Source: Anaerolineales bacterium
GTDB lineage: Bacteria; Chloroflexota; Anaerolineae; Aggregatilineales; UBA2796
Assembly: GCA_015075625.1 (NCBI GenBank)
Contig: JABTTZ010000002.1
Span: forward strand, 558,001 to 622,000
DNA length: 64,000 bases
Reading direction: 5' to 3'
Below are positions 1 to 64,000 of this stretch, piece by piece. The notes under the pieces are model-generated. The model made no database searches. It had not been told where the DNA came from and worked only from the letters and a program-made list of their open reading frames with translations. The position numbers were made by a program, and so were the translations under genes. Each line of letters starts with the position of its first letter. The first letter of the stretch is position 1.

Positions 1-1
1 T

Positions 2-895
2 ATGAAAATCGGGTTACAGGTCGTTCGCTTTGATTGGCAAGGCAGCCCGCAAAATATTGGCGCACGTTTGGCTGAAATCGCCCGCACCGCTGATGAAGTG
101 GGGTTTGCCAGCCTGTGGGTGATGGATCACTTTTTCCAAATTGACGGCGGGGGTATGGGTCACGCCGAAGACCCGATGCTAGAAGGCTATGCCACCCTCA
201 GTTTTCTGGCGGGGGTGACAAAGCAGGTACGGCTTGGCACGATGGTGACAGGCGTCAATTACCGTCAGCCGGGCTTTTTAGTCAAGCAGGTCTCCACCCT
301 TGATGTCCTTTCCGGTGGACGCGCTTGGCTAGGTATTGGGGCAGGCTGGTATGAGCGTGAAGCAGTGGGGCTTGGGCTGCCCTTCCCGCCTTTGAAAGAA
401 CGGTTTGAGCGTCTGGAAGAAACCCTTCAGATTGCTAAACAGATGTGGTCGGGCGATGTGTCCCCATACAACGGAGTGCATTATCAGCTTGCCGAACCGA
501 TCAACACCCCCCAACCCCTGACAAAACCCCACCCCCCTATTTTGATTGGGAGTTCAGGCGAAAAGAAAGGGCTGCGCTTGGTCGCCCAGTACGCTGATGC
601 CTGTAATCTGTTTGCCTTTGGCGATAGCCAAGCCCTCGTCCAAAAACTGGATGTTTTGAAACGCCATTGTGATGAGGTAGGGCGCAATTATGAGGACATT
701 GAACGCACCGTCCTTACCTCTTTTAACGCCGGCGAAGGGGGTACGGATGTTGCCAGCGTGATTGAGAAATGCCGAGGCTTAGCCGCTATTGGTATTCAGC
801 ACGTCATTTTTTCCGGCGTCTCCAACGTCCACAACCTGACACCGTTGGAGTTGATCGGGCGCGAGATCATCCCGGCAGTTGCAGAATTTAGATAA
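2..895 (+). CDS. LLM-class flavin/F420-dependent oxidoreductase
   Basis: A 297-residue TIM-barrel protein of the luciferase-like monooxygenase superfamily, closest in feel to the F420-dependent subgroup. Family hallmarks visible are the N-terminal MKIGLQVVRFDW strand, the helix with EVGFASLWVMDHFF, the RLGTMVTG strand and the GRAWLGIGAGWYERE segment that lines the cofactor pocket. Such enzymes use reduced F420 or FMN to reduce or oxygenate small substrates in the cytoplasm; the substrate here cannot be read from sequence. The ATG is at the second base of the window, so the upstream region is unseen, but MKIGLQ is the usual start of the family and the length is normal. It is followed 17 bases later by a PPOX-fold gene, suggesting a shared transcript. 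Confidence 0.88.
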   Translation: MKIGLQVVRFDWQGSPQNIGARLAEIARTADEVGFASLWVMDHFFQIDGGGMGHAEDPMLEGYATLSFLAGVTKQVRLGTMVTGVNYRQPGFLVKQVSTLDVLSGGRAWLGIGAGWYEREAVGLGLPFPPLKERFERLEETLQIAKQMWSGDVSPYNGVHYQLAEPINTPQPLTKPHPPILIGSSGEKKGLRLVAQYADACNLFAFGDSQALVQKLDVLKRHCDEVGRNYEDIERTVLTSFNAGEGGTDVASVIEKCRGLAAIGIQHVIFSGVSNVHNLTPLELIGREIIPAVAEFR

Positions 896-912
896 CACTC
901 AAAGAGGTACTC

Positions 913-1362
913 ATGAGTTGGCACCGATTAGCTATAGCTGATCCTGAATTAGCAGCCTTTGGCAAAGAACGGTTACATGACCGGGGTGCTTATCTTGCCA
1001 CGATTCGCAAGGACGGCTCACCGCGCTTACATCCGGTCAGACCAATTGTTAGCGACAAGCATCTTTTCGTCTTCATGGGATCGACCTCACCCAAACAGCA
1101 CGATATGGTTCGAGACGGGCGGTATGTTCTGCACGGCACAATTACCAACCCCGATGGGGGGCCGTGGGAATTCTACGAGTTCTATGTCGAGGGTCGGGGA
1201 ATACTCGTAAATGACCCCGCCATGTATCAGATAGCCAATGCCGCCACCGCCTACCCCCGTAACGAGACGTTCATTCTTTTCGAATTACATGTTGAGGGTG
1301 CATTTTCAACTGTATACGGAATTGATGGGCATCCAATACGACGACGCTGGCGCACTCCATGA
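913..1362 (+). CDS. pyridoxamine 5'-phosphate oxidase-fold protein (PPOX/FDOR-like)
   Basis: A 149-residue split-barrel protein of the PPOX superfamily. Residues 28-45 (YLATIRKDGSPRLHPVRP) form the flavin/F420-binding beta-hairpin typical of the fold. Family members bind FMN, F420 or haem, and many are deazaflavin-dependent reductases. The start ATG has AGAGG a short distance upstream. It lies directly after an LLM-class oxidoreductase and two genes before an F420-dependent NADP reductase-like gene, so use of F420 is plausible but inferred. Substrate unknown. It is too short and divergent to be the PdxH biosynthetic enzyme. Confidence 0.8.
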   Translation: MSWHRLAIADPELAAFGKERLHDRGAYLATIRKDGSPRLHPVRPIVSDKHLFVFMGSTSPKQHDMVRDGRYVLHGTITNPDGGPWEFYEFYVEGRGILVNDPAMYQIANAATAYPRNETFILFELHVEGAFSTVYGIDGHPIRRRWRTP

Positions 1363-1418
1363 CAGAGTGCCGAGGGGTAGCGTTATCGGCACACACCGAT
1401 GAGAAAGGAACATAAGTT

Positions 1419-2381
1419 GTGGAACACAGCACATCCTTAGGGAGCAGCAGCCTGAAAGTGCCTCGTCTAGGCGTTGGGGCAATGACCTGGGGGGACGCCA
1501 AAGGGCTTTCCCGTTTTCACCCCGCCAAGACCGCTTATGGCGGCGCACACGGCGCTGAGGAGGAAAAGCGTGCCTTCGAGTTAAGCCTAGCGGCGGGCGT
1601 CAATTTGTTTGATACGGCTGCCATGTACAGCGGCGGCGCATCGGAGCGTCGCATAGGAGAATTGGTACGCGGACAAGATGCGCTGATCGCCTCCAAGTTT
1701 CCAGCGGGGTTTTCGTTCCGCGCCGAAGGGTTTCCAAGCGCATTAGAGGCAAGTCTTGCCCATCTGGGACGAGAGACGATTGACCTCTACCAGCATCACT
1801 TTCCGATGCGGAGCGTGTCCATTCCAGACTTGATGAATCACATGGCGGATGCAGTTGAAGCGGGCAAAATCCGGGCAGTGGGCGTCAGTAACTATTCCGC
1901 CCAACAAATGCGGGAAGCGCACGCGGCGCTTGCCAAACGGGGTATTCCGCTGGCATCGAATCAGGTTGAATATTCGCTCCTTCACCGCCAACCAGAGACG
2001 AATGGGATTCTAGATGCCTGTCGGGAGTTGGGGATCACCCTTATCGCATATTCGCCATTGGCGGGCGGCAGGTTAACCGGTAAGTATTCGGCGCAAAAGC
2101 GGGCGGGGGGCTTCTTCCGGCGCGTTCTGCCCCAATACAGCCGCCGCGCATTGGATGCCATACAACCCTTGATACAGCTTCTGCGTGACATTGGGGAGCG
2201 CTATGGAAAGACCCCTAGCCAAATCGCTTTGCGCTGGCTGGTAGAAAACCCGCTCGTCCTTCCTATTCCGGGCGCAAAGAATGGCAAACAGGCGATGGAG
2301 AACGCCGAGACCTTGAAATTCTCGTTGACCGCTGAGGAAGTGGCAGCGCTTAGCCAAGCGTCGCTGCCCAAGCGGGGCTAA
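1419..2381 (+). CDS. aldo/keto reductase
   Basis: A 320-residue NADPH-dependent carbonyl reductase. The catalytic tetrad is visible: Asp and Tyr in NLFDTAAMYSGG, Lys in DALIASKFPAG and His in DLYQHHFPMR; the C-terminal PIPGAKNGKQAMENA segment matches the NADPH-binding GAK/GAR motif. The start is GTG, with GAAAGGA about ten bases upstream. The cofactor motif and length are normal for the family, so an active enzyme is expected. It continues the redox cluster that begins at the left edge. The physiological aldehyde, ketone or sugar substrate cannot be predicted. Confidence 0.9.
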   Translation: MEHSTSLGSSSLKVPRLGVGAMTWGDAKGLSRFHPAKTAYGGAHGAEEEKRAFELSLAAGVNLFDTAAMYSGGASERRIGELVRGQDALIASKFPAGFSFRAEGFPSALEASLAHLGRETIDLYQHHFPMRSVSIPDLMNHMADAVEAGKIRAVGVSNYSAQQMREAHAALAKRGIPLASNQVEYSLLHRQPETNGILDACRELGITLIAYSPLAGGRLTGKYSAQKRAGGFFRRVLPQYSRRALDAIQPLIQLLRDIGERYGKTPSQIALRWLVENPLVLPIPGAKNGKQAMENAETLKFSLTAEEVAALSQASLPKRG

Positions 2382-2397
2382 AGACGGATGGCGAGGA

Positions 2398-2525
2398 CTA
2401 GGGCGTGTCTGCAAAGTGTTCTCGGCGCTGAAGCGCCGGACTGGAAGCAGGGTTTGGGGTTTCCGCTGGTCTCAGCTCCGTGCTTTAGCACGGGGGGTAA
2501 GGCATTTTGTCGCAGACAGACCCTA
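2398..2525. mobile_element. MITE-like element with CTAGGG termini
   Basis: About 128 bases of non-coding DNA bounded by imperfect inverted repeats. The left end reads CTAGGGCGTGTCTGCAAA; the complement of the right end reads CTAGGGTCTGTCTGCGACAAA, identical apart from two substitutions and a three-base insertion. Inside lie two short perfect hairpins, at 2423-2438 (core GGCGCTGAAGCGCC) and 2478-2493 (CCGTGCTTTAGCACGG). No open reading frame fits. The architecture is that of a non-autonomous miniature transposable element; the outer CTAG could be a target duplication. The parent transposase is not in the window. Confidence 0.55.
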
Positions 2526-2660
2526 GAACAGCGGGAACACTAGGGCAGCTCTGGGATGCACAGCCGCCCAGAGTATGTGTCCCCTTGCTCCACTTGCATG
2601 GGCTGAGGGAATGAACAGTTTAGAAACAACTAGCAAAAACCAACCAAAGGAACAACGTAC

Positions 2661-3341
2661 ATGAAAATCGCAGTTCTTGGCACAGGGATGGTCGGACGGG
2701 CAATCAGCGCAAAACTGACCGAATGTGGGCATGAGGTGATGTTAGGCACTCGTGAGGTCAGCAAGACGTTGGCTCACAACGAGCCAGACGGGATGGGCAA
2801 TCCACCCTTTCACGTGTGGTATGAGCAGCACTCGCAGATCAAACTGGGAACGTTTGCCGAGGCGGGCGCTTTTGGGGAGCTTCTTTTCAACTGTACCGCA
2901 GGCGGCGTTTCTCTTGAGGTGCTGAAGGCGGTGGGCGAAAGCAACCTGAATGGTAAAATTCTGATTGACATTGCCAACACGCTTGATTTCTCGCGGGGGA
3001 TGCCCCCCACGCTCTCCGTTGCCAACACGGATTCCCTTGCCGAACAAATTCAACGCGCCTACCCGCAGCTTAAGGTGGTGAAATCGCTCAACACGATGAA
3101 TGCCTATCTGATGGTCAACCCGGCGCTTTTGCCAGCCGAGCATGATGTGTTCGTCAGCGGAAACGACGCCGAGGCAAAAGCGCAGGTGGCGGCATTTCTC
3201 AAGGACAATTTCGGTTGGAAATCCGTCATTGATTTGGGGGATATTCAGACAGCACGCGGTGCGGAGATGATGCTGCCGATTTGGTTGAGTCTCTTTGGTG
3301 CGCTGCAAACGCCCATGTTTAACTTCAAGGTTGTGCGGTAG
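2661..3341 (+). CDS. F420-dependent NADP oxidoreductase-like NAD(P)-binding protein
   Basis: A 226-residue Rossmann-fold protein of the F420_oxidored family. The N-terminal dinucleotide motif GTGMVGRAISAKL is followed by GHEVMLGTRE, the usual NADP-phosphate-recognising loop, and by ILIDIANTLDF and KSLNTMNAYLM, both characteristic of NADPH:F420 reductases and related enzymes. Such proteins transfer hydride between F420H2 and NADP+. AAAGGAAC just upstream of the ATG is a good ribosome site. Homologues also act on non-F420 substrates, so the exact reaction is uncertain. It is separated from the upstream aldo/keto reductase gene by the CTAGGG repeat element. Confidence 0.82.
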   Translation: MKIAVLGTGMVGRAISAKLTECGHEVMLGTREVSKTLAHNEPDGMGNPPFHVWYEQHSQIKLGTFAEAGAFGELLFNCTAGGVSLEVLKAVGESNLNGKILIDIANTLDFSRGMPPTLSVANTDSLAEQIQRAYPQLKVVKSLNTMNAYLMVNPALLPAEHDVFVSGNDAEAKAQVAAFLKDNFGWKSVIDLGDIQTARGAEMMLPIWLSLFGALQTPMFNFKVVR

Positions 3342-3395
3342 GGTCGCACCTACATCCCGCGCTGTCAATGTGTTTCCCTGTCGGGGCGTCAGGTA

Positions 3396-3423
3396 GTAGG
3401 GGCATCATGCATGATGCCCCTAC
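3396..3423. repeat. 28-bp perfect palindrome (GTAGGGGC family)
   Basis: Two 14-base arms, GTAGGGGCATCATG and its exact complement CATGATGCCCCTAC, meet with no loop. It lies between the F420/NADP reductase-like gene and a response-regulator gene. The same outer TAGGGGC/GCCCCTA arms occur at 38743-38774, and a reduced form occurs at 7959-7980, so this is a dispersed REP-like family rather than a one-off terminator. No T-tract follows. Confidence 0.75.
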
Positions 3424-3540
3424 GTCAATTTGTCGCCAGTGTGCCAACATTTGTGCCAAGTCAAAGGGGGCGGTTGGGAAAACAACAATTTCGATGTACA
3501 CTCCTCAGGGTGCATGTCGAGACACAGCGAGGGGCTACCG

Positions 3541-4182
3541 TTGACAACGTGGATCGTGGTCGAAGACGAACCCGATATTTACGATGTGCTGTTGGCAATG
3601 TTCGATCTTTGGGGGATCGAGGGCATTGCTTTTGTCGATGGCGGCGAAGCCGTCGCTTGGATCGATGATGTAGATCGGGGAACGGTGACGGGGGAACTTC
3701 CCGAATTAGCGCTGTTGGATATTCGCGTTCCCGATGTGCCGGGACCGGAAGTAGGGGCGCGGATTCGCCGCAGTCCACGTCTGGGGCAGATCGCCGTTGT
3801 GCTGATCACCGCCCACCGCCTCAACCGTGATCAAGAAGAAGAAGTCAAAGCGGTTTCGCAAGCCGATGCGCTGCTCTATAAACCGCTCCCCGCCATGCCG
3901 GAACTACGTAAAATTCTTGATACCATTATCCTGAAACGAAAAACACCGCCAGCGGGGGCAGGACTGTCTGTACCAACGACGAACAACACTGCCGCTGCTG
4001 CCACCAGCAAAGCGCCCACCGCCCCCACCCTGGGACAACCCGCCGCGCCGCCATTAGAGAGCGCCGCAGACACGGCGAAAGACGGGACAAAGGCCGGAAC
4101 GTCTTCCCCGACAACCTCGGCTGCACCATCAACACCGATCAAGCCAGAGGGGGGGACGCCCACCCCACGTTCATCGTCCTAA
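3541..4182 (+). CDS. receiver-domain response regulator with Pro/Thr/Ala-rich tail
   Basis: A 213-residue protein when read from TTG at 3541, which is preceded by GCGAGGGG at good spacing; an in-frame ATG at 3514 has weaker upstream sequence. Residues 1-130 are a CheY-like receiver: acidic pair at 8-10, phospho-accepting Asp60 in LLDIRVPD, switch Thr90 and Lys114 in YKPLP. Residues about 131-213 are low-complexity Ala/Pro/Thr/Ser with no recognisable output domain. It would relay phosphate from an unidentified histidine kinase, perhaps by protein contact. The tail may be a flexible tether. No kinase gene is adjacent. Confidence 0.82.
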   Translation: MTTWIVVEDEPDIYDVLLAMFDLWGIEGIAFVDGGEAVAWIDDVDRGTVTGELPELALLDIRVPDVPGPEVGARIRRSPRLGQIAVVLITAHRLNRDQEEEVKAVSQADALLYKPLPAMPELRKILDTIILKRKTPPAGAGLSVPTTNNTAAAATSKAPTAPTLGQPAAPPLESAADTAKDGTKAGTSSPTTSAAPSTPIKPEGGTPTPRSSS

Positions 4183-4263
4183 TGCCCGATCATGCCATGT
4201 TGTGTGTTGAGCTTTACGCCCCTTTCCTTGCCCTACACCTTCTCAGCAGAGTGAGCTAACCCT

Positions 4264-4992
4264 ATGGAAAATCAGAAATCCAACGAAATGACGACCACGC
4301 AACCCAGACGCAGCGTTCAACGTCGGGGTCGTCAATTGATGGTCATTGGCGCGTTGGTGTTGATGTCCGGCGTTTTGGTCGCCGCGCTTGGTTTTGTTAT
4401 CTCCCTCATTTTTGGGAGCGGCTTTTTTGGCTCGTTGATCATCGTCTTTGGCGGTCTTGTTTTCCTCGCTGGCATTGGTCTCATGATTCGTGGGGTCACC
4501 CTTCGGAAAGATAACGAAGAAGCCGATAGCGTCGCCGGAATCTTAAAGGTTGTTCTGGATGCCCGCTATACACTAGTGGGTAATGTAAAGCAGCGCGGCT
4601 TGAATTATATTGATGCCGTCTTGGTCGGTCCGCCGGGGGCGCTCGTCATGCGGGTGAGCAAGCAAAGCGGCACATTTCGCAACGAAGACCTTGATTGGTT
4701 GGAAAGCCGCAACGGAAAACCGCCCATCCTCAGCGGTCACAAATTCAGTCTAGAGTGCCTGCAAGATGTTCTTTCTCTGCGCGAATATTTGGGTAAACAT
4801 GGCTTGACCAGCATTCCCGTGTATGGCATTGTCATTTTCATCAATCCTGATGTACAGCTTTCTGCCAGCAACCCACGCATCCCCTTTGCCGATATTCGCA
4901 CCCTGTTGCCGGTGATGCGCGAAGATTTCCTGCGCGAAGATCGCATCCCTCAACAAGTGTGCGAGGCAGCCGTTCAACTGTTGAGCGCCTAA
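4264..4992 (+). CDS. membrane protein with NERD-like domain
   Basis: A 242-residue protein with a basic N-terminus, two predicted membrane helices at about 25-50 and 54-78, and a cytosolic domain from about 90. The segment YTLVGNVKQRGLNYIDAVLV followed by GPPGALVMRVSKQSG and a conserved DLDW resembles the nuclease-related (NERD) fold, which shares its core with restriction-type nucleases. No complete catalytic triad can be assigned confidently, so nuclease activity is not claimed. It lies between a response regulator and glycogen phosphorylase with no clear functional link. Confidence 0.6.
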   Translation: MENQKSNEMTTTQPRRSVQRRGRQLMVIGALVLMSGVLVAALGFVISLIFGSGFFGSLIIVFGGLVFLAGIGLMIRGVTLRKDNEEADSVAGILKVVLDARYTLVGNVKQRGLNYIDAVLVGPPGALVMRVSKQSGTFRNEDLDWLESRNGKPPILSGHKFSLECLQDVLSLREYLGKHGLTSIPVYGIVIFINPDVQLSASNPRIPFADIRTLLPVMREDFLREDRIPQQVCEAAVQLLSA

Positions 4993-5169
4993 GGGGATGG
5001 TATCCGCCCCGCTTGGCAAAAGATGACAAGGATCATACGAGGGGCTGCCAAACACTACCAAACAAGATGAGAAAAACTTTTGCTCTTGCTGTAACCGTAC
5101 TATATCCCCCATCGATGGATGGGGTTTTATGTCGGTTGTTGGTCAATCTACACAGGATCACCTGAACCT

Positions 5170-7755
5170 ATGGGCATGATTAAACCTGTCGCCACTGTGT
5201 CGGTGGCGCCCAATCTTCCGCCAAGCCTCGAACGGCTCTTAGAATTGGCATATAACCTTCATTGGTCGTGGGATGTGGAGGCGCGGCTGCTCTTTCAGCG
5301 TTTAGACCGCGATCTTTGGGAAGAAACCGTTCACAACCCCGTCCTGCTGCTGGGCAGAGTCAGCCAGGCGAAGCTCCAAGAAGCGGCAGAGGATGAAGCC
5401 TTCCTCGCCCACTTGGATCGCGTCTGCGCCGCCTTTGACCGCTACATGAACGAGAAATCAACGTGGTACACCAAAAACGTTGGGGCGCCGCCCGAAAAAC
5501 CGGAGATCGCCTACTTCTCGATGGAATTTGGGCTGACCGAATGTCTGCGGAACTATTCCGGCGGTCTGGGGATTCTCTCTGGCGATCACCTGAAAAGCGC
5601 CTCCGATTTGGGGCTGCCTTTAGTGGGCGTGGGCTTGCTCTATCAGGAAGGGTATTTCGCCCAATACCTGAACGCCGATGGCTATCAGCAAGAAGAATAC
5701 CCGATCAACGATTACGCCAACCAGCCCGTCAGCCGCGTCCTCGGTGAGGATAAACGCCCCCTGTTGGTCAAGGTTGCCCTGCCCGGGCGGATGCTTCACG
5801 CCCAAATTTGGCGGGTGAAGGTCGGGCGTGTGCCGCTCTACCTACTTGATACGAATATTCCCGAAAACACCCTCCAAGAGGATCGCAACCTGACAGACCG
5901 GCTCTATGGGGGGGATCGCCGCCAGCGTATTCGCCAAGAAATCCTGATGGGCATTGGCGGTATTCAGGCACTTTCGCTGATGGGCTATAAACCGATTGTC
6001 TATCACATGAACGAAGGACACAGCACGTTCATGGGCTTGGAGCGGATTCGCCTTCTGATGAAGGAAAATCCGGGGCTAAACTTCATCCAAGCAAAGGATA
6101 TTTGCGCCGCCGGAAACGTCTTTACGACGCACACGCCCGTCCCCGCTGGCTTGGAGCGTTTCGGCTTCGATCTAATCGATGAGCATTTCGGCGCGATGTG
6201 GAGCGAGCTTGGCTTAACGCGGGAGCAGTTCCACGACCTCGGACGGGAGAGCATGGGCGGCTATGATCTCTTTGCCATGCCCGTTTTGGCGCTCAAGCTC
6301 TCTAGCGTGGCAAATGGGGTGGCGCGGCTTCACGGCGAGGTCAGCCGTTACCTGTGGCGGTGGATTTACCCCAACCTGCCCCAAGACGATGTGCCGATCA
6401 GCCATGTGACGAACGGGATTCACGTCGAAACATGGCTCAGCCGCGAGATGATGCAGCTTTATGATCGCTACCTCGGTCCCGAATGGCGCACCGACCCCAC
6501 AAACAAGAACGTCTGGAAAGATGTGGAGAAGATTCCTGACGCTGAACTATGGCGGACGCACGAACGCCGCCGCGAACGCTCGATTGCTTTCTGTCGTGAG
6601 CGCTTGCGCAAACAACTGCAAAAGCGCGGGGCGTCTCCCTCTGAGATTGCCTATGCCGATGAGGTCTTGAATCCAGAAGCGTTGACCATCGGCTTTGCCC
6701 GTCGCTTTGCCACCTACAAACGGGCGACGATGATCTTCCGAGATCGGGAGCGCTTGGCACGCTTGCTGAACAACTCCGAACGCCCTGTCCAATTGATCTT
6801 TGCGGGCAAGGCACACCCACACGACACCCCCGGCAAAGAACTGATCCGCGAGATTGTGAACCTTTCCCGCCTGCCGGAATTCCGCAACAGCATCGTGTTC
6901 CTAGAGAACTACGATATGGCGGTGGCACGGATGATGCTGCAAGGGATTGATGTGTGGCTGAACAACCCACGCCGCCCCGAAGAAGCAAGCGGCACAAGCG
7001 GCATGAAGGCAATCTACAACGGCGGCTTGAACCTCAGCACGCTGGATGGCTGGTGGGACGAAGGCTACAGCGCCGAGGTTGGTTGGGAGATTGGGCGCGG
7101 CGAGGAATATCCCGAAAGCGCCTACGCCTTGCAAGATATGGTGGAGTCACAAGCGCTGCTCACCATTTTGGAAACGGATGTCGTCCCCCTGTTTTATGAA
7201 CGGACTCGTGACGGCTTGCCGCGTGAGTGGATTGCCAAAATGAAGAACAGCATCCGCGACTTGGCGCCCTTCTTCAACACCTATCGGATGGTGCGTGAAT
7301 ACACCGAGAAATTCTACATGCCGGCGAAGGAACGCTATCTACGGCTGACCAGCCCCGACCTAAAGCGGGGAATCGCCTACTCGCAATGGCTGACGCAAAC
7401 CTACGCCTTGTGGGAACAGGTGAAAGTCCTCCATGTGACAACGAACGCCAACGACCTAAAAATCGGGGATTTGCAAGAGGTAAAGGCGCTTGTTGATCTG
7501 GGGCGTCTGACCCCGAAAGATGTTCGCGTACAGGCGTATCATGGGACGCTCGATACACAAGGGCTGCTGCTTTCGGGGACGGCAAAGGACATGACGGCGA
7601 CGAACGCCCGTAATGGCGATGGTTCGCCCGTCTATGAATTCGTCACCGAGATTGCCTACGACAGCACGGGACAGCAAGGACTTTCCGTGCGTATTCTCCC
7701 CAACCACGAGGATTTGCCGACTCCCTTCTTGCAAAACCTGATCCGTTGGGCGTAA
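5170..7755 (+). CDS. glgP: alpha-glucan (glycogen/maltodextrin) phosphorylase
   Basis: An 861-residue enzyme that phosphorolyses alpha-1,4-glucans to glucose-1-phosphate. The N-terminal SLERLLELAYNLHWSWD segment is the DUF3417 module of the short bacterial phosphorylase family; the catalytic body carries YFSMEFGLTE, VYHMNEGHS, FTTHTPVPAG, a conserved GFARRFATYKRA helix and EASGTSGMKAIYNGG, where Lys613 should bind pyridoxal phosphate. An in-frame ATG at 5119 would add 17 residues with no family match, so the later MGMIKPVATV start is preferred. Neither start has a strong ribosome site. No other glycogen genes are adjacent. Confidence 0.93.
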   Translation: MGMIKPVATVSVAPNLPPSLERLLELAYNLHWSWDVEARLLFQRLDRDLWEETVHNPVLLLGRVSQAKLQEAAEDEAFLAHLDRVCAAFDRYMNEKSTWYTKNVGAPPEKPEIAYFSMEFGLTECLRNYSGGLGILSGDHLKSASDLGLPLVGVGLLYQEGYFAQYLNADGYQQEEYPINDYANQPVSRVLGEDKRPLLVKVALPGRMLHAQIWRVKVGRVPLYLLDTNIPENTLQEDRNLTDRLYGGDRRQRIRQEILMGIGGIQALSLMGYKPIVYHMNEGHSTFMGLERIRLLMKENPGLNFIQAKDICAAGNVFTTHTPVPAGLERFGFDLIDEHFGAMWSELGLTREQFHDLGRESMGGYDLFAMPVLALKLSSVANGVARLHGEVSRYLWRWIYPNLPQDDVPISHVTNGIHVETWLSREMMQLYDRYLGPEWRTDPTNKNVWKDVEKIPDAELWRTHERRRERSIAFCRERLRKQLQKRGASPSEIAYADEVLNPEALTIGFARRFATYKRATMIFRDRERLARLLNNSERPVQLIFAGKAHPHDTPGKELIREIVNLSRLPEFRNSIVFLENYDMAVARMMLQGIDVWLNNPRRPEEASGTSGMKAIYNGGLNLSTLDGWWDEGYSAEVGWEIGRGEEYPESAYALQDMVESQALLTILETDVVPLFYERTRDGLPREWIAKMKNSIRDLAPFFNTYRMVREYTEKFYMPAKERYLRLTSPDLKRGIAYSQWLTQTYALWEQVKVLHVTTNANDLKIGDLQEVKALVDLGRLTPKDVRVQAYHGTLDTQGLLLSGTAKDMTATNARNGDGSPVYEFVTEIAYDSTGQQGLSVRILPNHEDLPTPFLQNLIRWA

Positions 7756-7793
7756 GTCACGCTGAATTTCCGATACCTCGGTTCTGTTGACGG

Positions 7794-7890
7794 TTTTGGT
7801 GCAGAACCCCTATCCCCCCTGCCCCCTTTCCCCGTAGACAGGGAAAGGGGGAGAGAGTCTTCTCTGTTTACAGAGTGGGGGTTAGGGTTT
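7794..7890 (+). repeat. dispersed AACCCCTA repeat, copy 1
   Basis: Begins TTTTGGTGCAGAACCCCTA and ends near GGGGGTTAGGGTTT, so the ends are themselves loosely inverted (AACCCCTA against TAGGGTT). Internal blocks CCCCTTTCCCCGTA and TCTCTGTTTAC match the complement of 29959-30059 in the same order. No reading frame is shared. It behaves like a small non-coding mobile or REP-type element. Confidence 0.6.
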
Positions 7891-7909
7891 CCAAGTCCCG
7901 AAGGGGTAG

Positions 7910-7951
7910 CTGCGTGAGCGCCCGACGTTTTAACATCGGGCGCTCACGCAG
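7910..7951. repeat. 16-bp-arm perfect hairpin
   Basis: The arm CTGCGTGAGCGCCCGA (7910-7925) is followed by a ten-base loop, CGTTTTAACA, and the exact complement TCGGGCGCTCACGCAG (7936-7951). It is very stable but has no T-tract, so it is a REP-like hairpin, possibly an RNA-stabilising or bidirectional end structure behind the phosphorylase gene. Confidence 0.7.
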
Positions 7952-7958
7952 GGCGATA

Positions 7959-7976
7959 GGCGCAATGCATTGCGCC
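7959..7976. repeat. 18-bp perfect palindrome (GCGCAATGCATTGCGC)
   Basis: GGCGCAATG followed by CATTGCGCC, then CCTAC. The right flank GCCCCTAC matches the outer arm of the palindromes at 3396-3423 and 38743-38774, so it is probably a diverged member of the same family. Confidence 0.6.
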
Positions 7977-8099
7977 CCTACGGGAATTACAATGTCAACA
8001 GACCTTCATCAACCATGAATGGTTAATGAGGTGTTCCTCTTTCCTCCCCCGCGCTAGAATCACCGCCAATGGTAAGCGATCAACAAAAAGGATATTCCC

Positions 8100-8858
8100 T
8101 TGCATATTTTAGTCTCAAACGACGATGGCATTTTTGCCCCCGGTTTACTGGCGCTGGCAACCATCATGCAGGAATTTGGGCGCGTCACAGTGATTGGTCC
8201 CGAAGAAAACCAAAGCGCGAATGGACACCGCAAAACCCTGACAAAACCACTCCGCGCCACGCCTGTGAAGTTAGGGGTGGGCTTTGACGCCTACAGCATC
8301 GACGGCGCTCCGGCAGATTGTGTCTCGCTGGCATTTTTGGGGTTGATCAGCACGCCGGTGGATATGATTGTTTCAGGAATTAATCGGGGGACGAATTTGG
8401 GGCAAGACCTCACCTACAGCGGGACGGTTGCCGCCGCCTTTGAGGGAACGATTCACGGCAAACCATCCGTCGCTTTTTCCTACCAAGATCGCTCTCTAGA
8501 AGCTGATTACACGGCGGCGGCGGAATGGGCGAAACGAATCGTCACCCATGTCATTCAACAGGGACTTCCCCGTATGACGCTGCTGAATGTGAACATCCCC
8601 CATTTGTCTCTGGCTGAAATCAAAGGAGTGCAGGTCACCCGCCAGGGGACGAGCATCTACCATGATGAGTTGGTCACCCGCCTTGACCCCTCTGGACGCC
8701 CCTATTACTGGATTGGCGGGGAAGCCCCAACGGGCGACATCTCCCAAGAAGGCACGGACATTTGGGCTGTTCATCATGGCTATGTTTCGGTAACGCCCAT
8801 CCACTTGGACATGACGGCACATACGATGATGGACACCCTGAAAGGATGGGGGTTGTAG
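8100..8858 (+). CDS. surE: 5'/3'-nucleotidase SurE
   Basis: A 252-residue metal-dependent nucleotidase that removes phosphate from 5'- or 3'-nucleoside monophosphates and short polyphosphate. The start is TTG, forced by the invariant N-terminus ILVSNDDGIFAPG with Asp8-Asp9 as metal ligands and supported by AAAAAGG upstream. Other family motifs are the ENQSANGH loop, the SIDGAPADCV strand, VSGINRGTNLGQDLTYSGTV and AFEGTIHGKPSVAFS. Length is normal and all motifs are intact. It is followed closely by an SDR gene whose ATG lies eight bases after the stop. Confidence 0.95.
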   Translation: MHILVSNDDGIFAPGLLALATIMQEFGRVTVIGPEENQSANGHRKTLTKPLRATPVKLGVGFDAYSIDGAPADCVSLAFLGLISTPVDMIVSGINRGTNLGQDLTYSGTVAAAFEGTIHGKPSVAFSYQDRSLEADYTAAAEWAKRIVTHVIQQGLPRMTLLNVNIPHLSLAEIKGVQVTRQGTSIYHDELVTRLDPSGRPYYWIGGEAPTGDISQEGTDIWAVHHGYVSVTPIHLDMTAHTMMDTLKGWGL

Positions 8859-8866
8859 CCTCCCTC

Positions 8867-9685
8867 ATGAGCGATCAGGAAAAACGCAGGCGGGGGGATT
8901 CCTTCGTCCCGATTCGCAATTCAGGGCGCATCTTCCTCACGGGCGGTACCGGCTTTCTTGCCCTTCGCGTTGCCGAGGCACTTCTTGACGCCGGGGCGGC
9001 GGTAACCCTCTTGGTGCGCCCCGACACCGAAGAACGCCTTGCGGCGCTGCGCGATCAGATTGAAGTTGTCACGGCGGATGTCTGGAATCCGGGCAGTTTG
9101 CGGGGGCGGGCGCGGGGACATGCCGCTGTCGTCCACCTGATGGGCGGAGTGAAGCCCGACCCCAAACGCGGACTCACCTTTCGCCAGTTGAATTTCGTCT
9201 CGGCACGCAATGTCACGGCGATGGCGGTCAACGATGGCGTCCCCCACATGGTCTTTCTGAGCGCCGCCGCCAACCCGCCCGGTCTGCCCATCGACTACAT
9301 CGAGAGCAAGCGCGAAGCTGAGCGTTACCTTCAGAAATCCGGCTTGGCATGGACAATCCTCCGTGCGCCGCCGCTCTATATCCCCGGTGGGCAGCGCAGC
9401 CCGCTCTATGCTGTTGCCTCGCTGCTTGCCCGCATCCCCCTACTGGGAATGCCCTTCCGCCCTTACGCGCCGCTTTCCGCCCTGCGGATGGCGCGGGGGA
9501 TTGCGGTCTTGGCGCTCACTGGCGATTCACACACGAACCGTCTTATTCGGGCGGGTGAACTGCGCCAGATCGGACGCCGCGCCGAACGGCAGATTGTCCC
9601 CACGCGCCACGCGCCGCCCATCCGCGTTGTGCGCACTGAGGGCGCTGAGGATGAACCGCCCTTTGGCTGGCTGCCGGGCGGGTAG
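8867..9685 (+). CDS. atypical SDR / NAD(P)-binding NmrA-like protein
   Basis: A 272-residue extended or atypical short-chain dehydrogenase-like protein. Residues about 19-31 (RIFLTGGTGFLAL) are the Rossmann glycine motif, followed by VTLLVRP and AVVHLMGG. YIESKREAERYLQKSGLAWTILR contains the Tyr-x-x-x-Lys pair and the phrase typical of NAD(P)H-binding complex-I-assembly and nucleoside-sugar-type SDRs. ATG 8867 is chosen just after the surE stop; an ATG at 8846 overlapping surE is possible. Spacing implies co-transcription with surE. The substrate is unknown. Confidence 0.8.
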   Translation: MSDQEKRRRGDSFVPIRNSGRIFLTGGTGFLALRVAEALLDAGAAVTLLVRPDTEERLAALRDQIEVVTADVWNPGSLRGRARGHAAVVHLMGGVKPDPKRGLTFRQLNFVSARNVTAMAVNDGVPHMVFLSAAANPPGLPIDYIESKREAERYLQKSGLAWTILRAPPLYIPGGQRSPLYAVASLLARIPLLGMPFRPYAPLSALRMARGIAVLALTGDSHTNRLIRAGELRQIGRRAERQIVPTRHAPPIRVVRTEGAEDEPPFGWLPGG

Positions 9686-9884
9686 TGGGTGAGTTGTGGC
9701 GCAGGTATCCTTATGGAGTCAGAATTGAAAAGAAGCATTCGTTCAAAACAATCCCAGATGAAAGCACACCTACAGGATTTTTCAAGGAGATTGACCCCTT
9801 AGTGGTTGACAGTCCCGCTTATCACGATATACTTACCAATGGGCTAGGCGGTGCTGATCTAAAGCGTAACCGAACGACGCCCGC

Positions 9885-9919
9885 CCTTCTTGTAAGAAGG
9901 CTGGTTGCAGCCCAACCAG
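9885..9919 (+). promoter_or_regulatory. tandem hairpins in the leader of the ALDH16 gene
   Basis: Two adjacent small hairpins, CCTTCT-TGTA-AGAAGG (9885-9900) and CTGGTT-7 nt-AACCAG (9901-9919), end just before the GTGAGGG ribosome site of the aldehyde dehydrogenase gene at 9936. They could modulate translation or mark the end of the previous transcript. This is a structural observation only. Confidence 0.35.
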
Positions 9920-9935
9920 TGAGGGTACTGCAATA

Positions 9936-12329
9936 ATGACCACCCCACCCACCATCCCCGCCATTTTTGACTCGCTGGACTACGGACCCGCCCCCGAAGC
10001 CGACACCCCCGCCCGCGCATGGCTGGCAGGGCGCGGCGATGGGAACAAGATGCCCCTTTATATTGATGGGGCGTTCGTCGTTGGGGCAGCGCATTTCGAG
10101 AGCATCAATCCCGCCACCGGAAAGCTCCTAGCACACATTGCACAAGCGAGCGACGATCAGGTGAATCAGGCGGTGAGCGCCGCCCGCGCCGCTTTTGAGT
10201 CGTGGGGGAAAACACCGGGACATGTCCGCGCCCGCTACCTCTATGCGCTGGCGCGGGGAATACAAAAGCACTCGCGGATGTTCGCCGTTTTGGAGACGCT
10301 GGACAACGGCAAGCCGATCCGCGAGACGCGGGATATTGATATTCCTCTTGTGGCGCGGCATTTCTACCACCATGCGGGGTGGGCGCAGCTTATGGCAACG
10401 GAATTCCCAGAGTTTGTGCCGCACGGCGTCGTGGGGCAAATCATCCCCTGGAACTTCCCCTTGCTGATGCTGGCGTGGAAGATTGCCCCGGCGCTGGCGA
10501 TGGGCAACACGGTGATCCTCAAACCTGCCGAGTTCACCTCGCTCACAGCGATCCGCTTTGCCGAGCTTTGCCATGAGGTCGGTTTGCCGCACGGGGTGGT
10601 GAACATTCTGACGGGGGATGGCAAGGTGGGGGCGCTGCTCACCGCCCATCGGGGAATCGACAAAATTGCCTTCACGGGCTCCACTGAGGTGGGGCGGATC
10701 ATTCGCAAAACGACGGCGGGCAGCGGGAAAAAGCTCTCGCTTGAATTGGGTGGGAAGTCCCCCTTCATCGTCTTTGAGGATGCCGACCTTGACAGCGCGG
10801 TAGAGGGCGTTGTCGATGCGATCTGGTTCAATCAGGGACAGGTCTGCTGCGCCGGATCGCGGCTGCTTGTCCAAGAAAACATTGCCGAACGGTTGATCAG
10901 CAAGCTCCGCACGCGCATGGAAACGCTCCGTGTGGGCGACCCGCTGGATAAGGCGGTGGATATTGGGGCGATTGTCGCCCCTATCCAGTTGGCAAAGATC
11001 GCGCAGCTTGTGGAACAAGGGATTCAGGAAGGGGCGACCTGTTGGCAACCCTCGTGGGCAGTCCCCAAAGAGGGTTACTTCTTCCCGCCAACACTCTTTA
11101 CGAATGTCGCCCCCGCCGCGACGATTGCCCAAGTCGAAATTTTTGGTCCCGTCCTCGTCACAATGACCTTCCGCACCCCGGAAGAAGCGGTTGCCCTCGC
11201 CAACAACACACCCTTTGGCTTGGCGGCGTCGGTGTGGTCGGATAATCTGAACCTCTCCCTTGATGTGGCGCGAAAGGTGAAGGCGGGGACGGTCTGGATC
11301 AACGCCACAAACCTTTTTGATGCGGCGTCTGGTTTCGGCGGCTATCGGGAGAGCGGCTACGGGCGCGAGGGCGGGCGCGAGGGGCTGTATGAATACATGA
11401 CGCTCCCCCCCCATACCCCCCCATCTGGCGGCAATTCACAACCAAACCCCGATCAAATACCCACCGCTCTTGGTAGCACTTCTGGTGGGACGCCAGTCCC
11501 CCTTGACCGCACAGCGAAACAGTTCATCGATGGCAAACAGGCACGCCCTGACTCCGGCTACTCGCTGCTCATTCGGAACGCCTCTGGTGCGCTGGTAGGA
11601 GAGGTTGGCGAGGGCAATCGAAAAGACATTCGGAACGCTGTTGAAGCGGCAGCAAAAGCGGCAGCCACATGGGGGTTCACGCATGGGCATCAACGGGCGC
11701 AAATCCTCTACTACACTGCCGAGAATCTCGCCATCCGTGCCGCCGAATTTGCCGCCCGTTTGGAGCATATGACGGGGGCGGCGGGGCGTGCTGAGGTAGA
11801 GGCAAGCATTGAGCGGCTCTTTACATGGGCGGCGTGGGCAGATAAATATGAAGGCGTCGTCCATAACACACCGCTGCGCGGAGTTGTCATGGCGATCCCC
11901 GAACCGATTGGCGTGATCGGCATTGCCTGCCCAGACGATGCGCCGCTGTTGGCGTTCGTGGATACGGTCATTGGTGCGGTGGCAATGGGTAATACGGTGG
12001 TCGCCATCCCCTCTGAGCGCCACCCCCTTGCGGCGACGGATTTGTATCAGGTCTTTGAGACCTCCGATATGCCAGCCGGCGTGATCAACATCATCACGGG
12101 CAAGCGCGAAGGCTTGGTGAAGGTCTTGGCAGAGCATGAAAACGTTGATTCCGTGTGGTATTTTGGCAGTTCGGAAGGGGCGGCGGCGGTAGAAGCCGCC
12201 TCGGTGAGCAACATGAAGCGGACATGGGCGGTGGCAAAACCCCGCGATTGGTTTGCAGCGGGGCGGGCGGCGGAACTGCTCCGCCACGCCACACAGGTAA
12301 AGAATATCTGGACGCCCTACGGGGAGTAG
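9936..12329 (+). CDS. ALDH16-type two-domain aldehyde dehydrogenase
   Basis: A 797-residue protein with two ALDH modules. Residues 1-490 form a complete catalytic unit: the IFDSLDYGPAPE N-terminus typical of the ALDH16 family, PWNFPLLMLAWK, FTGSTEVGR, Glu270 in LELGGKSPF and nucleophile Cys304 in FNQGQVCCAGSR. Residues about 495-797 form a second, shorter ALDH-like module with a DGKQ start and GNTVVAIPSERHPL but no Cys motif, ending in the NIWTPYGE tail seen in ALDH16. Bacterial ALDH16 enzymes oxidise aldehydes with NAD in the first domain while the second serves quaternary structure. Length and order fit that family well. The physiological aldehyde is unknown. Confidence 0.9.
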   Translation: MTTPPTIPAIFDSLDYGPAPEADTPARAWLAGRGDGNKMPLYIDGAFVVGAAHFESINPATGKLLAHIAQASDDQVNQAVSAARAAFESWGKTPGHVRARYLYALARGIQKHSRMFAVLETLDNGKPIRETRDIDIPLVARHFYHHAGWAQLMATEFPEFVPHGVVGQIIPWNFPLLMLAWKIAPALAMGNTVILKPAEFTSLTAIRFAELCHEVGLPHGVVNILTGDGKVGALLTAHRGIDKIAFTGSTEVGRIIRKTTAGSGKKLSLELGGKSPFIVFEDADLDSAVEGVVDAIWFNQGQVCCAGSRLLVQENIAERLISKLRTRMETLRVGDPLDKAVDIGAIVAPIQLAKIAQLVEQGIQEGATCWQPSWAVPKEGYFFPPTLFTNVAPAATIAQVEIFGPVLVTMTFRTPEEAVALANNTPFGLAASVWSDNLNLSLDVARKVKAGTVWINATNLFDAASGFGGYRESGYGREGGREGLYEYMTLPPHTPPSGGNSQPNPDQIPTALGSTSGGTPVPLDRTAKQFIDGKQARPDSGYSLLIRNASGALVGEVGEGNRKDIRNAVEAAAKAAATWGFTHGHQRAQILYYTAENLAIRAAEFAARLEHMTGAAGRAEVEASIERLFTWAAWADKYEGVVHNTPLRGVVMAIPEPIGVIGIACPDDAPLLAFVDTVIGAVAMGNTVVAIPSERHPLAATDLYQVFETSDMPAGVINIITGKREGLVKVLAEHENVDSVWYFGSSEGAAAVEAASVSNMKRTWAVAKPRDWFAAGRAAELLRHATQVKNIWTPYGE

Positions 12330-12338
12330 GGGCGCGCA

Positions 12339-12917
12339 TCACAGGCTGAAGCGTTTCCGCTGAAAGAGGACGGCGACCAGCCACGAGAAGGGATTATTCG
12401 GCGTTGGCGGCGGCGGCGGGGGGACAGCCTCCCGTTCCGCCGAGGTTTTCGCCCGCACACGGCGCAGTTCCAAACGCAGGCTTTCCTCGCCCCGTGCCAT
12501 TGCCCAAAGGTGATTCATCTTGAAGATTGGCTTTAGCAAAAAGGAAAGCCGTTTCAGGAGCGGTTTTTCGGCGCGAATGTGCCAATCGTAGGTGATGTCT
12601 ACGAAATTTCCATCGGGTTTGAACGTCCACACCCCGCGCCCGACGAAATCACCCTCGGCGGTCAGGCTAAAGCCAAGTGGGTGCGCCTCAGTGACGGTGA
12701 ATGTCCAGCGCAGGGTGTAGGGCAGCCACCCTTTTGTGTAAAGGTCGATCCGTTTGCCAATGCCGTCGGCATCACCAGGAGCAAGTTCTTTCACGGCAAG
12801 GTAGACCGACGACCACCAACGAGGCAAATCCTTCGCCTCGCGGAGAATGGCGGTGATTTCCTCAAGGGCTGCTTCCATCCGCCAATGGGTGATGAAATGG
12901 TAGTCATTCGTGGGCAT
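12339..12917 (-). CDS. SRPBCC-family (polyketide cyclase/START-like) protein
   Basis: A 192-residue protein with the helix-grip fold pattern: HFITHWRMEAALEEITAILREAKDLPRWWSSVY at the N-terminus, followed by alternating strands (LYTKGWLPYTLRWTFTVTEA, VWTFKPDGNFVDITYDW). The fold binds hydrophobic ligands in a central cavity; the ligand is unknown. The start ATG at 12917 has GAAAGGA upstream; an earlier ATG would add 21 residues with no domain match. The C-terminus is basic, with a run of seven prolines near residue 170. It converges on the ALDH16 gene with only nine bases between stops. Confidence 0.72.
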   Translation of the reverse strand: MPTNDYHFITHWRMEAALEEITAILREAKDLPRWWSSVYLAVKELAPGDADGIGKRIDLYTKGWLPYTLRWTFTVTEAHPLGFSLTAEGDFVGRGVWTFKPDGNFVDITYDWHIRAEKPLLKRLSFLLKPIFKMNHLWAMARGEESLRLELRRVRAKTSAEREAVPPPPPPTPNNPFSWLVAVLFQRKRFSL

Positions 12918-13062
12918 ACAGGGGCATCCTTTCTGAATGTATCCGAGAGGTAGTCTAATGGAAGTCCATTTTGCGGGCAACCCACGAGAACTTGTCTCAA
13001 ATTCCTTGCCTCAATACACTTGAATTTGCTAAAGGTGAGGACAAAACCCCATAAGGAACGCC

Positions 13063-14658
13063 ATGCCCATCTACAGCATTGATTTTGGTACAACAAACAC
13101 GGTCATTGCGCGGCAAACAGAGGACGGTGGTGCTGAAATCGTCGCCCTGCCGGAATTAAGCCTGCCCGCCGCTAGTGGACTTCCGCCGCTGATTCCTTCC
13201 CTTGTCTATATCACCCCCGATAGGCTGCTGAGCGGGGCGATGGTGCGGAGCGAGGGCTACGATCAACAGCCGACGAAGCGCCTCTTTCGTGATTTCAAAC
13301 GGGGAATCGTGAATCCCAAAACCGCCCAAAGCCGCTTTATTGATGGGCGTGAGTGGCGCGATCACGAGGTGGGGCAAGCCTTCCTCCGGCGACTCATCGC
13401 GTCCCTGCCAACACCCATCGCCCTGATCGATCCGCTTGTATTGACCGCGCCCGTCGCCGCACTGGAGTTTTACCTTGCGTGGGTCAGCCAAACTCTTGAG
13501 CGGGAGGTGGGCGAAAAACTCCATATTGTGGATGAGTCAACAGCGGCGGCGCTTGGGTATGCCGTGCAGATGCCAGAGGCGTTCGTCCTCGTCGTTGATT
13601 TTGGCGGGGGGACGCTCGATCTCTCGCTTGTCCAACTGCCCGCGCACCGCGAACAAACGGGCGGCGTCTTGAGTAGGCTGCGGCGGGGACGGGGGGCAGA
13701 AACGCATACAGCGCGAGTCTATGCCAAAGCGGGACGGACGCTTGGCGGCGGCGATATTGATCGCTGGCTGCTGGCAGAGGTCTGCGCCCGCTTAAACGTT
13801 GATCCCGCCTCGCTTGGCGAGGAGTACACCCCCCTGCTGACCGCCTGCGAGACAGCGAAGATCGCCCTTGCCACAAGCGAAGAAACTCGTCTAACCATCA
13901 CCCTCGGCGGCGAATCAAGAACACTCCCCTTGACGCGCTTAGAGATGCGAAAGGTCTTAGAACAGCACGGGTTCATGGATGATTTGCGCAGCACTGTGGA
14001 TCGCCTGCTCCATGTGGCGCGGCGGGAAGGCATTCAGAAGGAGGATGTGGCGTATGTTCTACTCACGGGTGGAACATCGCTGCTGCCCATCGTCCAGAGC
14101 ATCCTTCGGGGGATTTTCCCCAAAGCGGATATACGCGGCGACAAACCGTTTACTGCCGTTGCTGAGGGAGCGCTGCTTGCCGCTTCTGGGGTGGCGCTGG
14201 AGGACTATTTGGTAAACAGCTACGGGCTGCGTCACCTTCACCCCGAAACAGGCACACACGCTTATGATGAGATCATCCCACAGGGGACACGCTACCCGAT
14301 GCCCAAAGCGGTGGAGGTGATCCTCGGCGTGGCACACCCCGAACAAGACGCGGTGGAAATTATCGTAGGGCTGCTAAACAGCGAATCAGTAGGGAACTTG
14401 CGGGTGCGCTATGAGGATGGGCAGCCGGTCTTTCTTGCCCAACCCGACCTGACGAATTCCGATCAGACCGCCGCCATTGCCCTGAACAGCGCTGCCCCTC
14501 CCATTTTGGCAGCCCTCAACCCGCCCGGAATGGTGGGGAAAGACCGCCTTCGCGCCGCCTTTTGGGTCGATGAGGGACGGCGTTTGTTCGTCACGGTGAC
14601 CGATATGACCTCAGGGACAGTCCTCCTTCGGGATCGGGAGATCGCCACGCTGCGTTGA
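13063..14658 (+). CDS. Hsp70-family (DnaK-like) protein, short form
   Basis: A 531-residue Hsp70-family ATPase. The nucleotide-binding domain occupies about 1-375: phosphate-1 loop IDFGTTNTVIA, ESTAAALGYA, phosphate-2 loop VVDFGGGTLDLSLV, LGGGDID and adenosine-binding LLTGGTSLLPIVQ. The remaining 150 residues form a beta-rich region but lack the alpha-helical lid of DnaK, and no DnaJ or GrpE gene is adjacent. It may be a specialised chaperone or regulatory actin-fold ATPase rather than the housekeeping DnaK. AAGGAA precedes the ATG. Confidence 0.85.
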   Translation: MPIYSIDFGTTNTVIARQTEDGGAEIVALPELSLPAASGLPPLIPSLVYITPDRLLSGAMVRSEGYDQQPTKRLFRDFKRGIVNPKTAQSRFIDGREWRDHEVGQAFLRRLIASLPTPIALIDPLVLTAPVAALEFYLAWVSQTLEREVGEKLHIVDESTAAALGYAVQMPEAFVLVVDFGGGTLDLSLVQLPAHREQTGGVLSRLRRGRGAETHTARVYAKAGRTLGGGDIDRWLLAEVCARLNVDPASLGEEYTPLLTACETAKIALATSEETRLTITLGGESRTLPLTRLEMRKVLEQHGFMDDLRSTVDRLLHVARREGIQKEDVAYVLLTGGTSLLPIVQSILRGIFPKADIRGDKPFTAVAEGALLAASGVALEDYLVNSYGLRHLHPETGTHAYDEIIPQGTRYPMPKAVEVILGVAHPEQDAVEIIVGLLNSESVGNLRVRYEDGQPVFLAQPDLTNSDQTAAIALNSAAPPILAALNPPGMVGKDRLRAAFWVDEGRRLFVTVTDMTSGTVLLRDREIATLR

Positions 14659-14935
14659 GGTAATCGTTTATCATGTGTTTTAGCCTTGCGGCGGGCGATG
14701 TGAGGATGAGGTGCTTCCCCCTCTCCCATGAAGGCTGAGGCTGAGGGGGCTAGGGGGAAGGACTACTGCGTAACGTCAGATAGTGATTTTTCTCATCATA
14801 CGCTTTACCCCATCCCGGAGGGGGTGGGGTAGACTCTTTTAGGGGCTATACCCTCAGGCATTCTCCCATCGGAAACACGAGGGCTGCCCCCATTTAGCTC
14901 GGCTAAGGCTCTACCAATCATGAGGAATCACGCCT
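14659..14935. other. intergenic region with degenerate G/C-rich repeat and hairpin
   Basis: No gene is supported. Positions 14715-14775 hold CCCCCTCTCCCATG, GGGGGCTAGGGGG and CTGCGTAACGTC, resembling the right half of the TAGGACTTACGCA-type repeat at 44651-44794 but without its left end. Near 14806-14831 a hairpin pairs ACCCCATCC with GGGTGGGGT and is followed by GACTCTTTT, a weak terminator candidate for the Hsp70-family gene. The last bases carry GAGGAA, the ribosome site for the next gene. Confidence 0.45.
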
Positions 14936-15553
14936 ATGTACCGTTTTCTAGTCCGCACCTTACTATTGATCTGCCTTGTGTTCGCTGCTGGCGCGTTGTC
15001 CGTTGTCCACGCCGATTCGCCCACTGAGGGGCGGGCGGGACGGGCTGAAGTCCGCTTTTTGGAAGGGATGATCGATCATCACCAAATGGCGCTGGACATG
15101 GCGAACGATTGCCTTGCCAAAGCCACCAGCGATGCGGTGAAAACGCTCTGTCAAAACATCATCACGGCGCAAACCGCTGAGATTGAGACGATGCAGGGGT
15201 GGCTTTTGGCATGGTACGCCGTCGCCTATCAGCCCATCTCCATGATGAGCATGACCGACACCAGTATGATGGAGATGGATCACAGCGGGATGGGAATGCC
15301 CAACAGCGACCCCGTCATGATGATGGGCATGATGGCGGGCTTAGCGCGTTTGCAGGGGGGTGACTACGAGATCGCTTGGCTGGAATCGATGATCGATCAT
15401 CACGATGATGCCCTCCATATGGCGACGCGGATTCTGCGCCAAACAGAGGGCAGCGGTCACCCCGAACTGCGAGCATTGGCTGAGGCAATTTTGACTGATC
15501 AGACGGCAGAGATTGCCCTTATGGAGGGCTTGATCAGCGATTTGGCGAAGTGA
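14936..15553 (+). CDS. exported double DUF305 protein, Met/His-rich
   Basis: A 205-residue protein with an N-terminal signal peptide or anchor (about 1-27, hydrophobic LLLICLVFAAGALSVVHA). Two DUF305 units follow: EGMIDHHQMALDMA in the first and ESMIDHHDDALHMA in the second, each followed by a helix with QTAEI and a Met. Between them residues about 100-135 are rich in Met (MMSMTDTSMMEMDHSGMGM), a pattern common in periplasmic copper-binding proteins. DUF305 proteins are ferritin-like helical bundles often associated with metal handling. Export and metal binding are inferred. No copper ATPase or regulator is adjacent. Confidence 0.85.
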   Translation: MYRFLVRTLLLICLVFAAGALSVVHADSPTEGRAGRAEVRFLEGMIDHHQMALDMANDCLAKATSDAVKTLCQNIITAQTAEIETMQGWLLAWYAVAYQPISMMSMTDTSMMEMDHSGMGMPNSDPVMMMGMMAGLARLQGGDYEIAWLESMIDHHDDALHMATRILRQTEGSGHPELRALAEAILTDQTAEIALMEGLISDLAK

Positions 15554-15562
15554 GTGTGTCGA

Positions 15563-17413
15563 TCACCCCATCGCCTGTTCAATTTCATCCGCCCGTGTCA
15601 CAAAGGAATCAAGCTGCGCCTTTTGATCTTTGTAGCGCCCTGCCAAGACCTGTAATTGGCTGAACACCGGGGAGAGAATCCGCCCGCCATATTGGACAAG
15701 GCGGTTGCGTTCGTCCGTCGTCAGGCGGACGAGCGCCCCTCGGTAGTTGTCCTCTAGACCTTGCAGCCGTTTTGCCAACTGATCGCGGGCATCCTGAACC
15801 GCCTTCCGGCTTTGCCGCATGGCGATGGCGCTGCCACCGAGCATCGCCGGCACGCCGAGGATCAGCCCAATCACGGCGAGGGGGGGGAGCGCCGCCCCCG
15901 GCACGGCAAGCCCACCAATCAGACTGAGCAAGACCGCGAACGCCCCACCTGTGCCGCCGATCAATCCATAGGTGAAGTTGCGCACATTCTCATCGAATTC
16001 CTCTTGAATATCCGCCGCCACGCGCTTATCCGAATATGCCCGCAGTTCGACATCAGCAAGCGTTAGCGCCGCTTGGAGTGCCGCCCGCTGATCGGCGTAA
16101 GAGGCGGCGTCCATCGTTACCGATTCTTGGCGAAGCAGGGCATCCAACTTTCCCAAGCGGTCAATGACTCCGCGCCAATAATCCCGTGAGCCATCCACGA
16201 GGGCGTTCACGTAATGATCTTGGGCGCTGCTCAGTTCGGTTACGGCGTCGCCAATGACATTCCGTTCAAAATCGCGGGCGAATGCCTCTTTGTCAAAGCC
16301 GCGTACAGTGGCGCGAAAGACCTTCACATTTTCCTCTATGAAGCGGTTGCCTCGCTCTTGAATCCCTTTTAAGATGCCCTGAATAGCGTTTAGGGCGGCG
16401 GTCATTTGTTTTTCGAGATTTGCCGCCTGATTCTGGATCTCGGTTTGGAGCGCCTCTGCCGCGTTGGTGTCCTCGCCAATGAGGGCAAGACGATCCCCGA
16501 CAACGGTCTGATAGCGGGCGAGGATTGATTTCAGCAGCGCCAAACGGGTGATCAGCTTTTGCTTGGCGGGGGGAATCTGGGCGAACACCGTGCGTAAGTG
16601 GGCGCGAAGGGGGCGCATCCCATACTCATTGTCGGCGTTCAAAACCACTGTCTCCGCTAAGCCGTCCTCCAGCGGGGGTGGGTTGATGCCGCCGGTGCGC
16701 GGTTCGCTGAGCGCCTTCTTGCCAGAGACCATAAAGAGTGGCGGGCGGATGTTCAGCAGTTCGTCAATCTGCCGCTGGACAAATTTCCGCACCTCGGCGC
16801 GTTCGCGTTCTTCCAGCAAATCTGCCTGATTGATGACGAGGATGATCTTTTTGCCGTAGCTTTTCGCCAGTTCAAGGTAAAGACGGTCTGTATCGGCAAA
16901 GGCGTGTTTTGCTGAGAGCAGGAAAATGACGAGATCGGAACGATGGAGGTAGGATTTTGCTATCGTCTCATGTTTTTGAAAGACTGACCCTGTGCCGGGC
17001 GTATCGACAATGGCAACGCCCGCCCCGCCCGTGTTGGGGTGTCCCCATTCGCGGATGGCGTTGTCGCGGATGGTGGGGGTTGTCACCCGCGTTGGGGCGT
17101 AGCGAATGACCTCAATCATATCAGTGGTGGGGGTGATCCCCATCGGCAAGAGTGCTTCCCCCAACAAGGCGTTCGTGAAGGTACTTTTCCCGGCGTTGAA
17201 TTCGCCAATGATCGTCACCAGAAGGAACATCTCGCGCAAGTCGGCTGCCGCGTCAAGGAGTCGCCCGCGATCTGCCGCCCCATCAGGGGGAATAGGGGCA
17301 ATTGCCCCTGCCGCCTCCGTCAGCAAGCGGATTGCCCGCTCGCGCCATTCGGCAATCGTGCTATCGAGAAGGGTGTTCTCGGCGGCGGCGGGGAGTAGTG
17401 ATTGGTCGGTCAT
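15563..17413 (-). CDS. bacterial dynamin-like GTPase
   Basis: A 616-residue large GTPase. The G domain shows G1 GEFNAGKST at residues 70-78, a Thr pair in GITPTTD (G2), VDTPGTG (G3) and VINQADLL (G4). A long helical stalk follows (about 290-470), then a strongly hydrophobic paddle-like segment (FTYGLIGGTGGAFAVLLSLI through GVPAMLGGSAIAM, about 485-540) and a final helix. This architecture fits bacterial dynamin-like proteins that bind and remodel membranes. Single gene, not a tandem pair as in some DynA-type loci. It converges with the DUF305 gene, whose stop is nine bases away. Confidence 0.88.
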   Translation of the reverse strand: MTDQSLLPAAAENTLLDSTIAEWRERAIRLLTEAAGAIAPIPPDGAADRGRLLDAAADLREMFLLVTIIGEFNAGKSTFTNALLGEALLPMGITPTTDMIEVIRYAPTRVTTPTIRDNAIREWGHPNTGGAGVAIVDTPGTGSVFQKHETIAKSYLHRSDLVIFLLSAKHAFADTDRLYLELAKSYGKKIILVINQADLLEERERAEVRKFVQRQIDELLNIRPPLFMVSGKKALSEPRTGGINPPPLEDGLAETVVLNADNEYGMRPLRAHLRTVFAQIPPAKQKLITRLALLKSILARYQTVVGDRLALIGEDTNAAEALQTEIQNQAANLEKQMTAALNAIQGILKGIQERGNRFIEENVKVFRATVRGFDKEAFARDFERNVIGDAVTELSSAQDHYVNALVDGSRDYWRGVIDRLGKLDALLRQESVTMDAASYADQRAALQAALTLADVELRAYSDKRVAADIQEEFDENVRNFTYGLIGGTGGAFAVLLSLIGGLAVPGAALPPLAVIGLILGVPAMLGGSAIAMRQSRKAVQDARDQLAKRLQGLEDNYRGALVRLTTDERNRLVQYGGRILSPVFSQLQVLAGRYKDQKAQLDSFVTRADEIEQAMG

Positions 17414-17659
17414 GCATCATCCTAACTCATTGCCAGTAGAAAGCAGCAATCCATATTGTCTATCAATCTATTGTAGTTGTGGCAATGCCTCTGAGCAATT
17501 GCCCATCCGGGGGGTGGTACCGGAAACTCGACTTGCAGTGGTACTGCATTCCCCATGATCCCGATGCTGGAGTGCCAAACGAACAACAATTTTCGGAGGA
17601 CTTAAGTTGTGCCTTGCGCTTTAACCCTAGAGCGAAGCGGCTGATCTCCTTATTGCCGA

Positions 17660-18472
17660 TTACTCTCCCATCCACTGCATCGGCTGCCCCGTCCCGCCGC
17701 GCCGGATCATGATGATCTCGGCAAGGATGCTCAGGGCGATCTCCTGCGGCGTCTCGGCGTTCAGCTCCAAGCCAATCGGCGCATGGACGCGGCGCAGCGC
17801 CTCCCGCGAGATGCCTTTTTCCTCCAATGCCTTCACCGTCAGCAGCCACCGCCGCCGGCTTCCGATCAAGCCAATGTAGGGCGGGTTTGCCGCCAAGAGG
17901 GGCGGAAAGAGCGCCTCATCAACGGGGACGCCTCGCGTTACCGCTGCAATGTACGTCAGCGGCGTGATCCTCAGGCGGGCGCCAACCTCCCCTGGCGGGC
18001 AGACAAGGTAATCGTCCATGTTGGGGAGGTAGTCTGGGTTGCAAAACTGTGAACGGTCATCGCAGGCGATCACCCGAAAATTCGCCCACTTGCCTAGCTC
18101 TGCCAGCGCCTTCCCCACATGTCCACAGCCGATCACGACGAGCGTCGGACGGACGCCCACCGCTTCAATGAAAATCTCCACCGTCCCGCCGCACACGCCG
18201 GGATCGCCATCTTGCAAGTTGTTCAGGGTGTAACTGACGATTCGCGCCGTCCCCGAATCGATCACCGCTTGCCCATCGGCAATCACCCGCGCTTCCATCG
18301 CCCCACCGCCCACCGTGCCAACAATCCGCCCCTCAGGGTAGATCACCATCTTGCTCCCCGGATGGCGCGGAATCGACCCTGTAACGCGAATCACGGTAGC
18401 AAGTGCGACGGGGATTCCGCTCCCTTCCGCCTCTGCCAACGCTCGAAAGACTGCCTGTTCGTTCATCGTCAT
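17660..18472 (-). CDS. XdhC-family protein (molybdenum hydroxylase maturation type)
   Basis: A 270-residue XdhC/CoxI-family protein. N-terminal part: VALATVIRVTGSIPRHPGSKM and IVGTVGGGAMEARVI, then GDPGVCGGTVEIFIEAV; C-terminal Rossmann half: LVVIGCGHVGKALAELG and YIGLIGSRRRWLL. Family members deliver or insert sulfurated Mo cofactor into xanthine dehydrogenase-type enzymes. No molybdenum hydroxylase subunit gene is nearby, so the client is unknown. The gene begins four bases after the stop of the upstream GT-C-like gene and is probably co-transcribed with it. Confidence 0.88.
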   Translation of the reverse strand: MTMNEQAVFRALAEAEGSGIPVALATVIRVTGSIPRHPGSKMVIYPEGRIVGTVGGGAMEARVIADGQAVIDSGTARIVSYTLNNLQDGDPGVCGGTVEIFIEAVGVRPTLVVIGCGHVGKALAELGKWANFRVIACDDRSQFCNPDYLPNMDDYLVCPPGEVGARLRITPLTYIAAVTRGVPVDEALFPPLLAANPPYIGLIGSRRRWLLTVKALEEKGISREALRRVHAPIGLELNAETPQEIALSILAEIIMIRRGGTGQPMQWMGE

Positions 18473-18476
18473 CCCA

Positions 18477-20954
18477 TCACTCTACTGTAATCGTCCCAAC
18501 CCATAGCCGCAGATCGGTGTCCACCCCCTCGCCTTCTAAAGGCAGCCGCCCCCTCAGCGGATCATACATCCCAATGGCAACGCGGTACACCCCCGGCGCG
18601 ATGGAGGAGGGCAGTCTCCGCTGATAAGTTTCCGTAAACCCACCGGGCAGCCAGTTCCCGGGCGGCAGCGCCCCCCCCCCCGGACGCTGGTCAATCTGAG
18701 CATCTTGCCTCAGCCCATCATATTTATCGTAAAGATGGATAAACAGAATCCCATCCACTGGTGCAGGAGAATTCCCGTTGAACCACGTGATCGTTGCCGA
18801 GAACACCCGCGAGTCCGGGGCGTAGTTCAGAACGGCACGCTGAACGGCAAAGCCCGCATCAAACTGTGCCAGCGGTGGCTCGGTGGGGGTTTCCACAGGG
18901 GGATACCTCCCCTGATAGAGCCAGTGTTGATAGGGCATATAATGATCGGCAGAGGGATCGTTAAGCGCCGCCTCAACACGGAATGTCGTCCGTTCGGTGG
19001 TGATTTTGTCCCCTGTGATCAGGGTGGGAATCTCAATCCAGGTTCCGGGAATGGCGGGGATCACCCGCTGCCCAACCACCTGATCGCCCGCGTAGAGGGT
19101 GATCGTCATCGCCTGGCGGGGATGGACGCGGATCACCCACAGGGCATCCTCGGCGGGGCGCGTTGCCATCGTGAAGGACTCGCCGCCGGTGATCAGCCGT
19201 CCGCCGTCTTGCACGGTGCAATCCGCTGCGCACGCTACATAGGATTGGCGGTAAAGTTCGGTAGGGAAGCCGGGCGGCTGTGCTGCTTGCCACCAATGAT
19301 ACTCGTGCGTCGCCTCGTCGGGAAGGTAGGCAATGTTCAGCACATCGACCAAGCGCAGATCACCGATTGCCGTCAATGTCGAAGGTTGGCGCGGCTGCTC
19401 TTGACCATCAAGCGGCGACCAATCAATCTTGTAAACGGTCTGCCCGCTGTTCGTTGCCGAGGCAACATTATGCGGCAGGGCAAGGGAGGGGAATTCTGCC
19501 AGTGGGTTGGCAAACAACCCCGTTCCAGCGAAGTAGGTCAGCCCCCGTGCGTCGGGATAGATGGCGAGATAATCGGGGCGGTAGGGACTCCGCGCCATGC
19601 TCTCGTAGACGGCGCCGGGTCCGTTGCGCCATGCCACCGCTGCGTTGGGCGTCGTCAAGCCCACAAGATCATAAGTGGGGTGCTGCCCATAAAAAGCAGC
19701 GACGCCAATATCATGGACGCCGACCACCGCCCCGGCGGGAACGCTTTCGGCAACATAGCTCGCCATCGGACGTTGGCTGCCCGCCACCTCTGCGGTATTT
19801 TCGGCATAATAGCCCCGAAAGGCAATCCCGCTCGTCAGGCTTTGCAGGGCAACCCCAGCGAGGATCAGCCCACCCGCCAGCCGCCCCCACCCGCCACCCC
19901 GCCACAAACGGAGCATCAGCCAGCCCGCCAGCGGAAAAAAGAGGGCGATCAGCGGCTGCTGATAGCGCTTAAACTGCCAAAATCCCGTTTCCAGCAGCGA
20001 GACAAGCGCCGTGATCCCGATGAACCAGAGGACGATCATCCCTGCTAGATAGCCGTCCAGACGGTGATCGGGACGGCGCACACCGCGCCATAGTGCAAAG
20101 GCTATCCATGCCAACGCCGCCCCAGTCAACACGAGAGTCCCGTAATCGGGTTCACCGAGGCTTAGGAATTCACGCCAGAGTCGGACGGCATAGCCTGATA
20201 CAGAGCGCAGCATCTCTCCCGTGTTGGGGGGGACATTGAACAAAAATGCCTTCGCCTGCATTCCCGACGCCGTAAGCGATCCCGTATAGATGAAGTTTAG
20301 AAGGGGCTGCACCAGCGCGGCAGCAAGGGGCAAGGCATAGAGCCACAGGTGTTTCCAAAAAAAGCGCCGCGAGCGCGTGCGGGCAAAGGCATAGAGCGCT
20401 GCCCCCACGCCAATAACCGCCCCTTCTGGACGGATGAGGGCGGCGAGCGTTCCGCTGAAGATCGCCTTGCGGGGGTCACCTCCTCGCGCATAACGAAGCG
20501 TCCACAAGCACAGGGCGCTAAAGAGCGCCGTTTCCATCCCAGAAAGCGCCGCCCACAACAGCGACCCATGAACGACAAAACACGCCGCCAGCGCTATCCC
20601 AACCACTCCCCCAACTATGCCATAAACCAGCCATGCCGAGGCAAGGGTGCTGAACATACCAATGGCAAGCGCCCATAGAGGCGGGTCAAGCCTGAGGGTG
20701 AAGGCGGGGGCGACCAGAAGCGGGTAGAGCAGGCTTGTCGCGCCGGAGGTGGGCGGCTGTCCAGCGATGTACTGAAAGGGGTGACCTTCGGCAACAGCAC
20801 GGGCATATTGAAGGTGAATGTAGGCATCGTCAAGCGGTAAGACACGCCCCCCCTCATAGGTTGCCGCCCCGCTGAGGTAAAACGCCGCCGCGCCGATCAC
20901 CAGTGCGGCAAGGATGCCATAAGGAAACAGAGGATGAGAGGTGAGAGCCTTCAT
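18477..20954 (-). CDS. GT-C-like polytopic membrane protein with extracytoplasmic C-terminal region
   Basis: An 825-residue protein. The N-terminal half (about 1-370) holds roughly ten hydrophobic helices. Just after the first comes LPLDDAYIHLQYARAVAEGH, the Asp-Asp motif and context of GT-C glycosyltransferases that use lipid-linked sugar donors. Residues about 390-825 are hydrophilic and beta-rich (ITLYAGDQVVGQ, FSATITWFNGN, YRVAIGMYDP), suggesting an extracytoplasmic domain. Function in envelope glycan or protein glycosylation is inferred from fold. It lies between a thioesterase gene (31 bases upstream) and xdhC. Confidence 0.7.
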   Translation of the reverse strand: MKALTSHPLFPYGILAALVIGAAAFYLSGAATYEGGRVLPLDDAYIHLQYARAVAEGHPFQYIAGQPPTSGATSLLYPLLVAPAFTLRLDPPLWALAIGMFSTLASAWLVYGIVGGVVGIALAACFVVHGSLLWAALSGMETALFSALCLWTLRYARGGDPRKAIFSGTLAALIRPEGAVIGVGAALYAFARTRSRRFFWKHLWLYALPLAAALVQPLLNFIYTGSLTASGMQAKAFLFNVPPNTGEMLRSVSGYAVRLWREFLSLGEPDYGTLVLTGAALAWIAFALWRGVRRPDHRLDGYLAGMIVLWFIGITALVSLLETGFWQFKRYQQPLIALFFPLAGWLMLRLWRGGGWGRLAGGLILAGVALQSLTSGIAFRGYYAENTAEVAGSQRPMASYVAESVPAGAVVGVHDIGVAAFYGQHPTYDLVGLTTPNAAVAWRNGPGAVYESMARSPYRPDYLAIYPDARGLTYFAGTGLFANPLAEFPSLALPHNVASATNSGQTVYKIDWSPLDGQEQPRQPSTLTAIGDLRLVDVLNIAYLPDEATHEYHWWQAAQPPGFPTELYRQSYVACAADCTVQDGGRLITGGESFTMATRPAEDALWVIRVHPRQAMTITLYAGDQVVGQRVIPAIPGTWIEIPTLITGDKITTERTTFRVEAALNDPSADHYMPYQHWLYQGRYPPVETPTEPPLAQFDAGFAVQRAVLNYAPDSRVFSATITWFNGNSPAPVDGILFIHLYDKYDGLRQDAQIDQRPGGGALPPGNWLPGGFTETYQRRLPSSIAPGVYRVAIGMYDPLRGRLPLEGEGVDTDLRLWVGTITVE

Positions 20955-20985
20955 TGTGGCTGTCCGGTCTGACAGAGAAGTCCGC

Positions 20986-21477
20986 TCATGGGATGGGGTA
21001 GACTTTCCAGCCCACTTCCTCGGTGTTCATTTTCGCCAGTTCTGGTTTCGGCACTTCCATAAGGGTCGCTGTGCTTTCAGCGGCGATACTTCCATCGGAC
21101 AAGATCACTTCCCCAATGGCATAAGCGATCATCCCTCGATCTTTCTCAATTCGCCCGCGCAGCGTGATCGGCACGCCGATGGGGACAGGTTTCCGGTAGC
21201 GTATCTCCATCTTCGCCGTGTAGAGCAAGCGCATAAAATCCCTTGTCATTGCCGCCCGCCCCATGACCTCATCAAGCATTGTTGCCGTGATTCCGCCATG
21301 CGCAATGCCGGGAAAGCCCTGATGCTTTGCGCTGAGCGTCACCTCGGCGCGTGCCTGCCCCTCACCGTCGTTGTAAAAGCGTATTTGCAATCCGGCAATA
21401 TTTTCCAGCCCACAGCCGAAACACTGGCGCGAACTGGGCTGAAGGGCGTCCGAGGCAGGATGATCGTGATTCGTCAT
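20986..21477 (-). CDS. PaaI-family hotdog thioesterase
   Basis: A 163-residue single hotdog-fold protein. GFPGIAHGGITATMLDEVMG contains the HGG loop and following Asp/Glu that form the acyl-CoA thioesterase active site in PaaI enzymes. CFGCGLEN near the N-terminus is a two-Cys variant often present in this subfamily. It would hydrolyse a small or aromatic acyl-CoA in the cytoplasm; the acyl group is unknown. AAAGG precedes the ATG. First gene of a probable three-gene minus-strand unit with the GT-C-like gene and xdhC. Confidence 0.85.
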   Translation of the reverse strand: MTNHDHPASDALQPSSRQCFGCGLENIAGLQIRFYNDGEGQARAEVTLSAKHQGFPGIAHGGITATMLDEVMGRAAMTRDFMRLLYTAKMEIRYRKPVPIGVPITLRGRIEKDRGMIAYAIGEVILSDGSIAAESTATLMEVPKPELAKMNTEEVGWKVYPIP

Positions 21478-21670
21478 AAGAGCCTTTTGTTGTTCTTGGT
21501 GATGATGGTGGTCTATTTTACCTCAAGTACGACTCAACCTACCTCTAAAAGAGTGCATAGAGGGCGGGACATAAGCAGAAAACGATAATCCCCCGCCGAG
21601 GGTTGGCGCATGATCGGACTTTCTCTACAATCTGCGGAGGGGAGGGAAACCATTTACCGGATACTATGCT

Positions 21671-22333
21671 GTGATACACCACGAATTACCGCTGTTCCCG
21701 CTGAACACCGTCTTGTTTCCGGGGATGCCACTCGATCTCTATATTTTTGAGCCGCGCTACAAGCTCATGATCGCGGAATGCATCCGTTCCGGCGATCCCT
21801 TTGGCGTCGTCTTGATTCGCGCCGGCAAGGAAGTGGGAGGGACAGCAGAAGTCTACGACATTGGGACAACAGCACTTATCACCGATGTGAAGAAACATCC
21901 CGGCGGGGAAATGGACATTCGCGCACGAGGACTAAACCGCTTTCGATTGGAAGCAACGCACACCCGCCGCCCATTCCTCACCGGAGTTGCTCATGAATAC
22001 CCGCTTGAGCGCAGCAACGAAGCCGAACTTACCCAAGCAGCGCGTGGGTTAGCACCTATTGTCAAAGATTACTTGAATTTTTTTGCCAAACTGGGTGAGA
22101 TTGACCAACGAATCGATCAACTTCCCGAAGACCCCGCCTTACTTGCCTATCTCACGGCATTCGTCCTCCACGTCCCCATGAAAGACAAACAGAGCATTCT
22201 GAACCTCCCCGATCTGATGACGATGATCCACGAAGAAGGGCGTATCCTCCGGCGCGAAGCCGCCATTCTTCGGCATATGGTGCAAGAGGGAAAACGCTGG
22301 CGCAGCGACCCATCTCTCTTTTCCCCGAATTAA
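21671..22333 (+). CDS. stand-alone LON substrate-binding domain protein
   Basis: A 220-residue protein starting at GTG. ELPLFPLNTVLFPGMPLDLYIFEPRYK is the start of the Lon N-terminal domain, followed by DPFGVVLIR, GTTALITDV and the helical part ending LNLPDLMTMIHEEGRILRREAAILR. There is no AAA+ or protease domain, so it is not Lon itself; such stand-alone proteins are common and may act as adaptors or chaperone-like binders. Length is normal for the stand-alone family. It precedes the CHAT gene by about 60 bases on the same strand. Confidence 0.88.
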   Translation: MIHHELPLFPLNTVLFPGMPLDLYIFEPRYKLMIAECIRSGDPFGVVLIRAGKEVGGTAEVYDIGTTALITDVKKHPGGEMDIRARGLNRFRLEATHTRRPFLTGVAHEYPLERSNEAELTQAARGLAPIVKDYLNFFAKLGEIDQRIDQLPEDPALLAYLTAFVLHVPMKDKQSILNLPDLMTMIHEEGRILRREAAILRHMVQEGKRWRSDPSLFSPN

Positions 22334-22394
22334 GCTACACTTTAAGCTGCACTTGGCGGGATGAACCACACGCCCACAAAAAAGGCTCAGAATC

Positions 22395-23894
22395 ATGACC
22401 GATAGCCCCTTACTGACGATCACATTAGGTACGGACGATACGGCTCGCATCGCCTTTCAGGGTGAAAGCACACTGGTCACCTTGAATTTCTCGGCACGGG
22501 AAAAGCGCCTCCGTGAATTAGGCGATAAGGTATCAGGACGGCAAAACGGCGGCGTTCCAACGATCACCCCCGCCGAGATCAAGGAACTAGGGGTAACCCT
22601 TTTTACCATGATTTTTTCCGGCGAGGCGGGCGATCTGTTCAGCCGTGCCGTTCAGTTTTCGCGTGCAAACAGCCGTCACACACGCCTTGAGATCGATCAA
22701 CGTGGGGCGCATAGCAAGGTGGCTGCCTTGCCCTGGGAGTTCCTCTGTACTCCCGACGATCCCCCGCAGTGGTTGGCAACCGATGGGGCATTTGCCCTTT
22801 ACCGCCGCGTGAAGTCTGGCGCGGGGGCTGTTCCGGCGGTGCGGCTTACCGAGCATGAACGGCTGCGGGTTGGTGTTGCCTTTGTCCAGCCTTCGGAGAT
22901 GTCTGCGGTTGAGGGGCAAGATACCATTCGCCTCATTGACGAAATGACCATCGACAGCCGCTATAACCTCGATTACCGGCAGGCTGTCCCCCCTGTCACC
23001 GTCGATTCCCTTCAAACCTTTCTTGAAGATCGCAAGCCGCACATTTTTCACTTTATTGGGCATGGCAAATTGATTGCCCTAGATGGCATCAGTCAAGATA
23101 ATTTCGTATTTCTCCAAAACCTTGCTGGCTATGCGGATAAAGTGAACACCGAACGGTTGGTCGCCCGTTTCACACATATTCCCCCACTGGCTGTCTTTCA
23201 AGCCTGTGAGACGGGGATGCTTACAGCGGAACGTGCCAGTGGGATTCCCCCCGCCCTAATCAAACAAGGGGTGCGCACCATCGTGGCGATGGGCTATGAA
23301 ATCATGAATCACCACGCAACGACGTTTTTTCGGGCATTTTACAAGGCGCTCATCCTTGAACGCCTGCCCGCACCAGAGGCGACGCAGCGCGGGCGTCTAG
23401 CACTGACCACGCAGGGCTTTACCGATAGAGGCTTTGCCACCCCGGTTGTCTTTGTTGGCGAGGGCGATGGGGCGCTTTTTGATCCACACACTGTTTCCGA
23501 TAAGATAGCTTATCAGACAAATACTCATTCACCCGCTAACAGTACCAGAAAACTAAGTGAACCGATCTCCATGAACGACCCCATTACCCTGAAAAAATTG
23601 CTCCGTGAAAAACTGGAAAAAGTTCTTTTGGACAGCCGCAGCATGCTGACCCCAATGGCGGCAAACGCCTTACTTGTCCAAAGCGGTATTGATCCAATGA
23701 TGGTCGTCTTTCCAGCGGGAATGTCCCCCCGTGATTATACAAGTGCCCTCACCGATCAACTCGTCAGCGCATCGATGTGGGATGAGATTATTGCGATGGT
23801 CGATGTGTTACGTGGGCGTCTGGGGGCGAATTACAAGCCCCGCCTCGATGAGATTGAGGCAATGGCAAAGGCGTTGAAAGAGGCGGGCGAATAA
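22395..23894 (+). CDS. CHAT-domain caspase-like protease with C-terminal helical module
   Basis: A 499-residue protein. Residues about 95-365 are a CHAT (caspase HetF-associated with TPRs) domain: WEFLCTPDDPP, a catalytic His223 in HFIGHGK and catalytic Cys271 in VFQACETGMLTAE, then FYKALILERLPAPEATQRGRLAL typical of the domain end. Residues 393-499 form a separate helical module beginning LKKLLREKLEKVLLDSRSML, in the position occupied by effector-associated adaptor domains in conflict systems. No TPR region is present. CHAT proteases act as effectors or processing enzymes in bacterial signalling and immunity; the partner and substrate are not evident here. The catalytic pair is intact. Confidence 0.87.
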   Translation: MTDSPLLTITLGTDDTARIAFQGESTLVTLNFSAREKRLRELGDKVSGRQNGGVPTITPAEIKELGVTLFTMIFSGEAGDLFSRAVQFSRANSRHTRLEIDQRGAHSKVAALPWEFLCTPDDPPQWLATDGAFALYRRVKSGAGAVPAVRLTEHERLRVGVAFVQPSEMSAVEGQDTIRLIDEMTIDSRYNLDYRQAVPPVTVDSLQTFLEDRKPHIFHFIGHGKLIALDGISQDNFVFLQNLAGYADKVNTERLVARFTHIPPLAVFQACETGMLTAERASGIPPALIKQGVRTIVAMGYEIMNHHATTFFRAFYKALILERLPAPEATQRGRLALTTQGFTDRGFATPVVFVGEGDGALFDPHTVSDKIAYQTNTHSPANSTRKLSEPISMNDPITLKKLLREKLEKVLLDSRSMLTPMAANALLVQSGIDPMMVVFPAGMSPRDYTSALTDQLVSASMWDEIIAMVDVLRGRLGANYKPRLDEIEAMAKALKEAGE

Positions 23895-23974
23895 ATCTGT
23901 TGGGTAGCGTTGGGCACCCACAGCCGCCGCAAAAGCCCCCGACTGAAACGAGTGCTGCCTTTTGCTGATCTCCG

Positions 23975-23994
23975 CCCGGCGCTTCAGCGCCGGG
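23975..23994. repeat. REP-like palindrome CCCGGCGCT/AGCGCCGGG
   Basis: Nine-base perfect arms with a two-base TC loop. Its core GGCGCTTCAGCGCC is the exact complement of the hairpin core at 2424-2437 inside the CTAGGG element, indicating a shared repeat. It separates the convergent CHAT and Roadblock genes and could act as a bidirectional end structure, though no T-tract follows. Confidence 0.55.
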
Positions 23995-24031
23995 TGACTC
24001 TGTTGTTGGGGAGGGGCGGTGAATGCGGGGC

Positions 24032-24436
24032 TTAGCCCGCCAAAACCTTCGCAATATCTTCCGAGGTGCGCCCGGCGGCATACAAAACAGGAGACATACG
24101 CTGCTCTTTATCGACCAATACGGCAAGGGTTGCCCGTCCAGCGGGGTAAACAACCATAACCCCATCTTCCCCTTCCATCAGCAAGCGGGCAAGATCACCC
24201 TGTTCGAGGCGTCCTAACGTCCGTTCGGCAAGGCTGATCAAGGTGGCTGCCATTGCCGCCACTTGGGGGCTGCTGGTGGGGTTTGCTAGATAGTCATCGT
24301 CTTCGGTGGGGGGGTAAGCCGCAACGAGCAATCCGTCACGGTTGACAACCACCGACGCCTTGATCCCCGGAACGACGGCGTGCATTTTGCGGAGCGTATC
24401 GTCGATCAACTCCTGTCGAGTTGGTTGTTTCGTCAT
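24032..24436 (-). CDS. Roadblock/LC7-domain protein
   Basis: A 134-residue protein with the Roadblock/LC7 alpha-beta pattern: an N-terminal helix (ELIDDTLRKMHAVVPGIKASVVVNRDG), a strand ending LLVAAYPP, a helix with AAMAATLISLAERTLGRLE and strands VMVVYPAGRATLAVLVDK. These proteins dimerise and usually regulate small Ras-like GTPases such as MglA or gliding/polarity GTPases. No such GTPase gene is nearby. ATG 24436 is chosen for its GAGGGA site; a longer reading to 24505 lacks one. It converges on the CHAT gene. Confidence 0.82.
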   Translation of the reverse strand: MTKQPTRQELIDDTLRKMHAVVPGIKASVVVNRDGLLVAAYPPTEDDDYLANPTSSPQVAAMAATLISLAERTLGRLEQGDLARLLMEGEDGVMVVYPAGRATLAVLVDKEQRMSPVLYAAGRTSEDIAKVLAG

Positions 24437-24895
24437 CCTGATCCCTCTTTCGTGTGCCTTGTCAGCCGCCGCGCCTTGCTGCGCTGAATGTGCCACATTG
24501 TACACTGATTTTGTCTCTCACAATTCTATCAAGAATAGGCAAGTCTGTGTTGCCCCTTTAGCAAGCGTTTACCTAGCAACCAGTTATCGCCTTATCGTCA
24601 TCCTCCACTGGACAAACATCAATGCGAATCTGTCAAGATTTGTACAGACTTCAGCGAAGGCTAGGTGCAAAAGGCTATAATGTTTTTTAGTATATAGGAT
24701 TTACCTAGTTGAACTTGTTTACCCTGTACTCATCGAAAAGGGACATTTGAGGGGGAAGCCCCCTCAAAGACGAGATTCCCCCTTCTCCCGCGGGGAGAGG
24801 GGGTTAGGGGAATGAGGGCAACTGTGTAACGTCTAAGTTCTAAGTATAGAAAACCCTTAAACGATCATCCCAACCCTATTTGGGCGAGGCGACGC
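24437..24895. other. 459-bp intergenic region
   Basis: No gene is supported. The first 250 bases are comparatively AT-rich and should hold the promoter of the Roadblock gene (minus) and perhaps that of the membrane-protein gene at 24896. Positions 24695-24835 are copy A of the TAGGACTTACGCA-type MITE-like repeat. The final bases contain GAGGCGACGC, which includes the ribosome site of the next gene. Confidence 0.55.
24695..24835 (+). mobile_element. MITE-like element, TAGGACTTACGCA family, copy A (degraded)
   Basis: Aligns along its length with 44651-44794: TAGGATTTACCTAGTTGAAC at the left, TGTTTACC, a TCATCG block, GAGGGGGAAGCCCCCTC, TTCTCCCGCGGGGAGAGGGGG, then TGAGGGCAACTGTGTAACGTCTA. Left and right ends are inverted but less perfectly than in copy B, so this is an older copy. 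It is 141 bases long and has no coding capacity. Confidence 0.7.
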
Positions 24896-27292
24896 ATGTC
24901 CACCCACCGCTTACGGTATCAACTTCAGCCACTCACCCTCCTGAATATCCTGTTGGAGTTCGGGTTCATCTTCTTGGCGGCGTTTTTCTTCGCCCGCCAT
25001 GCGCTCGATTTCAGTCCCGATATTATGTGGGGAGGGCGTGATTACCCCTCGGCAATGCACCAAACCTCGTTTCTCTATCAGGTTTTCCGTGAAAGTGGCT
25101 CGATCACCCTCTGGAATCCCTTCATTGGGTGGGGTGAACCGATGATCGAAAACCTTGCCTCGCAAGCGCTTAGCCCACTCTTGATCTACCCCGTCTTTTG
25201 GTTTGGTCCGGTGCAGGGCGGCAAGGTTGCCCTGATCATCGCCATCCTCATGATGGGGTGGGGCGGCTGGCTGATTGGGCGCGTCTTGCGCTTGGGGTGG
25301 GGCGGGCGCTTGCTGGCGGGGGCGCTTGTTGCCGGAAGTGGGAGCATCGTCACTCAGTTTGGACACGGCTTTGTCCACCTTGCCTTTGGGCAGGTCTATG
25401 TCCCTTATGTCGTTGCCGGCTTGATCGGCACGCTTTACCTGCAAAAACGCTGGTGCGTCGTCATGCTGGCGCTGGCGGCGGCGCTCATGCCCTTCACCGG
25501 GGCGCTCTGGTATGCCCTTCCGATGGCGCTAGTGGCGCTGGTCGTTGTGCCGTTTGCCCTCATTCAGCGCGATCCTCAACGCAAGCAGTTTTTCATCGAT
25601 ATTCCGATGCTTCAGCGGGTTGTCCTCGCCGGTGTGTTCGCTGTTGGCTTATACGCGATCAAGATTCTCTCCATCCAAAAATGGCTTGTTTACCACCCCA
25701 ACAACTGGGCAAATCCGGGCAGCACCTTTTTAGAGATCATCAATACTTATGTTGCCCCCTACACACCGAAACCCGATTTTGATGATCAGTGGATCAACTA
25801 CCATTACGTGATTCCGCTTCTCTTTGTCATTGGACTGCTCATCGTCCGCGCTCTGATCGTCCATCCGGCGGATGATTCGCGGCGGGGCATTTGGCGGGTG
25901 ATCGTCCCTAGCGCCTTCATGATCTTCGTCCTCACTTTTTGGGCGCAGGGCGATATTCAGGCGGTGCGCGATATTTACCAACTGATCCCCGCACTGGAAG
26001 ATTGGAAAAACTCTGGGCGCGTGGGCGCGGCGGCAACCCCCTTGATCATCATGATCGCGGCGATTTGGTTTGATGATGTCGTTGTCGTTTTGTCGCGGTG
26101 GGCGCGGGGGCTGCGCCTTGATCCGGCAACGCTCTTGCCCATTGCCCGCCTAAAAGCGCGGCTTGCCTTGCCGCCCTCATTGGCGCGAGGGACGTTGGTC
26201 GTTGCCACCGCCGCCATGCTCCTCGCCTCGCTGGATGTTATGGCAAACTGGGAGCGCCTTGTCTACCGCTCGTACATCAACGAATATGCCCGTGATGAGC
26301 AGCTTGGAATGGACTTCCTCCGCACGCTCCGTCCCAACCAGATGCTCTCTACCCTTACACAGGGGTGGATTACGCACTTCAGCTTTGTCAATAACTTAGG
26401 GCGCACCACACACGGTGACGCCACGATCTTCACGATGGGAATGCCCTCCACGATAGGCTTTGATTCGTCCATGACCATCTCGCCCGAATATGCGGTGGGC
26501 GCCAATCTTTCCTATGTCGGATGGCTGACAGCAAATGGCTACATCCCCATTGCCAATGCCCCCGATTACAACGGCACACCAACGCTCTGGTATAACCCTG
26601 AGTCGCCGCCTTATGCCTTCTGGATCGAACGCTGGAAGTTGACAGATCGCAGTTGGGAGGTCGTCCGTCGCGGGGATGTGACGCCGATCACCTATTTCCA
26701 TCATATGGACAGCATTGATCTCTTTATTGATGGCGCGTATCCGCCGAATTCGGTGGTGGTAGCGTTGGAAACTGCCCACCCGGGCTGGTTTGTAGAGGTT
26801 AATGGACAGCGTGCGCAGTTGGAATCCATTGGAGGACGTTTGGGCGTGTTACTTCCCAATGGACGCGCCCCCGGCGGCGGGACACCCACTCATATCCGCT
26901 TTTACTATGCGCCAACCGGCTTAGTGATTGGGGGGGTGATTCTCATTCTGACCGCATTCGCCTGTATTGTCTATTTGCTCAAGGTGGAGCGGCGCATCCC
27001 GCTGAGCCTGAAACAGCGCATGGCGGCAACGGCGGCAACCGTCGGCTCAAAGGTCTACACTGTGCTGACGACGCCAGACGTGCTGAATTTTGATCCCGAC
27101 AAACCACCGCTGCCGATGCTGCCCGCACCCAAGACGCCGGCGCTGCCCGCCCCGCGTGACCCGCACATCGAGATCATGGATGCCCCCGAAGCGAGCACCC
27201 TCAATGCGGTGGAGAGCCGCGCTGCAAACGGCAACGGGGCAAAAGCCCCTGCCGAAGTGGTTGATGCCGCCGACTCACCAGAAGGTCAATAG
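24896..27292 (+). CDS. YfhO-like polytopic membrane protein
   Basis: A 798-residue protein with about 12 hydrophobic helices in residues 15-440, an extracytoplasmic region, one further helix near 680-700 and a Pro/Ala-rich cytosolic tail (about 720-798). The N-terminal loop with GGRDYPSAMHQTSFLYQVF and GSITLWNPFIGWGEPM, and the late motif HPGWFVEVNGQ, match the layout of YfhO and related GT-C-type membrane proteins thought to glycosylate envelope polymers or lipids. The glycosyl donor and acceptor are unknown. GAGG precedes the ATG. No glycan gene cluster surrounds it. Confidence 0.65.
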   Translation: MSTHRLRYQLQPLTLLNILLEFGFIFLAAFFFARHALDFSPDIMWGGRDYPSAMHQTSFLYQVFRESGSITLWNPFIGWGEPMIENLASQALSPLLIYPVFWFGPVQGGKVALIIAILMMGWGGWLIGRVLRLGWGGRLLAGALVAGSGSIVTQFGHGFVHLAFGQVYVPYVVAGLIGTLYLQKRWCVVMLALAAALMPFTGALWYALPMALVALVVVPFALIQRDPQRKQFFIDIPMLQRVVLAGVFAVGLYAIKILSIQKWLVYHPNNWANPGSTFLEIINTYVAPYTPKPDFDDQWINYHYVIPLLFVIGLLIVRALIVHPADDSRRGIWRVIVPSAFMIFVLTFWAQGDIQAVRDIYQLIPALEDWKNSGRVGAAATPLIIMIAAIWFDDVVVVLSRWARGLRLDPATLLPIARLKARLALPPSLARGTLVVATAAMLLASLDVMANWERLVYRSYINEYARDEQLGMDFLRTLRPNQMLSTLTQGWITHFSFVNNLGRTTHGDATIFTMGMPSTIGFDSSMTISPEYAVGANLSYVGWLTANGYIPIANAPDYNGTPTLWYNPESPPYAFWIERWKLTDRSWEVVRRGDVTPITYFHHMDSIDLFIDGAYPPNSVVVALETAHPGWFVEVNGQRAQLESIGGRLGVLLPNGRAPGGGTPTHIRFYYAPTGLVIGGVILILTAFACIVYLLKVERRIPLSLKQRMAATAATVGSKVYTVLTTPDVLNFDPDKPPLPMLPAPKTPALPAPRDPHIEIMDAPEASTLNAVESRAANGNGAKAPAEVVDAADSPEGQ

Positions 27293-27646
27293 CGTGACCA
27301 TGTGTCAAGCATGACCGCATCGGTCGATTGGATGGGCGAAATCTAGCCCTTTCTAAAACGGTCATGTCTAACGGTCATGTCCAGACGAACACCTTATCTA
27401 TACCGCTCAACCCTGCACAGGGTTGAGCGGTGGAGTGCCAGCCGCGTAGGAGACTGGGTTCAGTTCCCTGCTTTAGCAGCGGGGCGGCGGAAGCATCAAA
27501 AAAATCCCTTTGCGGGTCTTTCCTAAAGAGCAATAAGCAAATCTCCGCACCCCACCCACAATGGAAGTCGGTGTATAATTCACCCTCGAACGCACGTTCA
27601 GGATGCCTTTTAGGGATTTAGGACTAGTGATGCGGAGAGCGCTACG
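27293..27646. other. 354-bp intergenic region ahead of the recombinase
   Basis: No gene is supported. It contains a 14-bp-arm perfect hairpin at 27402-27431 and, at 27466-27484, a CCCTGCTTTAGCAGCGGGG hairpin related to that at 2478-2493. Toward the end, TATAATTC near 27575 is a -10-like sequence for the recombinase gene, and GGAGAGCG before the ATG is its ribosome site. Confidence 0.5.
27402..27431. repeat. 14-bp-arm perfect hairpin
   Basis: Arm ACCGCTCAACCCTG, two-base loop CA, exact complement CAGGGTTGAGCGGT. It lies between the membrane-protein gene and the tyrosine recombinase gene. No T-tract follows on either strand, so a simple terminator is unlikely; a REP element or protein-binding site are alternatives. 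Confidence 0.65.
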
Positions 27647-28648
27647 ATGACCCAACTCGTCCCCTATCAACCGCAACCTGCGGGCTTTCCCGAAACCGAG
27701 ACGGTCAATGTCTGGGTGGCGATGGCAGGGCTTTCGACGCATACGCAGCGTGCCTATCGGCGTTGGATTCGGACGTACCTCAGCGCGGTGAATCAGCGCC
27801 CACTCAAAGAAATTGATTTGAAAGCGCTCTCCGTTGAATTTGCCACTCAAAGCCTCGGCACTGCTCCCCTAAAAGCATGGTTAGGGAGTCTGAAAGCGAA
27901 AAACCTCGGCAAGCAATCGATCATGCAGGCGAAGGCAGCAGTGGTCTGGTTGGCGCAGTTTATGGCAGATTTAGAGCGGCTGGATTACTCGGTGGCAAGC
28001 GGCTTAAGCCGGGTGAAAGCCCCTCGCGCCGAAACCGGACAGCGCAGCGGAACATGGCTGACCCAAGACGAAATCCGTCACCTGATCAGCGCCATGCGCC
28101 GCAGCACAGGCGGCAACACGGCGATCACCACCCGCAACACGGCGATCATCGTTCTGATGGTCACCTGTGGGCTGCGCCGTGATGAAATCTCCACGATGGT
28201 TTGGAGCGATTTAGGGAAACAAGGGCGAAATCACGTCCTGCGCGTTCACGGCAAGGGCGAAAAACTGCGCACCGTGAAACTTCCAGAGATGACTCTGGCT
28301 GCGATTGAGGCATGGCGTGAGCAGCACCCCCTTCCCGAAGGCAACCGTCCGATCTTCACCCGCATTTGGAAGAACGGGCGTGTCACTACCAGTGGTATCA
28401 CAGACCGCGCCGTGTGGATCGTCGTTCAAGATGCGGCGAAACGGGCAGGGTTGCAGAAAGTCTCCCCCCATGATTTGAGGCGTTCCTTTGCGCGGGGGGC
28501 ATATGAAGCGGGCGTCTCGTTTGAATTGATCCGGCAGGCGCTCGGACATTCAACGATTGCCACCACAGAGCGCTATGTAAATTCCGTTCTCGAACTCGAT
28601 AAATCGGCAACGGACATTTGGGCGGATGCCCTTGAGGAAAGCGAATAG
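27647..28648 (+). CDS. tyrosine recombinase/integrase
   Basis: A 333-residue site-specific recombinase. The N-terminal SAM-like core-binding domain (about 25-120) includes STHTQRAYRRWIRTYL; the catalytic domain follows from about 135. All catalytic residues are present: Arg177 in CGLRRDE, Lys203 in HGKGEKLRT, His275 and Arg278 in SPHDLRRSF, His301 in LGHSTIATTE and nucleophile Tyr310. Length and single-protein layout fit XerC/XerD-like and integron or phage enzymes. No phage or conjugation genes flank it, so it is an orphan; it may serve chromosome dimer resolution or be the remnant driver of a lost element. GGAGAG precedes the ATG. Confidence 0.9.
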   Translation: MTQLVPYQPQPAGFPETETVNVWVAMAGLSTHTQRAYRRWIRTYLSAVNQRPLKEIDLKALSVEFATQSLGTAPLKAWLGSLKAKNLGKQSIMQAKAAVVWLAQFMADLERLDYSVASGLSRVKAPRAETGQRSGTWLTQDEIRHLISAMRRSTGGNTAITTRNTAIIVLMVTCGLRRDEISTMVWSDLGKQGRNHVLRVHGKGEKLRTVKLPEMTLAAIEAWREQHPLPEGNRPIFTRIWKNGRVTTSGITDRAVWIVVQDAAKRAGLQKVSPHDLRRSFARGAYEAGVSFELIRQALGHSTIATTERYVNSVLELDKSATDIWADALEESE

Positions 28649-28844
28649 GGTCACCTTGTATGCGCCCACGTCGTTTTCCCTCTGTTTGGATAAAGGCAAA
28701 GGGTGAGGGGGAAGCCCGCTCAAACACTCAGATGACCCTTTCCCTAATAAAGAACTCGTGACTCGGCAGAATTTCGGAAAAAGTGATCTACAATGGGAGC
28801 AGGCAACGCCTAAAATTTCTTTTGACACTTTGGGAGATTTTACG

Positions 28845-29906
28845 ATGGCGCTTAAAACCGCTGACCCTTCCCACATCGATTCCGCCGATCCCCACTATCC
28901 CTACGATGAAACGCATATTGGGCAGACCGAACTCACCCCCTCCTATCGGGTTGATCTGCGCCCTTTGGATAAAGATGTCTTTTTTGACGCAAATCCGATC
29001 AGCGATTGGGCGGCGCTCTCGTGGGAGGATATTGGACGCCCCTACCGCGTAGAACGATGGTCACAAGAAAAAAAACAATGGGAAAAAGAACACGATCAGA
29101 CGATGCCTGTCAAAACCTGTTGGGAGCATTTTAACCGTTCCTTTCAGACGTTGTTTGATTCCGAGGTGATGCGCGAACGGAAAAAAGCGCTGGCAAGCAT
29201 CGGCGGTGGGCTGACGAAACTGCAACTAGCCGAGGCATGGGAATCGCTGGCGGAAACGATCCGCTGGACTCTGTGGAACAAAGTTCATCGGACTGAGGAT
29301 GCCATTTGGGACCCACGCGGCAAGCGAGCGCTTTTTGAGGGGTTGGAGGTAGAACGCCCCAACATCTTGTTCTTAGGGGCGGCGGATGGGTACGAAGCGA
29401 TGCAGCTTATGGCAATGTATCCGGGCGGTCATGCTGTGTTGGTCGATTATGATGACTACTGCCGAACGGATCGCTTTGGGCGTTTTCCAGAAGCATACCC
29501 CTTCTTGGGCATGAATCGGGAGAGTGGGCATCCCAAAGTATGGTATCGAGAGCAGATGGACATTGATTTTGAGGTTGCCGACATTCGTGAGTTGAGCTAT
29601 GGGCGAGAATTCGACATTGTGCTGAGCATTGGCTTGGTAGAGCATTTCCCCGACGAGTACAAACCGCTTGCTTTTGAAATGCACCGTAAATTCGTTCGTC
29701 CGGGCGGGTATGTCATCTTCACCACCCCGCGTATTCAGTTCACCTCAAAACTGTTTTACACCCTCTTTGCCGATGTGATGAACTTTGCCTACCGCGAATT
29801 GATGGATATTCGGCATTTAGGGAAGTATGTCTATGAAAATGGCTTTGAGATTCTGAGGCATGGCGTCATCAAAGCCCACAATGGGGTGATTGCCCGCGTG
29901 CGTTGA
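28845..29906 (+). CDS. class I SAM-dependent methyltransferase
   Basis: A 353-residue protein. A long N-terminal region (1-165), rich in charged residues, precedes a Rossmann methyltransferase core: PNILFLGAADGYEAMQLM (motif I), AVLVDYDDYC, FEVADIREL, FDIVLSIGLVEHFPDEYKP (motif IV) and RPGGYVIFTTP. The substrate is unknown. ATG 28845, with GGGAG upstream, is preferred over a start at 28758 whose extra residues match nothing. No metabolic partner genes adjoin. Confidence 0.82.
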   Translation: MALKTADPSHIDSADPHYPYDETHIGQTELTPSYRVDLRPLDKDVFFDANPISDWAALSWEDIGRPYRVERWSQEKKQWEKEHDQTMPVKTCWEHFNRSFQTLFDSEVMRERKKALASIGGGLTKLQLAEAWESLAETIRWTLWNKVHRTEDAIWDPRGKRALFEGLEVERPNILFLGAADGYEAMQLMAMYPGGHAVLVDYDDYCRTDRFGRFPEAYPFLGMNRESGHPKVWYREQMDIDFEVADIRELSYGREFDIVLSIGLVEHFPDEYKPLAFEMHRKFVRPGGYVIFTTPRIQFTSKLFYTLFADVMNFAYRELMDIRHLGKYVYENGFEILRHGVIKAHNGVIARVR

Positions 29907-30207
29907 GCCTTTCTATTGGTAGTCCACCACACAGATAAGTATGGATAGACTGATCCAACAACCCCACCCCTCGCCCCCTCAGCCGTAAACAAAGAGGAGG
30001 AATGAATTTTCCCCTGCCTTACGGGGAAAGGGGTGGGGGATAGGGGTTCTGAACCAAAATGCCAGCGTTCCGCATTTGACATCAGACGTTCCTTTACAAG
30101 TTTTTGTGACTTCTTGCACAATCACGTAACAGTGTCCGCGTAAAATTCCTCTATACTGAGCAGTCAGAACGATCAGCTCGGACGCAAAGGACGAAAGCAC
30201 CCGCACC
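29907..30207. other. 301-bp intergenic region with dispersed repeat
   Basis: No gene is supported. Positions 29959-30059 are copy 2 of the AACCCCTA repeat. Downstream, TTGCAC (30114-30119), TAAAAT (30141-30146) and TATACT (30152-30157) are promoter-like elements ahead of the GNAT gene, but none pair with ideal spacing. Confidence 0.5.
29959..30059 (-). repeat. dispersed AACCCCTA repeat, copy 2
   Basis: The complement of this stretch begins TTTTGGTTCAGAACCCCTA, contains CCCCTTTCCCCGTA and TCTTTGTTTAC, and ends in a GGGG-rich block, matching 7794-7890 in order and spacing. The two copies are in opposite orientation and 22 kb apart. Neither has coding capacity. Confidence 0.6.
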
Positions 30208-30756
30208 ATGAGCGTTTCTTACGATATTCTCCCCTACACTCCCGATTTGTTACACATTACCGGACAGATCATTCAAGAAATTGTTACCGCCCCACCGCTT
30301 AACGAAATCTCTGCCCTCAGTGATGTTTTAGCAAAGTACCAAAGCGATAGCACCCGCGATGGCTTCGGGGGTTACTTGCTTAAGGTCAATGGAAAGTATG
30401 CCGGGGCAAGCGCATGGTTTGATGTGAGTGGGCGGGAATTGAATGATCGTTGGCGTCCGCGTTTCAGCCCGCGTGAGCATGTCCCTACGCCATCGGGACG
30501 GGGCGTGCTGCTCTCAATGATTGCTGTTTTGCCGCGCTATCAACGGCATGGGTTGGGACGAGCGCTGCTGGCACGGACCTTAGAGACGGTTGAGGCAAGC
30601 CGTGATTGGATCGCCCTCAATACCCTTTCTGAAGAACCACACATGCTGGCGCTCTTGCGCGATCATGACTTTGATGTTTTGCCCCTTAGCAGCCCAATGA
30701 GCAAAGGGCGCTTGTGCTTGATCAAATGGGTGCGGCAGGCGGAAGTTATCCCTTAG
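30208..30756 (+). CDS. GNAT-family N-acetyltransferase
   Basis: A 182-residue acetyltransferase. MIAVLPRYQRHGLGRALLARTLE carries the acetyl-CoA pyrophosphate-binding Arg/Gln-x-x-Gly-x-Gly/Ala loop (motif A), and the downstream LNTLSEEPHMLALLRDHDFDVL is the usual motif B helix region. The acceptor amine is unknown. The N-terminal 60 residues are typical variable GNAT substrate-side sequence. It converges on the mevalonate decarboxylase gene with two bases between stops. Confidence 0.85.
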   Translation: MSVSYDILPYTPDLLHITGQIIQEIVTAPPLNEISALSDVLAKYQSDSTRDGFGGYLLKVNGKYAGASAWFDVSGRELNDRWRPRFSPREHVPTPSGRGVLLSMIAVLPRYQRHGLGRALLARTLETVEASRDWIALNTLSEEPHMLALLRDHDFDVLPLSSPMSKGRLCLIKWVRQAEVIP

Positions 30757-30758
30757 CG

Positions 30759-31736
30759 CTAGCGCTCAACCCACGCCGCCCCGCCCGCCCCCGCCGAAAG
30801 GACGCTGATCACGCCCGGCACGGCACGAAGGGCGGCTTCTACCTCCCCCGCCGCCTCCGCCGAACACAAGCAATGAACGTTTGCGCCCGCGTCAATCGTA
30901 TAGAAAACGGGTGTCCCCATCCCTCGTAAGCGCCGCACTTCTGCCATAACTGCGAGCGTCGCTGGCTGCCAATAAAAGAGTGACGGCGTGCCTGTCATCA
31001 TAACCGCGTGCATCATATCTGAATCAAGTTCGGCAATGTGGGCGAGTTTTTCAATATCCCGCGCCAGAAGTGCCGTCCGACACAGATCAAGGCGGCGGGG
31101 GGCATCGGCAACACGTGCATTTTGGAGCGGACTCGTCGCCGCAAGGCTGTGACCCTCCGTGCTGCCCGTCGTCTTGTGTGCGGTGCTGACGAGAGCAACG
31201 CAATCGACCAGCGTCCAATGCTCGGCGGGGGCGATGCTCTCGGCATAACTCGTCTCGTCCGAATCGCCCACATACCATTCGACAAACCCGCCGGGGACAG
31301 AACGCGACGCCGACCCTGAACCTAACCGCGCCAACGCCGACAATTCCCGTTCAGAAAGCGCTAACCCTGCCGCCTCTGCGCCGGCAAGAGAAAGTGCCGC
31401 AAATGCCGAAGCAGAGGAGGCAATGCCCGCTCCGGCGGGAAAATTGCTCTCCGAGGCGACACGGGCAAAGGTGGTCATGGCGGCGCGGCGGCGAATATGA
31501 TCAAGGTGGCGGGTGATCCGCGTCAACCCGCCGCCACGCATAGGGCTGCCATCAACCTCCGCCACATCCTCGGAAAGGGCGGGATCGAAGGTGACAGTGG
31601 TGCGGGTTCGCAATCCGGCAAGGTTCATTGAGATTGAGCCGTTGACGGGAAGGCGAAAAACATCATCACGGTTGCCCCAATATTTGATCAGGGCAATGTT
31701 AGAAAACGCGCTGGCGGTAGCTGTCTGAGTGGGCAT
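30759..31736 (-). CDS. mvaD: mevalonate-pathway decarboxylase (diphosphomevalonate or phosphomevalonate)
   Basis: A 325-residue GHMP-kinase-fold decarboxylase. Hallmarks are FSNIALIKYWGNRD near the N-terminus, NGSISMNLAGL, the ATP-binding AGIASSASAFAALSLAGAEA, GSGSASRSVPGGFVEW and a C-terminal DAGANVHCL with the catalytic Asp. The enzyme removes phosphate and CO2 from a phosphorylated mevalonate to make isopentenyl (di)phosphate. The usual KYWGK lysine is Asn here, a change that may fit the monophosphate-specific enzymes described in Chloroflexi such as Roseiflexus. ATG 31736 matches the family start. No other mevalonate gene is in the window. Confidence 0.88.
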   Translation of the reverse strand: MPTQTATASAFSNIALIKYWGNRDDVFRLPVNGSISMNLAGLRTRTTVTFDPALSEDVAEVDGSPMRGGGLTRITRHLDHIRRRAAMTTFARVASESNFPAGAGIASSASAFAALSLAGAEAAGLALSERELSALARLGSGSASRSVPGGFVEWYVGDSDETSYAESIAPAEHWTLVDCVALVSTAHKTTGSTEGHSLAATSPLQNARVADAPRRLDLCRTALLARDIEKLAHIAELDSDMMHAVMMTGTPSLFYWQPATLAVMAEVRRLRGMGTPVFYTIDAGANVHCLCSAEAAGEVEAALRAVPGVISVLSAGAGGAAWVER

Positions 31737-31951
31737 GAAAGGTCTTACTCCATTGCCCATGAGCATACCGCAGGGGAGCAATCTGGTCACCTACGCCATC
31801 TGTTGTGTTGAAGGAGGATGTTCCCCAAAAGCAGAAAAAAACGAGGCAAAACCACCAAAAAGCGAGACTGGGGATGCGGGGGGTAGAGCGTATCGGGCGC
31901 AACCGCATAAGCGTGCGCCCCCATAAAACCTGCCTGCCTAAGCCACCCTAG

Positions 31952-33463
31952 TTACATCATAAGAGGAATGGCACAGGGCAAGATGCCCACCGGCTTGATC
32001 TCTCCAAAGATCACCCGTGCCACAGCCTCCAGCGTCACCGCCCGAATGCCGTAGCAGCACAGATACGTTTCGATCATCGGGAAGGCTGCCAAATCATAGG
32101 GTGTGCGCATGGCGATCACCAGAGGGTTTTTCCCCGCCACATGAAGCGCCCGCACCAATTCTGCTTGGAAAGGATCATTCTCCGCCGCCAGCGTCCCCAC
32201 AATAACGGTATCCCCTACCGCCGCCGCCGCCAGGATATCCGCCAGATTCGAGCCATCCGTTGCCAGTTCATAGTTCAGCGTGCGTGGGTGACGCCGCCGG
32301 ATTGCCTGCCCTAGCGTGATCTCAACGCTTGCCGAAGTGTCGGCGGGGGTCAGGTTCACTGGGCGCGGGGTGATCACCACCAGCGTTTCATCGGGGGCGG
32401 GGTTAATCGGCATTGCCAGCCCACGCACTACCGTGATTGAACGTTCGGCAATCTGACGGGCGGTGTGCAGGTGTTCCGGGCTGCCAATGACTTCTAAGGG
32501 CGGGATCGTCGTCGGCAGATGGGCTTGGGCGTCGGCAATCCGCCGCAGCGATTCGGGGTTGGCAAGATGCCCCATCCTCTCCGCCAGTGCGATCTGATGC
32601 TCAAGATGCCCCAAGAGGATCACATCGGCGCCGGCATAGAGTGCCTGTTGGATGCTGTAATCCGTCCCATAGCGTGCCACCGCGCCCATATCCATCGCGT
32701 CGGTGACGATCAAGCCACCAAACCCAAGTTCGCCGCGCAGTACCCCTTGCAAAATGCGCGGGGAGAGCGTCGCCGGAAGATCAGGATCGAGGTTGGTTAA
32801 GTGCAGATGCGCCGTCATAATCCCTGCCACCCCCGCTTCGATGGCAGCCACAAAGGGCGGAAATTCCACCCGCCGCACACGCTCAAGATTGTGCTGGATG
32901 ATTGCCGCGTCATGGTGGGGATCGGTGGCGGTGTCGCCATGTCCGGGGAAGTGCTTCGCTACGGCTAACACTCCCACAGACTGCTGTCCGCGCACAAAGG
33001 CTGCCCCTAATGTCCCTACCAATTCAGGATCATCGCCAAAGGAACGGATGCCAATGACGGGGTTGGCGGGATTCACGTTCACATCAAGGCAAGGGGCAAG
33101 ATTCATCGTAATGCCCATCGCCAAGAGTTCGCGCCCTAGAAGCCGTCCTGCTTCAAAGGCAAGATCGCTTGAGCGTGTTGCCCCCAATGCCATGTTGCCG
33201 GGGAGTTCGGTTGCCCCGCCGGTGATGGCAACAAGCTGCCCCCCTTCTTGATCAATGGCAATCAGCGGTGAGGGGTGTCCGCCCTTTTTCGCCGCCCGGT
33301 AGAGCGATCCACTCAGATCGCGCAGTTGGGATGGCGAAAGGACGTTTTTATCCCGAAATAAACAGAAGGCTGCGATCTGTCCGCTTTCCACACCCCGCAG
33401 CACATCCGGGGGCGGGGTATACCCCACGAAACTGTGCATGAATTGGCGCATGATGGGTAACAC
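31952..33463 (-). CDS. nagZ: glycoside hydrolase family 3 beta-N-acetylhexosaminidase (NagZ-like)
   Basis: A 503-residue GH3 enzyme. The first 330 residues form the TIM barrel with IAIDQEGGQ, KHFPGHGDTATDPHHD (the acid/base His-Asp loop of NagZ-type enzymes) and VTDAMDMGA carrying the nucleophile Asp. Residues about 335-503 are an additional C-terminal alpha/beta domain, as in longer GH3 members. No signal peptide, so it probably cleaves imported GlcNAc-containing oligosaccharides or muropeptides in the cytosol. Start is GTG one base past the permease stop; an ATG at 33451 is also possible. Last gene of the ABC operon. Confidence 0.9.
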   Translation of the reverse strand: MLPIMRQFMHSFVGYTPPPDVLRGVESGQIAAFCLFRDKNVLSPSQLRDLSGSLYRAAKKGGHPSPLIAIDQEGGQLVAITGGATELPGNMALGATRSSDLAFEAGRLLGRELLAMGITMNLAPCLDVNVNPANPVIGIRSFGDDPELVGTLGAAFVRGQQSVGVLAVAKHFPGHGDTATDPHHDAAIIQHNLERVRRVEFPPFVAAIEAGVAGIMTAHLHLTNLDPDLPATLSPRILQGVLRGELGFGGLIVTDAMDMGAVARYGTDYSIQQALYAGADVILLGHLEHQIALAERMGHLANPESLRRIADAQAHLPTTIPPLEVIGSPEHLHTARQIAERSITVVRGLAMPINPAPDETLVVITPRPVNLTPADTSASVEITLGQAIRRRHPRTLNYELATDGSNLADILAAAAVGDTVIVGTLAAENDPFQAELVRALHVAGKNPLVIAMRTPYDLAAFPMIETYLCCYGIRAVTLEAVARVIFGEIKPVGILPCAIPLMM

Positions 33464-33464
33464 C

Positions 33465-34364
33465 CTAGCCTTTGGAGCCTGTGAGCGCGATGCTCTCCAC
33501 GAAATACCGTTGGGTCAGAAAAAAGACAACCAACAGCGGAATGACAAACAAGACCGATGCCGCCATGACATCTTGCCAGGGCAGAGGCGACACTTGTAGG
33601 TTGTTCTTCTGTGCCACATAGATCGGCATGGTGAACAAGACGGATTTCTGCAAGTAAAGCAGCGGTTGCAACAGGTTGTTCCACTGCCCCACAAACAAGA
33701 ACACCGAAATGGTGGCAATTGCCGGACGGCACAGGGGCATGATCACAAACCACCAAATTTGGAGCGGGTTTGCCCCATCAAGCATTGCCGCCTCATCAAG
33801 TTCCTTCGGCAGCCCTAGCATAAACTGCCGCAGCAAGAAGATCATCGACGCGCCACCAGCGAAAAAGCCGGGGATGGTGATTGGGTTGAAGGTTTGAATC
33901 CAATCCAACCGGTGGAACAAAACATACTGCGGGACGAGCGTCGCCTGATAGGGCAGCAGGAGAGTCCCCATCATCATAGCAAAGACCAGCCCCTTCCCTT
34001 TCCAGTCTAGGCGGCTGAAGGCGAATGCCACCAACGAGATCGAGAGAACCGTCCCAAACAACACTAAGGTGACAATGAAAATGCTGTTGGTGTAGGCACG
34101 GGAAAAGGATTCCTCGCTGATCAGTTTCCCAAAGTTATTCCACTGCGGAATGGCTGGCAGAAGGTTCAACTGCGGCTGCTGGACTTCCTCAATGGTTTTC
34201 AGCGATGTTCCCGCCATCCACATAAGAGGAAAGACGAAAAACAAGGAGAGAAATGCCATGCACGCATAGAAGATGAATAAACGTATACCAATGACCCCTC
34301 GCCGAAACTCAAAGCGAGGCATTGCGGTCTTCGGTGTGTCGAACGAACTGGTGATAGTTGCCAT
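33465..34364 (-). CDS. carbohydrate ABC transporter permease, MalG type
   Basis: A 299-residue inner-membrane permease with about six helices. The EAA loop is clear: LPKELDEAAMLDGANPLQIWWFVIMPLCRPA, which contacts the ATPase. YTNSIFIVTLVLFGTVLSISLVAFAFSRLDWKGK is the typical first conserved block of CUT1-family permeases. It pairs with the MalF-type gene seven bases upstream and the binding protein at 36170. AAGG precedes the ATG. No ATPase gene lies in the operon, so a shared MsmK-like ATPase elsewhere is likely. Confidence 0.92.
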   Translation of the reverse strand: MATITSSFDTPKTAMPRFEFRRGVIGIRLFIFYACMAFLSLFFVFPLMWMAGTSLKTIEEVQQPQLNLLPAIPQWNNFGKLISEESFSRAYTNSIFIVTLVLFGTVLSISLVAFAFSRLDWKGKGLVFAMMMGTLLLPYQATLVPQYVLFHRLDWIQTFNPITIPGFFAGGASMIFLLRQFMLGLPKELDEAAMLDGANPLQIWWFVIMPLCRPAIATISVFLFVGQWNNLLQPLLYLQKSVLFTMPIYVAQKNNLQVSPLPWQDVMAASVLFVIPLLVVFFLTQRYFVESIALTGSKG

Positions 34365-34371
34365 GGTTGCC

Positions 34372-36060
34372 TTAAGCCTCGTAATGTACCCAGCGCCGAC
34401 TCCAACGGAATTGGAGCGCCGTCACGGTCAGGATCAATGCGGCGAGAATCCAGGAAACCGCCGCCCCTTCGCCAATCTGCCCTTGCTGGAACGTCCGTGT
34501 GAACAGGAAGTACGCTGCACTGCGTAGGCTGTCTATGGTATTCGTGTTCTGAAGAATGTAGATCGTATCAAACGTCTGTAAGGCGGCGATCACGCCAATG
34601 ACAAGGTTATAGAACATCGCTGGGGAGATGAGCGGGAGGGTGATTTTGAAGAATTGTTGAATCCGACTCGCCCCGTCTACCTGTGCCGCCTCATAAAACG
34701 ATTTTGGCACGCCTTTCAAGGCGGCAAGGAAGATCAACATCCCCGCCCCGCTGCTCCACATCGTGATTAAGACAAGCGACGGTTTTGACCACAATTCATT
34801 CGTCATCCACAGAGGTAGGCGGTTTGGCTCTGGAAAGGTCGTCGCCATCTGTCGGAATAGTGTGAAATGGTAGCTTGGTTTACCCGTTGCCGCAGTGTAG
34901 GCGTCAAATGCCTGAAAATACCGCGCTCCATCAATGATGGTACTCAGGGCGAGTATCCCAAAAATGATCAACGCCCCGGCAACTAAACGCCGCCGTAACT
35001 GCGCCCGTGCGCCGTCCCCAATCACGGCGATGGTACTGACCGACGAGACGCCGATCAGGGTCAGCCCACCAGCAAGGTAGAACCACAAACTGGAAAGCGT
35101 CTCACTGGCATACACTTTCCGCAGATAATCAAGGTTTTCTGGCTGCTCTAGCGTCGTTTGGAAGGTGAACAGTTTCCCTATGAGGGCGACCTTGCCCGGC
35201 TGCACCCACGATCCAGTGATGGGGGCATCAGTCAACAGCTTGATAACGAGCCCAAAGCAAAAAATGATGATAAAAATCTGCGCCACACGCCACGCATTTG
35301 CCCGTTTTCCATCTGTCCAATCCCCGCGTGAGAGGTAAATCAGGGTGAGAACAGTGATCACAACGGGAATGGCGTACTTGAACGGACCAATCGGGTCACC
35401 CCGCGTGAAGCCTGCCCACAACGCGCTGAAGGTCTCCATCACATAGATGAAGCCGCGATACAGCCAACCAAAGACAAAGAATGAATCAGCAAGCTTGCGT
35501 AAGGCGATGTTTACAAAACCGCCGTTTGTGCCAAGCATGTAACGCCATGCCAGCAGCGCCGCCGCACTCCCCGCCAAGAGGACAGGTAGATAAAAAATTG
35601 TCCGAAAGCCTTTGATCAACGGCAAGTCGCGGTTGAGCAAAAGCGCCATGCCCAGCGCGGCAAAAATCTGAAGCGGCACGCCGATCAGGGCGTAGTATAA
35701 CGAGTTAAACAACGCTCCGGCAAACTGCCGCCCTTGAGTCGTTGCGCTGTTGAAGAGGGTCTGATAATTTCCCAAACTCAAGGTTGTAATTGGCTCGCCT
35801 AATTTATAGTTTGTAAAGCTATAGTAAAAACTGACGAGAGACGGACCCAAGACGAAGATAAAAAAGCCGACGATCCACGGTCCGGCAAAGGCAACCCCCA
35901 CAAACACTTTTCGTTGTTCGCCAGCGGAAAGCCCCCGCGCCCGTGCAACGAGGCGACCAAGATAGCCCAAGGCTACGCTCGTCACAGCGATGAAGACAAG
36001 GGTTGCACACGCCCAAAGCAGATTGTGGATGCGATAGTCAGCAGCGGTTGAGAGTGGCAT
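34372..36060 (-). CDS. carbohydrate ABC transporter permease, MalF type, with large hydrophobic insert
   Basis: A 562-residue CUT1-family permease, about 250 longer than usual. Conserved outer parts are residues 50-175 (FAGPWIVGFFIFVLGPSLVSF, LFNSLYYALIGVP) and 425-562, with the EAA loop FYEAAQVDGASRIQQFFKITLPLISP. Residues about 190-420 are an insertion with roughly four extra hydrophobic helices (228-243, 258-276, 325-347, 358-376) and a polar stretch, unlike the periplasmic P2 loop of E. coli MalF. It forms the transport channel with the adjacent MalG-type subunit. Confidence 0.88.
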   Translation of the reverse strand: MPLSTAADYRIHNLLWACATLVFIAVTSVALGYLGRLVARARGLSAGEQRKVFVGVAFAGPWIVGFFIFVLGPSLVSFYYSFTNYKLGEPITTLSLGNYQTLFNSATTQGRQFAGALFNSLYYALIGVPLQIFAALGMALLLNRDLPLIKGFRTIFYLPVLLAGSAAALLAWRYMLGTNGGFVNIALRKLADSFFVFGWLYRGFIYVMETFSALWAGFTRGDPIGPFKYAIPVVITVLTLIYLSRGDWTDGKRANAWRVAQIFIIIFCFGLVIKLLTDAPITGSWVQPGKVALIGKLFTFQTTLEQPENLDYLRKVYASETLSSLWFYLAGGLTLIGVSSVSTIAVIGDGARAQLRRRLVAGALIIFGILALSTIIDGARYFQAFDAYTAATGKPSYHFTLFRQMATTFPEPNRLPLWMTNELWSKPSLVLITMWSSGAGMLIFLAALKGVPKSFYEAAQVDGASRIQQFFKITLPLISPAMFYNLVIGVIAALQTFDTIYILQNTNTIDSLRSAAYFLFTRTFQQGQIGEGAAVSWILAALILTVTALQFRWSRRWVHYEA

Positions 36061-36169
36061 GGCATAAATCCCTAATACTAAAGTAGTGCATCAGGCAGAG
36101 TGATAGGAGATACCGCAACCGCGCCCGGTTAGGGGCGCGGCGCGGTGTGTCGTGGAGTGCGGAAGGACG

Positions 36170-37450
36170 TTAGTTGATAAAGCCGGCTGCCTTCAAGATA
36201 GCGTCGTATTCGCTCTTGAGATTCGCCTGCGTATCCTCAAGTGATTGTTGGTCGGTCAGGAACTTCGTGATCTGCTCAACGAGCAGCGGACGCAGTTCGG
36301 CACTGGCACGGATGTCGGAGAAGCCACGCCCGTACTCTTCAGCGAGTCCGAGCAAGCGATCCCACACCGGGCTGTTGGCGCGAATGTCCGTCCATGCGTC
36401 AGTACGCACAGGGGTGAAGCCAGCCGCCTTGTTCAATGCCAGCGCATATTCTTTCGTGCCGAGGAACTTCAGGAAGTCTGCCACCACTGGCAATTTTTCG
36501 GCAGGAACATACGCGGGGACGGAGAGCCAGTCGGTGAAGACCTGCACTACAGGGCTGCCGTTCGCGCCCGCCGGATACGGCTCAATGGCGACGCTCTCCC
36601 ACACCTTATCGCTCAGCGCAGGTACGTTCCACATGGGGAAGATACCGCTGACGACCTTGCCCGACCCCAGAGGTGTCCCTTCAATCGGGGGCAGCCCAGC
36701 GGTTTGCTCGGTGGGCAGAACCAAACGGCGGCGATCATACATGAACTGCAACGCTTCGGCGGTGGCGGCGCTGTCAAAGGCGCTCGTGCCGTCTTCGTTG
36801 TAGAGTTCCCCACCTGCCGACCACACATAGGCGATGAATTCCTGCGCGTCGAACAAGCCACCACCGATGTCGATGAAGCCTTGCTTGGAGACTGCGCCAT
36901 CAGCGCTGAATTCGGTGTTCGCCTTCACGAAGTCCAACGCCTCGGCAAAGGTCAAAGGCGCTTTGAATTCGCCCGTCACCAAGTCCGTGCGGTAGAAGAT
37001 CGGGCGGGGGGACATGAGCAGCGGCAAACCGCGCAGCTTGCCATCAAATTTCGCCGTGTCCAACGCAGCGGGGAGGAAGTTGCTGAGTTCAGACCAATCG
37101 GCAAGCAAGGGGTCCATATCAGTGAGGAGTTTGCCATAGGTGGCAGCGTATTCCGAGCCAAGATACACAATGTCGGGACCATCGCCCGCTGTGATCCAGC
37201 CGGCAACGGTGGCGTCAAAATCGCCCCAACCACCGGTCAAAATTTCCAGCGTGACGTCTGCATGATCCTTTTGGAAGGCAGGGAAGACGACTTCGCGGAA
37301 CCACTTCATCGTGTCATCAGACAAGCCCGTGATGTAAATTTCGAGGCTCGTCCCCGACGCACGGACGGGACGTGCAGCACCGGCAAAGCCCGCCACAATA
37401 AGCGCGGCGACTACGATCAAACTAAAAACGCGGAACAGTTTACGAGACAT
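36170..37450 (-). CDS. sugar ABC transporter substrate-binding protein
   Basis: A 426-residue extracytoplasmic solute-binding protein of the CUT1 (MalE/UgpB-like) group. The signal peptide covers about 1-31 (MSRKLFRVFSLIVVAALIVA and onward) with a likely cleavage after VRA; no lipobox Cys is visible. Features include SLEIYITGLSDDTMKWFREVVFPAFQKDHADV, DIVYLGSEYAATYGKL and the C-terminal helix KEYALALNKAAGFTPVR. ATG 37450 has GAGGAGCG at ideal distance. It lies under the promoter/operator at 37500-37568 and heads the permease-NagZ operon. The ligand is inferred to be a GlcNAc-containing sugar. Confidence 0.92.
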   Translation of the reverse strand: MSRKLFRVFSLIVVAALIVAGFAGAARPVRASGTSLEIYITGLSDDTMKWFREVVFPAFQKDHADVTLEILTGGWGDFDATVAGWITAGDGPDIVYLGSEYAATYGKLLTDMDPLLADWSELSNFLPAALDTAKFDGKLRGLPLLMSPRPIFYRTDLVTGEFKAPLTFAEALDFVKANTEFSADGAVSKQGFIDIGGGLFDAQEFIAYVWSAGGELYNEDGTSAFDSAATAEALQFMYDRRRLVLPTEQTAGLPPIEGTPLGSGKVVSGIFPMWNVPALSDKVWESVAIEPYPAGANGSPVVQVFTDWLSVPAYVPAEKLPVVADFLKFLGTKEYALALNKAAGFTPVRTDAWTDIRANSPVWDRLLGLAEEYGRGFSDIRASAELRPLLVEQITKFLTDQQSLEDTQANLKSEYDAILKAAGFIN

Positions 37451-37499
37451 GATTTTCGCTCCTCTATTTCGAAGCCACGTGTTTGTGACAACGTTCACA

Positions 37500-37526
37500 G
37501 TTAGTTAAGTAACTTTACTAACTAAC
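37500..37526. promoter_or_regulatory. candidate operator between divergent amino-sugar genes
   Basis: GTTAGTTA (37500-37507) and TAACTAAC (37519-37526) are perfect inverted arms separated by eleven AT-rich bases, giving two half-sites about two helical turns apart. It lies immediately downstream of the minus-strand promoter, where a bound repressor would block the binding-protein operon. The shape and base content recall operators of ROK (NagC/XylR-type) regulators, but no regulator gene is in the window and identity is inference. Confidence 0.6.
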
Positions 37527-37538
37527 CGGATTAGTGGT

Positions 37539-37568
37539 AGTATAGGCGCATAAGGCAAACCGAGTCAA
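37539..37568 (-). promoter_or_regulatory. sigma70-type promoter of the amino-sugar ABC operon
   Basis: On the minus strand TTGACT (37568-37563) and TATACT (37544-37539) are 18 bases apart, a near-consensus housekeeping promoter. The start of transcription would be near 37532, so the palindrome at 37500-37526 lies just inside the transcript start, consistent with repression. Confidence 0.65.
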
Positions 37569-37613
37569 CGGGAATTTGTCAAGAAATTGTTAGGATATTC
37601 GAGGAGTTTGGTC

Positions 37614-38651
37614 ATGTATCACATTGAGCGCGAAATTGCCGAACAACCAGAGGTCATGCGCCGCCTGATTACCGAGGGAATGCCCCTTGCCGAGCAGATT
37701 GCCGCTGCTATCCGTGCCTTTAACCCCGCCTTTGTCACGATTGCTGCACGGGGAACAAGCGATAACGCCGGACGCTATGCGCAATACCTATGGGGTATTC
37801 GCGCCGGACTTTCCGTTGGCTTGGCGACACCCTCCGTCCACACCCTTTACGAGGCTGCCCCCAACCTGAGTCGCGCTGTCGTCATTGGTATTTCACAATC
37901 GGGGCGGGCGGAAGATGTGCGCAAGGTACTCGATGACGCACGGGCGCAGGGGGCGCTCACCATCAGCCTGACAAACAACGCCGAATCGCCCCTTGCTCAA
38001 AGCGCCCTCTACCACCTCCCGCTAATGGCGGGGGAGGAAATCAGCGTTGCTGCCACAAAAACCTATACCGCCCAATTGACCGCCGTCGCGCTGATTGCCG
38101 CCGCCCTGACCGAGAACGCCGAAATGCGCGACTATCTGGCGAAACTCCCCGATCTTGCCGCTGAGACGATTCGGGGGACGGAAGGGATTCGGGCGTGGGC
38201 AGAGCGCTACCGTTATATGGATCGCTTTGTCACCACCGGACGCGGCTATAACTACTGCACCGCCTTTGAGATCAGCCTGAAGGTGAAGGAACTGTGTTAT
38301 GTCACGGGCGTTGAATACAGCGAGGCGGATTTCCGGCACGGACCGATTGCGATGGTCAGCAGGGGGTTTCCCGTCTTTAGCATTGCGCCGGCGGGAAAGG
38401 CGCTGCCAAACATGATTAGCCTTCTGGAAAAACTAAACGAGCGCGGCGCAGAAAACATCGTGATCACCAATGACGATGCGGCGGCGGCGCTTGGTGTGCG
38501 GGCAATGCGCATTCCGGCGGGCGTCCCTGAGTGGCTGACGCCTCTTCTCGCTGTCATTCCGGGGCAGGTGTTCGCCTACCAATTGGCGCTGGCAAAAGGA
38601 CACAGCGTCGATCAGCCAGAGGGCTTGCGCAAAGTGACGATCACTCAGTAA
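37614..38651 (+). CDS. SIS-domain sugar-phosphate isomerase/deaminase (NagB-II/GlmS-C-like)
   Basis: A 345-residue protein with two SIS domains and no glutaminase domain. MYHIEREIAEQPEVMRRLI, ARGTSDNAGRYAQYL, VVIGISQSGRAEDV, VAATKTYTAQLTAVALIA and EISLKVKELCYVTGVEYSEADFRHGPIAMV are the hallmarks of the GlmS C-terminal and NagB-II family, which interconvert glucosamine-6-phosphate and fructose-6-phosphate plus ammonia. GAGGAG precedes the ATG at good spacing. The gene diverges from the NagZ-ABC operon and shares its regulatory region, which supports an amino-sugar catabolic role. An AgaS-like or other ketosamine deglycase role is possible. Confidence 0.85.
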   Translation: MYHIEREIAEQPEVMRRLITEGMPLAEQIAAAIRAFNPAFVTIAARGTSDNAGRYAQYLWGIRAGLSVGLATPSVHTLYEAAPNLSRAVVIGISQSGRAEDVRKVLDDARAQGALTISLTNNAESPLAQSALYHLPLMAGEEISVAATKTYTAQLTAVALIAAALTENAEMRDYLAKLPDLAAETIRGTEGIRAWAERYRYMDRFVTTGRGYNYCTAFEISLKVKELCYVTGVEYSEADFRHGPIAMVSRGFPVFSIAPAGKALPNMISLLEKLNERGAENIVITNDDAAAALGVRAMRIPAGVPEWLTPLLAVIPGQVFAYQLALAKGHSVDQPEGLRKVTITQ

Positions 38652-38742
38652 CACCAGCACCCTTCTGTGAGCAGTCCGACAGTGGTCATTTTCCCCTACG
38701 CCGCCTATTCCCACCATACCCCTTTGCAAAATAGTGCGGGGT

Positions 38743-38774
38743 TAGTAGGGGCATGACATGTCATGCCCCTACTA
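38743..38774. repeat. 32-bp perfect palindrome (GTAGGGGC family)
   Basis: Two 16-base arms, TAGTAGGGGCATGACA and its exact complement TGTCATGCCCCTACTA, with no loop. The outer GTAGGGGCAT arm equals that at 3396-3423 while the centre differs. It lies in the 300-base gap between the SIS gene and obgE, which otherwise contains only a small hairpin near 38823-38840. Confidence 0.75.
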
Positions 38775-38951
38775 GGTGGTGATCGGTAACCACGTCCTCT
38801 ATGATGTAGTTCGTAGGGATGGGGGATTCCTAGAAATCCCTGCGGTGAGGTACTAGGTTGCTGTGTATCGCTCCTTTCGATGTGCTTTTGGGGGTAACCT
38901 TCCCCAGAACGGGGATTGCTATCCGCCGCCGATTCAGCGAGAATCATCCCC

Positions 38952-40220
38952 ATGATTGACGAAGCAACCATTTACGTAAAAAGCGGGAAGGGTGGCGATG
39001 GATTTGTCCACTTCCACCGCGAGAAATTTGTCTCTAGAGGCGGTCCCGATGGCGGTGACGGCGGACGGGGCGGAAGCGTGATCCTTGTTGGAACACGGCG
39101 GGTAAACACCCTTTATTCCTTCCTTCACAAGAAAAAATTTGTTGCCGCTGATGGCAAAAACGGCAGCATTGTCAACCGCACGGGAAGCAGCGCGGATAAC
39201 CTGCGTATTGATGTTCCCCTCGGCACGCTTGTTCGCGATGCGGCGACGAATGACCTGCTTGCCGACCTCACCACCGAGGGGCAAGAGATCGTGGTGGCAA
39301 AGGGCGGGCGCGGCGGGCGCGGAAACCAGCACTATGCCACCAGTACAAACCAGGCACCGCGCATGGCGGAACGCGGCGTCCCGGGCGAAGAACGCCGCAT
39401 CAAACTGGAACTCCGCCTGATTGCCGATGTGGGCATTGTTGGCGTCCCTAACGCCGGAAAATCAACACTTCTCTCAGTGATTAGCAATGCCAAACCGAAG
39501 ATTGCCGCCTATCCCTTCACCACCTTAGAACCGCAGTTGGGCGTTGTTGTGGTCGGGGATCGAGATATTGTCGTTGCCGACATTCCCGGTCTAATCGAAG
39601 GGGCGCACATGGGTATCGGCTTGGGGCATACCTTTTTACGCCATATCCAGCGCACTCGCGTCCTGATTCACCTCTTAGACGGGGCGGGCGAAAACCCCCT
39701 TGCCGATTTCAACCAGATCAACGCCGAACTCGCCCTCTTTGACGAGGATTTGGCAAAAAAGCCGCAGATTGTCGCCCTCAATAAGATAGACCTCCCCGAT
39801 GCCGAGGCGCATTGGGAGGCAGTAGAGCGGGCGCTGACGGACAAGGGCTACACGGTGGTGAAACTCTCCGCCGCTACCCAAAGCGGCACGCAAGACCTAA
39901 TGAACCGTGTCGCCGCGATCTTGGCAGCGCTCCCCGACACACTGGAGGCGCTCACTGAGGAAGTCATGCCCCTCTATGCCTATACCGAGGATGAAGAATC
40001 CGCCTTCACCATCAGTCGCGATGCGAACGGCGCCTACCATGTGCGCGGAAAGCGCATTGAGCGGGCAGCGGCAATGACCTATTGGGAATTTGAGGAAACG
40101 CTCAACCGCTTCCAAAAAATCTTAGAGGTCTTGGGAATCACGAAGGCGCTGATCGCGGCGGGCGTGCAGGTGGGCGATACCGTCTTTATCGGTGACTATG
40201 AGTTGGAGTGGACGCACTAA
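38952..40220 (+). CDS. obgE: GTPase ObgE/CgtA
   Basis: A 422-residue Obg GTPase acting in 50S ribosome assembly and stress signalling. Residues 1-158 form the glycine-rich Obg fold (IYVKSGKGGDGFVHFHREK, GGDGGRGGSVI, KGGRGGRGNQHYATSTNQAP). The G domain follows with GVPNAGKSTLLS (G1), VADIPGLIEGAH (G3) and ALNKIDL (G4). Residues about 345-422 form the OCT C-terminal domain (FTISRDANGAYHVRGKRIER). ATG 38952 is the family start; a TTG at 38916 is rejected. The stop overlaps the nadD start (TAATG). Confidence 0.96.
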   Translation: MIDEATIYVKSGKGGDGFVHFHREKFVSRGGPDGGDGGRGGSVILVGTRRVNTLYSFLHKKKFVAADGKNGSIVNRTGSSADNLRIDVPLGTLVRDAATNDLLADLTTEGQEIVVAKGGRGGRGNQHYATSTNQAPRMAERGVPGEERRIKLELRLIADVGIVGVPNAGKSTLLSVISNAKPKIAAYPFTTLEPQLGVVVVGDRDIVVADIPGLIEGAHMGIGLGHTFLRHIQRTRVLIHLLDGAGENPLADFNQINAELALFDEDLAKKPQIVALNKIDLPDAEAHWEAVERALTDKGYTVVKLSAATQSGTQDLMNRVAAILAALPDTLEALTEEVMPLYAYTEDEESAFTISRDANGAYHVRGKRIERAAAMTYWEFEETLNRFQKILEVLGITKALIAAGVQVGDTVFIGDYELEWTH

Positions 40221-40840
40221 TGACGGGCATCAGCGGGAACATCGGGATCATTGGAGGGACGTTCGACCCACCGCACATTGGGCATTTGATCCTTGCTGAA
40301 ACGGCTGCCGACGTACTGAGTCTAGACCGCGTGCTGTTTGCCCCCGCCGCCGATCCGCCCCATAAGCAGCACCACAAACAGCAAGGGGCGATGACCCCCG
40401 CCCCGCAGCGCGTGGCGATGGTTGAACGGGCAATTGCCGAGAACCCTCGCTTTGCGCTCTCCCGCGTTGATCTGGATCGGGAGGGACCCCATTATACGGT
40501 GGACATGCTGCGCTTGCTCTGCGAGGAATCACCTACGGCGCAGCTTTATTTCCTGATGGGGGGCGATTCGCTGGCGGATTTTCCCAAGTGGCGTGATCCA
40601 GAGGGGATTCTTGCGCTGGCACGCTTGGCAGTGATCCGCCGTCCGGGAGATGCCGTCAGTTTTGAGGCACTGCGGGCGGTGATCCCGCAGATCGAGGAAC
40701 GGGCGGTGATTATGGATGCCCCTTTGATGAGTCTTTCCGGCTACAGCGTGCGGGCGTTGATCGCGGCGGGGCGCTCCGTCCGCTATCAAATTCCCGATCC
40801 AGTGGCGGCATACATTCGAGACATGGGGTTGTATCGCTAA
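40220..40840 (+). CDS. nadD: nicotinate-nucleotide adenylyltransferase
   Basis: A 206-residue enzyme joining ATP and nicotinate mononucleotide to give deamido-NAD in NAD biosynthesis. GIIGGTFDPPHIGHLILAE carries the HxGH nucleotidyl-transfer motif, YFLMGGDSLADFPKW is the mononucleotide-binding region and SGYSVRALIAAGRSVRYQIP is the ISSTxIR-type motif. The ATG overlaps the obgE stop by one base with GGAG upstream; a GTG at 40208 is less likely. The obgE-nadD pairing is common in bacteria. Confidence 0.95.
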   Translation: MTGISGNIGIIGGTFDPPHIGHLILAETAADVLSLDRVLFAPAADPPHKQHHKQQGAMTPAPQRVAMVERAIAENPRFALSRVDLDREGPHYTVDMLRLLCEESPTAQLYFLMGGDSLADFPKWRDPEGILALARLAVIRRPGDAVSFEALRAVIPQIEERAVIMDAPLMSLSGYSVRALIAAGRSVRYQIPDPVAAYIRDMGLYR

Positions 40841-40942
40841 GGTGGTGAGGTGGAGCTATTCTGTTATGACCCTTTTGTGATCCGCGACGAGGCGTGTTTT
40901 TTGATACAATATAACTAGGTCATTGCAAAGAATTTTTGTGCC

Positions 40943-41896
40943 ATGTTCCGTTTACTCTATCGACACTTCATCACCCGCTATCCCTACCTCAACCCGCTGC
41001 ACCCTATTGCGCGGCGGGAGGCACACTTCGCTCATCCACAGCCGCTCCCGCTCACCTTTCGGCGGCTGACAAACATCTGGACGCTGCTCGGCTACGCGGC
41101 AATGGTACACGGGGTTCTTTTTGTGGTGTCGGTCATTTCCTACAACCGTATGAACAGCTTTGGCGGCGGCGGTGTGGTGCTGCCCATCCTCTCCCCCTTT
41201 TTGACGCCCTTTGGGACGCCCCTTGCCGCCGCCTTTTTGAGTTCCCTGCTCTATTGGGCAATGCTGATCGGGCTGATCTACCACACGACGCTAACCCTTA
41301 GCGCCGAATTGGAACGGGGTTCATGGGTTTTCTTACGGCTGACGCCCTATCCCACACACGAGATTGTTTTAGCAAAACTTGCCGCCGTCGCCCGTGATTG
41401 GGCGGGAATCGTGCGAACGCTGCTCATTGTGCGGCTGATCGCCGCCCTCATTTTGCCGATCTCGGTTGTCTCCCAACGGACACGAGAGACGACGCTGTTC
41501 ACCGGGCTTGATCTCGCCAGCTTTGGCGTGTTCATGCTTCAGCCCTTTGCCGAAGGGGCAATGGTCATGGGCATCGCGGCGCTCTCCGCCGTCCTCATCC
41601 GGCAGACCTTTTGGGCGCGGATTACCGCGCTTGGGGGGGCGGCTTTGGCTCTGGGGCTGACCAACGGATTGATGGGCGCGTGGCTCACTTTCACCTCTCC
41701 AATGGGGTCGCTTGGCGCAATGTTCATCCCCTTAGGGCATTGGACACCCCTCTTTGCCGCCGTTGTGCCACCTAAAGATGGAGCGATGTTCCTCTTGCAA
41801 ACAGTGATCTTGGTTGCCCTCGTCCTACTCGTCCCCCTCATTGTTGCCTACAGCACAATGCGGCTGGCAACGAAACGCTTGGACGTTGCCCTCTAA
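40943..41896 (+). CDS. ABC-2-like polytopic membrane protein
   Basis: A 317-residue protein with about six hydrophobic segments (near 50-75, 90-118, 160-175, 185-215, 225-245, 275-305). The sequence LSAELERGSWVFLRLTPYPTHEIVLAKLAAVARDW closely resembles the conserved cytosolic loop of ABC-2 permeases, where ER-G-W/T-E-LL-TP-E-IV-GK recurs. No ATPase subunit is adjacent, so transport partner and cargo are unknown. Confidence 0.6.
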   Translation: MFRLLYRHFITRYPYLNPLHPIARREAHFAHPQPLPLTFRRLTNIWTLLGYAAMVHGVLFVVSVISYNRMNSFGGGGVVLPILSPFLTPFGTPLAAAFLSSLLYWAMLIGLIYHTTLTLSAELERGSWVFLRLTPYPTHEIVLAKLAAVARDWAGIVRTLLIVRLIAALILPISVVSQRTRETTLFTGLDLASFGVFMLQPFAEGAMVMGIAALSAVLIRQTFWARITALGGAALALGLTNGLMGAWLTFTSPMGSLGAMFIPLGHWTPLFAAVVPPKDGAMFLLQTVILVALVLLVPLIVAYSTMRLATKRLDVAL

Positions 41897-41946
41897 TTCC
41901 CCTTCGCTACAATGATCTGGTAACGATCTTTTATTGCCTGGTGAGC

Positions 41947-42327
41947 CTAACCCACCAACAGCAAATCCCGCAGGCTTTGGACAAAGGTGGTTGGGCTGAT
42001 TGGCTTCGAGAAATAGGCATTGAAGCCAGCGCTTTGGGCATCCTCGGCAACGGTGGTCGAGTGATAGGCGATAATTGCAATCACAGGAAGGTCTTCTGTG
42101 CGGGCATCGGCACGGATATTTTGGAGCGTTTGCCACCCATCCATTTCGGGCATGGCAAGGTCGGTAATGACCAGATCAGGGGCAAGGTCAAAAAGCATTG
42201 CCAGGCATTCAACGCCGTTTGCGGCATGATGCACCTCAATCCCGTAATGGGTCAAAATTTTGGTGACCAATTGAACATCGTCAAAGGAATCTTCCGCCAA
42301 GAGAATTCGCCACGTTTGATCGTTCAT
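41947..42327 (-). CDS. receiver-only response regulator
   Basis: A 126-residue CheY-like protein with no output domain. The acidic pair is in LLAEDSFDD and phospho-accepting Asp56 in LVITDLAMPEMDG; Lys108 is present in YFSKPIS. The switch position is Ile86 (VIAIIAY) where Thr or Ser is usual, so signal transmission may be altered. ATG 42327 has AGGAC upstream; an ATG at 42354 would overlap the upstream TGA as ATGA and cannot be excluded. It is the last gene in the histidine kinase cluster. Confidence 0.85.
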   Translation of the reverse strand: MNDQTWRILLAEDSFDDVQLVTKILTHYGIEVHHAANGVECLAMLFDLAPDLVITDLAMPEMDGWQTLQNIRADARTEDLPVIAIIAYHSTTVAEDAQSAGFNAYFSKPISPTTFVQSLRDLLLVG

Positions 42328-42350
42328 GTGTAGGTGTCCTATGCGGTTCG

Positions 42351-42770
42351 TCATGTTCCTGCGGTGTCTAGCTGTGTAACAACCTCTGTAATTTCCTTGA
42401 CGAAGGTGATAAGCGAGAATGGCTTGCCAATGTACCCATCAACCCCCGCATTACGGATGCTGTCTTCGTCGCCAATCATGGCGTTGGCGGTGAGAGCAAT
42501 CACTGGCACGCTTTGAACTGTGGGGCGGGAACGAATTACCCCCAAAAGCGCGTAACCATCCATAGAAGGCATTGAAATGTCCGAAAGAATCAGGGTTGGC
42601 TAGAGCGTTTTTAACAGGGCTAAACCGCGCTCTACGGAAAGCGCTGTGTGGACGGTTGCACCATAAAACTCCAACAACTTAGATGCCACAGTTAGGGTAT
42701 CCTGATCATCCTCGACAATAAGAACAATCCATCCCTTTAGATCAATACTGTTTTGTGTCCTTAGAGACAT
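42351..42770 (-). pseudogene. receiver-only response regulator interrupted by in-frame amber codon
   Basis: Reading from ATG 42770 gives MSLRTQNSIDLKGWIVLIVE, then DDQDT and so on for 56 codons, a TAG at 42602-42600, and without any frameshift PTLILSDISMPSMDGYALLG, VIALTANAM and GYIGKPF to a TGA at 42351. Every receiver residue is intact: acidic pair before the stop, phospho-Asp, Thr and Lys after it. One substitution (for example CAG to TAG) explains the break. The downstream fragment could start at 42572 but would lack the phospho-Asp. Either a recent pseudogene, a base-call error or a read-through product. It sits between the MASE1 kinase and a second receiver gene. Confidence 0.85.
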
Positions 42771-42822
42771 TTTAGGCGATTTCTCCCTTTGACCTTATTC
42801 ATCTTTCGTTACAAAGTGGGAT

Positions 42823-44526
42823 TTAGGCGGGAATCAGGGGGAGGGTCACGGTGAACGTGCTGCCTTGACCGGGCGTGCTTTGAACGCGCACATTGCCGCT
42901 CATCAGCAGGGCAAGTTTGCGGACAATGGCCAAGCCTAAGCCCGTCCCATTGTGTTGGCGGTTGGCAGCAGAATCACCTTGACGAAACTCATCAAAGATC
43001 GTCTCCTGAAGGTGGGAAGGAATCCCCATTCCGCTATCGGTTACCGCCAGTGACCACGAGGCATCACTCACTTTTTTAAGATGCACCTCCACAGCGCCTT
43101 TTTCGGTAAATTTAAGGGCATTGGAGAGCAAATTGACGACGATTTGTTTCACCCGCCCCATATCGCCCATGATACGATTGGGCAGAGCGGGGTCAAGGTC
43201 TACAGTCAGGGCAATTTGCTTTTCTTCGGCAAGGACATGGTATTGGGCAATCAACTCATTGACCATCGTCCGCAGGGTATAGGGCTTGTTGATAATATCT
43301 AGGCGTCCGACTTCAATCTTGGAAAGATCAAGAATCTCATTGATCAAGCCCAAAAGATCGCGGGCATTGACCAAAACACGCTCTTGATAGTTGCGCTGTT
43401 CGTCGTTCAGTTCGCCCGCCATCCCCGCCAATTGAATCTCCGTATAGCCAACAACAGCGTTTAGCGGGGTGCGCAGTTCATGGGACATGGTGGCAAGGAA
43501 GGCGCTCTTTGCCTTGTTTGCGGCTTCGGCGTCAAGGCGGGCTTTGTTTAGCTGTGCGTTTGTCTCCTCCAATTCGCGGGTGCGCAGGCGGACGCGCTCC
43601 TCAAGGTTTTCCTGAGATGCCCGCCGTCCGCTGATTTCTGCCGCCAAAATAAGCGCAGTAATCGCTACTGTGGAGACGAATGCCTGTACCAAGAGCAGCG
43701 ATTCGTTTAAATCGGGGCGACGAAAGCTGCTGACGCCCTGAATGGTCGTCACCAAGGCGATGAGGGCAACAATGAGGATTGATCCGGCAGCGCCATACTG
43801 CTCAAAACGGAAAACACTCACCAGCAAGATGGGAATTATTGTATATTCAATGGGGTAGCCGCTGCGAAAGGCAAGAAAGCCGAGCAGAAGGAATAACCCT
43901 TGATGGAGAAGTGTCTCTGGCAGGCGTTCAATCCCATAAGGTGGGCGGCGAGAAAAGATCAGTAGGGCAGGGGTGATAATGAGGATACCAACGGCATCCC
44001 CTAGCCACCAAGTGACCCACGTAATGGCGAAATTTTCTGGTTTTGCATAGCCGGCAAGGGTGATGCTGATTGTCCCCATGGTGGCGTTAATCAGGCACGC
44101 GCCCAATGCCGCCAAGCCCGCGAAGATAAGGACATCATTCGTCAGGGTGAACGGATAATGAGGTATCTTGGTGAAACGCCGGAGAAGATAATCCCCCAGA
44201 TAGGCTTCAAGGACTGCCCCTAGCCCGATAATAAGGCTTACCGTCAACGCTGTAGGTAGGCTCTCTGGGGCGTAAAACGCACGAATATTCCCATAAAACG
44301 AGCCGAGTAGAATCCCCGGCAAGGCAGTCCGCCGAAACGAAATAACCGCCGCCAGCGCCACCCCAGAAGGCAGCCAAACAGCGGTGACATTTCCAGCAAT
44401 AGCAAATTGAAAGCCGATTTGCGCGGTGAGCGCGTAGACGATCCCCACAGCGGCTGTGATCGCTGCCATCTGCCAGAGAGGTTTGCTTTGCCGCAACGAA
44501 GGCGAGGGTAGAACTGATAACACCAT
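42823..44526 (-). CDS. MASE1-domain sensor histidine kinase
   Basis: A 567-residue membrane kinase. Residues about 10-290 form a MASE1 sensor with eight or so helices (VWLPSGVALAAVI, LGAVLEAYLGDYLL and WVTWWLGDAVGILIITPALL are typical). A coiled stretch (ENLEERVRLRTRELEETNAQ) leads to HisKA with FLATMSHELRTPLNAVVGY and a HATPase domain with NLLSNALKFTEKG (N box), VTDSGMGIP (G1) and GTGLGLAIV (G2). It should autophosphorylate and pass phosphate to the receivers encoded next on the same strand. ATG 44526 has GGAG upstream; a TTG at 44544 is less likely. The signal is unknown. Confidence 0.9.
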   Translation of the reverse strand: MVLSVLPSPSLRQSKPLWQMAAITAAVGIVYALTAQIGFQFAIAGNVTAVWLPSGVALAAVISFRRTALPGILLGSFYGNIRAFYAPESLPTALTVSLIIGLGAVLEAYLGDYLLRRFTKIPHYPFTLTNDVLIFAGLAALGACLINATMGTISITLAGYAKPENFAITWVTWWLGDAVGILIITPALLIFSRRPPYGIERLPETLLHQGLFLLLGFLAFRSGYPIEYTIIPILLVSVFRFEQYGAAGSILIVALIALVTTIQGVSSFRRPDLNESLLLVQAFVSTVAITALILAAEISGRRASQENLEERVRLRTRELEETNAQLNKARLDAEAANKAKSAFLATMSHELRTPLNAVVGYTEIQLAGMAGELNDEQRNYQERVLVNARDLLGLINEILDLSKIEVGRLDIINKPYTLRTMVNELIAQYHVLAEEKQIALTVDLDPALPNRIMGDMGRVKQIVVNLLSNALKFTEKGAVEVHLKKVSDASWSLAVTDSGMGIPSHLQETIFDEFRQGDSAANRQHNGTGLGLAIVRKLALLMSGNVRVQSTPGQGSTFTVTLPLIPA

Positions 44527-44650
44527 GAAGGGGGAACTCCGCAAAAAAACCGTTAGATAGGTAAACTCAATTGTAGAGGGAGAGATGGTATCTCACCACA
44601 AAGACAACCCCCAAAGGGGATTCGTTTATTGACCATCTCCCTTATCTCCT

Positions 44651-44794
44651 TAGGACTTACGCAATTGAACGTGTTTACCCCGTATTCATCGGAAGGGGAA
44701 GATTGAGGGGGCTTCCCCCTCAAAAGGATGATTTCCCCCTCTCCCGCGCAGCGGGAGAGGGGGCTAGGGGGTGAGGGTCTGTGCGTAACTCCTA
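44651..44794 (+). mobile_element. MITE-like element, TAGGACTTACGCA family, copy B (best preserved)
   Basis: 144 bases bounded by TAGGACTTACGCA at the left and TGCGTAACTCCTA at the right; the complement of the right end matches the left in 12 of 13 positions. CTCCT lies directly outside both ends (44646-44650 and 44795-44799), a candidate five-base target duplication. The middle holds GAGGGGGCTTCCCCCTC and CTCTCCCGCGCAGCGGGAGAG hairpins. No coding capacity. Copies A and C lie at 24695-24835 and 55058-55134. Confidence 0.75.
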
Positions 44795-44807
44795 CTCCTA
44801 ATAACCG

Positions 44808-46085
44808 TTATATGTAAGGATAGAACAGCAGATTTGTCTCCATTTCTTCCGCCCCCAAGCCGCCATGCATCCCCAAAAAGCGCATCTCATAAATGCCTTT
44901 TTCATACCACCAAACCGTATTCCCCTGATAGGGTAAGACAACGAGATCAGCAATCCGCGCCCGAAAACTATCCGAAATGGTCTCCCCAAAGAATCCCTGC
45001 TCAATCAGGGTGTTTGTTCGATACACCTCGGCATAGCCTTCCAAGCGGCGGGTGAGCATCGTTTGCGCCTCGTCTACGGCATTGGGAAGGACATGGAGAA
45101 ACATATCACGGCTGGAGCCGGCGGGCGTGAGAAGGTCTCCCCGCTGCCCCTGGCGGATCAATGGTACGAGTGCGGGGAGTGCCTGATTTAAGTAGACCGT
45201 CGTTTCAGGGTTGACCTCCGTTTGTCCATGATCGGCAATAAGCATGACGGCTGTATTTTTCAGTTTACCTGCCACTGCCGCGTGAAAAAGACGCTCTAAG
45301 GCATTCATACAGGTATCAATTTCGGCGGCGACATGGGGAGAGTCGGGTCCATAGCGGTGACAGATCGAGTCAATGGCATCATAGTACCAGTAAAAGAGCG
45401 CCTTCCCCTTGACCCGTAGCGCAAGTTCGGCAAGGTTCACCAACCCCTCAGAGAGTGTCCGATAGCCAATCAAGCTCGCCCCCTGAGAAAGAGTCTCTGT
45501 GTAGGTGGAATGGATGATATTGTGGGGCTGGAACAAGTAGCTTTTTACCCCCCGTGCGGCAAGATCACTGTATACGTTTTGACGGGGGTAGATCGTCTTG
45601 GGGTTTGCCGGACTTTTGCGAAGTGTTTCCGGTATCTCATCTCCGGCGTAGGAATACATCAGGGGGATAATCATCGCATCTAAGGTTGGTTCGTAGATAA
45701 ACCATTCGTAGATACCCGTTTCCCCGACGGGCTTCCCCGTATGGAAGGTCGTCACATGGGCGGAGGTTGTTGAAGGGAACTGCGTAGAAAGAACGCTGAT
45801 GACCCCCTCTTGGGCAATCCGTTGTAAAAAAGGGTACTTTTTGTAAAACCGTTCCACAAACCGCCAGCCAAAAGCATCAATGAATAGAACGATCACCTTT
45901 TCATAGTGAGGTGGAAAAAGTCCCAATGCGGGGGACGGCAGGCGATGTGGGGAGAGGTGTCCAGTGAGCATTGTCTGGATTGTTCCCGGTAAGGCGGCAA
46001 AGCCATAACCATCGTAGAGCGGCTTTCCAAAATGGCTGTTTAGGCGGCTCGTCCGCACGGCGCGGATCGATTCCTCGTTGATCAT
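44808..46085 (-). CDS. alkaline phosphatase-superfamily phosphodiesterase/nucleotide pyrophosphatase
   Basis: A 425-residue protein of the NPP-type AlkP superfamily. VIVLFIDAFGWRFV carries the first metal Asp; FPSTTSAHVTTFHTGKPVGETG contains the Thr nucleophile and the classic NPP context; IADHGQTEV is the second metal-ligand motif and GMHGG near the C-terminus the last. Such enzymes hydrolyse phosphodiester or pyrophosphate bonds in nucleotides or lipids. No signal peptide is evident, so a cytosolic enzyme is likely. GGGAG precedes the ATG. Confidence 0.87.
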   Translation of the reverse strand: MINEESIRAVRTSRLNSHFGKPLYDGYGFAALPGTIQTMLTGHLSPHRLPSPALGLFPPHYEKVIVLFIDAFGWRFVERFYKKYPFLQRIAQEGVISVLSTQFPSTTSAHVTTFHTGKPVGETGIYEWFIYEPTLDAMIIPLMYSYAGDEIPETLRKSPANPKTIYPRQNVYSDLAARGVKSYLFQPHNIIHSTYTETLSQGASLIGYRTLSEGLVNLAELALRVKGKALFYWYYDAIDSICHRYGPDSPHVAAEIDTCMNALERLFHAAVAGKLKNTAVMLIADHGQTEVNPETTVYLNQALPALVPLIRQGQRGDLLTPAGSSRDMFLHVLPNAVDEAQTMLTRRLEGYAEVYRTNTLIEQGFFGETISDSFRARIADLVVLPYQGNTVWWYEKGIYEMRFLGMHGGLGAEEMETNLLFYPYI

Positions 46086-46142
46086 GGCAACTCCCGGCGT
46101 TCGGTTGTATGATGTTTAATCAAGAGGACAATCATACCCTTC

Positions 46143-47465
46143 ATGAGACCCGTTCCCACTGAGGCAATTTTAAAGCCGCTCCCCGACGACACCCAACCTA
46201 AGCAGCAAAAGCAACCCTCTGGGCATGGGGCATTCTCGGCACTTCGCCACCCCGCCTACCGCTATTTTTTCGGCGGGCAAATCGTCTCTCTCATTGGAAC
46301 ATGGATGCAAACTGTGGCGCAGCAGATCGTTGTTTACCAACTTGCCGAGGCGCAACTTAAGGCAGGTGTTCCTGAGGCATTGGGGTCAGAATTGGCGTTG
46401 GGCTTGGTCGCCTGTGCGCAGGGCTTTCCAGCGTTCATTCTTGCCCCCTTCAGCGGGGTGATAGCCGAGCGCTTTCCGCGTCGTCGTGTGTTGATCCTGA
46501 TGCAAACGTTGATGATGCTGACGGCGCTCACCCTCGCCGGCTTGAGCTTTGCCGGAACACTCCAAATTTGGCATGTCATTGCCCTTTCCTTTACATTGGG
46601 CATTGGTACAGCCATTGAAGCCCCTACACGGCTTTCCTTTTTTACGGAGATGGTTGGGCGAGAGGACTTGCCAAGCGGGATCGTCTTGAATTCGATGATG
46701 TTCAATGTAGCGCGAATTTTGGGTCCGGCATTTGGGGGGTTAGCCCTTCGCTACATTGGTGTCTCGTGGTGTTTCCTCTTGAATGGGTTGAGTTTCCTCG
46801 CCGTGATTACCGGACTGTCCTTGATGAAACTGCGCCCCATAACGCGGGTGACAGAGGCTATCCATTTTTTTGCGTCTTTCAAGGAAGGGCTGCGCTTTTC
46901 CCGTTCGCATCCTGTGATTCGCCCTCTGTTATTGCTGAGCGCCATAAGCAGCATGTTTGGCTTGACCTTCAGCGTTCTGATCTCCCCCTTTTCGGACAAA
47001 ATCTTGGGCAATCTGAAAGACGGCACATCGGCGCTGCTGACAGCGCAAGGGTTGGGAGCGTTGGGCGGAACGGTCTTAATTACGATGATCACGGGGCGAG
47101 GGGTGCGCGGGCGGGTGATGATGATCGGTGCGTTGGTTGGTCCGGCAAGTGTGATCGCCCTTGCCCTAACACGGACAATGACCTTAGCCCTCCCCTTGAT
47201 TGCTGTTTCGGGGTTTGCCTTTGTTTGTCAGTTTGTCCTCACCAACACCCTGATCCAGAACACCGTCCCCGACGAATTTCGGGGGCGCGTCCTCAGTTTG
47301 TACACCATCACCTTTTTTGGCTTATCGCCATTTGGCAGCCTCTTGATTGGGGTGTCGGGGCAGGCACTTGGCGTTGTCCCGACAATGATTCTCTTTAGTG
47401 GGGGGACGTTCATCGGCGCGGCATTCATCCTTTGGAACGCCCGTCACTTGGAAAAACTACCCTGA
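46143..47465 (+). CDS. MFS transporter (MFS_3/EntS-like exporter)
   Basis: A 440-residue transporter with a hydrophilic 28-residue N-terminus and about 12 helices. LRHPAYRYFFGGQIVSLIGTWMQTVAQQIV and FSGVIAERFPRRRVLILMQT (the loop 2-3 signature) are typical of the MFS_3 group, which includes enterobactin exporters and macrolide efflux pumps. GTAIEAPTRLSFFTEMVGREDLPSGIVLNSMMFNVARILGPAFGG matches the same group. The cargo is unknown. It diverges from the AlkP-superfamily gene, sharing a 57-base gap. Confidence 0.9.
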   Translation: MRPVPTEAILKPLPDDTQPKQQKQPSGHGAFSALRHPAYRYFFGGQIVSLIGTWMQTVAQQIVVYQLAEAQLKAGVPEALGSELALGLVACAQGFPAFILAPFSGVIAERFPRRRVLILMQTLMMLTALTLAGLSFAGTLQIWHVIALSFTLGIGTAIEAPTRLSFFTEMVGREDLPSGIVLNSMMFNVARILGPAFGGLALRYIGVSWCFLLNGLSFLAVITGLSLMKLRPITRVTEAIHFFASFKEGLRFSRSHPVIRPLLLLSAISSMFGLTFSVLISPFSDKILGNLKDGTSALLTAQGLGALGGTVLITMITGRGVRGRVMMIGALVGPASVIALALTRTMTLALPLIAVSGFAFVCQFVLTNTLIQNTVPDEFRGRVLSLYTITFFGLSPFGSLLIGVSGQALGVVPTMILFSGGTFIGAAFILWNARHLEKLP

Positions 47466-47476
47466 TTATTATCTGA

Positions 47477-47794
47477 TCACTCGTTAGGAGTTGCGGCTTC
47501 TTCGGCGTCTTCCCAACTGACAATCCAAATGCACGCCCCGGCGACAAGAACAGAGGCGATAATCAGGGCGATCCACTGCCCCACCAACAAACCAACATCA
47601 CGAGCGGTGATGAGCAGCAACCCAACAATCCCAATGGAAAGAACCATCCACGCCGCAAGGCGTGGGCGATTCTCAGCAAAGGCGAGGAGTGTTCCCACCA
47701 CCGGAAATTTTTTCAAACGGGCATAGAAGGCATCCACCAAAAACATCTCCACGGCTAATCTACGGCGTCCGAACACATTGCCACACCGTCCCAT
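47477..47794 (-). CDS. small membrane protein, unknown function
   Basis: A 105-residue protein with two hydrophobic helices near residues 46-65 and 70-92 and an acidic tail (WEDAEEAATPNE). The upstream part MFLVDAFYARLKKFPVVGTL is basic and amphipathic. Start chosen at ATG 47794 with GGGGAC at good spacing; GTG 47815 and ATG 47746 are alternatives. I do not recognise a family. The gene follows the dephospho-CoA kinase gene closely on the same strand, suggesting co-transcription. Confidence 0.6.
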   Translation of the reverse strand: MGRCGNVFGRRRLAVEMFLVDAFYARLKKFPVVGTLLAFAENRPRLAAWMVLSIGIVGLLLITARDVGLLVGQWIALIIASVLVAGACIWIVSWEDAEEAATPNE

Positions 47795-47828
47795 CAGTCC
47801 CCGGCGGGTAAGCACCGGAGAACGAGGA

Positions 47829-49310
47829 TCAAATCGGTTTCAAAATCCGTTCACGGTACTGTTTCATGAGGATTGCTGTCCCACTTGGTTGGGATTCTTG
47901 GGCAGCTTCTCGCCATGCCGGGATGGTGATCGCGTCTAACGGTGTGGGGTGGTAACCCTGCTCGCGGAACGCCTGTACCAAGAGCGGCGGCGTATTCGTC
48001 GGCATATAGAAGAACCCCACTTCGCTTTGCAACTGACGTGAGGCTTCTTCGACGGCGAGAATCAATTCCTTTGCCACCACACCGAGGGGGGCGCCGGGGA
48101 TGATCAGAAATTCGTCCACGCGGGTGATCAGATTTTCCACCTGAAAGCCGGTTGCCCCAATGATCTGCCCGCTGGCAGTGGCTATCCAATAGGATTTCTG
48201 CCCAAACGCCGCCATAATGTCCATCCGGTTGAGTGCCTTCCCCGTCAGGCGGTTGATGAACCCCGCCAGTGCCTCGGAAGTCTTGGGCATCACCCGCTGC
48301 GTTTTGATCAGCCCCGGTTGGGCAGCCCCCGCTGGCGGAGGAACAGGGACAGGTTTACTTGCTGGTGGCTGCGGCGGCACACTTGGCGCGGCTTGCGTGC
48401 TGCGTGCAGTTTCGGCTGTTCCTGTCATCCCCGCTGCCGAGGGCTGTGCCGGTTGGGGCGTTGGCGGTTGCATAGCAGGCAACACCGGACGACTCGGCGG
48501 GGGAGTCGGCTGCGTTGGAGTCGGGATGGGCTGCGTGGGTGGTTTGGGCGCGACGACGGGTTGGGCAGTTGGGCTTGGCGGTTGGGCAGCGGCTTGGGCA
48601 GACGATTGCGCCAAATTGATATTGGACATGGGCGTAACCGTCACCGAAGGTGGGGTTTGTGGCGCAGCGGAAGTTAGAACTTCTTCTTCTTCCACATGCA
48701 AGCCCAAGCGCTTCATAAGCACTCCCCACTCGCGCTCTACCTGTACCCAAACATCCTGAAGGGTTGTGTTGTTCGTGATTACGGCGTTGGCGCGGGCAAG
48801 TTTTTCGCGCTGTGGGTTTTGTCCTTCAATACGTTTCCGCGCTTCCCCTTCGGGCATTGCCCGTTTTTCAATCAACCGCTGAAGTTGGACTTGGGGGGCG
48901 CTGTCAACGACCCAAATCGTATCGACCCCCGCTGCCAAACTCCCTTCAATCAGTTTGATTGCTTCTAAGACAATAATGGGTTGTTTGGCGCGGCTGATGA
49001 GCGTATCAATCCCCCGCCCAATGACTGGATGGGTGATCGATTCAAGGAGCGTCAACGCCTCCGGATGAGAAAATGCCACTGCCCCCAGTTTGGAGCGGTT
49101 GATCTTGCCATCTTTATCCAATATCCATTTCCCAAATTGCTCTACAACGGGATGGTACGCGGGCGCACCCGGCACCATGGTTTGGTGCGTTAAGCCATCG
49201 GCATCAATCGTGTATGCGCCAAGATGTTCCAACATCTTCCGCACGACGCTTTTGCCCATCCCGATATTCCCCGTGAGTCCTATCACGTATTTGCCAGCCC
49301 AGCGTCCCAC
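47829..49310 (-). CDS. coaE: dephospho-CoA kinase fused through Pro-rich linker to GNAT-like domain
   Basis: A 493-residue protein. Residues 7-205 are a complete CoaE: P-loop GLTGNIGMGKS at 11-21, DADGLTHQ, the substrate region GAVAFSHPEALTLLESITHPVI and IEGQNPQREKLARANAVITN; it phosphorylates dephospho-CoA in the last step of CoA synthesis. Residues 212-340 are Pro/Ala/Thr/Gln-rich and probably unfolded. Residues 345-493 resemble a GNAT fold: SYWIATASGQIIGATGFQ, a helix KELILAVEEASRQLQSEVG and a QGYHP end. CoaE is normally about 200 residues, so the extension is unusual. GTG 49310 follows GGGGGAGG. Confidence 0.88.
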   Translation of the reverse strand: MGRWAGKYVIGLTGNIGMGKSVVRKMLEHLGAYTIDADGLTHQTMVPGAPAYHPVVEQFGKWILDKDGKINRSKLGAVAFSHPEALTLLESITHPVIGRGIDTLISRAKQPIIVLEAIKLIEGSLAAGVDTIWVVDSAPQVQLQRLIEKRAMPEGEARKRIEGQNPQREKLARANAVITNNTTLQDVWVQVEREWGVLMKRLGLHVEEEEVLTSAAPQTPPSVTVTPMSNINLAQSSAQAAAQPPSPTAQPVVAPKPPTQPIPTPTQPTPPPSRPVLPAMQPPTPQPAQPSAAGMTGTAETARSTQAAPSVPPQPPASKPVPVPPPAGAAQPGLIKTQRVMPKTSEALAGFINRLTGKALNRMDIMAAFGQKSYWIATASGQIIGATGFQVENLITRVDEFLIIPGAPLGVVAKELILAVEEASRQLQSEVGFFYMPTNTPPLLVQAFREQGYHPTPLDAITIPAWREAAQESQPSGTAILMKQYRERILKPI

Positions 49311-49521
49311 GATGAATCCTCCCCCAAAAAGTCCGGTACATATCGCAAAAAACGGATTGAGAGGGATTGTACCGTGATCCGCCCTAAACAGGGAAATACC
49401 GGAAAAACAGACTTCACACAATTTCAGCGCCACCGTACTCTATAAAGATCAGCGCCCCACAATTCTGAAAAACGATCTACACTACAGAGACTTGTGCCTA
49501 TGTGCAGTGAGGAGACAACCC

Positions 49522-50076
49522 ATGATCGCTCGGAAAACCCTGATGCGTGCGTTTACCTTTTTGCTCGTCGCTGGAATGATAGCGGCTTGTGGGGGAGCAA
49601 CTTCCGACCCCACCGCCGCGAATATGATGCCCGCACTATCCGGCTACAATGTCACCGATACGATGGATATTGTCGACACCGTGAGCAAAGCGATTGCTGG
49701 TGCGGCGGCAAGTGGCGGTCAGTTGCAAGTGACCGGCGCTGTCTTGTTTGCTAATGAATTGGCGAAGTGCTATCAAAAGGCAGGCGCTGTGCAAGGGCGC
49801 ACCTATCTAAACCAAGCAAATCCGCTTGACTCTGGGCTGGTCATCATTGTGAACCGGAATAAACTGATCGATCCAGCCACGCTCTTGGGCTGTATTGCGC
49901 CGAATAACCTAGCCGGGGCAGCCACGATTGGGGATGAATACCAACCCTGCGCATTCGTCTATACACTGCCCAAAGATAACAACGAATTTTATATTGGCTT
50001 CATTGCCACCAATGAGCCGCTTTGCTCGCAGTTCTGCTCGAAATTGGAAGGATGCTCGGAGCGGCGCGGGAAATAG
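49522..50076 (+). CDS. putative lipoprotein, unknown function
   Basis: A 184-residue protein with a lipoprotein signal: basic start MIARKTLMRAFTFLLVAGM and lipobox IAAC with Cys23. The mature part has six further Cys residues (KCYQKAG, GCIAPNN, QPCAFVY, LCSQFCSKLEGCSE), suggesting disulfides and an extracytoplasmic location. No family is recognised. GAGGAG upstream of ATG 49522 is a strong ribosome site. Stand-alone gene between two minus-strand units. Confidence 0.72.
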   Translation: MIARKTLMRAFTFLLVAGMIAACGGATSDPTAANMMPALSGYNVTDTMDIVDTVSKAIAGAAASGGQLQVTGAVLFANELAKCYQKAGAVQGRTYLNQANPLDSGLVIIVNRNKLIDPATLLGCIAPNNLAGAATIGDEYQPCAFVYTLPKDNNEFYIGFIATNEPLCSQFCSKLEGCSERRGK

Positions 50077-50151
50077 CGCCGCTCGCCGCCCGTTCGTTGG
50101 TTCCTGTGGGGGATAGAGGGGCGGCTTGTGCTGCCCTCTTAGCCTGATGAT

Positions 50152-51417
50152 CTACGAAACATTGTCCGTTAATGACCAAAACGCCGCAATCAAGCCAATT
50201 GAATCCACCGGCTCAAGTAGAGCGAGGAGGCGTTTCATCCGCGCCTCTAAGCCCGGTGCTTGGCAAAATCCGCGCAGGCGCTTTAACTGCAAGGCAGCAA
50301 TGCTCTCATTCATATTATTGACGCCGCTGATCCCCATCCCACAGTGAGCCAGGATGTCCGTAATTAACGCCTCTGGGTTGCGTGTGTTGAGCGTAAGCTG
50401 CTTTGAGGCGCTGTCATTGGCGGCATGAAAATCGGCATTGGCGGCGGCGGTTTCCCCTAAACGGAGGTGGGCAATTCCTCGTAACAAGGCAATTTGCGGA
50501 TCGTTTTTGGGGTTATGGTAAGCGACTGCGGCGTTTGCCGTGGCAAGGGCTGCTTTGAAATCCTCTTGAAGAAGGTAAAAGGAAGCCAACGAGCCATGCT
50601 TATAACTAAGCCCCAGTTTGTAGCCCATGCGCTTATCACGGGCAATACCTTCTTTAAGGCAGGTCAATGCCTCGGCAAAGGTGTCAGCGCTTATGAGTGC
50701 CTCGGCAAGATTACCAAGCGCCCGTGAATAGGCAACAGCATTTTCCCGCGTTCCCTCCAACGCCTGATCATGATGGCTTATCGCCATACTGAGGTTGCCG
50801 AGGGCATGATAGACATTCCCCATGTTGCCAAACAGGACGCCGATCAAGCCTGTTGCGTCAATTTCTGGTGAGGTTTCGAGGATCGTTTGTACTTTTTTAT
50901 AGAAGGTCAATGCATTAGAAAAATCACCAACTCCCGCCGCACATGATCCCAACGCCAGTAGGACGACGATCTCTGTCCGACGATCCTCGTGTTGGCGTGC
51001 CATGGATAAGACCACCTGATAATGGTGAACGGCTTCCTCAATCCGCCCTAAACTGAACAAGCGGTTGCCGATGTTCGTTCGCCACGTCATTTCATTGGCA
51101 ACATCCCCGATCTGTTCGGTGATTTCTAATGCCTTCTGTTGATACATAATCGCCTTTTCCAATTCCCCTAACTGCCCATAGATACTCCCCAATTCCCCCC
51201 AATTGCTTTGCGCTAGTTGAGGCTTATCCGCTAAGTTACCAATCAGCCGTTCATGGAGTTCTGCCAATAAACGAAACTCCCCTTGTTTGAACAACTCTTG
51301 CGAGAAGGCAAAAAGGTAAAGTGCCGCCGCTTCGTAGTGGGCGTTATCACAAAGGTGATGAAACCAAGCAATGCGTTTTGAATTTTTGCCTTTTGGGAGG
51401 GGGGTTGATCGACTCAT
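50152..51417 (-). CDS. tetratricopeptide-repeat protein
   Basis: A 421-residue protein made largely of TPR units: SNWGELGSIYGQLGELEKAIMYQQKALEI, MTWRTNIGNRLFSLGRIEEAVHHYQVVLS, LALGSCAAGVGDFSNALTFYKKV, GNMGNVYHALGNLSMAISHHDQAL and further weaker repeats, spanning about residues 60-360. It resembles the TPR sensor region of AfsR/SARP and MalT-type regulators but has no DNA-binding or ATPase domain, so it is probably a scaffold. ATG 51417 overlaps the stop of the deacetylase gene (ATGA), implying translational coupling. Confidence 0.85.
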   Translation of the reverse strand: MSRSTPLPKGKNSKRIAWFHHLCDNAHYEAAALYLFAFSQELFKQGEFRLLAELHERLIGNLADKPQLAQSNWGELGSIYGQLGELEKAIMYQQKALEITEQIGDVANEMTWRTNIGNRLFSLGRIEEAVHHYQVVLSMARQHEDRRTEIVVLLALGSCAAGVGDFSNALTFYKKVQTILETSPEIDATGLIGVLFGNMGNVYHALGNLSMAISHHDQALEGTRENAVAYSRALGNLAEALISADTFAEALTCLKEGIARDKRMGYKLGLSYKHGSLASFYLLQEDFKAALATANAAVAYHNPKNDPQIALLRGIAHLRLGETAAANADFHAANDSASKQLTLNTRNPEALITDILAHCGMGISGVNNMNESIAALQLKRLRGFCQAPGLEARMKRLLALLEPVDSIGLIAAFWSLTDNVS

Positions 51418-52382
51418 TGGCACACTGCTCCCTTTGGATCGGGCGTTGGGGCATAGCCAATTCCCACTGTTTTGCTATTTGGCTCATCCACCGGACGGGG
51501 GAGCGCCTTGAATGTCGCACCAAGCGCCCGCAACCGAAAAATAATCGTGGGCAGGGCTTTGCGGCAAAGTTCAGCAGCATCATGGAGCAAGATTACCAAG
51601 CCATCTCTGGCTTCCAAACTGCGACGGGGTGGCTCATCGGTACAAAGGTAGTGATTCACGCCGTAATAACCAAAGCCACCATCCAATGTCCAGCGGATAG
51701 CTTCTTCGGGTGTTGTGGGGTGCGCCCGTATTGCCGGAATACCATCGCCGCTGAGGGCGTGCCACCCGCTGTAATCATAAACGCCCTTGAGCCAGGGCAG
51801 TTTATCAAGGTAGCCGCGCATCGTTTTTGAATACTCTAGAGTGCGGTAGTTCTTCAGGTCAAGAAACGGTGTAAGACCGTTGTTTCCCCCCGGACGGCGG
51901 TACATGTGTGGCTGACTTAGGTAGCGTTCATAGGCTTCCACATCCGCCGCTTGAAGGATAGTGCGAATCCGAATTTCCGCTTCAAAGTACTGCTGGGCAA
52001 GAATGGTGTACTTAGTCTCATCAAGGACGGTGTTCCCTCCTTGCCGCCAAAGATGGTTGCCTAAGGCATGACCCTCGCGGATAATGCGGGCGAGGATGGG
52101 TCCTTCCCAATCGTTGATCGAACGCCCGTGAACGAAAAACGAGGCAGGGATGCCCTCTGCCTTAAGAAGATCAAGGACTTCGGTGGTCGGACCCGATAAA
52201 TCTTTTTCTGTTGTTGGTCCGTCATCAAAGGTCAGATACACATCAAAAGGCAACGGGGCGGCAGCCTGTGCCAAACGAGGAAGAAGGCAATCTATTGTAG
52301 GGGAAAGGGCGGCAGTACCTGCTCCAAGCAGAAGTGTACGTAAAAACTGACGACGATTCACTGGGCGATTCACAGATGGCAT
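51414..52382 (-). CDS. polysaccharide deacetylase-like (NodB fold) exported protein
   Basis: A 322-residue protein with a Tat-type signal (NRRQFLRTLLLGAG, residues 9-22). The NodB core starts at DVYLTFDDG (51-55, catalytic and metal Asp) and continues with SFFVHGRSI; the second motif reads GNHLWRQGG, where His110 is present but the partner metal His at 114 is Gln; RRPGGNNG replaces the usual RPPYG. Deacetylation of an extracellular glycan is the family role, but the missing ligand makes activity uncertain. AGAGGATC precedes ATG 52382. It heads a coupled pair with the TPR gene. Confidence 0.82.
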   Translation of the reverse strand: MPSVNRPVNRRQFLRTLLLGAGTAALSPTIDCLLPRLAQAAAPLPFDVYLTFDDGPTTEKDLSGPTTEVLDLLKAEGIPASFFVHGRSINDWEGPILARIIREGHALGNHLWRQGGNTVLDETKYTILAQQYFEAEIRIRTILQAADVEAYERYLSQPHMYRRPGGNNGLTPFLDLKNYRTLEYSKTMRGYLDKLPWLKGVYDYSGWHALSGDGIPAIRAHPTTPEEAIRWTLDGGFGYYGVNHYLCTDEPPRRSLEARDGLVILLHDAAELCRKALPTIIFRLRALGATFKALPRPVDEPNSKTVGIGYAPTPDPKGAVCQ

Positions 52383-52458
52383 GATCCTCTTGAAAGGCAA
52401 TTCCCTAACAATAGCATCTGCCGATGAAAAAATCGAGGGCGGACGCCCTTAGACCGCC

Positions 52459-53208
52459 CTAAAGCAGCCCTTCACCACCATCCACACGGATGATTGCCCC
52501 CGTCAGAAAAGGTTCAGAGGCAAGGTAGGCTACTGCCCGTGCCACATCAGTTGGTTCGCCCGTGCGCTTTAAGGGGAGACGTTCTCCTAGTATTGCCCAT
52601 TGTTCAGGGCTGTTCCCCGCATCGCGCAGGACGGGACCGGGTGCTACCGCATTCACGCGAATAGTCGGGGCAAGGCTCACCGCTAAGACCTCTGTGAGCA
52701 TCTTTAATCCGGCTTTAGACACGCTGTGATGAGGGTATGTCTTCCATGGATGGAAGGCGCTCAGATCAAGGATATTGATAATCGATCCGCCTTCCCTGCG
52801 TCCATTCATAAGCCCGGCTGCCGCTTGGCTGCACAGAAATGGTGCAGTCAAGTTCACATCCAACACATCTCGCCATTCGTCCACTGTCACATCGAGGATC
52901 GGTTTCGGGTAAAAGACGGAAGCGTTATTCACGAGCAAATCAAGTCGCCCGAACCGCGCCCGAATCGTCCTAAACAAGAGGGCAATCTGAAGGGGATCAC
53001 GAAGATCTGCCTTCACCATGTACGCCTGAACGCCAAGCCCTTCGATCTCACGGACAGCGCTTTCGGCATCGGCATCGCTGTTGCTATGGTGAACGAGAAG
53101 GTTCATCCCCCGCCCTGCCAGTTCAAGGGCAATAGCTCGCCCTACCCGCCGTGCCGACCCTGTTACCAGCGCTACTTTTCCGGCTAGGGGAATTGCCGTA
53201 GTTGTCAT
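52459..53208 (-). CDS. SDR-family oxidoreductase (pteridine reductase-like)
   Basis: A 249-residue classical SDR. ALVTGSARRVGRAIALEL (the TGxxxRxG NADP motif, residues 13-30) is followed by LLVHHSNSDADAE, typical of pteridine and FolM-like reductases, NNASVF, VNLTAPF and NAVAPGPVL. The catalytic Tyr of Tyr-x-x-x-Lys is replaced: HSVSK, with His161 and Lys165. A Tyr158 lies nearby. Either chemistry is altered or the protein is not a reductase. The ATG overlaps the stop of the upstream gene by four bases. Confidence 0.85.
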   Translation of the reverse strand: MTTTAIPLAGKVALVTGSARRVGRAIALELAGRGMNLLVHHSNSDADAESAVREIEGLGVQAYMVKADLRDPLQIALLFRTIRARFGRLDLLVNNASVFYPKPILDVTVDEWRDVLDVNLTAPFLCSQAAAGLMNGRREGGSIINILDLSAFHPWKTYPHHSVSKAGLKMLTEVLAVSLAPTIRVNAVAPGPVLRDAGNSPEQWAILGERLPLKRTGEPTDVARAVAYLASEPFLTGAIIRVDGGEGLL

Positions 53209-54944
53209 GATTCGTCTTCACCACCTTCCAAAACCACCATAATACCTTCTTCTTTTAGGGCATCCATGAGGGATGACCAATGTTCTTCCCGAACAACCAC
53301 CGTCGCCGCCCCCAACTGCCGTCCGACATAACGGCGCAATCCGGGGTTGTTCAGAATTCGAGTGAGCAAATCAGCGGTGGGCGTTTCGAGGATGATTGGT
53401 TGGCTCATTCGGCAGGGAACGCTGGTGCTGCCGCTCATGTCCCATCCTTCGATCATAGCGATAATCTCATCGGAGAGTTTTTCCCCGCTGGCATGGCGTA
53501 AAAAGGTGATGACTGGCTCGGCTTTCAGGTTTTGCCCTTTTGCCCGCTCCCATCCCGTTGGAGAAAGTTTAAAAAGATAGGGATCGCCCGCTGACACCCA
53601 TTCGGTGAAACGGGCGATTTGGAAGCGCTGGAAGCGGCTTGCAGCGCGAGGTACCTCAATCGTTAGATCCGGTTTGATTAGGATGGGCTTTGCAATCTGG
53701 GTATCAGAAGGGAATGGCGTTTCTTTCGCCTCCTCATCGTCAATGAAGGCTGTGCCATATCCGGTGAGGCGGAAGGCGCTGGCGTCAGCGGTAATGTCCA
53801 CCAGCCCTAACCCATGCATAACACCCGTCAGAACAAATTTAAGAACTGCGCCATCAATAACATCCCATGAATCCATCCCGCGCAAGTATTTCCCCGTCTC
53901 GGCGTCACGGATATACCAACTATCAAAATCGGCGTTCGGGCGCTGAAACGCCGGTTCATCTTCTTTAATTCCTTCGATAATCTCTTCCACCGGACACCAC
54001 GCCCCAGGCGAAACAATATCAAGGGCGCTCAGCATCGTTTTGCGGGGCAGTGTTGGATCGTTTTGCCATCCTGTTTTTTCTGGTTTAATGCCCGGTAAAA
54101 GCCAGAGTTCGTTGTAACGGATGCTGCCATACCACGCCTTTACCAGCGCATGAAGTTGTGCCGAGCGCGGGAGTTCTAGCCATTTTTTCGCCTCGGCTGA
54201 GTGCAGTTGAAGCAACCCATTGTTTTGTTCGGGGGATTCCACAAGATGCAAATCAAGGGCAAGGGCAATCATCAGGGCAAGATGAGCCGTGCTGCCTGTC
54301 CCAAGAAAGTACTTCTTTATCCCTGTTCGATACTCGGTGGGAAGGACTCCCTCCTTCAGGGGAATGTCCTCTATTCGGCAGAGGGCGAGGAAGGTGGTGA
54401 GGTCGTCTACAATCGTTGTATCGGCAAGTTTGGCATTGGGTGGCATCTTGGGCAGTACAGTGGGGAGGGGTTCTTGGGCAAGCTGTGCATAACTGCTTGT
54501 GGCTTGTAGAAATTCTCCCGCCAATGTTGCTAAGTCGCTTGGCACATAAACCACAGGGATGGGCTGCCCCTGTGTTGATTTTTGCATCCGCTTTGCCACC
54601 ATCCCCCGATAATAAAGCGCCTCAGCAGGTGAGGCGGGGTTCATATACGGTTTTTCACGAACCAGTTTATCGATCCCAACCGATTTGATCTCCCCAAACA
54701 TCTTGCTGAACATCGGAAAGGGCATAGCCCCTTTTGACCCAATCAATGTTTGCAATGCCATCCGCTGATCGTCGGGGAGCTTTGCCCACATACCCCGTGC
54801 CTTTTCCGGGGTTAGCATGACGATAGCAAGGTGTTCGGCGGCAGCGGCGGGTTGGTGCGTGGCGAGATCAACATCCCAGCGGTTGGCGATCACCCGCAAT
54901 AGTTCTAGATCATACTCGGCAAGGGTCCTGGCAAGCGTTTGCAC
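53205..54944 (-). CDS. XPB/Ssl2-like helicase C-terminal-domain protein without helicase motor
   Basis: A 579-residue protein from GTG 54944, with GGGAG upstream. The region around 420-579 (PILIKPDLTIEVPRAASRFQRFQIARFTEW, then YLFKLSPTGWERAKGQNLKAEPVITFLRHASG) resembles the helicase_C_3 domain of XPB/Ssl2-like proteins seen in actinobacterial and chloroflexal genomes. The N-terminal half is helical and contains LLRVIANRWDVDL and GMWAKLPDDQRMALQTLI, a winged-helix-like start. No Walker A or DEAH motif is present, so it is not an active helicase; DNA binding is inferred. It overlaps the SDR gene by four bases. Confidence 0.65.
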   Translation of the reverse strand: MQTLARTLAEYDLELLRVIANRWDVDLATHQPAAAAEHLAIVMLTPEKARGMWAKLPDDQRMALQTLIGSKGAMPFPMFSKMFGEIKSVGIDKLVREKPYMNPASPAEALYYRGMVAKRMQKSTQGQPIPVVYVPSDLATLAGEFLQATSSYAQLAQEPLPTVLPKMPPNAKLADTTIVDDLTTFLALCRIEDIPLKEGVLPTEYRTGIKKYFLGTGSTAHLALMIALALDLHLVESPEQNNGLLQLHSAEAKKWLELPRSAQLHALVKAWYGSIRYNELWLLPGIKPEKTGWQNDPTLPRKTMLSALDIVSPGAWCPVEEIIEGIKEDEPAFQRPNADFDSWYIRDAETGKYLRGMDSWDVIDGAVLKFVLTGVMHGLGLVDITADASAFRLTGYGTAFIDDEEAKETPFPSDTQIAKPILIKPDLTIEVPRAASRFQRFQIARFTEWVSAGDPYLFKLSPTGWERAKGQNLKAEPVITFLRHASGEKLSDEIIAMIEGWDMSGSTSVPCRMSQPIILETPTADLLTRILNNPGLRRYVGRQLGAATVVVREEHWSSLMDALKEEGIMVVLEGGEDES

Positions 54945-55057
54945 AACGGTTTACTCCCTGATTCATCCCTATTTTAGACGATTATGAGGAAAAGCGCACA
55001 AATGATCCAAAGAGCGCACGGCGGCAAGCGGCGTGTATCGCCCTGCTTTAACAACGG

Positions 55058-55134
55058 TAGAACCTACGCAGTTAAACGTGTTTGCCCAGTGGGAGAAGGG
55101 GGGGAGGGGGATGAGGGCAAATGCGTAACGCCTA
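55058..55134 (+). mobile_element. MITE-like element, TAGGACTTACGCA family, copy C (internally deleted)
   Basis: 77 bases with left end TAGAACCTACGCAGTTAAACGTGTTTGCCC and right end GAGGGCAAATGCGTAACGCCTA. The left block matches copy B (TACGCAATTGAACGTGTTTACCC) and the right end is its inverted partner, but the central hairpins are mostly missing. It lies in the divergent gap between the XPB-like gene and mreB, which otherwise shows no gene. Confidence 0.65.
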
Positions 55135-55242
55135 AACGGGAAACAACGTCCCCCAACGCGAATTACGGCATAAGGCTGCAAACGGGGTATCCTCTCCCTT
55201 GCCCTTCGGCTATAATTCCTCCTCCGAAACGAGGGATACTTC

Positions 55243-56253
55243 ATGGGTTTGTTTAATCGGAAACTAGGCATCGACTTAGGGACGATCAATGTGATCATGT
55301 CCCAAAATGGGCAGATCGTCCTCCAAGAACCGTCGATGGTGGCGCTGACGATTGAAGATGAAAAAATTGTTGCTATTGGGCAAGAAGCGCGGGATATGTA
55401 TGGACGCCACCCAGAGCATATTGAGGTTGTCCGCCCGCTGCGTGATGGGGTTATTGCTGATTACGAAGTGACTGAGGCGATGCTCCGTTACTTCTTGCGT
55501 AAGATCGGCGTGCGAGGGCGGCTTTTTGGTGGACCTCAGGTGATGATCAGCGTTCCTTATGGGGTGACTAGCGTCGAACGACGCGCCGTCCATGAGGCAG
55601 CAGTACAAGCTGGCGCACGAGAAGCAATTTTGATTCAAGAACCTCTCGCCGCAGCCATTGGCGCGGGCTTACCGGTGAAAACACCAGCTGGCAATATGAT
55701 CTTGAACTTGGGTGGGGGGGCAAGCGAAGCGGCGGTTGTTGCCATGAATGGCATTGTTGTTGCCGATAGTGTCCGTGTTGGTGGAATGCGCGTTGACGAA
55801 GCGATCATCAATTACATGCGCCGCAAATATGGCTTGGTTATTGGGCAACCCACTGCCGAGTCGATCAAAATTCAGATTGGGGCAGCCGTCCCCTTAAAAG
55901 ACGAACTGACGATGGAAGTACAGGGGCGCGATCAGGTTAGCGGACTGCCGCGCACAGTAGCCATCAGTACCTCGGAAATTGTCGAGGCAATCCAAGATAC
56001 GCTCAGCCTAATCGCTGGTGTAGCGAAGTCTGTCCTTGAAAAAACGCCGCCCGAACTTGCCTCAGACATTATTGATCGGGGTGTCATTATCACTGGCGGT
56101 GGCGGGTTGCTGCGCGGAATTGATGATTACATCACAAAGCAAATTGGCGTCCCTGCCTACCGTGCCGATGATCCGGTGGTGTGTACGGCGGTGGGCGCAG
56201 GGCGGGCGCTAGATGATAGCGCTTTGCTGCGCCGTATGGTCGGTGGAGTGTAA
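55243..56253 (+). CDS. mreB: MreB-family actin-like cytoskeletal protein
   Basis: A 336-residue bacterial actin homologue of the rod-shape machinery. Recognisable parts are LGIDLGTINVIM (phosphate 1), VVRPLRDGVIADYEVTEAMLRYFLRK, ILIQEPLAAAIGAGLPV and VIITGGGGLLRGIDDYI (adenosine motif). The phosphate-2 loop reads NLGGGASEAAVVAMNG with Asn155 where Asp is near-universal (DIGGGT). ATP hydrolysis may therefore be impaired. There is no mreC/mreD gene next to it; the neighbour is a minus-strand epimerase. GAGGGA precedes the ATG. Confidence 0.9.
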   Translation: MGLFNRKLGIDLGTINVIMSQNGQIVLQEPSMVALTIEDEKIVAIGQEARDMYGRHPEHIEVVRPLRDGVIADYEVTEAMLRYFLRKIGVRGRLFGGPQVMISVPYGVTSVERRAVHEAAVQAGAREAILIQEPLAAAIGAGLPVKTPAGNMILNLGGGASEAAVVAMNGIVVADSVRVGGMRVDEAIINYMRRKYGLVIGQPTAESIKIQIGAAVPLKDELTMEVQGRDQVSGLPRTVAISTSEIVEAIQDTLSLIAGVAKSVLEKTPPELASDIIDRGVIITGGGGLLRGIDDYITKQIGVPAYRADDPVVCTAVGAGRALDDSALLRRMVGGV

Positions 56254-56272
56254 GGTCGGTTGCCCTAAACGC

Positions 56273-57199
56273 CTAACCCTGAAACCGCGAATCGAGAATA
56301 ACCGTTCGTCGGAGTCCCTCGGCTAAGGTAATTTTAGGGGTAAAATTGAGCAGTTGGCGTGCTTTTTCCAGCCCTGCCCGCATGTGGGAAACCCCCCCGC
56401 TCTGCGTTGCGCTATGAAGGGGCTGAACGTCCTTCCCTAGAACAATGCCGATCTCCCGCACCAAGTCATTGACACTGGTTTCCGCACCGCTTCCGATGTT
56501 GATCACTTCGCGATCTACATGCAGCGCGGTGCTGGCAGCTACCAACGCATCGACGACATCATCAATGTAGATGTAATCGCGGGTTTGGCGTCCATCACCA
56601 TGAATGATGATTGAGCCACCCCGTTGGGCATGGCGGATAAACTGGGGGATTACCGGAGGGTGAGCAGCCGGAAGCTGCTGCCAAGCACCATAGGCATTGA
56701 AAATCCGCAGGCTGACAGCCTCAATTCCCCACAACATTCCGCAGGTGCGCACATAATATTCGGCGGCAAGTTTGGAAACGGCATAGGGTGAGCGCGGGTC
56801 AGGCGTGAAATCTTCTTGAAGGGGTTGTTTTTCTTGTTCGCCATAGACTGCCCCAGAGGAACTAAAGACAAGTCGCCCCACCCCAACCGCACGCATCGCC
56901 TCTAACAGGCTGACGGTCCCTCCGACATTGGTGGCGTTGTACTCACGGGGATAAAGGATACTCTCTGGGACAGAAACCCGTGCCGCAAGGTGGTAAACAC
57001 AATCCACCCCTTGCAAAAGTGTCCATAGTTTTGGTGTGTCGTTGACATCGGCACGGGTGAATAGCACCTTTGGATCAAGACGCCCCGAATCACCCGCACT
57101 TAGATCGTCAAGGGCGCGTACCTCATGCCCGCTGGTAGCAAGACGGTTTGCTAAAGCAGCCCCAATAAATCCTGCTCCGCCGGTTACTAAGTAGCGCAT
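56273..57199 (-). CDS. NAD-dependent epimerase/dehydratase (UDP-glucose 4-epimerase type)
   Basis: A 308-residue extended SDR. MRYLVTGGAGFIGAALANRL is the NAD motif; DCVYHLAARVSVPES, FSSSGAVYGEQEKQPLQED and YAVSKLAAEYYV (catalytic Tyr-x-x-x-Lys) follow, then RIFNAYG and TRDYIYIDDVVDAL. These enzymes epimerise or dehydrate NDP-sugars for envelope glycans. The exact sugar cannot be set, though the layout is closest to GalE-like UDP-glucose 4-epimerases. ATG 57199 fits the family start; a GTG at 57208 is possible. It follows ruvX on the same strand. Confidence 0.9.
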   Translation of the reverse strand: MRYLVTGGAGFIGAALANRLATSGHEVRALDDLSAGDSGRLDPKVLFTRADVNDTPKLWTLLQGVDCVYHLAARVSVPESILYPREYNATNVGGTVSLLEAMRAVGVGRLVFSSSGAVYGEQEKQPLQEDFTPDPRSPYAVSKLAAEYYVRTCGMLWGIEAVSLRIFNAYGAWQQLPAAHPPVIPQFIRHAQRGGSIIIHGDGRQTRDYIYIDDVVDALVAASTALHVDREVINIGSGAETSVNDLVREIGIVLGKDVQPLHSATQSGGVSHMRAGLEKARQLLNFTPKITLAEGLRRTVILDSRFQG

Positions 57200-57276
57200 C
57201 GCTGTCACTATCCCATCGTTAAAGATTTATCATCAACCACACAGAAACGTCGAATGATCATCACCTTAGGATCGGT

Positions 57277-57783
57277 TTAGCCATCTGAGGTATCCGGGCG
57301 TTTTTCCCCTGGTTCTCCCTGTTCTCGATGAGCCTTAAGGTACGCCTCTAAGATAATGGCGGCGGCGTGATGATCAAGCCGCTCACCACGAGAGGGGGGT
57401 TCTCCACGCTCTATCGCCTGCAAATCTGCCTCAAACGAGCTATAGCGCTCATCCCAAAGGAAGATGGGGACGTTCACCGCTGCCCCTAAACGGGACGCCC
57501 AACGGCGCACCGTCCGCCCCAGCGCCCGAATTGAATCGCTACCTTCAGTATCATCTTCCATGGGCAGCGGCAGCCCAACAACAATCCCAACTGCCTCATA
57601 CTTGGCGATTAACGCCCGTAGAATGGCGAATTCCGCCTCACGGGTGGTACGCTGAATAATCTGCAAGGGGCGAGTGATAATCCGCGAAGCATCACAAAGC
57701 GCCACACCAATGATCCTAGTGCCGTAATCAATGCCCAACAGCACCCCACGCGGTGAGGTGGGGGGTAAGAGCAGCACACTCAT
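57277..57783 (-). CDS. ruvX: Holliday junction resolvase-like protein RuvX/YqgF
   Basis: A 168-residue RNase H-fold nuclease of the YqgF family, implicated in 16S rRNA 5'-end processing and in Holliday junction resolution. Motifs are LLGIDYGTRIIGVALCD (first acidic residue), IVVGLPLPMEDDTEGSD, LWDERYSSFEAD (second) and RLDHHAAAIILEAYL (third). The C-terminal 20 residues are extra and hydrophilic. The ATG overlaps the stop of the baseplate-J-like gene by four bases (ATGA), so they are translationally coupled. Confidence 0.93.
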   Translation of the reverse strand: MSVLLLPPTSPRGVLLGIDYGTRIIGVALCDASRIITRPLQIIQRTTREAEFAILRALIAKYEAVGIVVGLPLPMEDDTEGSDSIRALGRTVRRWASRLGAAVNVPIFLWDERYSSFEADLQAIERGEPPSRGERLDHHAAAIILEAYLKAHREQGEPGEKRPDTSDG

Positions 57784-59324
57784 CCGCGTCGCACCGTGAT
57801 TGAAATGCGCAAGGGCAAAGCGGGGAAGTTAGACAAAAAGCCCGGGTAGAGGACAATTTCTGGGCGGCGGAGAGGGTCAAGCAGAAATTCCCGATCTAGT
57901 ATTGTTAGGACATCCGAAATAGACATACCCGCCACCCGCCGACGGAGTGCCTCGGTGTCAATACGTGCGGCGACATCTGCTGAGGCGCTCACCGGAAGGG
58001 TCGCTATGCGTCCATCCCCTTCTAGACGTGCCGCTCCCCGATTGAAGGTGACGCTCTCCACAACGAGCGCCATCCCCGGCGGAATCTCTTTTGAAAGTTG
58101 GGCTATAGCTGCGCGGCGTGCCGATTGTTCGTCAATAATCAACGCTTGAAGGCGAGCGCGAAGGGTGAGGGTGAGCGTATCAGCGGCATCGCCAACAAAG
58201 GCGTTATAGGTAGCTTCCTCCGCCCCTTCGTTGATGATGCGAATCGACTCTGGTACGACGATCTGTGTTCCCCCTAAACGGGCGGCAAATGCGCCGAGTG
58301 AGTCTTGTCGCAGCTTTTCACGGGCAAGGATCAGCAGATCATCGGCATCCTTTTTCGTGACGACTCCTTGTTCACGTACCGATCCGCCCGTTGTTGGTTC
58401 GGGGTTGCGAACAGAGAGCAACCGCCCCAAATCCCCTTCGATATTGATGATTAGGTTTGCCTCAATATTGCCCCGTGTCCCGTTGCTTTCAGGCATGGCA
58501 AGGATTGGCACATTGACGAATCGCCCCACGCCTGCCCCTAAGGTTGCTTCAGCGGTGGTATAAAATCGTGCCGGATCGCGCCCTGTACTGAAGATCACTG
58601 TCCCTTGTGGGATGAATACCTCAGACTCAATGCGGTTGGTGAAGATGGCAATCCCACTTGCCGGGTTGGTTGGAACATCACTGATTCCAGTGGTGGGGAT
58701 ATTTGCCCGTGTCTCAATATCCAAGGTCTGCACGGCGGCAGGGATGCGTCGTCCTTCGACATCAATCTGGGAGAGCGTCGAATCTGCCGTCAGAATAAGA
58801 GCAGTGTTGATCTGTCCATAAGCAGGAAAGACCTGTAAATCGGCTGCCGGCAAGAGCAAATAGGCGATTAGAAGGAGGAGAAGCCCCAATGCCCCTACCG
58901 TCCCATAGCGGGCGATTTGCCTGCGGCGACGCTGCTTCGGGGCGAGAACACGCTCACGACTGCGGCGGAGAAGAAGCTCATGGGGATCGGGAGCGTTATC
59001 ACGGGTGGGGCGTTCGGCAAAGCCTGCCGTCAGCGGCACTTTCCAACGTCCACGCTGGCTGGCGTAAATGGACGAAAAAACAGAGATATTCAGATCGTGG
59101 GCAATAGCGATCACTTCGGCATCATGGCTGACAAGAGCAAGGCGTATTCCCCGTCGTGCTGCTTCGCGCCCAATCAAGACGAGATCAAGTTTACGCCCCA
59201 AGAGGGGGCGATCACTGTACTGCGGCAAGACCAATAATGCCCGCTCAGCGCGTACAAAGGCGAGTCGATCTCGGATAGAGATCGAATCATCATACGCTTC
59301 CAGCGTGATGATTTGAAGTTTCAT
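57780..59324 (-). CDS. baseplate J-like membrane protein
   Basis: A 514-residue protein. An N-terminal soluble domain (1-125; VLIGREAARRGIRLALVSHD is a Rossmann-like stretch), one membrane helix at about 139-160 (VGALGLLLLLIAYLLLPAA), and a C-terminal extracytoplasmic region. In that region ASGIAIFTNRIESEVFIPQGTVI and ADDLLILAREKLRQDSLGAFA resemble the baseplate J/gp47 family; this version is not in a phage tail cluster. It is coupled to ruvX and lies 12 bases after a receiver gene, a chromosomal arrangement rather than prophage. The role is unknown. Confidence 0.72.
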   Translation of the reverse strand: MKLQIITLEAYDDSISIRDRLAFVRAERALLVLPQYSDRPLLGRKLDLVLIGREAARRGIRLALVSHDAEVIAIAHDLNISVFSSIYASQRGRWKVPLTAGFAERPTRDNAPDPHELLLRRSRERVLAPKQRRRRQIARYGTVGALGLLLLLIAYLLLPAADLQVFPAYGQINTALILTADSTLSQIDVEGRRIPAAVQTLDIETRANIPTTGISDVPTNPASGIAIFTNRIESEVFIPQGTVIFSTGRDPARFYTTAEATLGAGVGRFVNVPILAMPESNGTRGNIEANLIINIEGDLGRLLSVRNPEPTTGGSVREQGVVTKKDADDLLILAREKLRQDSLGAFAARLGGTQIVVPESIRIINEGAEEATYNAFVGDAADTLTLTLRARLQALIIDEQSARRAAIAQLSKEIPPGMALVVESVTFNRGAARLEGDGRIATLPVSASADVAARIDTEALRRRVAGMSISDVLTILDREFLLDPLRRPEIVLYPGFLSNFPALPLRISITVRRG

Positions 59325-59336
59325 ACCGGTTGGAGC

Positions 59337-59759
59337 TTAACTGGTTCCATCATTGGAAGTCGTTTCGCTACCGACATTCTCCACCCTCAAAATCTTTCGC
59401 ACCGCCTGAATCAAGTCAGAGGGGCTAAAGGGTTTCGTGACATAATCATTCACTTTAGCGATGTTCAGCCCTAGACGGCGATCAATATCCTGTGCCTTTG
59501 CGGTGAGAATAATCACTGGAATATGTTTCGTAGCGTCATTCGCCCGGATCGATTGATAGACTTCCCAACCATCCATATCGGGCATCATGAGGTCAAGCAA
59601 GACAAGGTTTGGCTTTAAAGCCTCCACCGCCCGCAAGCCATCTGCGCCGTTCCCAACGCCAGTTACCTCAAACCCTTCCCGTTTCAAAATCAATTTCACA
59701 AGTTCAATGGTTTTGGGATCATCTTCAATACAGACGATCTTCACCGGATGGTCAGTCAT
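59337..59759 (-). CDS. receiver-only response regulator
   Basis: A 140-residue CheY-like protein with all switch residues: acidic pair in IVCIEDDPK, phospho-Asp in LVLLDLMMPDMDGWEV, Thr in VIILTAKAQD and Lys in YVTKPFSP. A short hydrophilic tail (VENVGSETTSNDGTS) replaces an output domain. ATG 59759 follows GGGAG at good distance; the adjacent GTG would add one residue. It precedes the baseplate-J-like gene by 12 bases, making it the likely leading gene of the ruvX operon. Confidence 0.9.
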   Translation of the reverse strand: MTDHPVKIVCIEDDPKTIELVKLILKREGFEVTGVGNGADGLRAVEALKPNLVLLDLMMPDMDGWEVYQSIRANDATKHIPVIILTAKAQDIDRRLGLNIAKVNDYVTKPFSPSDLIQAVRKILRVENVGSETTSNDGTS

Positions 59760-59933
59760 CACGGTTCTCCCGCTTATAATGGCAAAAAATGATATACTGA
59801 GTCTATCACATGCCCTCTATTGGGAAAAGATGAGCGGCAATGCACAAGAATCATACCCAACAAAAACTCAGGTACTATTAAAGAGCATGTCTTTCTTGGG
59901 AACAAGCAGAATAGGCATAAGGAGAAGGCGACG

Positions 59934-60845
59934 ATGAGCGACGATCCGGCGATCAATGTCTCGCAACAAGACATAGAAGAAACAACCCGCCTATTAGAGC
60001 AGATGGTTAGCGCAGCGAAAAAACAAGTTGGGACATTGGCAGGCGGTGTCCAGACCGACCTTGCCGCTGAAGGGGTTGCCCTCTTAGATAAACTGCGAAC
60101 CGTAGAAGTACGTTTTTCTAACCCTAACGCAAAATTTTTCCGGTTGACCCCCAAACGCTTTGAGCGCGAGGGCATTGAGCTTGCCGGATGGGTAAAGGAT
60201 AGTTTGAAAACCTTTGACTACTATTTCTTAGGGATGACCGCCAACCTCTTTACCGGAGATACGGGCGTTCAGTTTAGTTCCCTTCTAACACGTTTTACCT
60301 TTAGCCCAGATACAACCATCCTGCACAGCCTATTCCCCACCAGCCAATGGCGAACCGTCTTTAGCGTTGAAGGCGGGTTTAGTGTGGGCGTTGATAACGA
60401 ACTTAACTATGGCATTGAGGCACCAGAGCGCTCCCTGGAGATTCCCGGCTTGAATGCCAGCGTGCGTGGGGCGTTAACCACCAGCGGCGGCTTGAAAGGA
60501 AAAGCCGTCATTGCCATGCCCGATTTCAAATATGAACAAGGGCGAAGCGAGATTGCCGTTGCCGGAGAGGGCAGCGACATTGCCCAATGGCGAGTGACGA
60601 CGCCGGAATTGAAACAACAACAGCGCGTCGATTACGCCATGATTTTCAAAGTCCCCAAAGGGGCAGCAGCGATTACCCTTGAAGGGAAGATGATCGCCCA
60701 AACCTCTATGCCCTGGCTCACGGCGCGTCTTGGTGATCTCTTGAACGCGCTGGCAGGCGTATTTCCTTTCCTCACGCGGCGCGATGCAAAGCTCCCGTTA
60801 GGCGCGGTGGAAACGTGGAAAGACCTTGCCCTACCGCAGGATTGA
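59934..60845 (+). CDS. conserved hypothetical protein, unknown function
   Basis: A 303-residue protein from ATG 59934, which has AAGGAGAAGG upstream; an earlier ATG would add 38 unsupported residues. The N-terminus is helical (DIEETTRLLEQMVSAAKKQVGTLAGGVQTDLAAEGV), the middle is aromatic- and beta-rich (FDYYFLGMTANLFTGDTG, VFSVEGGFSVGVDNELNYGIEAPE) and the end has VDYAMIFKVPKGAAAITLEG. I do not recognise a domain. It diverges from the response regulator gene and shares its promoter region. Confidence 0.6.
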   Translation: MSDDPAINVSQQDIEETTRLLEQMVSAAKKQVGTLAGGVQTDLAAEGVALLDKLRTVEVRFSNPNAKFFRLTPKRFEREGIELAGWVKDSLKTFDYYFLGMTANLFTGDTGVQFSSLLTRFTFSPDTTILHSLFPTSQWRTVFSVEGGFSVGVDNELNYGIEAPERSLEIPGLNASVRGALTTSGGLKGKAVIAMPDFKYEQGRSEIAVAGEGSDIAQWRVTTPELKQQQRVDYAMIFKVPKGAAAITLEGKMIAQTSMPWLTARLGDLLNALAGVFPFLTRRDAKLPLGAVETWKDLALPQD

Positions 60846-61317
60846 GGATGTGATAGAGAAGACTCCATAGAAAACTTCGCTAGGAACTCGCCTTAGGCAA
60901 ACGGTCTGATTCTCCTTGAGATTAGCTGTATAAAAGGGCGGGGAGGGAGGAACGCCCCTCCCAAAGAGTGTCCCCCTCAGCCCGCTATGCGGGAGAGGGG
61001 GCGAGGGGTTGTGTGTAAGGTGCGTTAGAAAGACATTCAAAACGTTTAGTCGGCACGTGGTTTTGCCAACATAACCATGACAACAGCCTCATTTTTCAAG
61101 TCATGCTACACTATTTAGACGTGACATGCTTGCCCTTGTCGTTCTACTCCCTTATCCTGATGGGAAAAGGGGAAATTAGGTTTTTGAAGGGGTTAAGCCT
61201 TCACACTCACACTACCCCTTTGAGCAATCACAGGGCAATGTGGTTCGACTGGGGACATCCTAACTCGATTAGGGCGAATGATCATCCGACGGGCATTCAG
61301 GGGAGGACGCAATCACG
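60846..61317. other. 472-bp intergenic region
   Basis: No gene is supported. A G/C-rich hairpin pair lies at 60938-60962 (GGGAGG with CCCTCCC arms) and at 60972-61001, where CCCCCT and CCCGC pair with GCGGG and AGGGGG. The bases GTGTGTAAGGTGCG near 61010 loosely resemble the right end of the TAGGACTTACGCA repeat. The right half is AT-richer and should contain the promoter of the receiver gene; GGGAGGACGC before 61318 is its ribosome site. Confidence 0.5.
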
Positions 61318-61689
61318 ATGAAACGTGTCATGGTAGTTGACGATGAACAAGGCGCACGTAAAATCCTGAATATCTTACTTAATCGGGTAGGCTTTTTTGT
61401 TATTGAGGCGGCAAATGCCGACGACGCCTTAAAGCATTTGGAAGCGGATATCCCTGATTTGATTATCCTCGATATTATGATGGGGGGGATGGATGGAATC
61501 ACGCTCTGTCGAACACTTCGCAACCACCCACAGACGGCGCAAACGCCTATTCTAATGCTCTCCGCTCGTTCCGATGGGGAAGCGGTTGTCCAAAGCGCTG
61601 ATGCAGGAGCGACAGATTACATTCAGAAACCCATCTTCCACAACGACCTTGTGGCGCGGGTGCGGGCGCTGCTAAAGATGTCCGATTAA
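61318..61689 (+). CDS. receiver-only response regulator
   Basis: A 123-residue CheY-like protein with the full set: acidic pair in VMVVDDEQGA, phospho-Asp in LIILDIMMGGMDGITL, Ser in ILMLSARSD and Lys in YIQKPIFHND. It ends LVARVRALLKMSD, exactly the OmpR-type receiver end, with no DNA-binding domain. GGGAGG precedes the ATG. Its stop overlaps the acpS start (TAATG), coupling a signalling protein to a lipid-synthesis enzyme. Confidence 0.9.
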   Translation: MKRVMVVDDEQGARKILNILLNRVGFFVIEAANADDALKHLEADIPDLIILDIMMGGMDGITLCRTLRNHPQTAQTPILMLSARSDGEAVVQSADAGATDYIQKPIFHNDLVARVRALLKMSD

Positions 61690-62051
61690 TGCTGCGCGTT
61701 GGTGTCGATATGATTGAGGTCAGGCGCATTGCCGAGGCGCTCGCGCGGCATGGGGATCGCTTTTTGATGCGCTGTTTCACGCTTGGAGAACAAACAACCT
61801 GCGCCGGTGCAGCGCCGCGTTTGGCGGCACGCTTTGCCGCCAAAGAAGCGGTGGCGAAAGCACTTGGTACAGGGATTGGCGCTGTGCGTTGGGTAGAAAT
61901 TGAGGTGGTCAGCGATTCAGAGGGGCGCCCCTCGGTGCATCTTCATGGCGATGCGGCTCGTCTTGCCCATGCCCTAAGGTTAACGACATGGGAGATCAGC
62001 CTGACCCACACGGATGATCAGGCACTCGCGTTTGTTGTGGCAATGGGCTGA
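61689..62051 (+). CDS. acpS: holo-[acyl-carrier-protein] synthase
   Basis: A 120-residue phosphopantetheinyl transferase that attaches the CoA arm to acyl carrier protein. RVGVDMIEVRRIAEAL carries the metal Asp, FTLGEQTTC and RLAARFAAKEAVAKALGTGIG the conserved Glu-Ala region, and WEISLTHTDDQALAFVVA the C-terminal strand. The ATG overlaps the upstream stop by one base. Its last 34 bases overlap the end of the convergent receiver gene at 62018. Length is normal for the family. Confidence 0.94.
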   Translation: MLRVGVDMIEVRRIAEALARHGDRFLMRCFTLGEQTTCAGAAPRLAARFAAKEAVAKALGTGIGAVRWVEIEVVSDSEGRPSVHLHGDAARLAHALRLTTWEISLTHTDDQALAFVVAMG

Positions 62052-62443
62052 GCGGGGGGATCACTAGGCGCTTCCAAATTGCCCGTATCTCCCAATAACC
62101 GGCGCGTCATGGTGATCAATTCGTGAACACTGATTGGCTTTTGCAAGAACAAATCGGCAAGCTCTCCCTCAGGGGTGCCCATAGCCACTGCGTTGCTGCT
62201 GACCATAATCACTTTCACCATCCGCATCGTGGCTTCCCTTCGGATATGGGCAAGAACTTCTAACCCCGTCATCCTCGGCATGTTGACATCCATAATGACA
62301 ACATCCGGCAGATGTTTCACCAGCGCAGCAATCCCTTCTATCCCGTCACAGGCAAGGCGAACATCGAAATTCGCCTTGCGAAACACCCGTGTGTAAATCA
62401 ACCGTAGATCGTCGTTGTCTTCCACAATGAGAACGCTGCGCAT
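62018..62443 (-). CDS. receiver-only response regulator
   Basis: A 141-residue CheY-like protein. The acidic pair is in VLIVEDNDDL, phospho-Asp in VVIMDVNMPRMTGLEV, Ser in VIMVSSNAV and Lys in LFLQKPIS. The tail (GNLEAPSDPPAQPIATTNASA) is a 20-residue flexible extension that overlaps the acpS end. It follows another receiver gene on the same strand by about 37 bases, so both probably share a transcript. Confidence 0.88.
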   Translation of the reverse strand: MRSVLIVEDNDDLRLIYTRVFRKANFDVRLACDGIEGIAALVKHLPDVVIMDVNMPRMTGLEVLAHIRREATMRMVKVIMVSSNAVAMGTPEGELADLFLQKPISVHELITMTRRLLGDTGNLEAPSDPPAQPIATTNASA

Positions 62444-62480
62444 AGGGTGTGGACTCTCGTTGGAATGAACCTAATCGAAT

Positions 62481-62942
62481 TTAAAGGGTGCTGCGTGAGC
62501 TAGGGATGCGATTTAAGATGCGCCCAATATCCTTAACCAAGGTCATGACATTGAACGGTTTGCTGATGTAGCCATCAAAGCCGGCACTCACAATCCGCTC
62601 TTTGTCGCCGTCAATAGCATAGGCCGTCACGGCAATGGTGGGAATATTGGTATAAGCGGGGTTTCCCCGGATGATTTCGATCATCTCGTACCCATCGACT
62701 TCCGGCATCCGAATATCGGCAAGGATCAGATTCGGGCAGATTTTTTCTAAAATCGCCAACCCCTCACGTCCATTGCGGGCGGTGTGGACGATTGCGCCAT
62801 GATAGTTCAGCACAGAACGAATCACGGTTACGTTATCTGGGGTGTCGTCCACAACAAGGATATTCCAACCTTCCACGCTGAGGGGAATTTCACGGGTGAT
62901 TTTATGAGGTGGGAGCGGTGGGGTCATGGTTGAATTAGCCAT
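62481..62942 (-). CDS. receiver-only response regulator
   Basis: A 153-residue protein with a 30-residue N-terminal extension before the receiver (NILVVDDTPDN). Phospho-Asp is in LILADIRMPEVDGYEM, Thr in TIAVTAYAID and Lys in YISKPFNVMTLVKDIG. The last segment is close to that of the amber-interrupted receiver at 42351-42770, suggesting paralogy. Start placed at ATG 62942; TTG 62954 and ATG 62927 are alternatives. No output domain is present. Confidence 0.85.
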   Translation of the reverse strand: MANSTMTPPLPPHKITREIPLSVEGWNILVVDDTPDNVTVIRSVLNYHGAIVHTARNGREGLAILEKICPNLILADIRMPEVDGYEMIEIIRGNPAYTNIPTIAVTAYAIDGDKERIVSAGFDGYISKPFNVMTLVKDIGRILNRIPSSRSTL

Positions 62943-63093
62943 TGTAATACTCAAGCCTTCTGTGCTTTATAAGGGCGAAAATGGGTCAGGATTAGCGCAG
63001 TGGAAGGTGCCTTTATGGAACCCTAAGCAAGCATACTACACATTGAAATTCGTCTTCAAGCAGGATGCACATTTTTCAGGAAAAATTCACAGC

Positions 63094-63516
63094 CTATACC
63101 TTTAGTGCTTCAACCAATGCCTCATGAAGCTGCTCGAACGAGGCATACTTTGCCACACAGCTTACCGCCCCCGCTCGCAGCATTGCCGTTCGCAGGTGGG
63201 CGTCCTCAAACCCGATAAGGGCGATCACACGCACTTCTGGACACCGTTCGCGCAGCATATAGGCAACGTCAATTCCATTGAGCTTGGGCATTGAAATATC
63301 CAAAAAAATCACGTCTGGATGGGTCTTCAGGCATAACTCCACCGCCCCCATACCATCGTGTGCCATACCAAGCAACGTTACACCATCGATTGCGCTTAGA
63401 AAGCGCTTTAGGCTTTGACACATGGGGGCAAAATCATCGGCTATAACAACCTGCACCGTTCTTGATAATGGCTCACTGTGCAAGGGGTAGCCAATGTGAC
63501 TATTTTGTTGGATCAT
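63094..63516 (-). CDS. NarL-type receiver protein lacking output domain, atypical switch
   Basis: A 140-residue protein from ATG 63516 with GGA upstream; a longer reading to 63597 has no match. The receiver is of the NarL/FixJ sort: VVIADDFAPMCQSLKRFL, phospho-Asp73 in VIFLDISMPKLNG, Lys123 in CVAKYASFEQLHEAL. The switch residue is Ile101 (VIALIGFED) where Thr or Ser is expected. It ends where the helix-turn-helix of NarL proteins would begin. It follows the LuxR-type regulator gene on the same strand. Confidence 0.82.
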   Translation of the reverse strand: MIQQNSHIGYPLHSEPLSRTVQVVIADDFAPMCQSLKRFLSAIDGVTLLGMAHDGMGAVELCLKTHPDVIFLDISMPKLNGIDVAYMLRERCPEVRVIALIGFEDAHLRTAMLRAGAVSCVAKYASFEQLHEALVEALKV

Positions 63517-63660
63517 GGTACGTTCCGTTAAGTACTGTGGCACGGTACTGATTCCCCCAATAGCGATAATCATATGCTCAAATAGTGGAGAATACATCCG
63601 TAAAGAGGGGGGTTTTGCCCTAGCCGATAGTCTAGTTTTCTCCCTAGTCGCTCAGAGCCA

Positions 63661-64000
63661 TTACTTCACCAGTTTCTTCTCCAGCGCCAAAGCGACTGCC
63701 TCGGTGCGGCTGGTGACGCCCAATTTGGTGAGGATACTGCTGATGTGAAATTTCACTGTGGAAAGGCTGACGGTCAATCGCTCCGCTATTTGTGGATTGC
63801 TCATCCCCTTCACGAGGAGAGTCAGCACCTCTTGCTCGCGTGTGGTAAGCATGTAATCGGGGAGCGGGGGTTGGGTTGCCGTTCGTACCAGTGCTTCTGT
63901 CGCCTCTGGATCAAGGTAACGCAAGCCAGCAACAGCATTGCGAATGGCGCGTTCAAGCTCCTCAAAGGTAACACTCTTGAGGACGTAGCCTGTTGCCCCC
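63661..64000 (-). CDS. NarL/FixJ-family response regulator, C-terminal part (cut by window edge)
   Basis: The open frame runs off the right edge, so the N-terminal receiver lies outside. Visible are the receiver end GATGYVLKSVTFEELERAIR, with the conserved Lys, a short linker, and a LuxR-type DNA-binding domain with LTTREQEVLTLLVKGMSNPQIAERLTVSLSTVKFHISSILTKLGV. The helix-turn-helix is complete (SLSTVKFHISSI is the recognition helix). It should activate or repress transcription after phosphorylation by a kinase outside the window. The adjacent receiver gene at 63094 may be a partner. Confidence 0.92.
   Translation of the reverse strand, partial: GATGYVLKSVTFEELERAIRNAVAGLRYLDPEATEALVRTATQPPLPDYMLTTREQEVLTLLVKGMSNPQIAERLTVSLSTVKFHISSILTKLGVTSRTEAVALALEKKLVK

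Follow-up and report, generated by a model that had tools for sequence, protein, structure and literature searches.

The window analyzed here is a stretch of 64,000 nucleotides from an Anaerolineales bacterium, and positions are given in its numbering unless stated otherwise. On its minus strand lies RR1 (42351-42770), a single-domain receiver gene of 140 codons, including the terminal TGA, that is interrupted by a premature TAG. The frame, read from 42770 to 42351, opens with ATG and closes with TGA at 42353-42351, and it contains exactly one internal stop, the TAG of codon 57 (42602-42600, minus strand), located by reading of the frame and by alignment. When read through this codon, RR1 encodes 139 residues that matched PF00072 (Response_reg) with 77.5 bits (cut-off 30.2) over positions 1-110 of the 111-position profile, a score similar to the 78.9 bits of RR2, the intact neighboring receiver. 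On the basis of the alignment, the DNA retains the acidic pair E20/D21, the phospho-acceptor D64, T94, and K116-P117. The two halves fit a single domain without a shift of frame, and intact homologues match RR1 over its full length, so the resemblance to a receiver gene split by a stop is not due to chance. The TAG precedes D64 by seven codons and, judging from the receiver fold, probably falls in the loop ahead of the strand that bears the phospho-acceptor. The signature residues straddle the stop, and no single product of RR1 under the standard code contains the acidic pair, the Asp, the Thr, and the Lys together.

Normal termination at codon 57 would yield an N-terminal fragment of 56 residues (42603-42770, minus strand) that holds E20/D21 and lacks D64, T94, and K116; this fragment alone gave no Pfam match at an E-value of 0.001. 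The first in-frame ATG past the stop (42572) could start a second fragment of 73 amino acids (42351-42572, minus strand), which corresponds to a partial PF00072 domain (36.9 bits, profile positions 52-110) and contains neither the acidic pair nor the phospho-acceptor. A downstream restart that yields a working receiver was rejected, since that ATG comes just past D64; with the stop on one side of the phospho-acceptor and the restart codon on the other, neither fragment of RR1 would be predicted to work as a receiver. The upstream half of the gene (42603-42770) is AT-richer than its neighbors, with a G+C content of 44.6% (also 44.6% at third positions) versus 53.7% for the adjacent kinase gene and 51.2% for RR2, and its codon bias is weak (0.016 bits per codon versus 0.25 ± 0.11 in gene stretches). 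This composition may reflect a foreign origin or relaxed selection, the weak codon bias perhaps an older relaxation, which would speak against a recent loss.

The cassette and its relatives

RR1 lies in the middle of a cassette of the kinase-receiver-receiver type, which is found repeatedly across the order. Upstream lies its likely partner, a MASE1-HisKA-HATPase_c kinase (42823-44544, minus strand) assigned from its Pfam domains and from the related kinase that precedes RR1 homologues in relatives, and downstream lies RR2 (41947-42354, minus strand), an intact second single-domain receiver (PF00072). The description in the initial annotation, of one amber codon at codon 57 in a frame whose receiver residues are otherwise intact, positioned between a likely kinase and a second receiver, was borne out in each of these respects; it did not mention the location of the stop ahead of D64 or the variability of the stop column among relatives. 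The order kinase, receiver 1, receiver 2 was found at 16 comparison loci from other genomes of the order, and most of 28 kinase loci inspected, a sample that partly overlaps these 16, have the kinase followed by both receivers. One or both downstream receivers were missing or unrecognised beside related kinases at L206, L207, L219, L221, L223, and L229; the absence of a receiver from the cassette is therefore not rare. The most upstream ATG of RR2 overlaps the terminal stop of RR1 (ATGA), an arrangement also seen in several relatives, and a better-spaced start is located at 42327, 23 bases beyond. Translation of RR2 may be reduced through lost coupling when ribosomes do not reach the end of RR1. 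Eight kinases in the genome, including that of this cassette, are directly followed by two or more receivers, which makes partial redundancy plausible. A search of the literature on MASE1 kinases with receivers in the Chloroflexi returned nothing specific to this cassette.

Other receivers are abundant in the same region. A dense group occupies positions 59397-64000 of the window and extends slightly beyond it (G000:C2:617397-622278 in contig numbering), with five genes on the minus strand (617397, 620108, 620529, 621115, and 621940) and a single gene on the plus strand (619327). Within the genome, the paralogue nearest to RR1 is the receiver at window positions 62502-62885, with 43% identity.

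Comparison with the relatives shows how little else is altered in RR1. An alignment with 16 relatives has 31 columns with a conservation of 90% or higher, and RR1 keeps 29 of them; its two deviations compare with 0 to 4 in intact relatives. The mean identity of RR1 to the aligned homologues (0.44) is at the low end of, but inside, their own range of 0.40 to 0.51. No further stop within a receiver occurs among the best 45 RR1 matches from 154 genomes of the order. A TAA flagged as an internal stop in one relative (L267; G116) was rejected because it lies before the gene start, and flagged stops in receivers of other genomes were likewise rejected as a recurrent feature: the places that were fetched have stop-free frames covering the receiver, which puts their flagged stops at the edges of the alignment. 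The residues of the relatives at the stop column vary (K, T, E, H, V, and R), so the ancestral residue of codon 57 cannot be inferred from them. A search for related loci in the named genomes recovered distant receivers only, mostly of about 30-46% identity, with the best E-value at 42%. The top match to a named protein came from an Anaerolineae MAG, which would place the host in or near the Anaerolineae (Chloroflexota). As to the comparison with the orthologue in close relatives, proposed alongside the initial annotation, the closest homologues are free of in-frame stops, and no direct orthologue was present in the one other genome of the genus that was searched, where the genes flanking the cassette and the receiver matches are on different contigs. 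Given closest homologues of only about 50% identity and this lack of a syntenic copy, close comparison gives neither a direction nor a date for the change.

Age of the stop and quality of the assembly

RR1 has no additional stops or frame breaks. We simulated neutral drift on the gene and scored the runs in which the 29 matched columns were untouched and no new stop had appeared; such runs made up 12% of the total at a drift of 0.03 per site and 2.8% at 0.05 per site. Past roughly 5% neutral divergence, the absence of other decay is thus unlikely (P about 0.03), and the stop, if real, would be very young. Together with closest homologues in the order that have no in-frame stop, these results support the earlier suggestion of a very recent loss. 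The lack of decay fits an error in the sequence, or a functional gene that is read through, equally well. Purging of young pseudogenes is rapid in Salmonella (Kuo and Ochman 2010, PMC2916853), in keeping with such a gene being found only when it is very fresh.

The TAG might instead be a consensus error of the assembly, with an intact receiver in the living population. The undamaged state of the rest of RR1 and of every closest homologue agrees with that explanation, as does the report that internal stops in bacterial assemblies, and many apparent pseudogenes that contain them, often arise from such errors (PMC11017572). The assembly is nevertheless a good one (5 contigs, 98.46% complete), and three large families contain few internal stops, whereas a poor consensus would show more of them: the 108 receiver matches and the 69 HATPase_c matches include one case each, and the 83 ABC_tran matches include none. 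RR1 is the sole case among the receiver matches, 104 of which were above the cut-off. We regard an assembly error as rather unlikely, because the scarcity of internal stops in the three families points to a sound assembly and favors either a real mutation or a polymorphism in the population. Our conclusion is that the TAG in RR1 is probably a genuine, recent nonsense mutation or a variant within the population.

Apart from RR1, the three family searches gave a single interrupted domain, outside the window at G000:C1:123941-124279, where HATPase_c occurs in two overlapping pieces, one with an internal TGA, and gives a weak match; it is probably a broken kinase. At G000:C2:673030-673645 (L191, about 11030-11645), an HATPase_c match and a partial receiver (profile positions 43-94) lie in short frames of 231 and 101 amino acids, possibly the remains of a hybrid kinase. 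A codon-usage scan for interrupted genes over 462 kb, an insensitive method that misses RR1 itself, returned 6 candidates. In all of them a start codon follows the stop by no more than 11 codons, and they look like ordinary neighboring genes.

Decoding of TAG

The genome encodes a full-length RF1 without interruption. The stop codons of 181 long open reading frames without large overlaps, taken from a 462-kb region that contains the window, were TAA in 68, TGA in 62, and TAG in 51, so that TAG is a common genuine terminator. The 49 tRNA genes detected with Rfam models, all of which were typed by ARAGORN, include none with the anticodon CTA that reads UAG, and the amber suppressor tRNA that had been suggested as a check was therefore absent from this set. 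PylS has a cut-off of 178 bits, and its best match in the genome reached only 28.4 bits; most control genomes also give sub-cut-off matches of this kind. No other TAG-interrupted receiver was present among the 108 matches. Suppressed or read-through translation, the third possibility raised in the initial annotation, is not supported by these observations.

Useful levels of read-through could in principle arise from near-cognate tRNAs or weak termination and would supply full-length receiver at a low dose. Relatives accept many different residues at the stop column, and almost any insertion would accordingly give a working receiver; moreover, many in-frame stops in bacterial genes have been argued to be tolerated or read through, on the grounds that more than one species has them and that purifying selection acts on them (Belinky et al. 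2021, PMC7918605). That between-species conservation, which is the argument for function in those cases, is absent here, the stop being common to no relative searched, and the intact RF1, the ordinary use of TAG as a terminator, and the tRNA survey also speak against it. We consider such read-through improbable. A reversible on/off or dose-lowering switch, in which a leaky stop or a population polymorphism would set how much RR1 is available to the kinase, is slightly more doubtful still; were it true, the flow of phosphate would shift between RR1 and RR2. General recoding or suppression of TAG by a suppressor tRNA, pyrrolysine, or code reassignment, for which the in-frame TAG itself is the only support, was rejected as very unlikely, and we give it almost no weight, given the intact RF1, normal termination at TAG, the lack of a CTA tRNA and of PylS, the uniqueness of the case, and the absence of any excess of gene-internal TAG in the three family searches and the codon-usage scan.

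Interpretation and comparison with known systems

The weights placed on the four readings, namely a real mutation or variant, an assembly error, useful read-through, and general recoding, are judgements and were not computed. In the preferred reading, a recent nonsense mutation would inactivate RR1, or switch it off in part of the population. Ribosomes would stop at UAG with RF1 and release the 56-residue fragment without the phospho-acceptor, and the kinase would then signal only via RR2 or via receivers of the sister cassettes. The sequence itself shows the stop, the undamaged remainder of RR1, translation machinery for the standard code, and intact homologous cassettes in relatives; from these we infer that the living organism carries the stop and that the RR1 product is non-functional. 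Most likely this is an ordinary event: one of the receivers in a cassette with several sister cassettes in the genome has recently acquired a nonsense codon. As it stands, the case represents either a routine example of a gene inactivated not long ago or a caution for annotation. If the stop is real, RR1 provides a natural loss of one of the two receivers in a cassette that is widespread in the order, and hints that the two are not both essential.

RR1 resembles the cases of Belinky et al. (PMC7918605) in that its otherwise conserved sequence carries a TAG in frame; theirs, however, were chosen as common to two or more species, whereas the stop in RR1 occurs in no other genome searched. The likeness to a young bacterial pseudogene (PMC2916853) is in the single inactivating change, the lack of other decay, and the restriction to one genome among those searched, although the genomes searched include no strain-level relative that would date the change in RR1, here a nonsense substitution, or show it to be derived. 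Apart from the TAG ahead of the phospho-acceptor, which truncates the product under the standard code, RR1 matches a single-domain response regulator of the CheY/DivK/Spo0F type (PF00072): a full receiver with all of the phosphorylation-site residues and no output domain, encoded beside a kinase.
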